Of a stretch of DNA of 31,071 nt, positions 1-31,071 are shown piece by piece (within the stretch, counting starts at the first letter, position 1; each line of letters begins with the position of its first letter). Both the position numbers and the translations under genes were made by a program. This DNA comes from a virus, in the IMG/VR virus record IMGVR_UViG_3300019759_000013, positions 1-31,071 of that record, one strand, 5' to 3'. A model generated the notes under the pieces. The model did no database searches, was not told the origin of the DNA, and was given only the letters and a program-made list of their open reading frames with translations.

Positions 1-182
1 GCTAAGGCGCTGAATCCAATGCCGTTTTTAAATAAGTATGATCCGCCGACTTGGTTTAGTGTGAAATTAAAGCTTCCCTTATCACCCCAATTCATAGCAA
101 CCTTGGAGGCCTTAGACTCCAGCTGCCATTCAGCATGGGATATGCTTGAAATAAGTAATAGTGAGATAAGTAATGTTTTCAT
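1..182 (-). CDS. Exported protein, N-terminal part (cut by window edge)
   Basis: The gene starts with ATG at 182 and reads leftward off the window, so only 60 codons are visible. The first 16 or so residues form a clear signal peptide (MKTLLISLLLISSISHA, probable cleavage after SHA). The visible mature part alternates polar and hydrophobic residues (FNFTLNQVGGSYLF), as in beta-strands. Periplasmic export or insertion into the outer membrane is likely, but no family can be assigned. A GGAG ribosome site lies 8 bases upstream, inside the 3' arm of the hairpin at 183-239. It is the last leftward gene visible and has its own candidate promoter. It does not resemble the other exported protein at 17279. 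Confidence 0.7.
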   Translation of the reverse strand, partial: MKTLLISLLLISSISHAEWQLESKASKVAMNWGDKGSFNFTLNQVGGSYLFKNGIGFSAL

Positions 183-239
183 TTGTTACGCTCCGTGTGT
201 TTGTGTAACTAAATATACACCACACAGGAGCGATAACAA
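183..239 (-). promoter_or_regulatory. Promoter embedded in a ribosome-site-sequestering hairpin
   Basis: Positions 183-194 and 227-239 form 12 base pairs with one bulged base (233). Inner pairs 196-200/222-226 and 203-207/216-220 extend the stem to about 22 pairs around an 8-base loop. Read on the minus strand, the same DNA holds TTGTTA (239-234), a 16-base spacer and TATATT (217-212), a plausible sigma70 promoter. RNA started near 205 would contain only the 3' arm, leaving GGAG (194-191) free. RNA read through from upstream would fold and hide it. The sequence features are seen directly; the regulatory logic is inferred. Confidence 0.6.
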
Positions 240-266
240 GTTGAAGTTTTCGATAGGTTTGTCGGG

Positions 267-590
267 TTATTTATCGGCTAGGGCGATCAATACTAGGCAC
301 TCGCCGATGGCGCGGAGTGGGTTGTTGTTTTCTGCATCGTTATCCATGTAGATTGCAAAACCATCGCCGGCCTGAATATCTGTACCTGCCCAGAATTTTC
401 CGTGGTTATCTTTTATTACTGTAATGCCATATTTAAATGCCAATGGCATAGTTAGGTTGTAGTCTTCTAAGTAGTCATAGCCCATGTATTCATCGTAGTA
501 ACCATTGTAGTTACTTTTATCAGGATAGAGCCAAATAATAGCTCTATTCAGCTCATTGTCACTTAGCGAGCTTACTTGTTCTGGTGTCAT
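267..590 (-). CDS. DUF2591/NinX-like phage protein
   Basis: This 107-residue protein has the layout of the phage DUF2591 family (NinX-like). An N-terminal segment SDNELNRAIIWLYP is followed by a middle part in which a region of the substrate or cell state is named 'LAFKYGITV', then a W-containing strand (KFWAGT). The family-typical NPLRA motif near the C-terminus comes with a short hydrophobic helix (ECLVLIALA). Function is unknown in the family. The ATG at 590 overlaps the stop of the 28-codon gene upstream (ATGA), so the two are translationally coupled. Family assignment comes from memory of motif order, not a search. Confidence 0.7.
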   Translation of the reverse strand: MTPEQVSSLSDNELNRAIIWLYPDKSNYNGYYDEYMGYDYLEDYNLTMPLAFKYGITVIKDNHGKFWAGTDIQAGDGFAIYMDNDAENNNPLRAIGECLVLIALADK

Positions 591-673
591 TTCAATCTCT
601 CCAACTCTTCACGCGTCATCTTCACGCCGTTAATGTAATACGTCCATTTGCCGTTTATGCGGGCGGCTTTCAT
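587..673 (-). CDS. Very small protein (28 aa)
   Basis: The 28-residue frame begins MKAARINGKWTYYING and ends REELERLK. Its ATG (673-671) overlaps the TGA of the glycosyltransferase gene, and its own TGA overlaps the ATG of the DUF2591-like gene, both as ATGA. That double coupling and the fact that it exactly fills the gap argue that it is translated. It is basic, with a beta-like N-terminal half (GKWTYYINGVKMT) and a helical end, a pattern common in tiny phage-encoded proteins. No function can be given. Confidence 0.6.
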   Translation of the reverse strand: MKAARINGKWTYYINGVKMTREELERLK

Positions 674-1836
674 AATTTAACTAACTCCATAGAATAGTCA
701 TTATCATTCTTTATGTTATGTCCATTTAGTTTTATCAGCTTGTTATTCTTAAATGGCCTGTAGTCAACGTGATGGTGCCACCTATTAAACCTCCACACAA
801 CACTAGCAACGTCTGGATGTAGATCAGCAAGCATCTTAGATTTTGGTAGCGTACCCTCCTTACTGTAAAACTCCTTAGTGTTTCCTCCTTTCATTCTTTG
901 AGTTGTTACTTTCCCGCATAAAAAAGCATTAAATTGTATTGTACATAGTCCATCCTTTAGCACTCTCAGGGATAAGTCTGTATCCTCGTTATACCTACCT
1001 CTCCACCTGTATCCTGAATTATTATCAATCAATAAGCATGAATAGATTCTAGTATTTAAAACAAATGGCGGAACCTTGTCAGTTTTCTTACAAAAAGAAT
1101 AATAATTTAACCCTGCAACAGGCACGTTTGAGTATCTATCGACAAAATCCTCTGCTGCGAGCAATGTGGCTCCTGTTTCCACCTCGTATTTTTCGTTATT
1201 AGTTAGGCGATGAAACGCATCTAAATTGTCGTCCATCACCCAATGGCGATTAAACCCCATGGCCAGCGAGTGGTCTAAGCAGAAATTACGCGCAGCACCT
1301 GGGCCTTTGCTTCTAGAATTGCCGATATTATCACAAGTGTCATAATCATCTAAGTAACCTTGAGGCAAAATTAGTATCTTTGCACTTGTGTTTTTTTTGT
1401 ACTGATCATATTCACTACGCTCAACTACAATATAATGATCGACACCCATCTTATTAAGCGCTTTTGTTGTAAGGCCGTTGTTGGCACGACCTTTTGACAC
1501 AATGTAAACCGGATATCTAGGTGAGACCTTTTCTTTTGTTCTCCATCTTAGTTTTTCAAGTCCCCAGTGGGACTTGTACGGAAACCAAATAGATTTTGTT
1601 TTCTTTGTTATCTTCTGTTTTGCGGCTTTTGCTAGATCCTCTCTATTATTAAAATAGAAATCTTTGCCATCATAATACTGGCCAAATCCACAATTTTTAA
1701 AATCATCTTCTTTATCAAACCTAATAAAAAGGTGGGTTCCATCATTTTCTATAAGAACCTTGCACTTCTTAAAAGGCTCTTTCTTCTCCTGCTTAAATTC
1801 AGGCATTCCAACCCAGTGTTTGGTGTAGTCGCTCAT
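670..1836 (-). CDS. TET-associated-type glycosyltransferase (TAGT), DNA base modification
   Basis: The protein has 388 residues. The catalytic region, about residues 105-350, matches what I recall of the TAGT glycosyltransferases of phages: YIVSKGRANNGLTTKAL (111 on), GPGAARNF (178-185), HWVMDDNLDAF (198-208) with the DDN metal/nucleotide-sugar site, AGLNYYSF (241-248), WRGRYNEDTDLSLRVL (278-293) and MKGGNT (315-320). TAGTs are proposed to add sugars to hydroxymethylated pyrimidines in DNA. The first 100 residues are a Lys/aromatic-rich extra domain that may bind DNA. I chose ATG 1836, one base after the previous stop, over an upstream in-frame TTG. No TET/JBP oxygenase or hydroxymethyl-nucleotide enzyme is visible in the window, so the substrate is unknown. 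Confidence 0.82.
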   Translation of the reverse strand: MSDYTKHWVGMPEFKQEKKEPFKKCKVLIENDGTHLFIRFDKEDDFKNCGFGQYYDGKDFYFNNREDLAKAAKQKITKKTKSIWFPYKSHWGLEKLRWRTKEKVSPRYPVYIVSKGRANNGLTTKALNKMGVDHYIVVERSEYDQYKKNTSAKILILPQGYLDDYDTCDNIGNSRSKGPGAARNFCLDHSLAMGFNRHWVMDDNLDAFHRLTNNEKYEVETGATLLAAEDFVDRYSNVPVAGLNYYSFCKKTDKVPPFVLNTRIYSCLLIDNNSGYRWRGRYNEDTDLSLRVLKDGLCTIQFNAFLCGKVTTQRMKGGNTKEFYSKEGTLPKSKMLADLHPDVASVVWRFNRWHHHVDYRPFKNNKLIKLNGHNIKNDNDYSMELVKL

Positions 1837-1837
1837 A

Positions 1838-2140
1838 TTATCCAAACCTATTAAAAGTTACTGACTTGCCATAATCATTAGAAGGCAATGCTATGTTTTC
1901 ACGGGTAGTGCGAGCTTTTGGCTTCTCTCGCAACTGGGCAGACATAAAAGCCGCCTTCAAATCCGTGTCGTTGCTTGGCGTTTGCATGATTACGCGCCCA
2001 GTGCCAACTAAGCCAAAGCCTGCAAGCTCTTTGCCGCAGTGGATAACTTGGACTGTATAGCTAGGCTCAGTTAAGCCGTGTTCAGCCTGTAGCGCTTGTG
2101 AGAAGTCGCTCAGGTGCATTGTTAGGGTTAGTGGTTTCAT
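1838..2140 (-). CDS. Phage hypothetical protein (100 aa)
   Basis: I do not recognise this 100-residue protein. It starts MKPLTLTMHLSDFSQAL, with a predicted beta-strand rich first half (YTVQVIHCGKELAGFGLVGTGRVIMQT). The C-terminal tail is basic and low in order (REKPKARTTRENIALPSNDYGK). Its ATG overlaps the stop of the helix-turn-helix gene upstream (ATGA), and its stop lies one base before the glycosyltransferase start. It is therefore probably co-translated with that enzyme. Any role as its partner is only a guess from position. Confidence 0.65.
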   Translation of the reverse strand: MKPLTLTMHLSDFSQALQAEHGLTEPSYTVQVIHCGKELAGFGLVGTGRVIMQTPSNDTDLKAAFMSAQLREKPKARTTRENIALPSNDYGKSVTFNRFG

Positions 2141-2484
2141 TTCGATTGCTCCAAAAAATAAATATCAGGGCGCTTTGGAAAACTAGAAAACCCGTATTTT
2201 CTAGCCTTGTATAGTGTGACGTATATCGTGCGACGGGTGACTCCATAAATGTCGGCCATGTCTTCACCAGATACACCCAGCTCTTTCATTTCAAACATTT
2301 TTGCAATGTCTTCTGCATACCAGCGGCGATGCCCTTGGCTCGCATCCGTTTTAAAGTCTGGGTAAACTTTTTTGATTCGACCAAAAACCGCGCCCTTTGT
2401 TAGCCCTAGATTCTTTGCGGCCTCATTATAGCCAAGAACCTTACAAAGTTCGTAAACTTCATCGAATCCATGGGATGATTTCAT
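2137..2484 (-). CDS. Double helix-turn-helix DNA-binding protein
   Basis: The protein has 115 residues. Two helix-turn-helix segments are readable: about residues 9-36 (ELCKVLGYNEAAKNLGLTKGAVFGRIKK) and about 57-90 (IAKMFEMKELGVSGEDMADIYGVTRRTIYVTLYKARKYG). The second looks like the small HTH found in resolvases and phage regulators. A DNA-binding regulator of the leftward genes, or a small-terminase-like protein, would fit; the former suits its place better. The start is ATG 2484, with GGAGG seven bases upstream and an ATGA overlap with the previous gene. An in-frame GTG one codon earlier is the alternative. Confidence 0.7.
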   Translation of the reverse strand: MKSSHGFDEVYELCKVLGYNEAAKNLGLTKGAVFGRIKKVYPDFKTDASQGHRRWYAEDIAKMFEMKELGVSGEDMADIYGVTRRTIYVTLYKARKYGFSSFPKRPDIYFLEQSK

Positions 2485-2666
2485 CACTCAACCTCCGGAT
2501 TAATCAGCACAATATAATGATCTGGCAGTACTTCCCATGAGTCCGTGGTCATTGCAATTGCGCGGCCGTTGCTTGTGCAGCCGTATGCGATGTAATCCTT
2601 GCCTAGCGATTGGTTGGCTTCTTTTAGGTTGGTTGGTTTGTTTGTGTCTATGTCGAATAAGATCAT
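2484..2666 (-). CDS. Small phage protein (60 aa)
   Basis: The 60-residue protein starts MILFDIDTNKPTNLKEANQ and ends DHYIVLINPEVE. Strand-like segments (YIAYGCTSNGRAIAM, HYIVLIN) suggest a small beta fold. I know no family for it. ATGA overlaps at both ends link it to the gene before and the gene after. A longer frame on the same strand (2500-2697) overlaps it but has no ribosome site and poor composition, so I treat that one as a shadow. Confidence 0.6.
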   Translation of the reverse strand: MILFDIDTNKPTNLKEANQSLGKDYIAYGCTSNGRAIAMTTDSWEVLPDHYIVLINPEVE

Positions 2667-2896
2667 TTTTTTTGCTCCTCTTTATACGGTCGGTCACAAA
2701 GCTTAACCCATAAATGGTCGCCAGTTTTAACTAAATCACCATCAATGCAGCCGTCTCTAGTTACAAAAATAACATCGCCAATCGAACATTCTAGCCCTAT
2801 CCAATTTGGGCCAGTTGTGTACGCCTGCGTGTAGTAACCCCTAATATTTTTGTTCCACCATTCTGGATCTTTTAATTGCTCAGTTGTTGGTTTCAT
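2663..2896 (-). CDS. Small phage protein with WW-KN N-terminal motif
   Basis: The protein has 77 residues and opens MKPTTEQLKDPEWWNKN. Nearly the same opening, MKPTQEQLNDPKWWDKN, occurs in the 160-residue protein at 16125 on the other strand; beyond residue 17 they diverge. The rest is strand-rich with W, Y and G (GPNWIGLECSIGDVIFV, HLWVKLCDRPY). That build is common among phage accessory proteins whose function is unknown. A strong AAGGAGC lies 7 bases before ATG 2896, and the 46-base gap upstream shows it starts a translation unit. Its stop overlaps the next ATG. Confidence 0.65.
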   Translation of the reverse strand: MKPTTEQLKDPEWWNKNIRGYYTQAYTTGPNWIGLECSIGDVIFVTRDGCIDGDLVKTGDHLWVKLCDRPYKEEQKK

Positions 2897-2942
2897 CTTT
2901 CCCGCTCCTTTTGTTTACCTGCCTATTAAGATAGACGCTGGC

Positions 2943-3155
2943 CTAGTGTTTTGCAAGTAGTTTTTTAACATATTCTCGTAATCGTGTATTTGCGGCGCGT
3001 CTGGCCTTGTTGCTTTTCATGTGGTCGATAGGCTCCGCGTCGTACGCCTCCTTAAAAACCCTTTTATACCCTTCTATTGCCGCCTTCCTGTTTTCGAATG
3101 GGATTAGATTGAGCTGTTGCTTTATCCATTGCTGGTCTAGTTTGTGCGGCTCCAT
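2943..3155 (-). CDS. Phage protein, basic helical (70 aa)
   Basis: The 70-residue protein is almost all helix: MEPHKLDQQWIKQQL, then RKAAIEGYKRVFKEAYDAEP and a basic tail KSNKARRAANTRLREYVKKL. Similar 'EAYDAEP...NxARRxANTRLRxYV' proteins are widespread in phage replication regions, from memory, without an assigned function. I place the start at ATG 3155, not at the upstream TTG 3200, because GGAGG precedes it. The start overlaps the end of the VRR-NUC gene by 19 bases. Nucleic-acid contact is likely from the charge, but unproven. Confidence 0.65.
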   Translation of the reverse strand: MEPHKLDQQWIKQQLNLIPFENRKAAIEGYKRVFKEAYDAEPIDHMKSNKARRAANTRLREYVKKLLAKH

Positions 3156-3532
3156 TCCTCGAATGCCTCCATAGCTGCTTCCCAGCCTAGTGCTACACAA
3201 CCATAAAAACCTAGCTGGTTAATAACTTCAAGGTACTCTATTTGCTCGGGCGCTATCTTGCTTTTTGTATGGTCTTTGCGCTTTAGCTCGCAATAAAATC
3301 CGCCCACGATAATATCACTAGCACCTTTAGTCATGCCTTCGGCTTTTTCACGTCTAGCCTGCTGCACTGTCTTTTTGCCTTCATTCCTTATGTGGGTGGC
3401 AATCCGGCCCCATGTTTTTGGATATTTACGGCGAATCTCATTAAAAAATGTGACCTGTTCCGCAGTTTCGCTAGGGCAGTCGCCACGGTATTTAGTGTCC
3501 CCAAATACGGGGACGGTTTTAGGTAGTTTCAT
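3137..3532 (-). CDS. VRR-NUC domain nuclease
   Basis: The 131-residue protein consists of little more than a VRR-NUC domain (PD-(D/E)XK superfamily). Motifs seen are the N-terminal helix with SETAEQVTFFNEIR (21-34) carrying the first acidic residue, NEGKK (50-54), the core GASDII (70-75) with catalytic Asp73, CELKRK (81-86) with Glu82 and Lys84, and Gln97 in the last helix. Such stand-alone phage enzymes are thought to act on branched or flapped DNA during replication, recombination or packaging. It lies directly after the SLOG gene (adjacent stop and start) in the helicase/exonuclease operon, which supports a role in DNA processing. Confidence 0.85.
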   Translation of the reverse strand: MKLPKTVPVFGDTKYRGDCPSETAEQVTFFNEIRRKYPKTWGRIATHIRNEGKKTVQQARREKAEGMTKGASDIIVGGFYCELKRKDHTKSKIAPEQIEYLEVINQLGFYGCVALGWEAAMEAFEEWSRTN

Positions 3533-3877
3533 TTACTCAATCTCCCATACACTAATACCGGCTTCCTTTGCTAGCTTAACCATTCCTTTTGTGCCTATTC
3601 CGCCACTAAAAGCAACGACACAATCAGGATTTCCAAATTTAATCATGTCCTTATTTCTTTTTGGCCCAGCATACTTCCCATGGTGGCTCCAATTAGCATG
3701 GAATGTGCACAATGGTATACCGTTCTCTTTTGCATATTTAGCACCCAAAGAGTCAGCACCCTTTGCACCTCCTTCTATAATTAAGTCTATCCCATGCTTT
3801 TTTGAAACTTGGTTTAAGCATCCAACTACCCTTTCAAAGTCGCTGTAGTCTCGACCTCCACACACTAATACTTTCAT
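3533..3877 (-). CDS. SLOG-family protein (DUF2493, YspA-like)
   Basis: The 114-residue protein matches the cpYpsA-related SLOG/DUF2493 family over its full length. It has GGRDYSD (7-13), the signature EGGAKGADSLGAKYA (35-49), a WSHHGKYAGPKRNKDM segment (63-78) and the glycine-rich FSGGIGTKGMV (90-100). SLOG Rossmann folds bind nucleotides or nucleotide-derived ligands; phage members have no settled function. It is coupled to the helicase by ATGA and abuts the VRR-NUC gene. A part in DNA metabolism or in handling a nucleotide signal, including host defence signals, is possible but only inferred. Confidence 0.85.
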   Translation of the reverse strand: MKVLVCGGRDYSDFERVVGCLNQVSKKHGIDLIIEGGAKGADSLGAKYAKENGIPLCTFHANWSHHGKYAGPKRNKDMIKFGNPDCVVAFSGGIGTKGMVKLAKEAGISVWEIE

Positions 3878-5694
3878 TTTACTGGCTCCACATCTACTGG
3901 CTGATTATGTGCAAAAACATTCCAGTATTTTTTACCGGCCTGCCTTTGGTAAGTGATTGTTTTTGGTGGTATTCCTTTGTCGCGATGCTCAAAAAACGTC
4001 GCTATATCTGGCGCAACTTTGCCAAAAAAGTATGCCTTGCTGAAATCTTCGTACAGTCCACGGTATTTAGATACCTTGCTATCTGGGTTATACCACACGT
4101 CAAATTTAGCATAATCCGTAACGTAGTGAACCTTTATTGTGAGATTGCCCGCTTTGCTCATGTGCTGCTGCATAGAGAACGCGCGAACATAGTCAGTGCT
4201 AACCTTTAGCGGATCAGCCTTCATGCGGTGGAACTCAACGGCAAGACGCTCGTTAGGATCAATCAATTCCTCTTTGCATGACTCACAGAACCGAGCCGCT
4301 ATATCGTTTTCATGCTCGCACTCATGGCAGGGTTTTGACGACCAGCGGTGCTCACATCGTACAGATTGGCCAGCAACAATAGACTGACCGAAGCAACGGC
4401 GGCCAAAATGGGCGGGCATTGGCTGATCATCAACCATTACTTTGTTGCCGGTTAAGTCTGTAAAATCACCGTCTTGATCAATTGGCAACTCGTCTGGGTT
4501 AGGGCGTAAACTAAACTCATTCACCGCATTGCAAAGCGGGCAGCAAACGTCGATAGGTTCACCCTTGTTTTTCTTGCGTGCTTTTATCTGTGGAGAGAAT
4601 AGGTCGTTTTCTAGTTGGTGGCGCTCTATATTTTCAGCATAGTCTAGTACTAGGCAATCTTGCTTTTCTGGATGGATACGGAGGCCACGGCCAATGATTT
4701 GCAATAATAAGCTGGCGGATTCCGTGGCGCGCAATATCGCTATAACGTCAACGTGCGGCGCGTCAAAGCCAGTGGTAAGCACACCGATATTAACTAGGTA
4801 TTTGAATTTGCGTGCTTTGTAATCAGCTATGATTTGCTTACGTTCACCTGCTGGCGTTTCCCCTGTCACCATGCGGCTGTTTTCAGGTGGTAGGCTTTCC
4901 ATACACTCGATAGCGTGGTTTTTGGTTGCTGCGAATATCATCACGCCCATGCGCCCGTGGGTGTGCCTTACAACGTCTGCGATGATCTCAGCGGTTTTAC
5001 GGCCTCGTCCCTCGAATGCTTGTTCGTATTCTTTTTGCGTGTGGCGGCTAATATTTGATACGTCATAGCTTGCGGCGTGATCAGGATCGGCGTGCGGTTG
5101 AGTCAAATAGCCCATGCTAATCAGCTCAGGCCCAGTTATACGGTACAGGCATGTATTGTAAAATGGTTCGAGCGTTTGATCTTCTGGCACTGGGTTGCCG
5201 TGTTCGTCATAGGCGTAAATATAACCGCCGCCCATTGTATAGGGCGTGGCAGTCAATCCAATGACGCGCACCTTTGGATTAAATTCTTTTATCTTTTCGA
5301 TAATCATGCGGATTGTCGGCGTTGTTTTGTGGCATTCATCCACGATAATGGCCGCCGTGTCTTTGAACCCGTTAATGTTGCCCTTAACAGTGCCAGGCGT
5401 TCCAAACACAACATGATGACGCAGCGATTTTGCACCCGCGCTAGACGAATAGATGGAAGCTTCTAGGTCGTAGCTGGTGTATTTCTCGTGGTTTTGTTTT
5501 GTTAGCTCAGCAGATGGCTGCAAACAAAGCACACGCTTTCCGCTTGTGCTATGAACAAAATCAGCAACCTTGGCCACAATTATTGATTTGCCCGCGCCTG
5601 TGACTGCCTCAATCATGCAAGGTTCGAAGCTTTTTTTTATCCAGTCTAGGATCGCATCAATAGCATCCTGCTGGTACGGTCTAGGATCGTACAT
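3874..5694 (-). CDS. SF2 DEAD/DEAH-type helicase with zinc-binding tail
   Basis: The 606-residue protein has all main SF2 motifs: RPYQQDAI (Q motif region, 5-12), Walker A VTGAGKS (31-37), DECH (119-122), LTATP (147-151), TTGFDAPHVD (307-316) and QIIGRGLR (332-339). After residue 380 come two cysteine clusters, CCPLC (384-388) and CHEC/CESC (456-473), which look like zinc ribbons. A C-terminal domain of unknown type follows. RAD3/UvsW/RecG-like phage helicases of this layout remodel forks or unwind DNA for recombination. The gene follows the YqaJ exonuclease across a terminator-like hairpin whose 3' arm holds its AAGG ribosome site. Confidence 0.9.
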   Translation of the reverse strand: MYDPRPYQQDAIDAILDWIKKSFEPCMIEAVTGAGKSIIVAKVADFVHSTSGKRVLCLQPSAELTKQNHEKYTSYDLEASIYSSSAGAKSLRHHVVFGTPGTVKGNINGFKDTAAIIVDECHKTTPTIRMIIEKIKEFNPKVRVIGLTATPYTMGGGYIYAYDEHGNPVPEDQTLEPFYNTCLYRITGPELISMGYLTQPHADPDHAASYDVSNISRHTQKEYEQAFEGRGRKTAEIIADVVRHTHGRMGVMIFAATKNHAIECMESLPPENSRMVTGETPAGERKQIIADYKARKFKYLVNIGVLTTGFDAPHVDVIAILRATESASLLLQIIGRGLRIHPEKQDCLVLDYAENIERHQLENDLFSPQIKARKKNKGEPIDVCCPLCNAVNEFSLRPNPDELPIDQDGDFTDLTGNKVMVDDQPMPAHFGRRCFGQSIVAGQSVRCEHRWSSKPCHECEHENDIAARFCESCKEELIDPNERLAVEFHRMKADPLKVSTDYVRAFSMQQHMSKAGNLTIKVHYVTDYAKFDVWYNPDSKVSKYRGLYEDFSKAYFFGKVAPDIATFFEHRDKGIPPKTITYQRQAGKKYWNVFAHNQPVDVEPVK

Positions 5695-5696
5695 AG

Positions 5697-5730
5697 AAAA
5701 ACCTTAGCCGCGCATTGGCGGCTGTTAAGG
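5697..5730 (-). terminator. Intrinsic-terminator hairpin overlapping helicase ribosome site
   Basis: Arms 5702-5711 and 5718-5730 pair as AGCCGC/GCGGCT plus CCTT/AAGG with a three-base bulge, around a 6-base loop. On the minus strand the stem is followed by five T (5701-5697) and then, three bases later, by the helicase ATG (5694). The AAGG of the 3' arm is the only ribosome site for that gene. The element therefore could end exonuclease transcripts and limit helicase translation. Confidence 0.7.
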
Positions 5731-5732
5731 GG

Positions 5733-6605
5733 TTATTTTAATGACCAGTAAGAGCTAGGCTTCTTGCGGTACTGCTCAAGGTCTACGCCTTTTAATTCTG
5801 GCACCTTGGCATATTCAATAGAACCTTTTCGCTCTACTTTAGTAAGTTTATGGCCGTTGATCTCGCTTTGACGCTCGCCGCATCGCTCGACAATTTCGCT
5901 TAAGAGGTCTTTTTTCATTACTTCCATGGCTTTTATCTGTTCGCTCAAGTCGCTGTAGCGAGTAACCAAATCAACCACGAAAGAATCGTCCTGCTCTTTG
6001 TGCTTTGGCTCAAGATAGCGCTGTGCGTTTGGCATTTCACGTTCGACTAAATACGAGTCATAAAAAGCCTTTAACTTTGGTAGCGCATCGTCAAACCATG
6101 ATTGACTAAAAGCGTGTTCTTCAATTGCTTCACCGTTTGGTGACCACTGGTAAAACTTAGCCCATGTTCTACCAGTACAAGCCATCTCAAGCTGTACTTG
6201 TGCGAAGTAGTGCGGCTGATCTGTTAGCGATTTGAACTCTGGCACGTCTTTGCCTCGCTGGCCAAACGGGCATTTGATTTCCGCTATGCCGTCTTCACCG
6301 ATTAACCCGTCAGGGCTTGCGCCTAGCCAGTCGTGCTCAGGGTGAACGTGAAAGCCGGTTTCCTCAACCGGCTGGTCGAGGTGAAACATTTCAAGGGATG
6401 AAATGGCGGTTTGCTCGTTTGCCGTGCCGTAATCCGTTGCAATGTTGCCTTTGAACTCTCGCTCTGCTCCGTGATAATCACGAACCATGTTACGCATTAC
6501 GTCAGCTGGCTTCATATACGGATTCAGGCCTAGCACTGCCCCTGCTATGCTTCCGGTAATGCGGCCTTTGCGGGCCTCAAACCATTCTTTTGATCGTTGT
6601 TCCAT
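5733..6605 (-). CDS. YqaJ/lambda-type exonuclease (viral recombinase)
   Basis: The 290-residue protein belongs to the YqaJ-like recombinase family (PD-(D/E)XK). It opens with MEQRSKEWFEARKGRITGS (1-19), has Glu64 in YGTANEQTAI, the catalytic pair in GASPDGLI (Asp99) and AEIKCP (Glu109, Lys111), and YFAQVQLEM (133-141). These enzymes digest one strand of duplex ends 5' to 3' so that an annealing protein can load. Its partners, a Sak4-like ATPase and a DUF669-type ssDNA-binding protein, are transcribed just before it. I use ATG 6605 with GGGAG seven bases upstream, instead of a TTG at 6611. Confidence 0.9.
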   Translation of the reverse strand: MEQRSKEWFEARKGRITGSIAGAVLGLNPYMKPADVMRNMVRDYHGAEREFKGNIATDYGTANEQTAISSLEMFHLDQPVEETGFHVHPEHDWLGASPDGLIGEDGIAEIKCPFGQRGKDVPEFKSLTDQPHYFAQVQLEMACTGRTWAKFYQWSPNGEAIEEHAFSQSWFDDALPKLKAFYDSYLVEREMPNAQRYLEPKHKEQDDSFVVDLVTRYSDLSEQIKAMEVMKKDLLSEIVERCGERQSEINGHKLTKVERKGSIEYAKVPELKGVDLEQYRKKPSSYWSLK

Positions 6606-6607
6606 TG

Positions 6608-6880
6608 TCAAACTCCCTTAAGCAAATACGCAACAACAAGCATAAGACCATACTTTATCGAGGTTGCCATAAGTATGTCGCTTATATTTTTTTGTTTTAC
6701 ATCTAAAATGTACTGATAATTAAAAAGACTAAATATAGTGCCTATCATATAGGCTTGAACCCAAGATATTCTTGGCAGACCGAACAATTCCATTAAGTGC
6801 CATTCATAAATGCAAATTAAAACATAGGGTTGCAAGACAGCAAGAATTATAAAAAGCAAAAAACCAAATAAAAATTTCAT
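6608..6880 (-). CDS. Small inner-membrane protein (three membrane segments)
   Basis: The 90-residue protein is strongly hydrophobic. Predicted membrane helices lie at about 3-24 (LFGFLLFIILAVLQPYVLIC), 42-57 (QAYMIGTIFSLFNYQY) and 72-88 (ATSIKYGLMLVVAYLL), with a short basic loop VKQKN between the last two. No family is recognised. AAGGAG precedes the ATG. It sits between the ssDNA-binding protein and the exonuclease, behind the hairpin at 6901-6931. A membrane protein inside a recombination operon is out of place for that pathway and may be an unrelated accessory gene. Confidence 0.6.
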   Translation of the reverse strand: MKFLFGFLLFIILAVLQPYVLICIYEWHLMELFGLPRISWVQAYMIGTIFSLFNYQYILDVKQKNISDILMATSIKYGLMLVVAYLLKGV

Positions 6881-6900
6881 ATTAACTCCTTATTTTAAGA

Positions 6901-6931
6901 AAAGGCTAAAGCTAAAATAGCAATAGCCTTT
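6901..6931 (-). terminator. Nested palindromic hairpin, likely terminator
   Basis: The outer arms 6901-6908 and 6924-6931 (AAAGGCTA/TAGCCTTT) are perfectly complementary, and an inner pair GCTA/TAGC (6911-6914, 6918-6921) closes an AAA loop. T-rich flanks on both sides make it a possible terminator in either direction. It lies 18 bases after the ssDNA-binding gene stop and before the membrane-protein gene, so it may reduce transcription of downstream genes. Confidence 0.65.
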
Positions 6932-6948
6932 ATTTTACCTTATGGTTA

Positions 6949-7455
6949 CTAGAACGGAATATCGTCGCCTTTTGCGTTATCGTCAGTATTCGCAGGCTGC
7001 GTCGCTGGCGTTGCATTGCGAGCCGCTACGGATGATACCCAGTTGCCAGACTTGTCGTTAATTTCCCAAATCTGCACCTTAATCATCATCGGCTTAGCAC
7101 ACAATGCCGCAGGCATATTGTGATCCCCTGGTGCTTCACCTGATGCCGCTAGTTTGCCACCGCAGTTATGGTCAATTGCCATTAGCATACGCTTAGCTTT
7201 ATCTGCTTTTGTTGGGTCAGCATCGAACACACGCACCTTTTGAAAAATCTTGCGATTCTTGTACTGCTCTGGCGCTTGCACAGTCCAGCGAAGGCTAATA
7301 TAAGTATCGTCTTCGTAGCTGTCGAGCTTCGCTTCGTCAATCAATGCTAGCAGCTCCGTACCGTTAGGGATTGGCTCCATATTGCCGCCGCCCATATCCA
7401 TAGAGCCGTTTGATTCTGCTTTGTTACCGTCTGAAAGATCCCAGAATGAAGTCAT
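6949..7455 (-). CDS. DUF669-type single-stranded DNA-binding protein
   Basis: The 168-residue protein has the shape of phage DUF669/SSB-like proteins. A flexible Gly/Met-rich N-terminus is followed by an OB-like beta region (about 27-140) with IPNGTELLALIDEAK, ISLRWTVQAPEQYKNRKIFQKVRVFD and PMMIKVQIWEI. A disordered tail ends in DDIPF. That acidic tail with a final Pro-Phe is the signature of SSB proteins that recruit partners. The gene follows the Sak4-like ATPase by 12 bases, the usual pairing of annealing protein and SSB. The family call rests on motif and context. Confidence 0.78.
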   Translation of the reverse strand: MTSFWDLSDGNKAESNGSMDMGGGNMEPIPNGTELLALIDEAKLDSYEDDTYISLRWTVQAPEQYKNRKIFQKVRVFDADPTKADKAKRMLMAIDHNCGGKLAASGEAPGDHNMPAALCAKPMMIKVQIWEINDKSGNWVSSVAARNATPATQPANTDDNAKGDDIPF

Positions 7456-7467
7456 GTTGTTTTCCTT

Positions 7468-8325
7468 TTATTGGTTTTTGGTTTGGTTGAAAAATGGAAT
7501 GTAAGAAAGCAAAGGGTTCTCGCCTTCCGTGAATTTAATTTCTTGCGGCATTTTGTAGCGCGTTTTTGCGTCAACATAACCCACAGTGCCATCGGACGAT
7601 GTAATCAAAATACGGTCGCCGGTTGTTGTAACCCGTGCGGCTTTCGTTTGATTGCCTTTTTTGTCTTGCTCGCCGCCCATAACGAACTGCTCTTTTTTAA
7701 TGTAGATTACAGCGTCGCTTTTATCAATATAGATTTTGCGGCTGCGCTCGTGCATTGCTAAAGAATAGGTACTGTATTCACTGGTTTCATCTGGTTGGTT
7801 TTTAACCTTGTTTAGACCAGTGTGCGCCAAGAAAACGATTGTCATGTTGCGCTTGCTGCGGATGTATTCACAAGCTCGCACCACGTTGGCGTGCATCCCC
7901 ATAGATACATCGTAGCCTTTATGGTATCCGCCGGCAGCGTTGCCGATAGATTCGGTTTTTTTGCCGTTGTTCGGATCGTCAAATTCGACCACTTCCTGTT
8001 CAAACAAGGCATTAAGCGATGTCACAGAGTCGATCACTAGAGTCTGGTAGTCGTGTTCTTCTTGCAAGATCATACGCAGCTTACTCATAACCTCTTTAGA
8101 GGTATGAACTTGATTTGCCTTGGATGGCGCAGGCAAGTGCTTCAAGAACGCTGGTTTATTATCGCCTTCGACAGACTCAAATACAGTCTTGGCGTTTTCC
8201 GCTTGAATAAAGATTGATTTTGGGAATAGTCCAGCGAGCGACGTTTTACCCGCCCCAGGGAATCCCACTATTGTGATCATTGGCGCTTGTGGCGCTGATG
8301 ATTCTAATTCATCTAATAAGCTCAT
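7468..8325 (-). CDS. Sak4-like RecA-core ATPase (single-strand annealing)
   Basis: The 285-residue protein is an AAA_24/Sak4-type RecA-core NTPase. Walker A is GFPGAGKTS (21-29), followed by the family-typical PKSIFIQAENA (35-45), and Walker B is TLVIDSVTSL (95-104). An R/H-rich AHTGLNK segment and a basic C-terminal half (MHERSRKIYIDKSDAVIYIKK) complete the core. Sak4 proteins anneal or pair single strands with help from an SSB and a 5' exonuclease, both encoded next in this operon. It is the first gene of the leftward unit, with AGGAG 9 bases before its ATG and a promoter at 8380-8408. Confidence 0.88.
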   Translation of the reverse strand: MSLLDELESSAPQAPMITIVGFPGAGKTSLAGLFPKSIFIQAENAKTVFESVEGDNKPAFLKHLPAPSKANQVHTSKEVMSKLRMILQEEHDYQTLVIDSVTSLNALFEQEVVEFDDPNNGKKTESIGNAAGGYHKGYDVSMGMHANVVRACEYIRSKRNMTIVFLAHTGLNKVKNQPDETSEYSTYSLAMHERSRKIYIDKSDAVIYIKKEQFVMGGEQDKKGNQTKAARVTTTGDRILITSSDGTVGYVDAKTRYKMPQEIKFTEGENPLLSYIPFFNQTKNQ

Positions 8326-8379
8326 TGGCTTAGCTCCTTTTGGTTTGTTTTTACTGGTTTGTGTTAGCCAGTGGTGAGC

Positions 8380-8424
8380 AGATTAAAGTATCAAAAATGA
8401 AAAGTAAACACTTTTTTAAACTTT
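8380..8424 (-). promoter_or_regulatory. Leftward early promoter with overlapping operator
   Basis: On the minus strand TTTACT (8408-8403), a 17-base spacer and TAATCT (8385-8380) make a good sigma70 promoter for the recombination operon, starting about 48 bases before the Sak4 ATG. The -35 box lies inside a perfect inverted repeat AAAAGT-N4-ACTTTT (8400-8415). Further half-sites lie outside it (AAAGT 8385-8389, ACTTT 8420-8424). A dimeric repressor bound here would block this promoter. The rightward promoter for 8468 must lie in the same 142-base gap, but no strong match is seen. Confidence 0.6.
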
Positions 8425-8467
8425 TTTTGTGTGTTATTGTTCAGCCACTTACATAGGAGATCACAAA

Positions 8468-8716
8468 ATGACATACGCAGAAAAAATAAAACAGCAGCAA
8501 AAGGACAAGCTAACATGTTTAGTTAGCTACTTTGGCGGGCAATCTCAATTAGCCAGTGAGATGGGCGTTTCAAGCCAAGCAGTTTTTAACTGGATTGCCC
8601 GTGGCCGTATTAGTGCAAAATGTGCAATCTTAGCAGAAATAAAAACAGACGGGGATTTCAAAAGGGAAGATCTAAGACCGGATGTTATTTCATGGGAAAA
8701 TAAGGAGCAAAAATAG
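8468..8716 (+). CDS. YdaS/Cro-like transcriptional regulator
   Basis: The 82-residue protein carries one helix-turn-helix at about 24-44 (GQSQLASEMGVSSQAVFNWIA), followed by RGRISAKCAILAEIKTDGDFKREDLRPDV. That tail is the standard ending of YdaS/Cro-type phage regulators. I start at ATG 8468, where AGGAG lies 10 bases upstream, not at the in-frame GTG 8429. It is the first rightward gene, directly facing the leftward operon, as Cro does in lambdoid phages, and probably binds the AAAAGT/ACTTTT operator at 8400-8415. No CI-like gene is present beside it. Confidence 0.8.
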   Translation: MTYAEKIKQQQKDKLTCLVSYFGGQSQLASEMGVSSQAVFNWIARGRISAKCAILAEIKTDGDFKREDLRPDVISWENKEQK

Positions 8717-8717
8717 A

Positions 8718-10961
8718 ATGAACTACCAAGATTTTCACGACGCAGGGCTGAAGGTTTTCGGACTACATGGTGTGACAGATGACGGGTTTTGTCAGTGTGG
8801 CTATCCCAAATGCCAAGCCTTGTATAAGCACCCTAGAACTAGTGCTTGGCAACATACGCCTCATTGGTCTGACGAGCAAATGGAGGTCTTCGAGGATATT
8901 GGGAGTTTTAGCACTGGGTACGGTGTTTTGCTTCATGGGCTTCTGGTTATTGATGTTGACGAGAGAAATGGAGGGCATGAGTCTTACGCAAAGTTATGTG
9001 ATTTAATCCCAGAGGTTATGCAGGCTGGATTGATAGTCAAGACTGGGAGCGGGGGCCAATCAAAGCATCTATACTTTTCAATAGATGGCGGTATCCCTAT
9101 TTGTACTCAACATAAGAGCTTCAAAGGTATTGATTTTAAATCTGGGAACGGCTTTACGGTTGGCCCCGGATCTATGCATATATCAGGAAACCTATATGAG
9201 GTCATTGCAGGCGACCCGTCCGACATCACCCCTGCCCCGCAGGCATTGATCGAACTACTAAAGAAACCGGAATTCCACCGCGCCGTGGTAGACGGCCAAA
9301 CCGTTGATGTATCAGACGCTGATTTGCGAGATATGCTAGCGTGCATTAATCCATCGTGCGGCCATGAAGAATGGATTCGTATTGGCATGGCCCTGCACCA
9401 CGCTACGCAAGGTAGCGGGTTTAACTTATGGGACGATTGGAGTGCCGGCGGGGATACTTACCCATCATCTAGCGAGCTAGACAAGCGCTGGCAGTCATTC
9501 GGCAAATCGAGCAATCCAGTATCACTAGGCACTCTTGTACACTACGCCCGCGAAGGCGGCTATGTAGAATCGGTCCAATTTACGCCAAGCGTCACATTCG
9601 ACATGCCAGAGGACACAACGCCGCAGGACATTGACCTTTTGCGCCCGCCTGGCTTTGTTGGCCAGTTGGCAGACTGGATCAATTCGCAATCACTATATCC
9701 GCGTGAATCTTTAGCGGTTGCCGCGGCATTAACCGCAATTAGCAATATCGCTGGTATGCGTTACCGCGACGAAATGGACGGCATGACACCTAACATTATT
9801 GCGTTCTGCGTGGCTGGTTCCGGCACCGGTAAAGAGGCCGTGGGCAAGGCGTTTGCGGAGATCATGCGTGTGTGTGATTTGTCGCCAGCATTATACGGTG
9901 CGTTCAAGTCCGAACAGGAGCTATACAGAAACCTGTTGCGCCACCAAGCTGCGTTCTATTCAGTTGATGAGCTAGGCATTCAGTTGACCAAGGTTAAAAA
10001 CGCTATGACCCGCGGTGGGGCTTCGTACCTTGAGGGCTTGCTAGGCGCGGTTATGTCGGTGTATTCAAAAGCAGATTCGTTTTTGCCTATCACTGGCGAC
10101 CTTAAAGAAGAGATCAGGGGTGTGCTAAGCAAAGAATATGCGGCAATCAATAAACAGCTAGACGATGGCCGCAGTTCCGACTTGCTTGAACGGAAGCTAA
10201 AAACGGTCGAGCGCCAGTTGTCGACGATTGATCAGGGGATTGATTCGCCGTACCTATCCATTATCGGCTACACAACACCAACGACGTTCGACGGGTTGTT
10301 TGATTATGAGCAGGCCACAAACGGTTTTTTGTCTCGATCTATGATATTCAGGGAAAAAGAGAATAATCCAAAGCGTAAAGCTATGTTCAAGAAGCTGCCC
10401 ATGCCAGAAACAATGAAGGCCACTTTGCAGAATATTCACGCGCCAGGTTCTTTTAGCGTTGTGCCGGATACCCGTATAGAGTTCACCGGTGAAAAAACCA
10501 GTGTTCCCACAACCGACGAAGCAGCCGAACTGCTAGACAGTGCTTATCAATACTTCTGGGAATTAGCAGAACAGCACAAAAATCAAACAGGTTTGGAAGC
10601 AGTCCCTCGCCGTGGTTATGAAATGGCTTCAAAGGTTAGTTTAATACTGGCACTGCCGGAAGGGTTACGCACTGCCGAGCACGTTAGGTGGGCTGTAGCG
10701 CTTGCTAAGCAAGATATTGATGCGAAGCTATTGCTTGCCCACTCAAACAGCGCAGAGAGCGAAACAGACCGCATGGCAGCCAAGATCATTAGCTTTCTAT
10801 CTAAAGACGAAGGTCAGACCATCGGCGTGATTAAAAACCGTGTTCGTGGGTTTGATCCCGCAGTACTGGACAAGCTAGTAGAGACTGGCCATGTTATAAA
10901 ACAAGACACGGGAAACGAGCGCAAAGGACAGCCGGTAATAAAATACTTTAAAAACTGCTAG
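8718..10961 (+). CDS. Primase-polymerase/helicase fusion (Prim-Pol, PriCT-2, DUF3987-like)
   Basis: The protein has 747 residues. Residues 1-190 form a Prim-Pol (AEP) domain: an N-terminal Cys pair CQCGYPKC, the catalytic VIDVD (77-81), KTGSGGQSKHLYF (108-120) with the active His117, and GIDFKSGNGFTVGPGS (137-152). Residues 200-280 match PriCT-2 (LACINPSCGHEEWIRIGMALH, WSAGG, LDKRWQSF). From 310 on lies a DUF3987-type NTPase with Walker A AGSGTGKE (366-373) and a Walker B-like VDELG (416-420). It would prime and unwind phage DNA. The start at 8718 has AAGGAG 11 bases upstream; an earlier in-frame ATG (8682) overlaps the regulator gene and is less likely. Confidence 0.9.
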   Translation: MNYQDFHDAGLKVFGLHGVTDDGFCQCGYPKCQALYKHPRTSAWQHTPHWSDEQMEVFEDIGSFSTGYGVLLHGLLVIDVDERNGGHESYAKLCDLIPEVMQAGLIVKTGSGGQSKHLYFSIDGGIPICTQHKSFKGIDFKSGNGFTVGPGSMHISGNLYEVIAGDPSDITPAPQALIELLKKPEFHRAVVDGQTVDVSDADLRDMLACINPSCGHEEWIRIGMALHHATQGSGFNLWDDWSAGGDTYPSSSELDKRWQSFGKSSNPVSLGTLVHYAREGGYVESVQFTPSVTFDMPEDTTPQDIDLLRPPGFVGQLADWINSQSLYPRESLAVAAALTAISNIAGMRYRDEMDGMTPNIIAFCVAGSGTGKEAVGKAFAEIMRVCDLSPALYGAFKSEQELYRNLLRHQAAFYSVDELGIQLTKVKNAMTRGGASYLEGLLGAVMSVYSKADSFLPITGDLKEEIRGVLSKEYAAINKQLDDGRSSDLLERKLKTVERQLSTIDQGIDSPYLSIIGYTTPTTFDGLFDYEQATNGFLSRSMIFREKENNPKRKAMFKKLPMPETMKATLQNIHAPGSFSVVPDTRIEFTGEKTSVPTTDEAAELLDSAYQYFWELAEQHKNQTGLEAVPRRGYEMASKVSLILALPEGLRTAEHVRWAVALAKQDIDAKLLLAHSNSAESETDRMAAKIISFLSKDEGQTIGVIKNRVRGFDPAVLDKLVETGHVIKQDTGNERKGQPVIKYFKNC

Positions 10962-11011
10962 AAACCCCGTACTATAAGGGTTGTAGGGCATTTTCATCAT
11001 TGAAAAAACAC

Positions 11012-11300
11012 AAACATACGCGCAGTTACACACACTGCGTGTATGTTTAAAACCCTTACAAATCAACAGCTTACAGCTCATTTCGATACAACATACGCAG
11101 ATACACACTTTCCTTAAGACACTTTCTAAAAAAAGGTGGTTTTTTGCTATCTGGTCTTTAGGTGTCTGCGTATCTGTGTATCTTTATCTTATATATATAA
11201 TATATATATAAAAAATATATATAAAACAAAGACTTACAATACGAATGATTATCATTAATTATACACAGCAGTGTGTATGTCTGAGTATGTTTGCGTATCT
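11012..11300. other. Candidate replication origin: repeats plus A/T-only tract
   Basis: Bases 10962-11384 hold no convincing gene. They contain a 14-base inverted repeat with one mismatch (11012-11025/11035-11048, 9-base loop) and repeated GTATGT/GCGTATCT motifs: 11091-11108 in reverse, 11166-11183, and three tandem 10-base units at 11271-11300 (gtgtgtatgt, ctgagtatgt, ttgcgtatct). Between them, 11189-11226 is 38 bases of only A and T, like a DNA-unwinding element. A 13-base palindrome, AATGATTATCATT, lies at 11244-11256. The place next to the primase-polymerase gene supports an origin. Confidence 0.55.
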
Positions 11301-11310
11301 TCTTTTTTAG

Positions 11311-11339
11311 TTGCACACCCTCACTTCATAGCATACACT
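11311..11339 (+). promoter_or_regulatory. Possible promoter for the small-gene cluster
   Basis: TTGCAC (11311-11316), a 17-base spacer and TACACT (11334-11339) lie 46 bases before the first small gene. Only three and four of six bases match the sigma70 consensus, so this is a weak call. The same TTGCAC box recurs at 14023. A TGTGCT/AGCACA inverted repeat lies just downstream. Confidence 0.3.
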
Positions 11340-11384
11340 GTGCTGGTGTTTGATTGATAGCACACAACAAAAAGGAGCAAACCA

Positions 11385-11573
11385 ATGTTTGATATATTTA
11401 TGACGTTATCCATTCTATTCGCGCTCGCTGTGTTGAAGTCCATGGTGTGTCCTACTTCATTCAGAACTAAGGTGATATTGTTTCAAGGTGAGTATCTAAT
11501 AGAATCCGGCGGCGTTGTCTATTCGGGTGCACCATGGAGAAATCACAAAAACCTAACTAATGTATGGAAGTGA
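11385..11573 (+). CDS. Small membrane-anchored protein (62 aa)
   Basis: The 62-residue protein starts MFDIFMTLSILFALAVLKSMV, one membrane-spanning helix, probably leaving the rest in the cytoplasm or periplasm. The tail (FRTKVILFQGEYLIESGGVVYSGAPWRNHKNL) is strand-like and basic. AAGGAGC lies 7 bases before the ATG. No family is recognised. It opens a run of small genes after the candidate origin. Its end overlaps the next small frame by 10 bases. Confidence 0.6.
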   Translation: MFDIFMTLSILFALAVLKSMVCPTSFRTKVILFQGEYLIESGGVVYSGAPWRNHKNLTNVWK

Positions 11574-11683
11574 ACGATATTCACGACCTATGGCTTCTGG
11601 GGCGGCATAAGAAGCATATGGCGAACCTTTCTATTGGGAAGAAAGACCCACGCTTTGAAACTATTGAGAATAGCTACAAATAG
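11564..11683 (+). CDS. Very small protein (39 aa)
   Basis: The frame starts MEVNDIHDLWLLGRHKKHM and ends with RFETIENSYK and TAG. It overlaps the previous gene by 10 bases and ends directly at the ribosome site of the next gene (TAGGAG), so the spacing is tight and gene-like. The ribosome site for its own ATG is weak, which lowers confidence. The protein is charged and soluble. A competing 16-codon frame starting at 11560 is possible. Confidence 0.45.
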   Translation: MEVNDIHDLWLLGRHKKHMANLSIGKKDPRFETIENSYK

Positions 11684-11692
11684 GAGAAAAAC

Positions 11693-11815
11693 ATGAGAAC
11701 ATTCAATGTTATATTATGCGCAATTGGGACTATATACTTAGGTTCAATTGATGATTACATAGGTATGTGGGGTTGCGTCATATGCTTATCTATTTGGGCC
11801 AGTGGTCACGACTAA
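11693..11815 (+). CDS. Small hydrophobic protein (40 aa)
   Basis: The 40-residue protein has two short hydrophobic stretches (FNVILCAIGTIYLGSI and GMWGCVICLSIWAS) joined by DDYI, so a membrane hairpin is likely. TAGGAG lies 8 bases before the ATG, as strong as its neighbours' sites. It belongs to the cluster of three small membrane proteins between the origin and 12032. Short phage membrane proteins of this kind often act on the host envelope or on superinfecting phage; nothing in this one proves either. Confidence 0.55.
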   Translation: MRTFNVILCAIGTIYLGSIDDYIGMWGCVICLSIWASGHD

Positions 11816-11843
11816 CACACCATAAACGAGAGGAGAGGAAGGG

Positions 11844-12032
11844 ATGAAGCATGTATTACAAATAGGGGTTATTCTGGTAGCTGTGCAATTAGCTATACTA
11901 GCATTAGTTTGGTTTATATCGGCAGGAGAGGCTTCTCTTAATCCGTTTGATTGGGATTCGTTTGAGCGTTTTTTATATTTGCTATGGACAATTGTTTTGA
12001 CGGCCACAGGCTGGTTTGGACTAAACTCATAG
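11844..12032 (+). CDS. Small membrane protein, two segments (62 aa)
   Basis: Two membrane helices are evident, at about 6-26 (QIGVILVAVQLAILALVWFIS) and about 43-60 (FLYLLWTIVLTATGWFGL). An acidic link (AGEASLNPFDWDSFERF) joins them. GAGGAGAGG precedes the ATG. The architecture would allow a holin-like or superinfection-exclusion role, but no endolysin or spanin gene lies nearby, so I do not assign one. A perfect hairpin (12043-12063) follows within 11 bases of the stop. Confidence 0.6.
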   Translation: MKHVLQIGVILVAVQLAILALVWFISAGEASLNPFDWDSFERFLYLLWTIVLTATGWFGLNS

Positions 12033-12042
12033 ACTACCACGC

Positions 12043-12063
12043 GCCATTCACAGCATGAATGGC
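12043..12063 (+). repeat. Perfect 8-base-pair inverted repeat
   Basis: GCCATTCA (12043-12050) and TGAATGGC (12056-12063) are exact complements around a 5-base loop. No T-run follows, so it is not a standard terminator. It may act as an RNA-stabilising hairpin at the end of the membrane-gene transcript or as a protein-binding site. Confidence 0.5.
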
Positions 12064-12093
12064 TAAACTTACACATATAGATTTGGTGAATGT

Positions 12094-12315
12094 ATGATAA
12101 TTAGTGCGTACAAAGCATTGAGGGCATTTATGAGAGGCTTTAACAATCGAAACAAATGCACTTGCAGATATAACCTTGTAGATTGCGCAAAGGTCATCAA
12201 AGTGTCAGGCAATGGCGTTATTGGCGTGGAAGGTTACGCCAAATGCGCAAGGTTCACAGATAAGATGAAATTAACAGGCAAGCAAATCGAGAAGGCTATG
12301 GAGGAAACCAAATGA
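12094..12315 (+). CDS. Small basic Cys-containing phage protein (73 aa)
   Basis: The 73-residue protein begins MIISAYKALRAFMRGF, a positively charged amphipathic helix. It then has a CxC (KCTCRYNLVDC) and a later YAKCARF that together could bind a metal. It ends in a basic helix (KLTGKQIEKAMEE). The ribosome site is poor (TTGGTG), and a start at the second Met (12130) is possible. Its stop overlaps the ATG of the next gene. No family is recognised. Confidence 0.5.
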   Translation: MIISAYKALRAFMRGFNNRNKCTCRYNLVDCAKVIKVSGNGVIGVEGYAKCARFTDKMKLTGKQIEKAMEETK

Positions 12316-12485
12316 CCAACCTAGTAAACGACCTAGTAAAACTAGGCTTCAGCACAACACAGCAGGCCCGCGCTATTGGTGTGAGCGTTGATGTAATGAA
12401 GAACCACCAGCAGGGGCGCTATGCCAGGGCGTTGGAGCAGTGGCAGATTGAGAAGTTGGAGCAGATTAAAGAATTATTAAAATAG
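12312..12485 (+). CDS. Small helix-turn-helix-like protein (57 aa)
   Basis: The 57-residue protein is helical: MTNLVNDLVKLGFSTTQQARAIG, then VSVDVMKNHQQGRYARALEQW and a Leu/Lys-rich end IEKLEQIKELLK. The middle reads as a helix-turn-helix (STTQQARAIGVSVDVMKNHQQGR), so a small DNA-binding regulator is possible. Its ATG overlaps the previous TGA (ATGA), and an in-frame GAGG lies 7 bases upstream. Confidence 0.6.
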   Translation: MTNLVNDLVKLGFSTTQQARAIGVSVDVMKNHQQGRYARALEQWQIEKLEQIKELLK

Positions 12486-12519
12486 TTTATAACCGCGCAA
12501 TGCGCTAAGGACTTTAAAT

Positions 12520-12753
12520 ATGGCTTATTACAGAAAGAAACAACTGCAAGAATTAATTGACTGGACACCAGATTTACCTATGGAGCTAGTAAGTATTAGT
12601 GAGGCAGATAAGAACAACGGAAGCCCAAAAGAGGGCGACAAGATAGCATTTAACCCAAAAGACCCGACTGATATATGGTTAGTGGCAAAGCAATTCGCTG
12701 AGGATAACTATGAGTTTATTGGTGAAACATTGGAAGATTGTGCAGGTTTATAA
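12520..12753 (+). CDS. Phage protein of the YYRKK type (77 aa)
   Basis: The protein opens MAYYRKKQLQELIDWTPDLPM and continues VSISEADKNNGSPKEGDKIAFNPKDPTDIWLVAKQFAEDNYEF. That arrangement (aromatic-basic start, 'NGSPKEGD', 'WLVAK..F..NF') is common in small phage proteins of unknown function, as I remember them. The fold is probably mixed alpha/beta. AAGGA lies upstream of the ATG. It stands alone with non-coding gaps on both sides. Confidence 0.65.
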   Translation: MAYYRKKQLQELIDWTPDLPMELVSISEADKNNGSPKEGDKIAFNPKDPTDIWLVAKQFAEDNYEFIGETLEDCAGL

Positions 12754-12847
12754 CAGCAAGATGTAAGGCGCTTGTGTCACATATAAACCTTTGCTATCCG
12801 CTTAACGTGTGATACGCTTAATTGGTGTTTAATAAAAGGAGAGATCA

Positions 12848-13087
12848 ATGACAATAAACGCAGATTCGCCAGCAATGCCGGTACCAGATGGGAAATTCCA
12901 GTGGATAGGCGGAAAAGGATGGCAAGCGATGGGCGACACGGGGCTATCAAAACGCGAGCACTTCGCAGCCATGGCTATGCAGGGTCTTTTAAGCTCATTC
13001 GGTAATCACGATATAACTGATTATAGTGAGATTGCCAGTGATGCAGTCATGGCAGCTGACGCACTACTAAAGGAGCTAAACAAATGA
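12848..13087 (+). CDS. Phage protein with GLSKREHFAAMAMQG motif (79 aa)
   Basis: The 79-residue protein has a Pro-rich N-terminus (DSPAMPVPDG) and then TGLSKREHFAAMAMQGLL, a motif shared by many small phage and prophage proteins. It ends with a helix (YSEIASDAVMAADALLKEL). The family has no known function. AAGGAGAG lies 6 bases before the ATG. The 94-base gap upstream carries a weak promoter-like pair (TTTGCT at 12790s, TGATACGCT further on). The stop overlaps the next ATG. Confidence 0.7.
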   Translation: MTINADSPAMPVPDGKFQWIGGKGWQAMGDTGLSKREHFAAMAMQGLLSSFGNHDITDYSEIASDAVMAADALLKELNK

Positions 13088-13380
13088 AACCACGTATATT
13101 CAAAAAGCTATGCAAGAAGTCAGCTGAAATAATAGGTTTTGAGCAATGTGATAAGGATGAGGGTGTCTGGTTTTTTTGCTGGGCTGAGTGCGGAATGGAT
13201 TACACTGAGTATGACGCAAAAGAAGCGTGGACATGGCTTGTCGATCATTTTGACTCAGCAGTTAATACGATTTTTGATCATAATTCAGAGTGCGGAATTT
13301 CATGGAAACCGGACAATCAAATTACAAAATCTATACCAAAAATCGTATTTAAATGGGCGAGAGAGGAGTTTAAAAAATGA
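13084..13380 (+). CDS. Phage hypothetical protein (98 aa)
   Basis: I do not recognise this 98-residue protein. It is rich in Trp and Cys (FEQCDKDEGVWFFCWAECGMDY, EAWTWLVDHFD, SECGISWK), starts with a basic helix and ends in KWAREEFKK. ATGA overlaps at both ends place it in one translation unit with its neighbours. A longer overlapping frame at 13139-13441 has no ribosome site and is a shadow. Confidence 0.6.
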   Translation: MKPRIFKKLCKKSAEIIGFEQCDKDEGVWFFCWAECGMDYTEYDAKEAWTWLVDHFDSAVNTIFDHNSECGISWKPDNQITKSIPKIVFKWAREEFKK

Positions 13381-14042
13381 AACCAATCGACTTAGCTTGC
13401 CGTCCACAAGTAGCCGACGTCATTGGCGAGGCTTATGCTGATCATGAGCTGCAAAGGGTGATTGATTGTGAGGAGTGCGGTATAAATGAGAAAAGGGAAT
13501 CGCTAATTGATTCTTTCCCATGGGATGATTCACCACAGAAAGATGACTTTTGGGGGCTAATACACATTGGAAGAAACCCCTACGAACACGGACATGAGAA
13601 GCCAGAGTTGAAAGAATGGGTTTACCATAGAGGCGAGTGGCTTTGTCGCGACAATGATTATTACACTGACGAAAACGGCTGCTGCACCATTCACATTAGC
13701 GAAGTAAATGGCGCTCAAGTACATATTGGCGAGGACAAGCCAGAAGAGCAACCAAACCAAAAACTAAAAGATGCATTCAAAAAGGCTGAGGCTAGGGGGT
13801 TTGACAAACAACGCAGCGACGGCTCAACGGCCAGCTATTACGAGCTACCAGAAGGTGCAACAGAATTGCAGCATCTGATCAGCCATCGTAACCAAAACGG
13901 CCAGATAGCTGAAATATTCCGCGCATGTTACCGCTACGGCCTTGTTAGCCATTCTGATATGTTGCGCGATGCCAAGAAGATTAAATTCTACGCACAGGCA
14001 GAAATCGAGCGCCTAGAAAAACTTGCACAATCCGACAAGTAG
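13377..14042 (+). CDS. Phage accessory protein with C-terminal YYELP domain
   Basis: The 221-residue protein seems to have two parts. The first 125 residues contain four Cys in two clusters (ACRPQ, DCEECG) and several strand-like stretches. The second part, from about 140, reads GSTASYYELPEGATELQHLISHRNQNGQIAEIFRACYRYG...HSDMLRDAKKIKFYAQAEIERLEK. This C-terminal domain is known from many phage proteins and resembles DUF3310-like domains tied to nucleotide metabolism, though the link is uncertain. GAGGAG precedes the ATG, which overlaps the previous stop. Confidence 0.65.
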   Translation: MKPIDLACRPQVADVIGEAYADHELQRVIDCEECGINEKRESLIDSFPWDDSPQKDDFWGLIHIGRNPYEHGHEKPELKEWVYHRGEWLCRDNDYYTDENGCCTIHISEVNGAQVHIGEDKPEEQPNQKLKDAFKKAEARGFDKQRSDGSTASYYELPEGATELQHLISHRNQNGQIAEIFRACYRYGLVSHSDMLRDAKKIKFYAQAEIERLEKLAQSDK

Positions 14043-14050
14043 GCTATATT
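14023..14050 (+). promoter_or_regulatory. Possible promoter for 14078 and the phosphoesterase gene
   Basis: TTGCAC (14023-14028), a 16-base spacer and TATATT (14045-14050) lie across the stop of the previous gene and 28 bases before the next start. The -10 box is close to consensus and the -35 box is partial. Confidence 0.4.
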
Positions 14051-14077
14051 TAGGGTTCATACAAAGGAGCGCACAAA

Positions 14078-14332
14078 ATGAACAAACCAAAACCACTAAA
14101 ACACCTACTCTCACGGCTAAACCAAGATATGGTTGGTCGTGTCATGTGGGACGTTCACGGCGACAAGTCCGGCCCGTTCTCAATGTACGATATGTGCTAC
14201 GACGTTGCAGAGCTTCTTAGTGATTCAGAATGGGAGCGCTACTTGCGACTACCAAAGCAACAAAAAGACGAACTACGCGAGCACGCGCATGATGTTACAG
14301 TGAATGCTATTTTTAAGATGATGGGGTGTTGA
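14078..14332 (+). CDS. Phage hypothetical protein (84 aa)
   Basis: The 84-residue protein is mostly helical: KPLKHLLSRLNQDMVGRVMWDV, then SMYDMCYDVAELLSDSEWERYLRLP and KDELREHAHDVTVNAIFKMMG. I know no family. AAAGGAG lies 9 bases before the ATG. It is one base away from the phosphoesterase gene, so the two are likely co-expressed. Interaction with that enzyme is possible but not shown. Confidence 0.6.
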   Translation: MNKPKPLKHLLSRLNQDMVGRVMWDVHGDKSGPFSMYDMCYDVAELLSDSEWERYLRLPKQQKDELREHAHDVTVNAIFKMMGC

Positions 14333-14333
14333 T

Positions 14334-15821
14334 ATGAAATGCCCACACTGCGAAAGCAGCAACCTATCAGATCACGCAAAGAACCCGCCCCGCTGGATAT
14401 GCAATGACTGCACGCGAACCACTCGCCGGCCAATTATCGGTGCCAGCTGGCCGGATGTTAAACTAACCAAGCAGACCTTTGTCGTAACATGGGCGCAGAA
14501 CGCGACACCAGTATTCGCGCCATTCCTTAAATCAATCAAAACCTACCTGAAACACAACGATGCCCAATTGCTTGTGGTGCCAGGGCGCTATAAGAACGCA
14601 ACAAGCGTGTGGACTAAGCAGCAAGAAGATGACGAATGGTGGCACAAAGACATCGAGCCTTATTTGTGCGGCAATGAGACGAAGCTTGACCGCAATCTAA
14701 CGCTACTTGCTGATCTGCCCATACAACCAACAGCGGTCAATCCCCTGTCTGGTTCTGTTAAGACCCAATCTGGCCCATTGTCGTGCATCGTTGGTCATCC
14801 ACAGATAGCACAGGAAACAGTTGCAACGCCTCAAAGCAAGCTGGCCAAGATTGTTATGACAACTGGGTCAATCACTAAGCCTAACTACTCTAAAAGCCGT
14901 GCTGGAAAACAGGGCGAGTTTCACCATGAGTATGGCGCGGTCATTGTCGAGATAGACGGGCCTCGATTTCATGTTCGTCATATCATTGCTGATGGCCATG
15001 GTAAGTTCTATGACTTCGACAAGCTTTACAACGGTGACAAGGTAACGAAAGGACATCGAGCGGCGTGTTTTGTCAGTGGTGACTTTCACGCCAAATTTCT
15101 AGACCCGAAAGTTAAAGAAGCATGGTGGACGGGAAAAGATAGTCTGCTTAGCCTTATCAAACCAAAAGCACAGGTATTCCACGACGTGTTTGATGGGTAC
15201 TTTGGCTCACATCATCACAATCACGACCCGTTCTTAAAAGCGCGCAAACACTTCAACGGTGATAATGATGGCGCCAGTGAAATTGAACTGACCGTCAACG
15301 AGCTTATTGATTGTCTGATCTGTGATAAGAACTACATAACAAAATCAAACCATGATGAACACCTAGACCGATGGCTAAAAGAAACAGACTGGCGCAAAGA
15401 CCCGCAGAATGCTGAGTTTTACCTTGAGACTAGCCTTGCATGGATTAAATCAATCAAGGCAGGCGAAGGCCTTGACCCGTTCAAGTATTGGGTTGAGAAG
15501 AAGACGCAAAAAGCCGACTTTTTGGGCAGGTCTGACGTAATAAGCATCAAGGATCATATTGTTAGCTATCATGGCGACAAAGGCCCAAACGGTGCTCGCG
15601 GCTCTCGTAAGTCCATGAACAATATTGGCTCTAAGTCTATTATTGGGCATTCGCACTCGCCAGGGCGTGACAAGGGCTGCATTCAAGTAGGTCTGTCTGC
15701 TGTGTATGGGCTAGAGTATGCTGTAGGCTCTCCGTCGTCATGGATGCACACAAGTGCGATTATTTACCCTAGTGGCAAAGTTGCATTAATAAACTGTATT
15801 GATGGCAAGTATAAACGGTGA
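14334..15821 (+). CDS. Metallophosphoesterase resembling phage T5 A1
   Basis: The 495-residue protein starts with a zinc ribbon (CPHC at 3-6, CNDC at 23-26). The calcineurin-like phosphoesterase motifs appear in order from residue 249: GDFHA (249-253), HDVFDG (283-288), KSNHDEH (337-343), YHGDKG (412-417) and GHSHSPG (438-444). The stretch MTTGSITKPNYSKSRAG (175-191), FHHEYGAVIVE and IADGHGKFYDFD recalls the A1 protein of phage T5, which takes part in host DNA breakdown. A Mn-dependent nuclease or phosphatase acting on host DNA early in infection is the best guess. It ends a transcript: a strong terminator follows. Confidence 0.78.
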   Translation: MKCPHCESSNLSDHAKNPPRWICNDCTRTTRRPIIGASWPDVKLTKQTFVVTWAQNATPVFAPFLKSIKTYLKHNDAQLLVVPGRYKNATSVWTKQQEDDEWWHKDIEPYLCGNETKLDRNLTLLADLPIQPTAVNPLSGSVKTQSGPLSCIVGHPQIAQETVATPQSKLAKIVMTTGSITKPNYSKSRAGKQGEFHHEYGAVIVEIDGPRFHVRHIIADGHGKFYDFDKLYNGDKVTKGHRAACFVSGDFHAKFLDPKVKEAWWTGKDSLLSLIKPKAQVFHDVFDGYFGSHHHNHDPFLKARKHFNGDNDGASEIELTVNELIDCLICDKNYITKSNHDEHLDRWLKETDWRKDPQNAEFYLETSLAWIKSIKAGEGLDPFKYWVEKKTQKADFLGRSDVISIKDHIVSYHGDKGPNGARGSRKSMNNIGSKSIIGHSHSPGRDKGCIQVGLSAVYGLEYAVGSPSSWMHTSAIIYPSGKVALINCIDGKYKR

Positions 15822-15854
15822 TACCATAGCCCCGTAGGTCGCTCCGCCTACACT

Positions 15855-15892
15855 GCCCGACTAGGTTTACTCCTTGCCTAGTTGGGCTTTTT
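15855..15892 (+). terminator. Strong intrinsic terminator after phosphoesterase gene
   Basis: GCCCGACTAGG (15855-15865) pairs with CCTAGTTGGGC (15877-15887) over 11 base pairs including one G-T pair. An 11-base loop separates the arms and a TTTTT run follows. It lies 33 bases after the stop of the phosphoesterase gene. Confidence 0.9.
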
Positions 15893-15957
15893 ATTACCTC
15901 ACCAAGGCTATGGCTTGTTCCAATACGGAACTAACCACCTCAAATTGATGTGAGTTC

Positions 15958-15990
15958 GCCCCGATCATGTATATGTTCGGGGCTTTTTTA
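15958..15990 (+). terminator. Second intrinsic terminator
   Basis: GCCCCGA (15958-15964) pairs with TCGGGGC (15977-15983), and CAT/ATG pairs extend the stem inward. Six T follow. Its right arm could instead pair with CCCCG at 15999-16003, so an alternative fold exists. Confidence 0.85.
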
Positions 15991-16046
15991 TACACGTTCC
16001 CCGCTAATGTACATATATCGGCTTTTTCTATACATATTCCCGCGAA
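15967..16046. repeat. Imperfect tandem repeat, about 40-base period
   Basis: The first unit, 15967-16004, reads ATGTATATG, then TCGGGGCTTTTTTATACA and GTTCCCCGC. The second, 16007-16046, reads ATGTACATA, then TCGGCTTTTTCTATACA and ATTCCCGCG. The two correspond base for base over most of their length with a few changes. The second copy lost most of the GC-rich arm, so its stem is weak. Together with 15822-15957 this makes up a 303-base gene-free stretch. Confidence 0.6.
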
Positions 16047-16063
16047 AGCATCTAAAACTTGAA

Positions 16064-16091
16064 TTGATTGCTTGGTCATGGTGTTTATACT
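16064..16091 (+). promoter_or_regulatory. Promoter after the double terminator
   Basis: TTGATT (16064-16069), a 16-base spacer and TATACT (16086-16091) lie 34 bases before the 16125 start. Both boxes match four or five of six consensus bases. It would restart transcription after the two terminators. Confidence 0.55.
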
Positions 16092-16124
16092 TGGTTTATC
16101 AATTAACAGAGAGGAGCAACAAAA

Positions 16125-16607
16125 ATGAAACCAACACAAGAGCAACTGAATGATCCTAAGTGGTGGGATAAGAACGCGCCGGAAGATTGCGATTTATTTT
16201 ATGAAGATGAACGCCTTAACTATTGGTTTGCACAAAGCGAGTCTTCTCACTCCTGTCATTCTCTACTAGCCGAACGCCCAACCAAGCCAGCATTTGTGCC
16301 GGACACAAATACAAAAACTATATACTGGGTAGCAGAGGTCGATACTCACGGAACTCCATGGAATTTTGATGGCCCCCATGAAGATCGAAAATCAGCAGAG
16401 GATTCAATTCCATTACTTCTAGCAGTTGGTGAAAAAAACAGGAAGCTTGTAGTTACTAGCATGGAGTTTAGCCCCATAAAATCCGAGCGTGAATTGTTTT
16501 TAGATTCGGTAAAGAAAGAACTGCCAACAGCAGACAAAGACGATCTTATTTTCGCTGGCGCTCTATACGACTCCGGCCTATTCTGCCTAAAGGAGGCTGA
16601 CAAATGA
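16125..16607 (+). CDS. Phage protein with WW-KN N-terminal motif (160 aa)
   Basis: The protein opens MKPTQEQLNDPKWWDKN, almost identical to the start of the minus-strand protein at 2663. A cysteine/serine stretch follows (SSHSCHSLLAERP), then a strand-rich region (TIYWVAEVDTHG, KLVVTSMEFSP) and an acidic helix with KKELPTADKDDLIFAGALYDSG. The fold and function are unknown. GAGGAG lies 9 bases before the ATG and a promoter 34 bases upstream. Its stop overlaps the next ATG. Confidence 0.65.
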   Translation: MKPTQEQLNDPKWWDKNAPEDCDLFYEDERLNYWFAQSESSHSCHSLLAERPTKPAFVPDTNTKTIYWVAEVDTHGTPWNFDGPHEDRKSAEDSIPLLLAVGEKNRKLVVTSMEFSPIKSERELFLDSVKKELPTADKDDLIFAGALYDSGLFCLKEADK

Positions 16608-16879
16608 TCCTACAAATGCGAAGAAACCGCCATGAAGTGCTCACTCTTATGAGCACTGGATTGGTATTCCCGCCGGAATATCTAGAGTTTGAAGAAGCAT
16701 CGGCAATAATGGAAAAGATGAAAGTAATTCTAATGGAGCACGCAGGCACAATGCCAAGCGGCTATTGGTTTGAGTTGGTGACGAAGGACAGCGAAGGCCG
16801 TGAGCGTACCAGCGAAATTCCAGCAGAACTAGACAACGCGGACGAGCTTCATTTCTGGTATCTAAGTGAGGTGCAATAA
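16604..16879 (+). CDS. Phage hypothetical protein (91 aa)
   Basis: I do not recognise this 91-residue protein. A basic helix (MRRNRHEVLTLM) is followed by an amphipathic helix (EFEEASAIMEKMKVILMEHAG), strand-like WFELVTKDSEGRERTSE and an acidic end. The ATG overlaps the previous TGA, with GGAGG seven bases ahead. Its TAA overlaps the ATG of the next small gene (TAATG). Confidence 0.6.
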   Translation: MILQMRRNRHEVLTLMSTGLVFPPEYLEFEEASAIMEKMKVILMEHAGTMPSGYWFELVTKDSEGRERTSEIPAELDNADELHFWYLSEVQ

Positions 16880-17040
16880 TGGCTTACTACACACCATACG
16901 AAGAGCAAACACAGTGCGATCACAATGATGAATGTGACAATATAGCAACTGAAGCTGTATTAGTTGGGAGCTGCTTTCATCATGTTTGCAAAGAGCACAA
17001 GGAGGCGCACGAAGAATGGATAGCGGAATCGCTTACATAA
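16879..17040 (+). CDS. Small Cys/His protein (53 aa)
   Basis: The 53-residue protein has CDHNDEC and CFHHVCKEH, a Cys/His spacing able to bind one zinc ion as a small zinc knuckle (C13, C19, C35 and C40 or nearby His). The rest is acidic and helical (KEAHEEWIAESLT). It starts inside the previous stop (TAATG). A small zinc-finger-type regulator or adaptor is plausible but not proven. Confidence 0.6.
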   Translation: MAYYTPYEEQTQCDHNDECDNIATEAVLVGSCFHHVCKEHKEAHEEWIAESLT

Positions 17041-17189
17041 TCGGTCTTTTGTGGTGCTTTACTTATGTGCTTGTGCTTCACGTTGAGGTGCCGCAGATAG
17101 ACACAGGCCTGCCGCAAGTATCGGAAAAGTACGACTCACGCGAACAGATTAAAAACGCTTGCATGGCGTTCGTTGAGCGTGTAGATTAA
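17016..17189 (+). CDS. Small membrane-anchored protein (57 aa)
   Basis: I start at ATG 17016, which has AAGGAGG about 10 bases upstream. One membrane helix (SGIAYIIGLLWCFTYVLVLHV) is followed by a periplasmic-like or cytosolic tail (VPQIDTGLPQVSEKYDSREQIKNACMAFVERVD). It overlaps the previous gene by 25 bases in another frame. The design (one helix plus short helical tail) could fit a signal-anchor accessory protein; no lysis role is supported by its neighbours. Confidence 0.6.
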   Translation: MDSGIAYIIGLLWCFTYVLVLHVEVPQIDTGLPQVSEKYDSREQIKNACMAFVERVD

Positions 17190-17224
17190 ACGAATCATCC
17201 ACTCGTAGGAGGTGATAGCAGTAC

Positions 17225-17263
17225 CCGCCAATCACATGCGTGAGCAGCTGAGGCGGTTTTTTT
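17225..17263 (+). terminator. Intrinsic terminator behind an isolated ribosome-site-like stretch
   Basis: CCGCC (17225-17229) pairs with GGCGG (17252-17256), an inner TCAC/GTGA pair (17232-17235, 17240-17243) closes an ATGC loop, and seven T follow. Just upstream (17205-17213) lies GTAGGAGGTGATAG, nearly the full complement of the 16S rRNA tail, with no start codon close by. See findings. Confidence 0.75.
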
Positions 17264-17278
17264 AACTAAGGAGCAACC

Positions 17279-17725
17279 ATGAAAACCATCAAAATCACAA
17301 TGGCCACACTACTGCTAATCCTAGCTTATTCGCTAGTGGCAGAAGACACAGAGGCCGGCCAGTCAATCTATGCTGGATTATACACGCAGCACTACTCAGG
17401 CAGCGAAAACTACAACGAAGACAACCGCGTTATCCAATACCAATACAACGACTCGGGCCGATTCTATGGCGCTGCTACGTTTAAAAATTCGTACAGTGTG
17501 CGTTCGTATCAAGCAGGTGCTGGGCGCTACTGGAAGGACGGACAAAGCGAGCTAGGCGCTGGTGTGAGTGTTGTTTATGGATACAAAGGCCATCTAAAGA
17601 CAGTCGGACTTGGCTTGATTATCGTGCCTGGTGTTTATTACGAATATAAACTAGGCTATGCAATAGGCGTAAAGATGATTGTTATGCCGTCCGTGTACAA
17701 TATTGGGTTTAATTATGCGTTTTAA
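17279..17725 (+). CDS. Outer-membrane beta-barrel protein encoded by phage
   Basis: The 148-residue protein has a signal peptide (about residues 1-21 or 1-26, KTIKITMATLLLILAYSLVA). Alternating strands follow: QSIYAGLYTQHYSG, RVIQYQYNDSGRFYGAATFK, SYQAGAGRYW, GAGVSVVYGY, VGLGLIIVPGVYYEYKLGYAIGVKMIVMP. The last residue is Phe (NIGFNYAF), the beta-signal read by the BAM insertion complex. The length suits an 8-strand barrel (OmpX/PagP size class). Phage-borne barrels such as Lom alter the host surface, so superinfection exclusion or receptor masking is a fair inference. AAGGAGC precedes the ATG and the gene starts right after a terminator, so it is probably a separately controlled gene. Confidence 0.75.
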   Translation: MKTIKITMATLLLILAYSLVAEDTEAGQSIYAGLYTQHYSGSENYNEDNRVIQYQYNDSGRFYGAATFKNSYSVRSYQAGAGRYWKDGQSELGAGVSVVYGYKGHLKTVGLGLIIVPGVYYEYKLGYAIGVKMIVMPSVYNIGFNYAF

Positions 17726-17736
17726 GGAGAGATACA

Positions 17737-18027
17737 ATGAGTGAATATACACAAGGTATCTGCATGGATGGTGCGGCAATACTAAAAGATGGCGAGATGC
17801 TAACCATAGAGGAAATTCTTGAAGGTTTGCGAGCAGGTGAAGAAGCCAAACAACAAGCCACCGCCTACCGCATTAGCTTGGAGAATCTTGAGGCCAGCCT
17901 GCCAAAGGTTCGGGCGGCTGCTGTTAATAGTTTTGAATTGCCAGAAATGGACAATATCAGCGAATGGCATTATATAAGTGATTGTTTAAAGAAACACTCT
18001 GACAAACTGGAGCAAGAAAATGAGTAA
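17737..18027 (+). CDS. Phage hypothetical protein (96 aa)
   Basis: The protein is acidic and mainly helical: EEILEGLRAGEEAKQQATAYRISLENLEASLPKVRAAAVNSF, ending CLKKHSDKLEQENE. Coiled-coil character is likely in the middle. I know no family. AAGGAGAG lies 7 bases before the ATG and the end overlaps the DUF551-like gene by 8 bases. Confidence 0.6.
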   Translation: MSEYTQGICMDGAAILKDGEMLTIEEILEGLRAGEEAKQQATAYRISLENLEASLPKVRAAAVNSFELPEMDNISEWHYISDCLKKHSDKLEQENE

Positions 18028-18322
18028 GCAGAAGATTAGAGAGTGGTTAGAAAATAACTGCAATACAGAAAATATTGTAGACATCATCGACCAATACACC
18101 AAAGACCAGAGCGCGTGGGTTAGCTTAGAAAAAAAAGTGCCGACTCACAAAGAAGAAGTATTATTTAAAGTCAAGTATGATGGAACTATATGGATGCATC
18201 GATCTGGGTATGCAAAACACTACGATAACGGAGATTTTTTGATAGTTATTCCTGAATTCGGAACAGTAAGAGGCCGCGAGATTTTTGGATGGCAGCCACT
18301 ACCACCAACACAGGAGGCTTAG
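18020..18322 (+). CDS. DUF551-like phage protein (100 aa)
   Basis: The 100-residue protein matches the DUF551 pattern. A Trp-containing start WVSLEKKVPTHKEEVLFKV is followed by a beta-rich middle with a gap and the conserved ending GWQPLPPTQE. The first 30 residues (REWLENNCNTENIVDIIDQY) are a helical extension. The family is frequent in phage accessory regions and has no known activity. Its start lies inside the previous gene; GGAG-like bases precede it. Confidence 0.75.
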   Translation: MSKQKIREWLENNCNTENIVDIIDQYTKDQSAWVSLEKKVPTHKEEVLFKVKYDGTIWMHRSGYAKHYDNGDFLIVIPEFGTVRGREIFGWQPLPPTQEA

Positions 18323-18323
18323 A

Positions 18324-18566
18324 ATGACAGAACAAAACCTACTAGACCGACTAGAAAGCGCAAAGCGCCGCATAGCTAGGCTAGAAGCTGAGAACAACAA
18401 GCTGACGAATGACTGCAAGTCTAAGAATGGTTTAATTAACTCAAAGGATCAGCGTATCAGGGCCTTGCAGTATGCATTGGCTAAACTAGCAGAAGTGACA
18501 CCTAACGGATACGACCGCATTGAGGCATGGCAGGCGATAGCTAACGATTGCAAGCATTTAGACTAA
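18324..18566 (+). CDS. Coiled-coil phage protein (80 aa)
   Basis: The 80-residue protein is built from a long charged helix, DRLESAKRRIARLEAENNKLTNDCKSKNGLINSKDQRIRALQYALAKLAEV. Heptad-like Leu/Ile spacing suggests a coiled coil. I start at ATG 18324, with AGGAGG eight bases upstream, instead of an earlier in-frame ATG at 18285 that lies in the DUF551 gene. It is the last gene before the packaging operon. Function unknown. Confidence 0.65.
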   Translation: MTEQNLLDRLESAKRRIARLEAENNKLTNDCKSKNGLINSKDQRIRALQYALAKLAEVTPNGYDRIEAWQAIANDCKHLD

Positions 18567-18587
18567 CCCATGCAGTAGTGATACAAT
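18559..18587 (+). promoter_or_regulatory. Promoter for the packaging/head operon
   Basis: TAGACT (18559-18564), a 17-base spacer and TACAAT (18582-18587), with TG one base before the -10 box, lie 25 bases before the small terminase start. Extended -10 boxes of this TGnTAnnnT type recur in the virion operon. Confidence 0.55.
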
Positions 18588-18611
18588 CAAGGCATTTATA
18601 GGAGACTATCT

Positions 18612-19094
18612 ATGCCTTTTGAACATGGAAACCAGCTTTACCAGCTACGAGAAAAAGACCAGGGCACAAAGCCGTTTATATTCGAATTCCCTGATGAACT
18701 GATCAGGGAATTCAACAGGTACGCCAAGCATAAAAACGAAAACCCCGAGCGTATTCACACGCCTATCGCTTCAGACCCTTCACTGCATACTGAGAAGTAC
18801 CTACCGCTAACTATGCAGGGCTTTGCGGCATTCCTTGGTATTGCAAGGCAGACGCTTAACGCTTGGTCAAAAGAAGGCCACCACCTAGCTGAAGCTGTAA
18901 ACAAGATCAAAACACAGTGCGAGGCCAGTCAGCTTGAAGGCGCTATGATTGGCAAATACAATGCGCCGATTGTTATTCGTAATCTTGGGTTGGGGGATAA
19001 GGTTGATGTCACTAGCAGTGATGGCACTATGTCGCCGAAAGATAACGGGGCCGCAGTTCTTGACGCATTAAAACGTAAACATGCTGACAGTTGA
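18612..19094 (+). CDS. Terminase small subunit
   Basis: The 160-residue protein precedes the large terminase and overlaps it by 14 bases, as small terminases do. Its centre, PLTMQGFAAFLGIARQTLNAWSKEG (about 66-90), is a helix-turn-helix of the gp3/TerS type. It is followed by AEAVNKIKTQCEASQLEGAMIGKYNAPIVIRNLGLGDK, the typical oligomerisation and DNA-packaging segment. It recognises the phage pac or cos site and stimulates the large subunit. AGGAG lies 8 bases before the ATG and a promoter is just upstream. Confidence 0.88.
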   Translation: MPFEHGNQLYQLREKDQGTKPFIFEFPDELIREFNRYAKHKNENPERIHTPIASDPSLHTEKYLPLTMQGFAAFLGIARQTLNAWSKEGHHLAEAVNKIKTQCEASQLEGAMIGKYNAPIVIRNLGLGDKVDVTSSDGTMSPKDNGAAVLDALKRKHADS

Positions 19095-20478
19095 TCAAAT
19101 AGCTGATAGTCGATGTGATCTGCTTACCTTTGTGCGCACGATGTTTAAGGCGCGCAAGGGTATCGACTTAGTGGATAACTGGCATCAAGAGGCTATTTGC
19201 AATGCCCTTGAGCGAGTTGTTATGGGCGACTGCAAACGACTAATAATCAATGTGCCGCCACGATCTGGCAAGACTGAAATAGCAGTGATTAATTTCATGG
19301 CTTGGTGTATGGGCAACTTCCCAGATTCCGAGTTTATCCATGCGTCTTATTCTAAACGCCTAGCCACAAACAACGCATACAACGTGCGCGCTATCATGCA
19401 GCACGAGCAATTCTGCGAGATATTCGATCATACCCAAATAAAGCGCGATTCATCTGCAAAAGACGAGTTTAGAACCGAACAAGGCGGCATTGTGTATGCC
19501 ACTGGTGCAGAGGGTACTATTACGGGTTATGGTGCAGGCAAGATGCGCGACACATTCGGCGGCGCTATCGTAATAGATGACCCCCACAAAGCTGGTGAGG
19601 CTATGAGCGACACCATGCGAGAGAATGTTATTGATTGGTTCACCACAACCATGGAGAGCCGTAAAAACCGACCAGATACGCCAATAATAGTGATAATGCA
19701 GCGTCTGCATGAGTCTGACTTGTCTGGTTATTTGCTAGACGGTGGCAACGGTGAGGAGTGGGAGCATTTAAACATATCCGCAGAAGTTGAAGAAGGCGTA
19801 TCCTTCTGGCCTCAGCAATTCCCAATAGAAGACCTTCAACGCAAAAACAAAGCTAATCCATATGTTTACGCTGGCCAATATTTGCAGCGACCCGCACCTA
19901 TAGGCGGCGGTATATTTAAAGACGCATGGTGGCAGTATTACAACGCCCTTCCAACCTTTGAATGGCGTGCTATTTATGCTGATACGGCACAGAAGACAAA
20001 AGAAACAAACGATTTCAGTGTTTTTCAATGCTGGGGTAAAACTAAAGATGGAAAAGCGTACCTACTGGACATGGTGCGCGGCAAGTGGGAAGCGCCAGAG
20101 CTATTACAGCAGGCTAGGGCATTTTGGAAAAAACACAAAAACAGTGGCGCGACAGGCAGCCTTCGAGCAATGAAGATCGAGGACAAGGTTAGCGGCACTG
20201 GCTTGATTCAGACGCTAGGCCGTGAAGGTGTTCCAGTGAAGGCGGTTCAGCGTAACATTGACAAGCTAACTAGGGCAATGGATGTTGCGCCAAGCGTAGA
20301 AGCGGGGCACGTGTATGTTAGCACAGATGTGCCTTTTCTTTCCGACTTCCTCAGAGAGCATAGTCAGTTTCCGAACAGCACGCACGACGATACAGTCGAT
20401 CCATGCGTTGATGCCATTGCAGATATGCTTGTCATCGGTAAGGAATTCAAACCAATATCCATATCATTTATTAATTAG
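19081..20478 (+). CDS. Terminase large subunit
   Basis: The 465-residue protein is the packaging motor. Walker A is NVPPRSGKTE (57-66), the adjacent HASY region (87-90) follows, Walker B is AIVIDD (162-167) and the coupling motif is MQRLHESDLSG (206-216). The C-terminal nuclease has acidic residues in IYADTAQK (Asp301) and STHDDTVDPC (Asp443-444). The length and motif order match large terminases of the Terminase_6/psiM2-ORF9 type. It cuts and pumps DNA into the prohead. Confidence 0.95.
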   Translation: MLTVDQIADSRCDLLTFVRTMFKARKGIDLVDNWHQEAICNALERVVMGDCKRLIINVPPRSGKTEIAVINFMAWCMGNFPDSEFIHASYSKRLATNNAYNVRAIMQHEQFCEIFDHTQIKRDSSAKDEFRTEQGGIVYATGAEGTITGYGAGKMRDTFGGAIVIDDPHKAGEAMSDTMRENVIDWFTTTMESRKNRPDTPIIVIMQRLHESDLSGYLLDGGNGEEWEHLNISAEVEEGVSFWPQQFPIEDLQRKNKANPYVYAGQYLQRPAPIGGGIFKDAWWQYYNALPTFEWRAIYADTAQKTKETNDFSVFQCWGKTKDGKAYLLDMVRGKWEAPELLQQARAFWKKHKNSGATGSLRAMKIEDKVSGTGLIQTLGREGVPVKAVQRNIDKLTRAMDVAPSVEAGHVYVSTDVPFLSDFLREHSQFPNSTHDDTVDPCVDAIADMLVIGKEFKPISISFIN

Positions 20479-20485
20479 CCTATGG

Positions 20486-20494
20486 TGTTATAAT
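20486..20494 (+). promoter_or_regulatory. Extended -10 promoter before portal gene
   Basis: TG (20486-20487) and TATAAT (20489-20494) form a perfect extended -10 box eight bases after the large terminase stop and 25 bases before the portal ATG. A -35 box is weak (TTTATT with a 16-base spacer). Confidence 0.5.
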
Positions 20495-20518
20495 AGGCAA
20501 AAACTATAGGGCCGAATA

Positions 20519-21922
20519 ATGGGCGTTACTACTTCACATCCTGAATACATCGTAAACCTGCCCGACGTTACTCGCACCCGCGATAGCGTAAAGGGCCAGC
20601 GTACTATCAAGAGCAAAGGTAAAACCTACCTCCCTGCTGATTTTGCAGAATCCGACACTGACCGATATTCGGTATACAAAGAGCGCGCCTACTTTCTTGG
20701 CGCTACGCGACAAGCTGCTAAATCATACAGTGGCATGGTGTTTCGCAAGCCTGCTGACATGGGTGAGCAAGGACTACCAACTCAATTAGATCAATACTTG
20801 TACAACATAGACGGCAGCGGAAAGAGCCTTGAGCAGTTGGCAAAGTTTGGCTTTACCGAGCTAGAGGAAGCTGGCCGCATTGGCATTCTGGCAGACTACA
20901 CCAACGATCAAGAAGGCTTAACAAAGTTAGACGAGCGTCTATCAGGCGCGCGACCTGTGTTATTGCCTTATGTGTTTGAGTCTATTGTGAACTGGAAAAC
21001 TGGTACAGTGCGCGGTCGTTCTATGCTCACCCTAGTTGTGTTGCGTGAAACCATCGAGACAAGCCTTGATGAATTCGACCATGAGAGCGAATATCAATAC
21101 CGTGTGTTGCGTATGAATGACCAAGGCCAGTACACAATGCAGCTTTACGATGATGGTAGTGTGCCAAAAGGTGATGAGATTGTAGTGCTAGCCAATGGCC
21201 AGCCGCTTGACCATATCCCGTTCTACATCGCTGGCACAGAAGACAATACGCCAGCAGTTGACGCACCTATGCTGCTAGACCTTGCCAATATGAATATCAG
21301 CCACTACCAATCAACTGCTAATGTAGAAGAAGCCGCGTATTTGCTTGGGTGTCCTACGTTGCACATTGATATCGGCGAGATGGGCGTTCAAGAGTTCGCA
21401 GAAGCTAACCCAGCAGGCGTTAAGGTAGGTGCTCGCCAAGGGCTGCAAACCAAGGGCGGCACTATTGAGATGGTACAGGCCAGCGAGTCTAATCTTGGCG
21501 CATCCCAGATGGAAAACAAGATTGAGCGCATGAAAGAGCTGGGCGCAAAGCTTGTCACCAAGGGCGGCCAGAGCGAAACAGCAGAAGCGGCCCGAATCAA
21601 TGCAAGCGGTGAAGCTAGTGCATTGGACATTGCAGTAAACAACTTATCAGACGTGCTAGAAAAAGCGCTAGAAGACTTCCTTCGCTTCCTTGGTGTTGAA
21701 ACAGAAGTGACGTACCGACTAAACACTGAATTCTGGGAGTCGTCAATTGATCCGCAAGTATTGAATGGAATCACTGGGCTTAAGACAATGGGCGTTATTT
21801 CTAATCAGGATGTTCGCTACATGATCAGAACCAAAAGCATTGGATTCGAAGAAGGCCGAACCGATAAGCAGATCGAGGCATCGATAGCCGATGACAATAG
21901 CGGTTTAACACTTGATAGTTAA
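20519..21922 (+). CDS. Portal protein (DUF4055 type)
   Basis: The 467-residue protein matches the DUF4055 portal family. It starts with RYSVYKERAYFLGATRQAAKSYSGMVFRKP, then has EEAGRIGILADYT, LPYVFESIVNWKT, IPFYIAGTED and LLDLANMNISHYQSTANVEE. A helical C-terminus carries QSETAEAARINASGEASAL. The portal forms the dodecameric ring at one capsid vertex through which DNA passes. Its place after the large terminase and before the scaffold is standard. The ribosome site is weak (AGGG) and close to the promoter above. Confidence 0.9.
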   Translation: MGVTTSHPEYIVNLPDVTRTRDSVKGQRTIKSKGKTYLPADFAESDTDRYSVYKERAYFLGATRQAAKSYSGMVFRKPADMGEQGLPTQLDQYLYNIDGSGKSLEQLAKFGFTELEEAGRIGILADYTNDQEGLTKLDERLSGARPVLLPYVFESIVNWKTGTVRGRSMLTLVVLRETIETSLDEFDHESEYQYRVLRMNDQGQYTMQLYDDGSVPKGDEIVVLANGQPLDHIPFYIAGTEDNTPAVDAPMLLDLANMNISHYQSTANVEEAAYLLGCPTLHIDIGEMGVQEFAEANPAGVKVGARQGLQTKGGTIEMVQASESNLGASQMENKIERMKELGAKLVTKGGQSETAEAARINASGEASALDIAVNNLSDVLEKALEDFLRFLGVETEVTYRLNTEFWESSIDPQVLNGITGLKTMGVISNQDVRYMIRTKSIGFEEGRTDKQIEASIADDNSGLTLDS

Positions 21923-21932
21923 TTGCTATAAT
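21904..21932 (+). promoter_or_regulatory. Promoter before scaffold and capsid genes
   Basis: TTTAAC (21904-21909), exactly 17 bases, TATAAT (21927-21932) with TG at 21924-21925: a near-perfect extended -10 promoter. It straddles the portal stop and could boost capsid synthesis. Confidence 0.65.
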
Positions 21933-21986
21933 CACAACCAGAAGGCTTGACAGGTCGTTAAGCCAAGCAATCCAGCGGGTGCTAGA

Positions 21987-22634
21987 ATGCCAGTACAAAT
22001 TGAACACGAAGGTGTAACAAAGACTTTTTACACGCAAGAAGAAGTAGACGCGGAAGTAAAAGGCCTGAAAGTAACAAACGAAAACCTAAAAAGCGAAAAA
22101 GCCGAATTAAAGGCCAAAGCCGATGAAGCAGCTGAGCAGGTACGCAATGCTCAAGAAGAAGCGGCAAAGGCGGCAGGTGATAAAGAAGCGTTAGAGCGTA
22201 TCCATGCAGAACGTGAAGCGGAAGCAAAAGCGCGCATGAACGAGCTAACCGGCAGCATTAAAGCCGAGAAGATCAACAACGCCATTAATGACCTAGTTAC
22301 TGAATTAGGTGCAGGCGGTGCAAAGAATGAAGACTTGCGTGATTTGGTTAAGTCTCGTTTTAGTATTGATTACGATCTTGATTCGCATGAATTAAAAGTA
22401 TCTGGCAACGGCGCAAGCTCGCTGGATGAACTAAAGAAAACCATTAAAGAAAGCGGTCGTTATGATGCTTTCTTGGCTGGTACAGGTTCCACGGGCGGGC
22501 GCTCGACTGGTTCCACAAGCACGGGCGCTGCTACTAAGAAATTTAACGAATATACCTCTGCTGAGTTAGTGCAAATTAAGCGCGAAAGCCCAGAAGAGTA
22601 TGAACGACTACGAAGCACAGCTTCCCACTTGTAA
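21987..22634 (+). CDS. Scaffolding protein
   Basis: The 215-residue protein has the typical scaffold make-up. A long charged helix (residues 20-85, EEVDAEVKGLKVTNENLKSEKAEL, then an Ala/Glu/Lys-rich stretch to REAEAKARMN) is followed by a helical middle. A Gly/Ser/Thr-rich linker (GTGSTGGRSTGSTSTG) and a basic-hydrophobic C-terminal segment that would bind the capsid complete it. It directly precedes the major capsid gene. No protease motif is seen, so this scaffold would have to exit or be cut by another enzyme. Confidence 0.85.
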   Translation: MPVQIEHEGVTKTFYTQEEVDAEVKGLKVTNENLKSEKAELKAKADEAAEQVRNAQEEAAKAAGDKEALERIHAEREAEAKARMNELTGSIKAEKINNAINDLVTELGAGGAKNEDLRDLVKSRFSIDYDLDSHELKVSGNGASSLDELKKTIKESGRYDAFLAGTGSTGGRSTGSTSTGAATKKFNEYTSAELVQIKRESPEEYERLRSTASHL

Positions 22635-22647
22635 GGAAAATTAAAAC

Positions 22648-23658
22648 ATGGCAACTACTCAATTAGCCGACATTATTGACGTAACAGTCTTTCAAGACTT
22701 ACCTGCTGTAAACTCTCCTGAGCTAACAGCATTCTATCAATCTGGTGTTGTTGTTCGCACGCCTTTACTTGACGCATTAGCAAACGCAGCCGGTAAAAAA
22801 GCAGAACTACCGTTCTGGAATGACATTGACGCTGCTATCGAAGCTAACTTAACCAGCGACGATCCTGCTGAAGTTGCAGCAGCACAGAAACTAACACAGG
22901 CAGAGCAAGTAAGCCGTAAAGCTTTCTTAAACAAAGGCTTGTCTGCGTCTGACCTCGCAGCTGAATTGGCCATGGGTGAAAATGCGATGACCCATATCCG
23001 TAACCGTGTTGACACCTATTGGATGCGCCAATGGCAGCGTCGTTTAATCGCTTCTTGTGATGGTATCCTAGCGGATAACGTGGCGAATGATTCTGGTGAC
23101 ATGGTTGTTGATGTTGCTTCTGAATCTATTGCTGGTCAATCGGTTGCTACTAAGTTTAGCCGCTCTAACTTCACCGCTGCTGCATTCACTTTGGGCGATG
23201 CGTTCACTAATACCGGTGCAATTGCTGTGCACTCTCAAGTGTATAAGCAAATGGTTGACGCTGACGACATTGACTTTATCCCTGATTCACAAGGTCAAAT
23301 GACTATCCCAACTTACATGGGCAAACGTGTGATTGTTGATGATGGTATGACCGTAACAGCTGGTTCAACTGATGGCTTCAAATATACTACTGTATTATTT
23401 GGCGCTGGTGCATTTGGTTATGGCGAAGGTATGCCTGAATACCCAGTAGAACTAGAGCGTGCTGAATCAGGCGGTAACGGCGGTGGTATCTCTACCCTAT
23501 GGACTCGTAAGACTCAAATATTGCACCCGTTCGGCTTTGAATCAACTGGCACCCCAACTGGTGACTCTTTCAGCATTGCTGAATTGAAGCTAGCCACTAG
23601 CTGGAACCGTGTTGTAGACCGTAAGCTTGTACCACTAGCATTCTTAGTAACTAACTAA
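22648..23658 (+). CDS. Major capsid protein
   Basis: The 336-residue protein sits right after the scaffold and has strong codon usage and ribosome site (AAGGAAA). The layout agrees with HK97-fold coat proteins of the Gp13-like group: N-terminal arm (ADIIDVTVFQDLP), ELPFWNDID, a long helix (VSRKAFLNKGLSASDLAAELAMGENAM), IRNRVDTYWMRQWQRRLIASCDGIL. The peripheral and axial domains follow (VHSQVYKQMVDADDIDFIPDSQGQMTIPTYMGKRVIVDDG) with a final ILHPFGFES and NRVVDRKLVPLAFLVTN. It builds the icosahedral shell. Confidence 0.92.
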   Translation: MATTQLADIIDVTVFQDLPAVNSPELTAFYQSGVVVRTPLLDALANAAGKKAELPFWNDIDAAIEANLTSDDPAEVAAAQKLTQAEQVSRKAFLNKGLSASDLAAELAMGENAMTHIRNRVDTYWMRQWQRRLIASCDGILADNVANDSGDMVVDVASESIAGQSVATKFSRSNFTAAAFTLGDAFTNTGAIAVHSQVYKQMVDADDIDFIPDSQGQMTIPTYMGKRVIVDDGMTVTAGSTDGFKYTTVLFGAGAFGYGEGMPEYPVELERAESGGNGGGISTLWTRKTQILHPFGFESTGTPTGDSFSIAELKLATSWNRVVDRKLVPLAFLVTN

Positions 23659-23665
23659 TAATAAA

Positions 23666-23683
23666 GCCCCTCTTCGGAGGGGC
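23666..23683 (+). terminator. UUCG-tetraloop hairpin after capsid gene
   Basis: GCCCCTC and GAGGGGC form 7 base pairs around TTCG, with a C-G closing pair, an exceptionally stable RNA fold. The following bases are not a clean T-run, so it is likely leaky or serves as a stabilising 3' structure for capsid mRNA. Confidence 0.7.
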
Positions 23684-23700
23684 GCTATTTAAGGTTTAAT

Positions 23701-23907
23701 ATGTCAGAATTAAATAAAGATGGTTTGGTACCAGGTCAAGCGGTTGATTTTACGACATTGATGCAGACTATCCGCAAGAAGCAAATAAACGAGGGTTTAA
23801 AAGATGATAACACTAACAAGCCCGAGCTATGCGACAACGGAAACACAAGTGTTTCAAGCGTGGCACAAACAAAAACAAAGGCGCGTAAGAAAAAGCCACA
23901 ATCCTAG
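23701..23907 (+). CDS. Small basic head-region protein (68 aa)
   Basis: The 68-residue protein starts MSELNKDGLVPGQAVDFTTLM, has a helical basic segment (TIRKKQINEGLKDD) and ends in a Lys-rich, likely disordered tail (KTKARKKKPQS). AAGG lies 6 bases before the ATG. Its last 104 bases overlap the next gene in another frame (see findings). A DNA-contacting or scaffold-like head protein is possible; the sequence does not identify it. Confidence 0.6.
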   Translation: MSELNKDGLVPGQAVDFTTLMQTIRKKQINEGLKDDNTNKPELCDNGNTSVSSVAQTKTKARKKKPQS

Positions 23908-24469
23908 CGTCATTGTTTCTTATCCGTATGTCACCAATTATATGCCTAGCCCGTTTGATCCTTCCCAGTGGTATGGGAACACAGTCGATCCAGATTTATC
24001 ATACACAAGCGTTACAGAGTCCAACCCAAGCGGCGAGAGTTTTGTGGGCGAGTTTGAATATGTAGGAGTGGCTGGCACTGCTACTTTTACCTTTTCAAGC
24101 AACACCACTTTTAATATTGGTGATAAATTATATACAGCATGCTTACTCGGAAAAAATGGCTATTCAAAAATAAGGCACATTGTTCAAGAATATCCGTCTG
24201 CCGAAGTTGTTTCAGATTTTAGATATGATTTCTTGACAGATACGGTTGAAAGAAACACTGCAGGTATAGCCTACAAGAAAACAGACATAAACGATGATTA
24301 TTGTATAGTTGAAACTGAATACATTGCCGCTACGAATGGGGAGCACAGGGGTGGAATATGGGGCGAATCGGATTCTGGATTAATGCCAGTAGGAGCTAAA
24401 CTGAAAATGCAAGCCGCCTACTTCGGAAAAGCTGACGACTACCCAGCTAACGTGATGCCAACGCTATGA
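23804..24469 (+). CDS. Head-region structural protein (221 aa), beta-rich
   Basis: The 221-residue protein has many short strands: SGESFVGEFEYVGVAGTATFTFSSNTTFNIGDKLYTACLLGKNGYSKIRHIV, YPSAEVVSDFRYDFLTDT, and an end with GAKLKMQAAYFG. A virion surface or decoration protein would fit its position between the capsid and head-completion genes. The start at 23804 has GAGGG 8 bases upstream; a later start (Met47, 23942) would remove the overlap. The stop overlaps the next ATG. Confidence 0.6.
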   Translation: MITLTSPSYATTETQVFQAWHKQKQRRVRKSHNPSVIVSYPYVTNYMPSPFDPSQWYGNTVDPDLSYTSVTESNPSGESFVGEFEYVGVAGTATFTFSSNTTFNIGDKLYTACLLGKNGYSKIRHIVQEYPSAEVVSDFRYDFLTDTVERNTAGIAYKKTDINDDYCIVETEYIAATNGEHRGGIWGESDSGLMPVGAKLKMQAAYFGKADDYPANVMPTL

Positions 24470-25047
24470 GTAGAGTACCTTCCATAATCCAAGGCTTACC
24501 TGATGATTTGCTGACGAATGATGTCACGTATATTCGTCGTCAAAAGGTAAGCGCTGAACCTTCTAGCATTTCAGCTAGTTATAACGAAAAACTATTCTCA
24601 ATATCAGCGAGCTATAGCATACAGGCTGGCAACTCTGTTGCGCTTAATATTTCGCCGTCTTCCTCAATAGTAATAACAAAAGCCGCCACAAATGACGGGC
24701 TGCCAATCAGCATTTATTCAAGCCACGCTACAGGCTCGGCAGATGGTATATTCCAACCTAGCAATATGAATATATGCTCGGTAGATGAAACACCTACCAC
24801 AAGTCAGTTGTTTTATGCGGTCACTCCGCAGGGGAACAAACTAGACACAGGCTACGGCATTATTCAATCGTCTGTTGTTGCTTGTGAATCTAACACGCCT
24901 AGCGTAGTTGTAAAGAATACAAGCGGATCAACTCAGGTGATTGACATATACGTGCAATTCGAAGAAATAGGCCCGCGCAGTCCTGCATTCGGACTAACAG
25001 CATCAACAGAACTAGAACCTAACACGGAAATGAGCAACTATGGCTAA
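24466..25047 (+). CDS. Head-region structural protein (193 aa)
   Basis: The 193-residue protein is rich in Ser, Thr and Asn, with repeated short strands (SISASYNEKLFSISASYSIQAGNSVALNISPSSSIVITKA, VVVKNTSGSTQVIDIYVQF). Such composition is usual for surface-exposed virion proteins. No family is recognised. It is coupled to both neighbours: its ATG lies in the previous stop and its last 8 bases overlap the next gene. Confidence 0.6.
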   Translation: MSRVPSIIQGLPDDLLTNDVTYIRRQKVSAEPSSISASYNEKLFSISASYSIQAGNSVALNISPSSSIVITKAATNDGLPISIYSSHATGSADGIFQPSNMNICSVDETPTTSQLFYAVTPQGNKLDTGYGIIQSSVVACESNTPSVVVKNTSGSTQVIDIYVQFEEIGPRSPAFGLTASTELEPNTEMSNYG

Positions 25048-25579
25048 ACAAACAATACCAAATAGCGGCTTATGGTCGTCTATTGCTAATCTAATCAATA
25101 GCAATTTTGAGACTAATGTGGCACAGGTTTCAATAACGCATCCTACCCCTGCTATTACATTGGCTGTAACAGGAACAGGCGACGCTGATCTAAATCCAGC
25201 GCTTGGCGGATTCTCTACCTTATTGAATGGATACGAGCAGGCTCTACTCGCTGGTACTGCATTCACTGTTTTGGCAGATGGGCGCGTTCAGGTAGATAGA
25301 GCTGGGTTAGTTGTTATCAATGGATACGCTGATATAAGCCACACAAGTAATGGCACAACGGTTGGCGCTGCTTTTAGTATTGAGCGGGGTGGGTCTACTA
25401 TTTTCAGTCCTCGTTCAGTCCATGCTAGAATGCCGAACGCTGGCAACATTGGCAACCTTAGCGGCACTGGTGCGCTAGACGCTGAGGCTGGCGACATTAT
25501 AGGCATAGCGTTAGCCTCTGACATAACCGGAACTATTAGCATTCGCGCAAGCTCTCTCGTTTACGAGTTTAAGGGGTAG
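25040..25579 (+). CDS. Jelly-roll (C1q/TNF-like) virion protein
   Basis: The 179-residue protein ends in a region (about 70-178) with the strand pattern of C1q/TNF-like trimeric jelly rolls: FTVLADGRVQVDRAGLVVINGYADI, TVGAAFSIERGGSTIF, LDAEAGDIIGIALASDITGTISIRASSLVYEFKG. Small domains of this kind form trimers in phage decoration proteins or fibre tips. Placement among head genes points to a head fibre or decoration protein. The N-terminal part (IPNSGLWSSIANLINSNFE) would attach it to the shell. Confidence 0.6.
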   Translation: MAKQTIPNSGLWSSIANLINSNFETNVAQVSITHPTPAITLAVTGTGDADLNPALGGFSTLLNGYEQALLAGTAFTVLADGRVQVDRAGLVVINGYADISHTSNGTTVGAAFSIERGGSTIFSPRSVHARMPNAGNIGNLSGTGALDAEAGDIIGIALASDITGTISIRASSLVYEFKG

Positions 25580-25582
25580 GTC

Positions 25583-26011
25583 ATGGCACTAATCGGATAC
25601 GTAGAAGAAACAGACTTCACAGCATACGCAGCAGCACGTGGCATTACACTGGCAAAAGCTGAGGCGGTGACGCTAACGCTTGCGCTTGACTATATTGAGG
25701 CTCAGACGTACAAGGGAACAAAAACTGACGAAGCACAGGTATTAGCATTCCCCCGCGATGGCAGCACAGAAATACCGCAAGGTATCAAAAATGCCCAAAT
25801 GGAAGCGGCTTTGATTTACGATCGAGGCGAAGACCCATTAAGTGACGTTGGGCAAAGAGTGGCACAAGAAACTGTATTCGGTGCCGTTTCAGTGTCATAC
25901 TCAGACACAGGAAACCAAACGACCATATACCGCAAGCTTAATGCAACACTTGCGCCATTCTTGGCCAGTGGCGGTTATGGTTCGAGTAACTTCACTGTAT
26001 CACACGGGTAA
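25583..26011 (+). CDS. Head-completion protein (DnaT-like head-tail connector)
   Basis: The 142-residue protein has the pattern of the phage 'DnaT-like' connector family. An N-terminal Y-rich stretch (VEETDFTAYAAARG) is followed by helices TLALDYIEAQTYKG, the conserved LAFPRDGSTEIPQGIKNAQMEAALI and a tail with VSVSYSDTGNQTTIYRKLNATLAPFL. It plugs the portal and makes the interface to the tail. AAGGGG lies before the ATG, three bases after the previous gene. Confidence 0.75.
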   Translation: MALIGYVEETDFTAYAAARGITLAKAEAVTLTLALDYIEAQTYKGTKTDEAQVLAFPRDGSTEIPQGIKNAQMEAALIYDRGEDPLSDVGQRVAQETVFGAVSVSYSDTGNQTTIYRKLNATLAPFLASGGYGSSNFTVSHG

Positions 26012-26017
26012 TTAACT

Positions 26018-26485
26018 ATGACCACCATCGTCTATGATCATAAGCGCGGGCAGATTGCCTGCGATAGTCGCTTGACCAAAGGGAGTATGATCACGACGGA
26101 TGGCGCACAAAAGTGGATGAAGACAGAGAATGGCATAATCTTTATGGCTGGGTGCCGCGCTGACTTCGAGATGCTATCTGCGTTGACGGTTGATTATAGT
26201 CATGGCGATGTGGTCGAGACTGAGTTCGAATTACAGTGCGAGGGTATACTAGTCAAGGATGATCATGTTTATCTGATTAGCATTCAAGATGGCGGGCAAT
26301 TCTGGATGGAACCACTAGACGAAGCTGTGGCAGCCACTGGTTCAGGTAGCGAGTGGGCAATAGCAGCAATAGACCACGGCAAGACAGCAAAGCAGGCCGT
26401 AGAGTACGCAGCGACACGCGACATATACACGGGCGGCAAGGTTCGCGTTTACGACATTAAAAAAGGTAAGTTTACCAATGGCTGA
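26018..26485 (+). CDS. Ntn-hydrolase (proteasome/HslV-like) phage protein
   Basis: The 155-residue protein starts MTTIVYDHKRGQIACDSRLT and continues with TTDGAQKWMKTENGIIFMAGCRAD, the arrangement of proteasome beta/HslV folds. After Met removal, Thr2 would be the nucleophile. Asp16 and Lys32 lie where the catalytic Asp and Lys of HslV are found, and TGSGSEWAIAAIDHG (111-125) supplies the glycine-serine loop. Phage members are annotated as proteasome-subunit-like with no proven role. In the head operon, a maturation protease acting on scaffold or capsid is a possibility. Confidence 0.8.
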   Translation: MTTIVYDHKRGQIACDSRLTKGSMITTDGAQKWMKTENGIIFMAGCRADFEMLSALTVDYSHGDVVETEFELQCEGILVKDDHVYLISIQDGGQFWMEPLDEAVAATGSGSEWAIAAIDHGKTAKQAVEYAATRDIYTGGKVRVYDIKKGKFTNG

Positions 26486-26825
26486 TTTTTATCCACGCAT
26501 GACGGCCACGGCTAGCAAGCTGATGGCCAAGTTTAAGCAGGGTGTTATCGAATACGTGCCGCTAGTAACTGGCGCGACTGAGTACGACCCAATGACAGAA
26601 GGGACTCCGATTCCATTGGATGCAACGGCCGGTGGTGTTGCGAAAGAATACGTTGACGACTTGGTTAGTGCTTCTGACATCCAAGTAACTGGGGCTGTGT
26701 TTGGCACCACGCCCAATATGCAGGGCCGCATTACTATTGACGGTGTTAGTCGTGAGATTATCCGCATTAAGCAAATGCCAGCGGCCGGTGATCCAGTTGC
26801 ATGGATGATATTTGTTAAAGGGTGA
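26478..26825 (+). CDS. Head-tail joining protein (115 aa)
   Basis: The 115-residue protein has a short helical start (YPRMTATASKLMAKFKQG) and then beta strands with EYVPLVTGATEYDPMTEGTPIPLDATAGGV, YVDDLVSASDIQVTGAVFG, GRITIDGVSREIIRIKQMPAAGDPVAWMIFVKG. The strand and loop pattern is that of neck/stopper proteins. Position after the connector and before the gp7-like protein agrees. It overlaps the end of the hydrolase gene by 8 bases. Confidence 0.65.
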   Translation: MADFYPRMTATASKLMAKFKQGVIEYVPLVTGATEYDPMTEGTPIPLDATAGGVAKEYVDDLVSASDIQVTGAVFGTTPNMQGRITIDGVSREIIRIKQMPAAGDPVAWMIFVKG

Positions 26826-26849
26826 TAAATAGCCCGCACCGCCCATTCT

Positions 26850-26880
26850 TGCTATAATCCCCTCAATCGAGGGGTTTTTT
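26850..26880 (+). promoter_or_regulatory. Extended -10 promoter fused to terminator/ribosome site
   Basis: TG (26850-26851) and TATAAT (26853-26858) abut a hairpin CCCCTC-AATC-GAGGGG (26859-26874) followed by six T, after which the ATG of the next gene starts at once. GAGGGG in the 3' arm is the ribosome site. Transcripts starting just after the -10 box would begin within the hairpin. Confidence 0.6.
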
Positions 26881-27918
26881 ATGCCTATTAATCTAGATCT
26901 AATTGCACAACAAAAAGAACGAGACATGTTACGCGCTTTCGCTTCGTCTGTGTCTGATATAAAAAACAGCGTAACGCTTAAAGAATTGGAAGCAGCGATA
27001 GCACGCCAAGACAGTGATGCTGTTGTGCGTTTGCTGGGTATCGACAGGGCGGCTTTTGAGCAGGTAGACGATGAAATATACCAAGCCTACAGAATAGGCG
27101 GCTTAACAGGCGTTGAGCAGATAGGGCGCATACCTACTGATCTAGGTAGTGTCGGCTTTCGTTTTGATATGGCCGCGCCAAGTGCCATTGAATGGATACG
27201 CAGCGAGCCTAGCCAGTTTCTAACAGAGGTTGTCGATGACCAAGTGGAAATGGTTAAGCAGCAATTGCAGCGAGGCTTAGAGCTTGGCGATAACCCACGC
27301 ACCACGGCTATTGGCTTAGTAGGGCGATACAATCCAGCAACAGGTAAACGTGCTGGCGGCACAGTTGGATTAACCACGCAGCAGGCAGGATGGGTGAATA
27401 AGGCCCGCAATGAGCTACTAGAATTAGACCGCAACTATTTCACCCGTGAGTTGCGAGACAAGCGTTATGACTCAATAGTTCGCAAAGCCATTGAAGACGG
27501 TACGCCGCTAACAAAAGCGCAGGTTGATAATGCTATCACGCAAATGCAAAGCAAGGCGTTAAAATACAGAGGCGATGTTATCGCACGCACTGAGTCCATT
27601 AATGCGCTGAGAGCTGGCCAATTCCAAGCAGTTGAACAGGCCATGGTGAAGGGCGAGCTGGATTCGCAGGATGCACGGAAGTCATGGGACGCTACAGGCG
27701 ACAAACGAACGCGCCTAGACCACTTTCAAATGGAGGCCAATTACAAGGATGGCATTCCAATCGAGGAGGCGTACACTTTCCCTGATGACAGCAAGGCAAT
27801 GTACCCTGGTGATAACAGCCTAGGCGCACCAGGCAAGCAGCTAATCCAGTGCCGTTGCCGTAATGTAATTACAATAGACTTTATTGGCCGACAGGTCAGA
27901 ATGGAGGGGTTTAAATGA
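26881..27918 (+). CDS. Head morphogenesis protein (SPP1 gp7 / Mu F type)
   Basis: The 345-residue protein carries the family domain in its last 130 residues: VIARTESINALRAGQFQAVEQAM, KSWDATGDKRTRLDHFQMEA, an acidic YTFPDDSKAMYPGDNSLGAPGKQLIQCRCRN ending. The N-terminal 200 residues are helical and basic. The C-terminal domain resembles those of minor head proteins that contact portal and DNA. The ribosome site (GAGGGG) sits in a terminator hairpin directly before the ATG. Confidence 0.88.
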   Translation: MPINLDLIAQQKERDMLRAFASSVSDIKNSVTLKELEAAIARQDSDAVVRLLGIDRAAFEQVDDEIYQAYRIGGLTGVEQIGRIPTDLGSVGFRFDMAAPSAIEWIRSEPSQFLTEVVDDQVEMVKQQLQRGLELGDNPRTTAIGLVGRYNPATGKRAGGTVGLTTQQAGWVNKARNELLELDRNYFTRELRDKRYDSIVRKAIEDGTPLTKAQVDNAITQMQSKALKYRGDVIARTESINALRAGQFQAVEQAMVKGELDSQDARKSWDATGDKRTRLDHFQMEANYKDGIPIEEAYTFPDDSKAMYPGDNSLGAPGKQLIQCRCRNVITIDFIGRQVRMEGFK

Positions 27919-28334
27919 CATTCACCGCCGACATAAACAAATTTATATCATCTAGCAACGCCCGCATCGAAGCCGTATTCAAGCAGTCAGCGCAAGAGAT
28001 AATCCAAGAAGCGCAGACCGACTACAATAAAGGCGGTAACACTCCTATTGATACCAGTTTTTTAATCAACTCAGGGCAGGCTGCCATTGGGCGCTTGCCC
28101 ATTGGGCTAGACGAACAGCCAGAAGGCTACACCGTGCAAAACTGGGACGCAGGCGAGACAGTTACAACCATTAACCGCTGGCGAGTTGGCGAGACACTAT
28201 ATTTCGGCTGGACGGCTAACTATGCGCGACCAATGGAGAACCGATTTAAATTTATGCGAAAGGCTGCGCAGAATTGGCAGTACACAGTGGCCAAAAATGC
28301 AGGCTTATTAATGAGTAGGACGCTAAGAGAATGA
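27915..28334 (+). CDS. Head-tail connector, HK97 gp10-like
   Basis: The 139-residue protein fits the neck proteins of the HK97 gp10 type. N-terminal helices (INKFISSSNARIEAVFKQSAQEIIQEAQT) lead to PIDTSFLINSGQAAIGRLP and a beta region (ETLYFGWTANYARPMENRF), followed by a helical end. Overlap of 4 bases with both neighbours places it between the gp7-like protein and the tail terminator, the typical order for a tail-completion protein. Confidence 0.72.
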   Translation: MTFTADINKFISSSNARIEAVFKQSAQEIIQEAQTDYNKGGNTPIDTSFLINSGQAAIGRLPIGLDEQPEGYTVQNWDAGETVTTINRWRVGETLYFGWTANYARPMENRFKFMRKAAQNWQYTVAKNAGLLMSRTLRE

Positions 28335-28723
28335 CAACACTATCCCAACTACACATAGCACTAATGGACAAGGCTAAGGCGTTTGCTACGGCTAACAGCC
28401 TGCCGATTAATAACATTGGCTTTGATTTTACAGAGCCAGCCAGTGGCGCATGGCTTGAACTATCCATTGCGCCTAACGACCGCGATTATGGCCTGAATGA
28501 TGCTAAAGTGTTTCGCCGTGGCATTGGCCAGATAAACGTGTGCAACAAGAAGAACAACGGAATTAAACAGCTAACGGATATAGCTGGACTACTTGAAGCT
28601 GAGTTTACCAGAGGTTCCATATTAGTGGATGCAATTCGCATAACAACTAGCCCGCAAACAATGGAACCATTCCAGCGCGGGGGCGTGTACGTGTTGCCGC
28701 TATCATTTGAGTATTCAGAGTGA
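28331..28723 (+). CDS. Tail terminator protein (DUF4128-like)
   Basis: The 130-residue protein resembles DUF4128 tail terminators. The N-terminal helix (LSQLHIALMDKAKAFATA) is followed by INNIGFDFTEPASGAWLELSIAPND, an IGQINVCNKKNNGIKQLTDIAGLLEAEF core and the end TMEPFQRGGVYVLPLSFEYSE. It would cap the growing tail tube and bind the neck. The ATG overlaps the previous stop, and its own stop TGA is part of an extended -10 promoter. Confidence 0.75.
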   Translation: MTTLSQLHIALMDKAKAFATANSLPINNIGFDFTEPASGAWLELSIAPNDRDYGLNDAKVFRRGIGQINVCNKKNNGIKQLTDIAGLLEAEFTRGSILVDAIRITTSPQTMEPFQRGGVYVLPLSFEYSE

Positions 28724-28729
28724 TAAAAT
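28721..28729 (+). promoter_or_regulatory. Extended -10 promoter before tail tube gene
   Basis: TGA of the preceding stop forms TGn, followed by TAAAAT (28724-28729), 38 bases before the tail tube start. No good -35 box is visible. Confidence 0.4.
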
Positions 28730-28766
28730 ACAACTATCAAAAACCGTTGAACCATAGGAAAAAACA

Positions 28767-29213
28767 ATGACTGATACATTAACAAACATAGGCACCGTTG
28801 TTTCTGTGTCTGCTGCTGCCCCTGCTACATTCGACCAAGCTGGATATGAGGCGCTTTCGTTCTCAGAAGTAACTGGTGTTGCGTCAATTGGTGAGTTCGG
28901 CCCATCATACGAAATTCTAAACCATGTTGACCTGAAAGACGGTATCACACAGAAAGCCCACGGTGCTTTAAACTACGGCGACCCTGCTTTGCAGTATCGT
29001 ATCGTTGAAGCAGACACCGGCCAAGGCATCCTTGATACTGCCCTATCAGCTCGCACCACTATCAGCTTAAAGGTAGAGCGCGCTTCTGGATTAGTTCAGT
29101 ACGTTCAAACACTTGTAACCAGTGCTCCTACATCGGAAGGCACAAGCGGCGCTATCTACATGAAGTCTAGCAATCTTGCGCTTAAGTCTGCAATTGTTGA
29201 GGTAGCTGCTTAA
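28767..29213 (+). CDS. Major tail tube protein
   Basis: The 148-residue protein is beta-rich with many Ser/Thr/Ala. An N-terminal arm (NIGTVVSVSAAAPATFDQAGYEAL) and an EVTGVASIGEFGPSYEI segment are followed by the LKDGITQKAHGALNYGDPALQY loop and strands RTTISLKVERASGLVQYVQTLV. It has an Ala-rich end. This is typical of siphovirus tube subunits, which stack as hexameric rings. The gene lies between the tail terminator and tail chaperone, has its own -10 box and an AGGAAA ribosome site. Confidence 0.85.
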   Translation: MTDTLTNIGTVVSVSAAAPATFDQAGYEALSFSEVTGVASIGEFGPSYEILNHVDLKDGITQKAHGALNYGDPALQYRIVEADTGQGILDTALSARTTISLKVERASGLVQYVQTLVTSAPTSEGTSGAIYMKSSNLALKSAIVEVAA

Positions 29214-29214
29214 T

Positions 29215-29583
29215 ATGGATATCAAGGAGCTAGGCACACAGAACGAAGTTATTGATGTCATTCACCCACAAGCTGGTGACGTTGGCATCAAGTTTACTGT
29301 GTGCGACCCATTAAGCGCTGAATTTGCAAACGCTTCTGCTCGCATTGACCGCTCAAAGAGTGGCCCTGATTGGTCTAGTTTTGTTGTTAATCAGGCGCTT
29401 TGCGCCGTGGTTGGTTGGTCTGGAGTTACAGAAGAAGGTAAAGAAATTCCGTTCACCAAGGAATTGGCGAAAGAGTATTTAACCAATCCTGAATATTATT
29501 GGCTATGTGTAGCTGTCGACGAACATTTTGGCAAAAAAAAAGGCTACATGCAGACAATTATGAACAGATTAAAACCTTCATAA
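29215..29583 (+). CDS. Tail assembly chaperone, short form (G-like)
   Basis: The 122-residue protein starts one base after the tail tube stop. CDPLSAEFANASARIDRSK, FVVNQALCAVVGWSGVTEEGKEIPFTKELAKEYLTNPEYYWLCVAVDEHF is the typical chaperone pattern ('W...' followed by N-P-E/Y helix). It coats the tape measure before tube polymerisation. An A9 run near the 3' end (29533-29541) allows a -1 shift into the T-like frame. The non-shifted product ends at TAA 29583. Confidence 0.88.
   Translation: MDIKELGTQNEVIDVIHPQAGDVGIKFTVCDPLSAEFANASARIDRSKSGPDWSSFVVNQALCAVVGWSGVTEEGKEIPFTKELAKEYLTNPEYYWLCVAVDEHFGKKKGYMQTIMNRLKPS
29533..29541 (+). other. Slippery A9 site for -1 ribosomal frameshift
   Basis: In the zero frame the codons read GGC AAA AAA AAA GGC, where both tRNAs can re-pair on AAA in the -1 frame. 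The downstream -1 frame stays open to 29879 and codes a conserved-type T domain without its own strong start. Tail chaperones in most siphophages use this step to make a fixed ratio of short and long forms. Confidence 0.8.
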
Positions 29584-29879
29584 AATTGATGGGGTTTCTA
29601 TCTGCCACGCAAGAAGGGCAGAAGGAGCCACGTTTAAAACAATGGAATTGGGGTTTTCCAGAGCAAGGCCCGCTGGGTTATATCTGGGACTGGATTTGTG
29701 AAATAGGCCTAGGCACTGTCATTACATGGCAAGAGATTAAAGCTTGGTCTGACATAACAGGAATTAAACCAACAAAAAACGAGGCATTCGCCATCGTTCA
29801 ATTATCAAGCGCTTGGCTCAGTGAACGCAATAGAGGCCACAGCAAACACGAAGTACCAGACTGGGCAGGTAATTTTTAA
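29541..29879 (+). CDS. Tail assembly chaperone, T-like extension (-1 frameshift)
   Basis: The -1 frame continues from the A9 run with RLHADNYEQIKTFIKLMGFLSATQEG and goes through WNWGFPEQGPLGYIWDWICEIGLGTVITWQEIKAWSDITGIKPTKNEAFAIVQLSSAWLSER. The stop is at 29879. It would be joined to residues 1-109 of the short form to give about 221 residues. The only internal start is ATG 29589 with no clear ribosome site. The extension lets the chaperone bind tail tube and tape measure. It ends one base into the tape measure start. Confidence 0.85.
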   Translation, partial: RLHADNYEQIKTFIKLMGFLSATQEGQKEPRLKQWNWGFPEQGPLGYIWDWICEIGLGTVITWQEIKAWSDITGIKPTKNEAFAIVQLSSAWLSERNRGHSKHEVPDWAGNF

Positions 29880-31071
29880 TGACAGATATTGCAAAGCTTG
29901 CCATACAAGCGGAAACCAAAGGCGTAACACAGGCGCAAGGCCAGCTAGATAAGCTTAGCACGTCAGCTGGTAAGGCCGAGAAGTCGACTAAATCAATGGC
30001 CATCGAAAGCGGCAAAGCCGAAAAAGCCAGTAACGGCTTTTCTGGCGCATCTCGTAACCTATCATTTCAGTTAAACCAAGTAGCCCAACAAGGTGCTGTA
30101 ACAGGCAACTACCTTGGCGCTTTGGCTATCCAGCTTCCTGACATGCTGCTTAGTTTTGGCACACTTGGTATCCTTGTGGGTGCTGCTGCTGGTGTTATGG
30201 CTGGGCCGTTGTTGACTGCTTTGCAAGACAACGAAAAGGGCACAGAAGACCTTAGCGACGAAATAAAAGATCTTACAGATAACTACAAGAATGCAACAGT
30301 TGCGCAAAAGGCATTCTTTGCCAGAGAGAATGCAGACAAACTAGAAGAAGAAATAAAGAAGCGTGACGAAGCAAACAAAAAAATTGGCGAGTACACAAAG
30401 TGGCTAGAGACAGCTAAGCGTAACCTAGATAACCTACAGCCATCAATAGGCAAATGGGGTGATGCGACCTCTAGTGATCAAATGCTAAAGCGTCAAGCCA
30501 AGCTAAATGCGAATATATCCGAATTAAGCGCACTACTTAATGATCAACAGGTTCAATTTGATAATGCAAGTATAAGGATTGAGAAGTATAACAACCTAAT
30601 AGCTGACCCGACCGGCGGCACAGAAGCACGCGCGAAAGCTATTCGCGACATTAACAACGAATTAGTTGAGCAACTAGCACAGCTAACCTTAAACGATTCA
30701 GAATTATTGCAGCGCCAGCTTATATTAAACCGCGCAACCGACGCAGAGATTGCCAGCGCGCTTGCTATGCAGGGCAGTATCGAAAAGATTGAAGCCGAAA
30801 CAGAGGCGCTAAAGAAACAAGAAGCCTTGCGTTCTTCGCTTAGCAGCCAGCTTGCGTCTATTGAGGTGCAACAAGCTGATCCTGCCGAGCGAGCAAGATT
30901 ACAGTTTGAGCGCCGCAATGAAGTGATCCAGCTTTCAAACGACGAGCTAAACCTATCGCAAGAACGCTATGATCAGCTTAGAACACAGAACGCAGAGAAG
31001 CTATCTGCCGACTTGATTGCAATAGAAAACAGAACACAAGAGCAGAAAAGCCAAATCCTTTCCGCCGAACA
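29879..31071 (+). CDS. Tape measure protein, N-terminal part (cut by window edge)
   Basis: The frame opens MTDIAKLAIQAETKGVTQAQG and stays open to the window end (397 codons). Residues 58-130 hold the tape-measure pattern (NLSFQLNQVAQQGAVTGNYLGALAIQLPDMLLSFGTLGILVGAAAGVMAGPLLTAL), a hydrophobic part that probably crosses or inserts in the membrane on injection. Long charged coiled-coil helices follow (KLEEEIKKRDEANKKI, EAETEALKKQEALRS). It fixes tail length. The ATG overlaps the previous stop (TAATG). Confidence 0.92.
   Translation, partial: MTDIAKLAIQAETKGVTQAQGQLDKLSTSAGKAEKSTKSMAIESGKAEKASNGFSGASRNLSFQLNQVAQQGAVTGNYLGALAIQLPDMLLSFGTLGILVGAAAGVMAGPLLTALQDNEKGTEDLSDEIKDLTDNYKNATVAQKAFFARENADKLEEEIKKRDEANKKIGEYTKWLETAKRNLDNLQPSIGKWGDATSSDQMLKRQAKLNANISELSALLNDQQVQFDNASIRIEKYNNLIADPTGGTEARAKAIRDINNELVEQLAQLTLNDSELLQRQLILNRATDAEIASALAMQGSIEKIEAETEALKKQEALRSSLSSQLASIEVQQADPAERARLQFERRNEVIQLSNDELNLSQERYDQLRTQNAEKLSADLIAIENRTQEQKSQILSAE

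Follow-up and report, generated by a model that had tools for sequence, protein, structure and literature searches.

Genomic setting of the barrel gene

The window analysed here is the complete IMG/VR record IMGVR_UViG_3300019759_000013 (31,071 bases), a fragment of a tailed-phage genome that encodes a Sak4-like protein, a RecE-like exonuclease, a helicase, a DNA primase, a terminase, a portal, and a major head protein; the nearest relatives of its primase (34-50% identity) include those of Pseudoalteromonas phage H103, Vibrio phage pYD21-A, and Listonella phage phiHSIC. A leftward operon, running from 8325 to 267 and made up of genes that mostly overlap or are tightly spaced, leads into the gene for an outer-membrane barrel, which starts at 182. 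The last operon gene ahead of it (267..590, minus strand; phrog_444-like, 107 aa) stops 27 nt before the stem of an RNA hairpin that covers the start of the barrel gene. In relatives the corresponding distance is 26-27 nt, from which ribosomes finishing the upstream gene would be too far away to melt the stem by ordinary reach. The terminator scan found no terminator-like site on the gene strand between the operon and the barrel gene.

Other features of this phage group bear on its regulation and envelope. A small repressor-like protein (phrog_35) is encoded at 8429-8716 beside divergent operon starts, and a search of eight contigs of the group for an integrase found none. A TET-associated glycosyltransferase (PF20691, phrog_842) occupies 670-1845, and at the matching spot the related contigs L008, L018, and L056 have a cytosine-methyltransferase-like gene instead; judging from these arrangements, DNA-modification genes are swapped at this one position. 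A 148-aa gene matching phrog_3600 (PagP-like lipid A acylation protein) at 17279-17725 is a possible second envelope-modifying gene.

Within the window the barrel gene (3..182, minus strand) is cut by the contig end and encodes 60 aa; in relatives the product is 166-169 aa long. The full protein, taken from these relatives, has a signal peptide, eight predicted strands, and F as its final residue, and its structural model (pLDDT 88) matches the barrels of OmpA, Ail, NspA, and OmpX with E-values of 9e-9 to 5e-6. The product is thus predicted to be an exported, eight-stranded outer-membrane barrel, in keeping with the exported cell-surface protein proposed in the first-pass annotation; receptor masking and exclusion are among its conceivable roles. 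No curated family scores above its cut-off (PF13505 falls below) and no PHROG was assigned. Named phages yielded neither near DNA relatives nor protein relatives of the full barrel, and bacterial genomes yielded no protein relative; matches of the 60-aa fragment to Enterococcus tail fibres are weak (E about 0.3) and were set aside as chance.

The mature barrel is highly variable, with 53-60% DNA identity between types (L005:4001-4501, L009:1025-1534, L018:3001-3510, L020:439-945 on the minus strand, and L024:1656-2165 on the minus strand), and is flanked by a conserved leader and signal peptide on one side and a conserved C-terminus and 3' flank on the other. This looks like exchange or diversification of surface loops.

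A hairpin over the ribosome-binding site

Minus-strand RNA of the start region, CUUGUUAUCGCUCCUGUGUGGUGUAUAUUUAGUUACACAAACACACGGAGCGUAACAAAUG, forms a two-part stem in which 239-222 pair with 200-183 and 220-216 then pair with 207-203. The 5' arm (222..239, minus strand) contains a single bulged base, 233, and 16 of its 18 columns belong to the consensus stem of the seven haplotypes described below; the 3' arm (183..200, minus strand) is nearly invariant in relatives. The inner stem and its AT-rich loop (203..220, minus strand) occur as a single copy in the window, and four of the five inner pairs are kept in all seven haplotypes. Arms at 183-194 and 227-239 with one bulge, and more pairs inside them, had been proposed from inspection of the sequence; both were recovered, the further pairs being 222-226 with 196-200 and 216-220 with 203-207.

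The fold is far more stable than its shuffled versions: in a 111-nt context its energy is -31.0 kcal/mol, against -13.9 +/- 2.9 in dinucleotide shuffles (z -5.9; 0 of 200 shuffles), and in a scan of the contig by 20,674 windows of 62 nt, covering both strands, only one fold is more stable. That one, at 15829-15890 and followed by TTTTTATT, looks like a terminator ending the primase/transfer-protein operon. A search of positions 1-700 with the Rfam covariance models, up to an E-value of 1, returned no match.

The Shine-Dalgarno sequence GGAG (191..194, minus strand) lies within the 3' arm, as first reported, 8 nt before the ATG at 182-180. In the computed folds of the long RNA the Shine-Dalgarno sequence is paired in a stable helix, as in genes of the T4 gene e kind. 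Of 47 likely genes, the barrel gene has the most occluded start, with 20.5 kcal/mol needed to free the initiation region, and the next gene needs 12.6. The proposal that RNA from the upstream operon folds over the ribosome site while a shorter RNA is free agrees with computed opening energies in all relatives: to open the stretch from GGAG to AUG costs 11.7-17.2 kcal/mol on the long RNA and 2.2-4.6 kcal/mol on an RNA that starts after the -10 box, which was modelled with a start seven bases after that box and has a CA-rich leader predicted to be unpaired.

Alternatively, the hairpin might terminate the upstream operon and be followed by a separate promoter, since it stands 27 nt after an operon gene and its middle is G+C-rich. 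The T run that should follow a G+C-rich stem in an intrinsic terminator is absent on both strands, the terminator scan found nothing at this place, and a better candidate lies 3' of the barrel gene. This candidate, present in relatives (about L005:4531-4563), is a terminator-like stem, CGTCTGC/GCAGACG, with a 9-nt loop, followed by TTTTCTATTT; the pattern scan missed it because a 9-nt loop is above the limit of that scan. It is retained in L056, a relative in which the hairpin and the gene have been lost together, and a terminator role for the hairpin is accordingly very improbable.

The L056 junction, at which ...CTAGCCGAT joins CACTCGTAGCC..., removes hairpin and gene as one piece. At L056:5440-5560 the last barrel codons (SLVASF-stop) and the same operon terminator remain; because of this gene remnant and terminator, L056 represents a deletion and not an ancestral empty site. 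Since L056 keeps the terminator without the gene, the terminator belongs to the operon and the barrel gene is nested inside, as the last gene before this likely terminator.

Conservation and pair-preserving changes

Nine viral contigs, the window included, carry the barrel gene, and they provide seven distinct hairpin haplotypes; over 1,277 bases the window does not differ from L006, and the two may represent a single phage. Although the proteins diverge to 43-49% identity, every gene carrier retains the hairpin and the GGAG, along with both hexamers (TTGT[TG]A and TATATT) at their 16-base spacing. No gene carrier has lost the complementarity of the arms: the consensus fold of the seven haplotypes has 20 pairs, and 139 of the 140 pair cells are paired. 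Matches to the hairpin pattern elsewhere were discarded, five in bacterial genome contigs for their unrelated contexts, and those in L023 and most of L030-L048 as chance matches in contigs that do not carry the gene.

The conservation of paired changes, suggested at the outset as a check, was found at a few positions. Pair 6:55 of the lower stem (alignment A4) is U-A in four haplotypes, G-U in two, and G-C in one; this is the single pair with a two-sided change, and the three sequences that are changed there are closely related to one another. Pairs 9:53 and 12:49 of the same alignment alternate between C-G and U-G, which are one-sided, pair-preserving changes. When the partners are slid along the alignment, pairing falls to 22-69%. 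A shuffle control reaches the observed pairing in 15 of 500 trials, and is less decisive because there are few independent change events.

In the three most divergent relatives the 5' arm differs from that of the window at 6-7 of 20 bases and still pairs; pairing this good arises in 7-10 of 3000 trials when an equal number of changes is made at random, and in 2.5-5.5% when those positions are filled with random letters. In L007 and the L018 group, pairing is maintained by a shift of register and not by neat compensation. Chimeras gave a mixed outcome: the window 5' arm joined to the L018 3' part is about equal to the L018 combination (-23.2 versus -21.7 with its own arm), and joined to the L024 3' part it is worse (-21.1 versus -25.2).

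These data also bear on whether the inverted repeat is a DNA operator, bound by a repressor or activator of an overlapping promoter, with the RNA fold as a by-product. The repeat does overlap the hexamers of the promoter, its inner dyad (GTGTA-N8-TACAC) has symmetry, and small DNA-binding proteins are encoded by the phage. Yet further copies of either palindrome were not found at up to 3 mismatches, and the end of the inner dyad is broken in three relatives. Compared with its complement, the gene strand gives the better fold in seven of seven haplotypes, and changes use G-U pairs, which are possible only in gene-strand RNA; pairing of that RNA therefore fits better than a DNA palindrome, and an operator is quite improbable.

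A coincidence of a strong hairpin with a promoter-like motif is barely credible. Some strong fold is to be expected somewhere when a whole contig is scanned, and promoter motifs occur in the region at background density, but this hairpin coincides precisely with a start site, and seven haplotypes retain it with changes that preserve the pairing. That an RNA hairpin is conserved over the ribosome site is well supported.

The candidate internal promoter

On the minus strand, a -35-like hexamer TTGTTA (234..239; TTGTGA in L018, L020, and L024) and a -10-like hexamer TATATT (212..217; invariant in all haplotypes) are separated by a constant 16-base spacer and extend across the 5' arm and loop, at the position originally noted. 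From the -10 position the transcription start is predicted at 204..206, giving a short leader that is predicted to be unpaired. The motif, which matches at 9 of 12 positions, is sigma-70-like and weak against background: 17 sites of equal quality were found in the region, and 17.1 are expected from shuffles. Because motif density equals background, the case for promoter activity rests on placement and conservation and not on motif strength. By chance, only about 0.015-0.025 promoter-like sites are expected to start RNA in the useful stretch of 24 bases that separates the 5' arm from the GGAG, and the bases TGTATATTTA at the loop are invariant across haplotypes though only partly paired. The relatives share a near-invariant CTATCGAAA (window 240-269) in the stretch from the upstream stop codon to the stem; it is perhaps an upstream promoter element.

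Release by some other route than a promoter has to be weighed here, as the evidence is firmer for the hairpin than for the promoter. The hairpin could block translation of read-through RNA and be relieved through RNase III cutting, for which stems with bulges are possible sites, or through a protein, a small RNA, or another signal, and the promoter motif would then be incidental. Against this, all haplotypes have the hexamers, spacer, and loop in common, and RNA from a promoter at this place would be missing the 5' arm entirely. A thermometer is disfavoured, opening being predicted to be unfavourable throughout 10 to 45 C. Relief of this kind is considered unlikely, with some weight still given to it, and the internal-promoter switch is moderately supported on the strength of placement and conservation.

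A probable translational insulator with an escape promoter

The arrangement probably represents a translational insulator that carries its own escape promoter, following the logic of T4 gene e in an unrelated phage group. RNA begun upstream and reading through the leftward operon would form the 183-239 hairpin, which would bury the leader from the GGAG as far as the start codon, and the outer-membrane protein would not be made from this long RNA. RNA begun inside the hairpin, at about 204-206 under the direction of TTGTTA and TATATT, would lack the whole 5' arm; its unstructured, CA-rich leader of about 22-24 nt would leave it open to translation. With the long RNA occluded and the short RNA lacking the 5' arm, the surface protein would therefore be made only when its own promoter fires, and not as a by-product of the operon. 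We infer that such repression operates in the cell and that its purpose may be to prevent or limit production of a membrane protein while the operon is strongly expressed.

The first-pass annotation had invoked the logic of the T4 lysozyme gene e. Sequence-level tests support that logic, but the promoter is of a sigma-70-like and not of the T4 late type: inside the hairpin, where TTGT[TG]A-16-TATATT stands in all seven haplotypes, the T4 late promoter TATAAATA does not occur, and TATATTTA differs from TATAAATA at two bases. Because of this promoter type the timing 'switched on late' is not implied, and protection from operon read-through is a better-supported purpose than late timing.

A wider proposal is put forward tentatively, and with somewhat more doubt than confidence: these phages may exemplify a non-T4 class of surface-protein genes that are shielded from read-through of the operon by a hairpin holding their own housekeeping-type promoter, with the protein made in a quiet or carrier state and not in the lytic burst, and with the block of promoter, hairpin, and signal peptide fixed while the mature barrel varies widely. 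If the mechanism is correct, the T4 lysozyme device is not tied to T4 late promoters and is also used by an unrelated phage group, for the different purpose of holding a membrane protein outside the programme of an operon whose transcript it shares. Phage annotation would then call for caution, as membership of an operon would not imply co-expression.

Comparison with known systems

Phage morons and the Ail/Lom-type surface barrels are a known comparison group for the protein. Like them, the present gene encodes an eight-stranded barrel on a phage, apparently has its own promoter, and is absent from one relative. Unlike Ail and Lom, it has no sequence match to the family, and it resembles Ail, OmpA, and NspA only in its fold. 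As for a moron, its own promoter is likely; the terminator, however, is common to the operon, and the absence in L056 is a deletion with a gene remnant.

For the RNA, the transposase genes of IS10 and IS50 provide a parallel in their fold-back protection against outside transcription, in which read-through RNA from outside hides the ribosome site and RNA from the gene's own promoter lacks the 5' strand. Those genes belong to transposon ends; here there is no transposase and there are no terminal repeats.

In T4 gene e, the ribosome site is inaccessible on the long early RNA, and RNA from the late promoter lacks the 5' strand, with an effect of about 100-fold, and T4 relatives have similar leaders (PMC3014915). 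The same hairpin logic is described for I-TevI, segB, and mobE in a second account (PMC2988022). The barrel gene resembles these T4 genes in that the ribosome site lies in the 3' arm on the long RNA, a predicted promoter lies in the 5' strand and loop and would give RNA without that strand, and similar leaders are retained in relatives. It differs in its sigma-70-like promoter, where T4 has the late promoter, and in its product, an outer-membrane barrel and not a lysozyme, capsid protein, or homing endonuclease. T4 and this phage are unrelated, and the case is one predicted from sequence.
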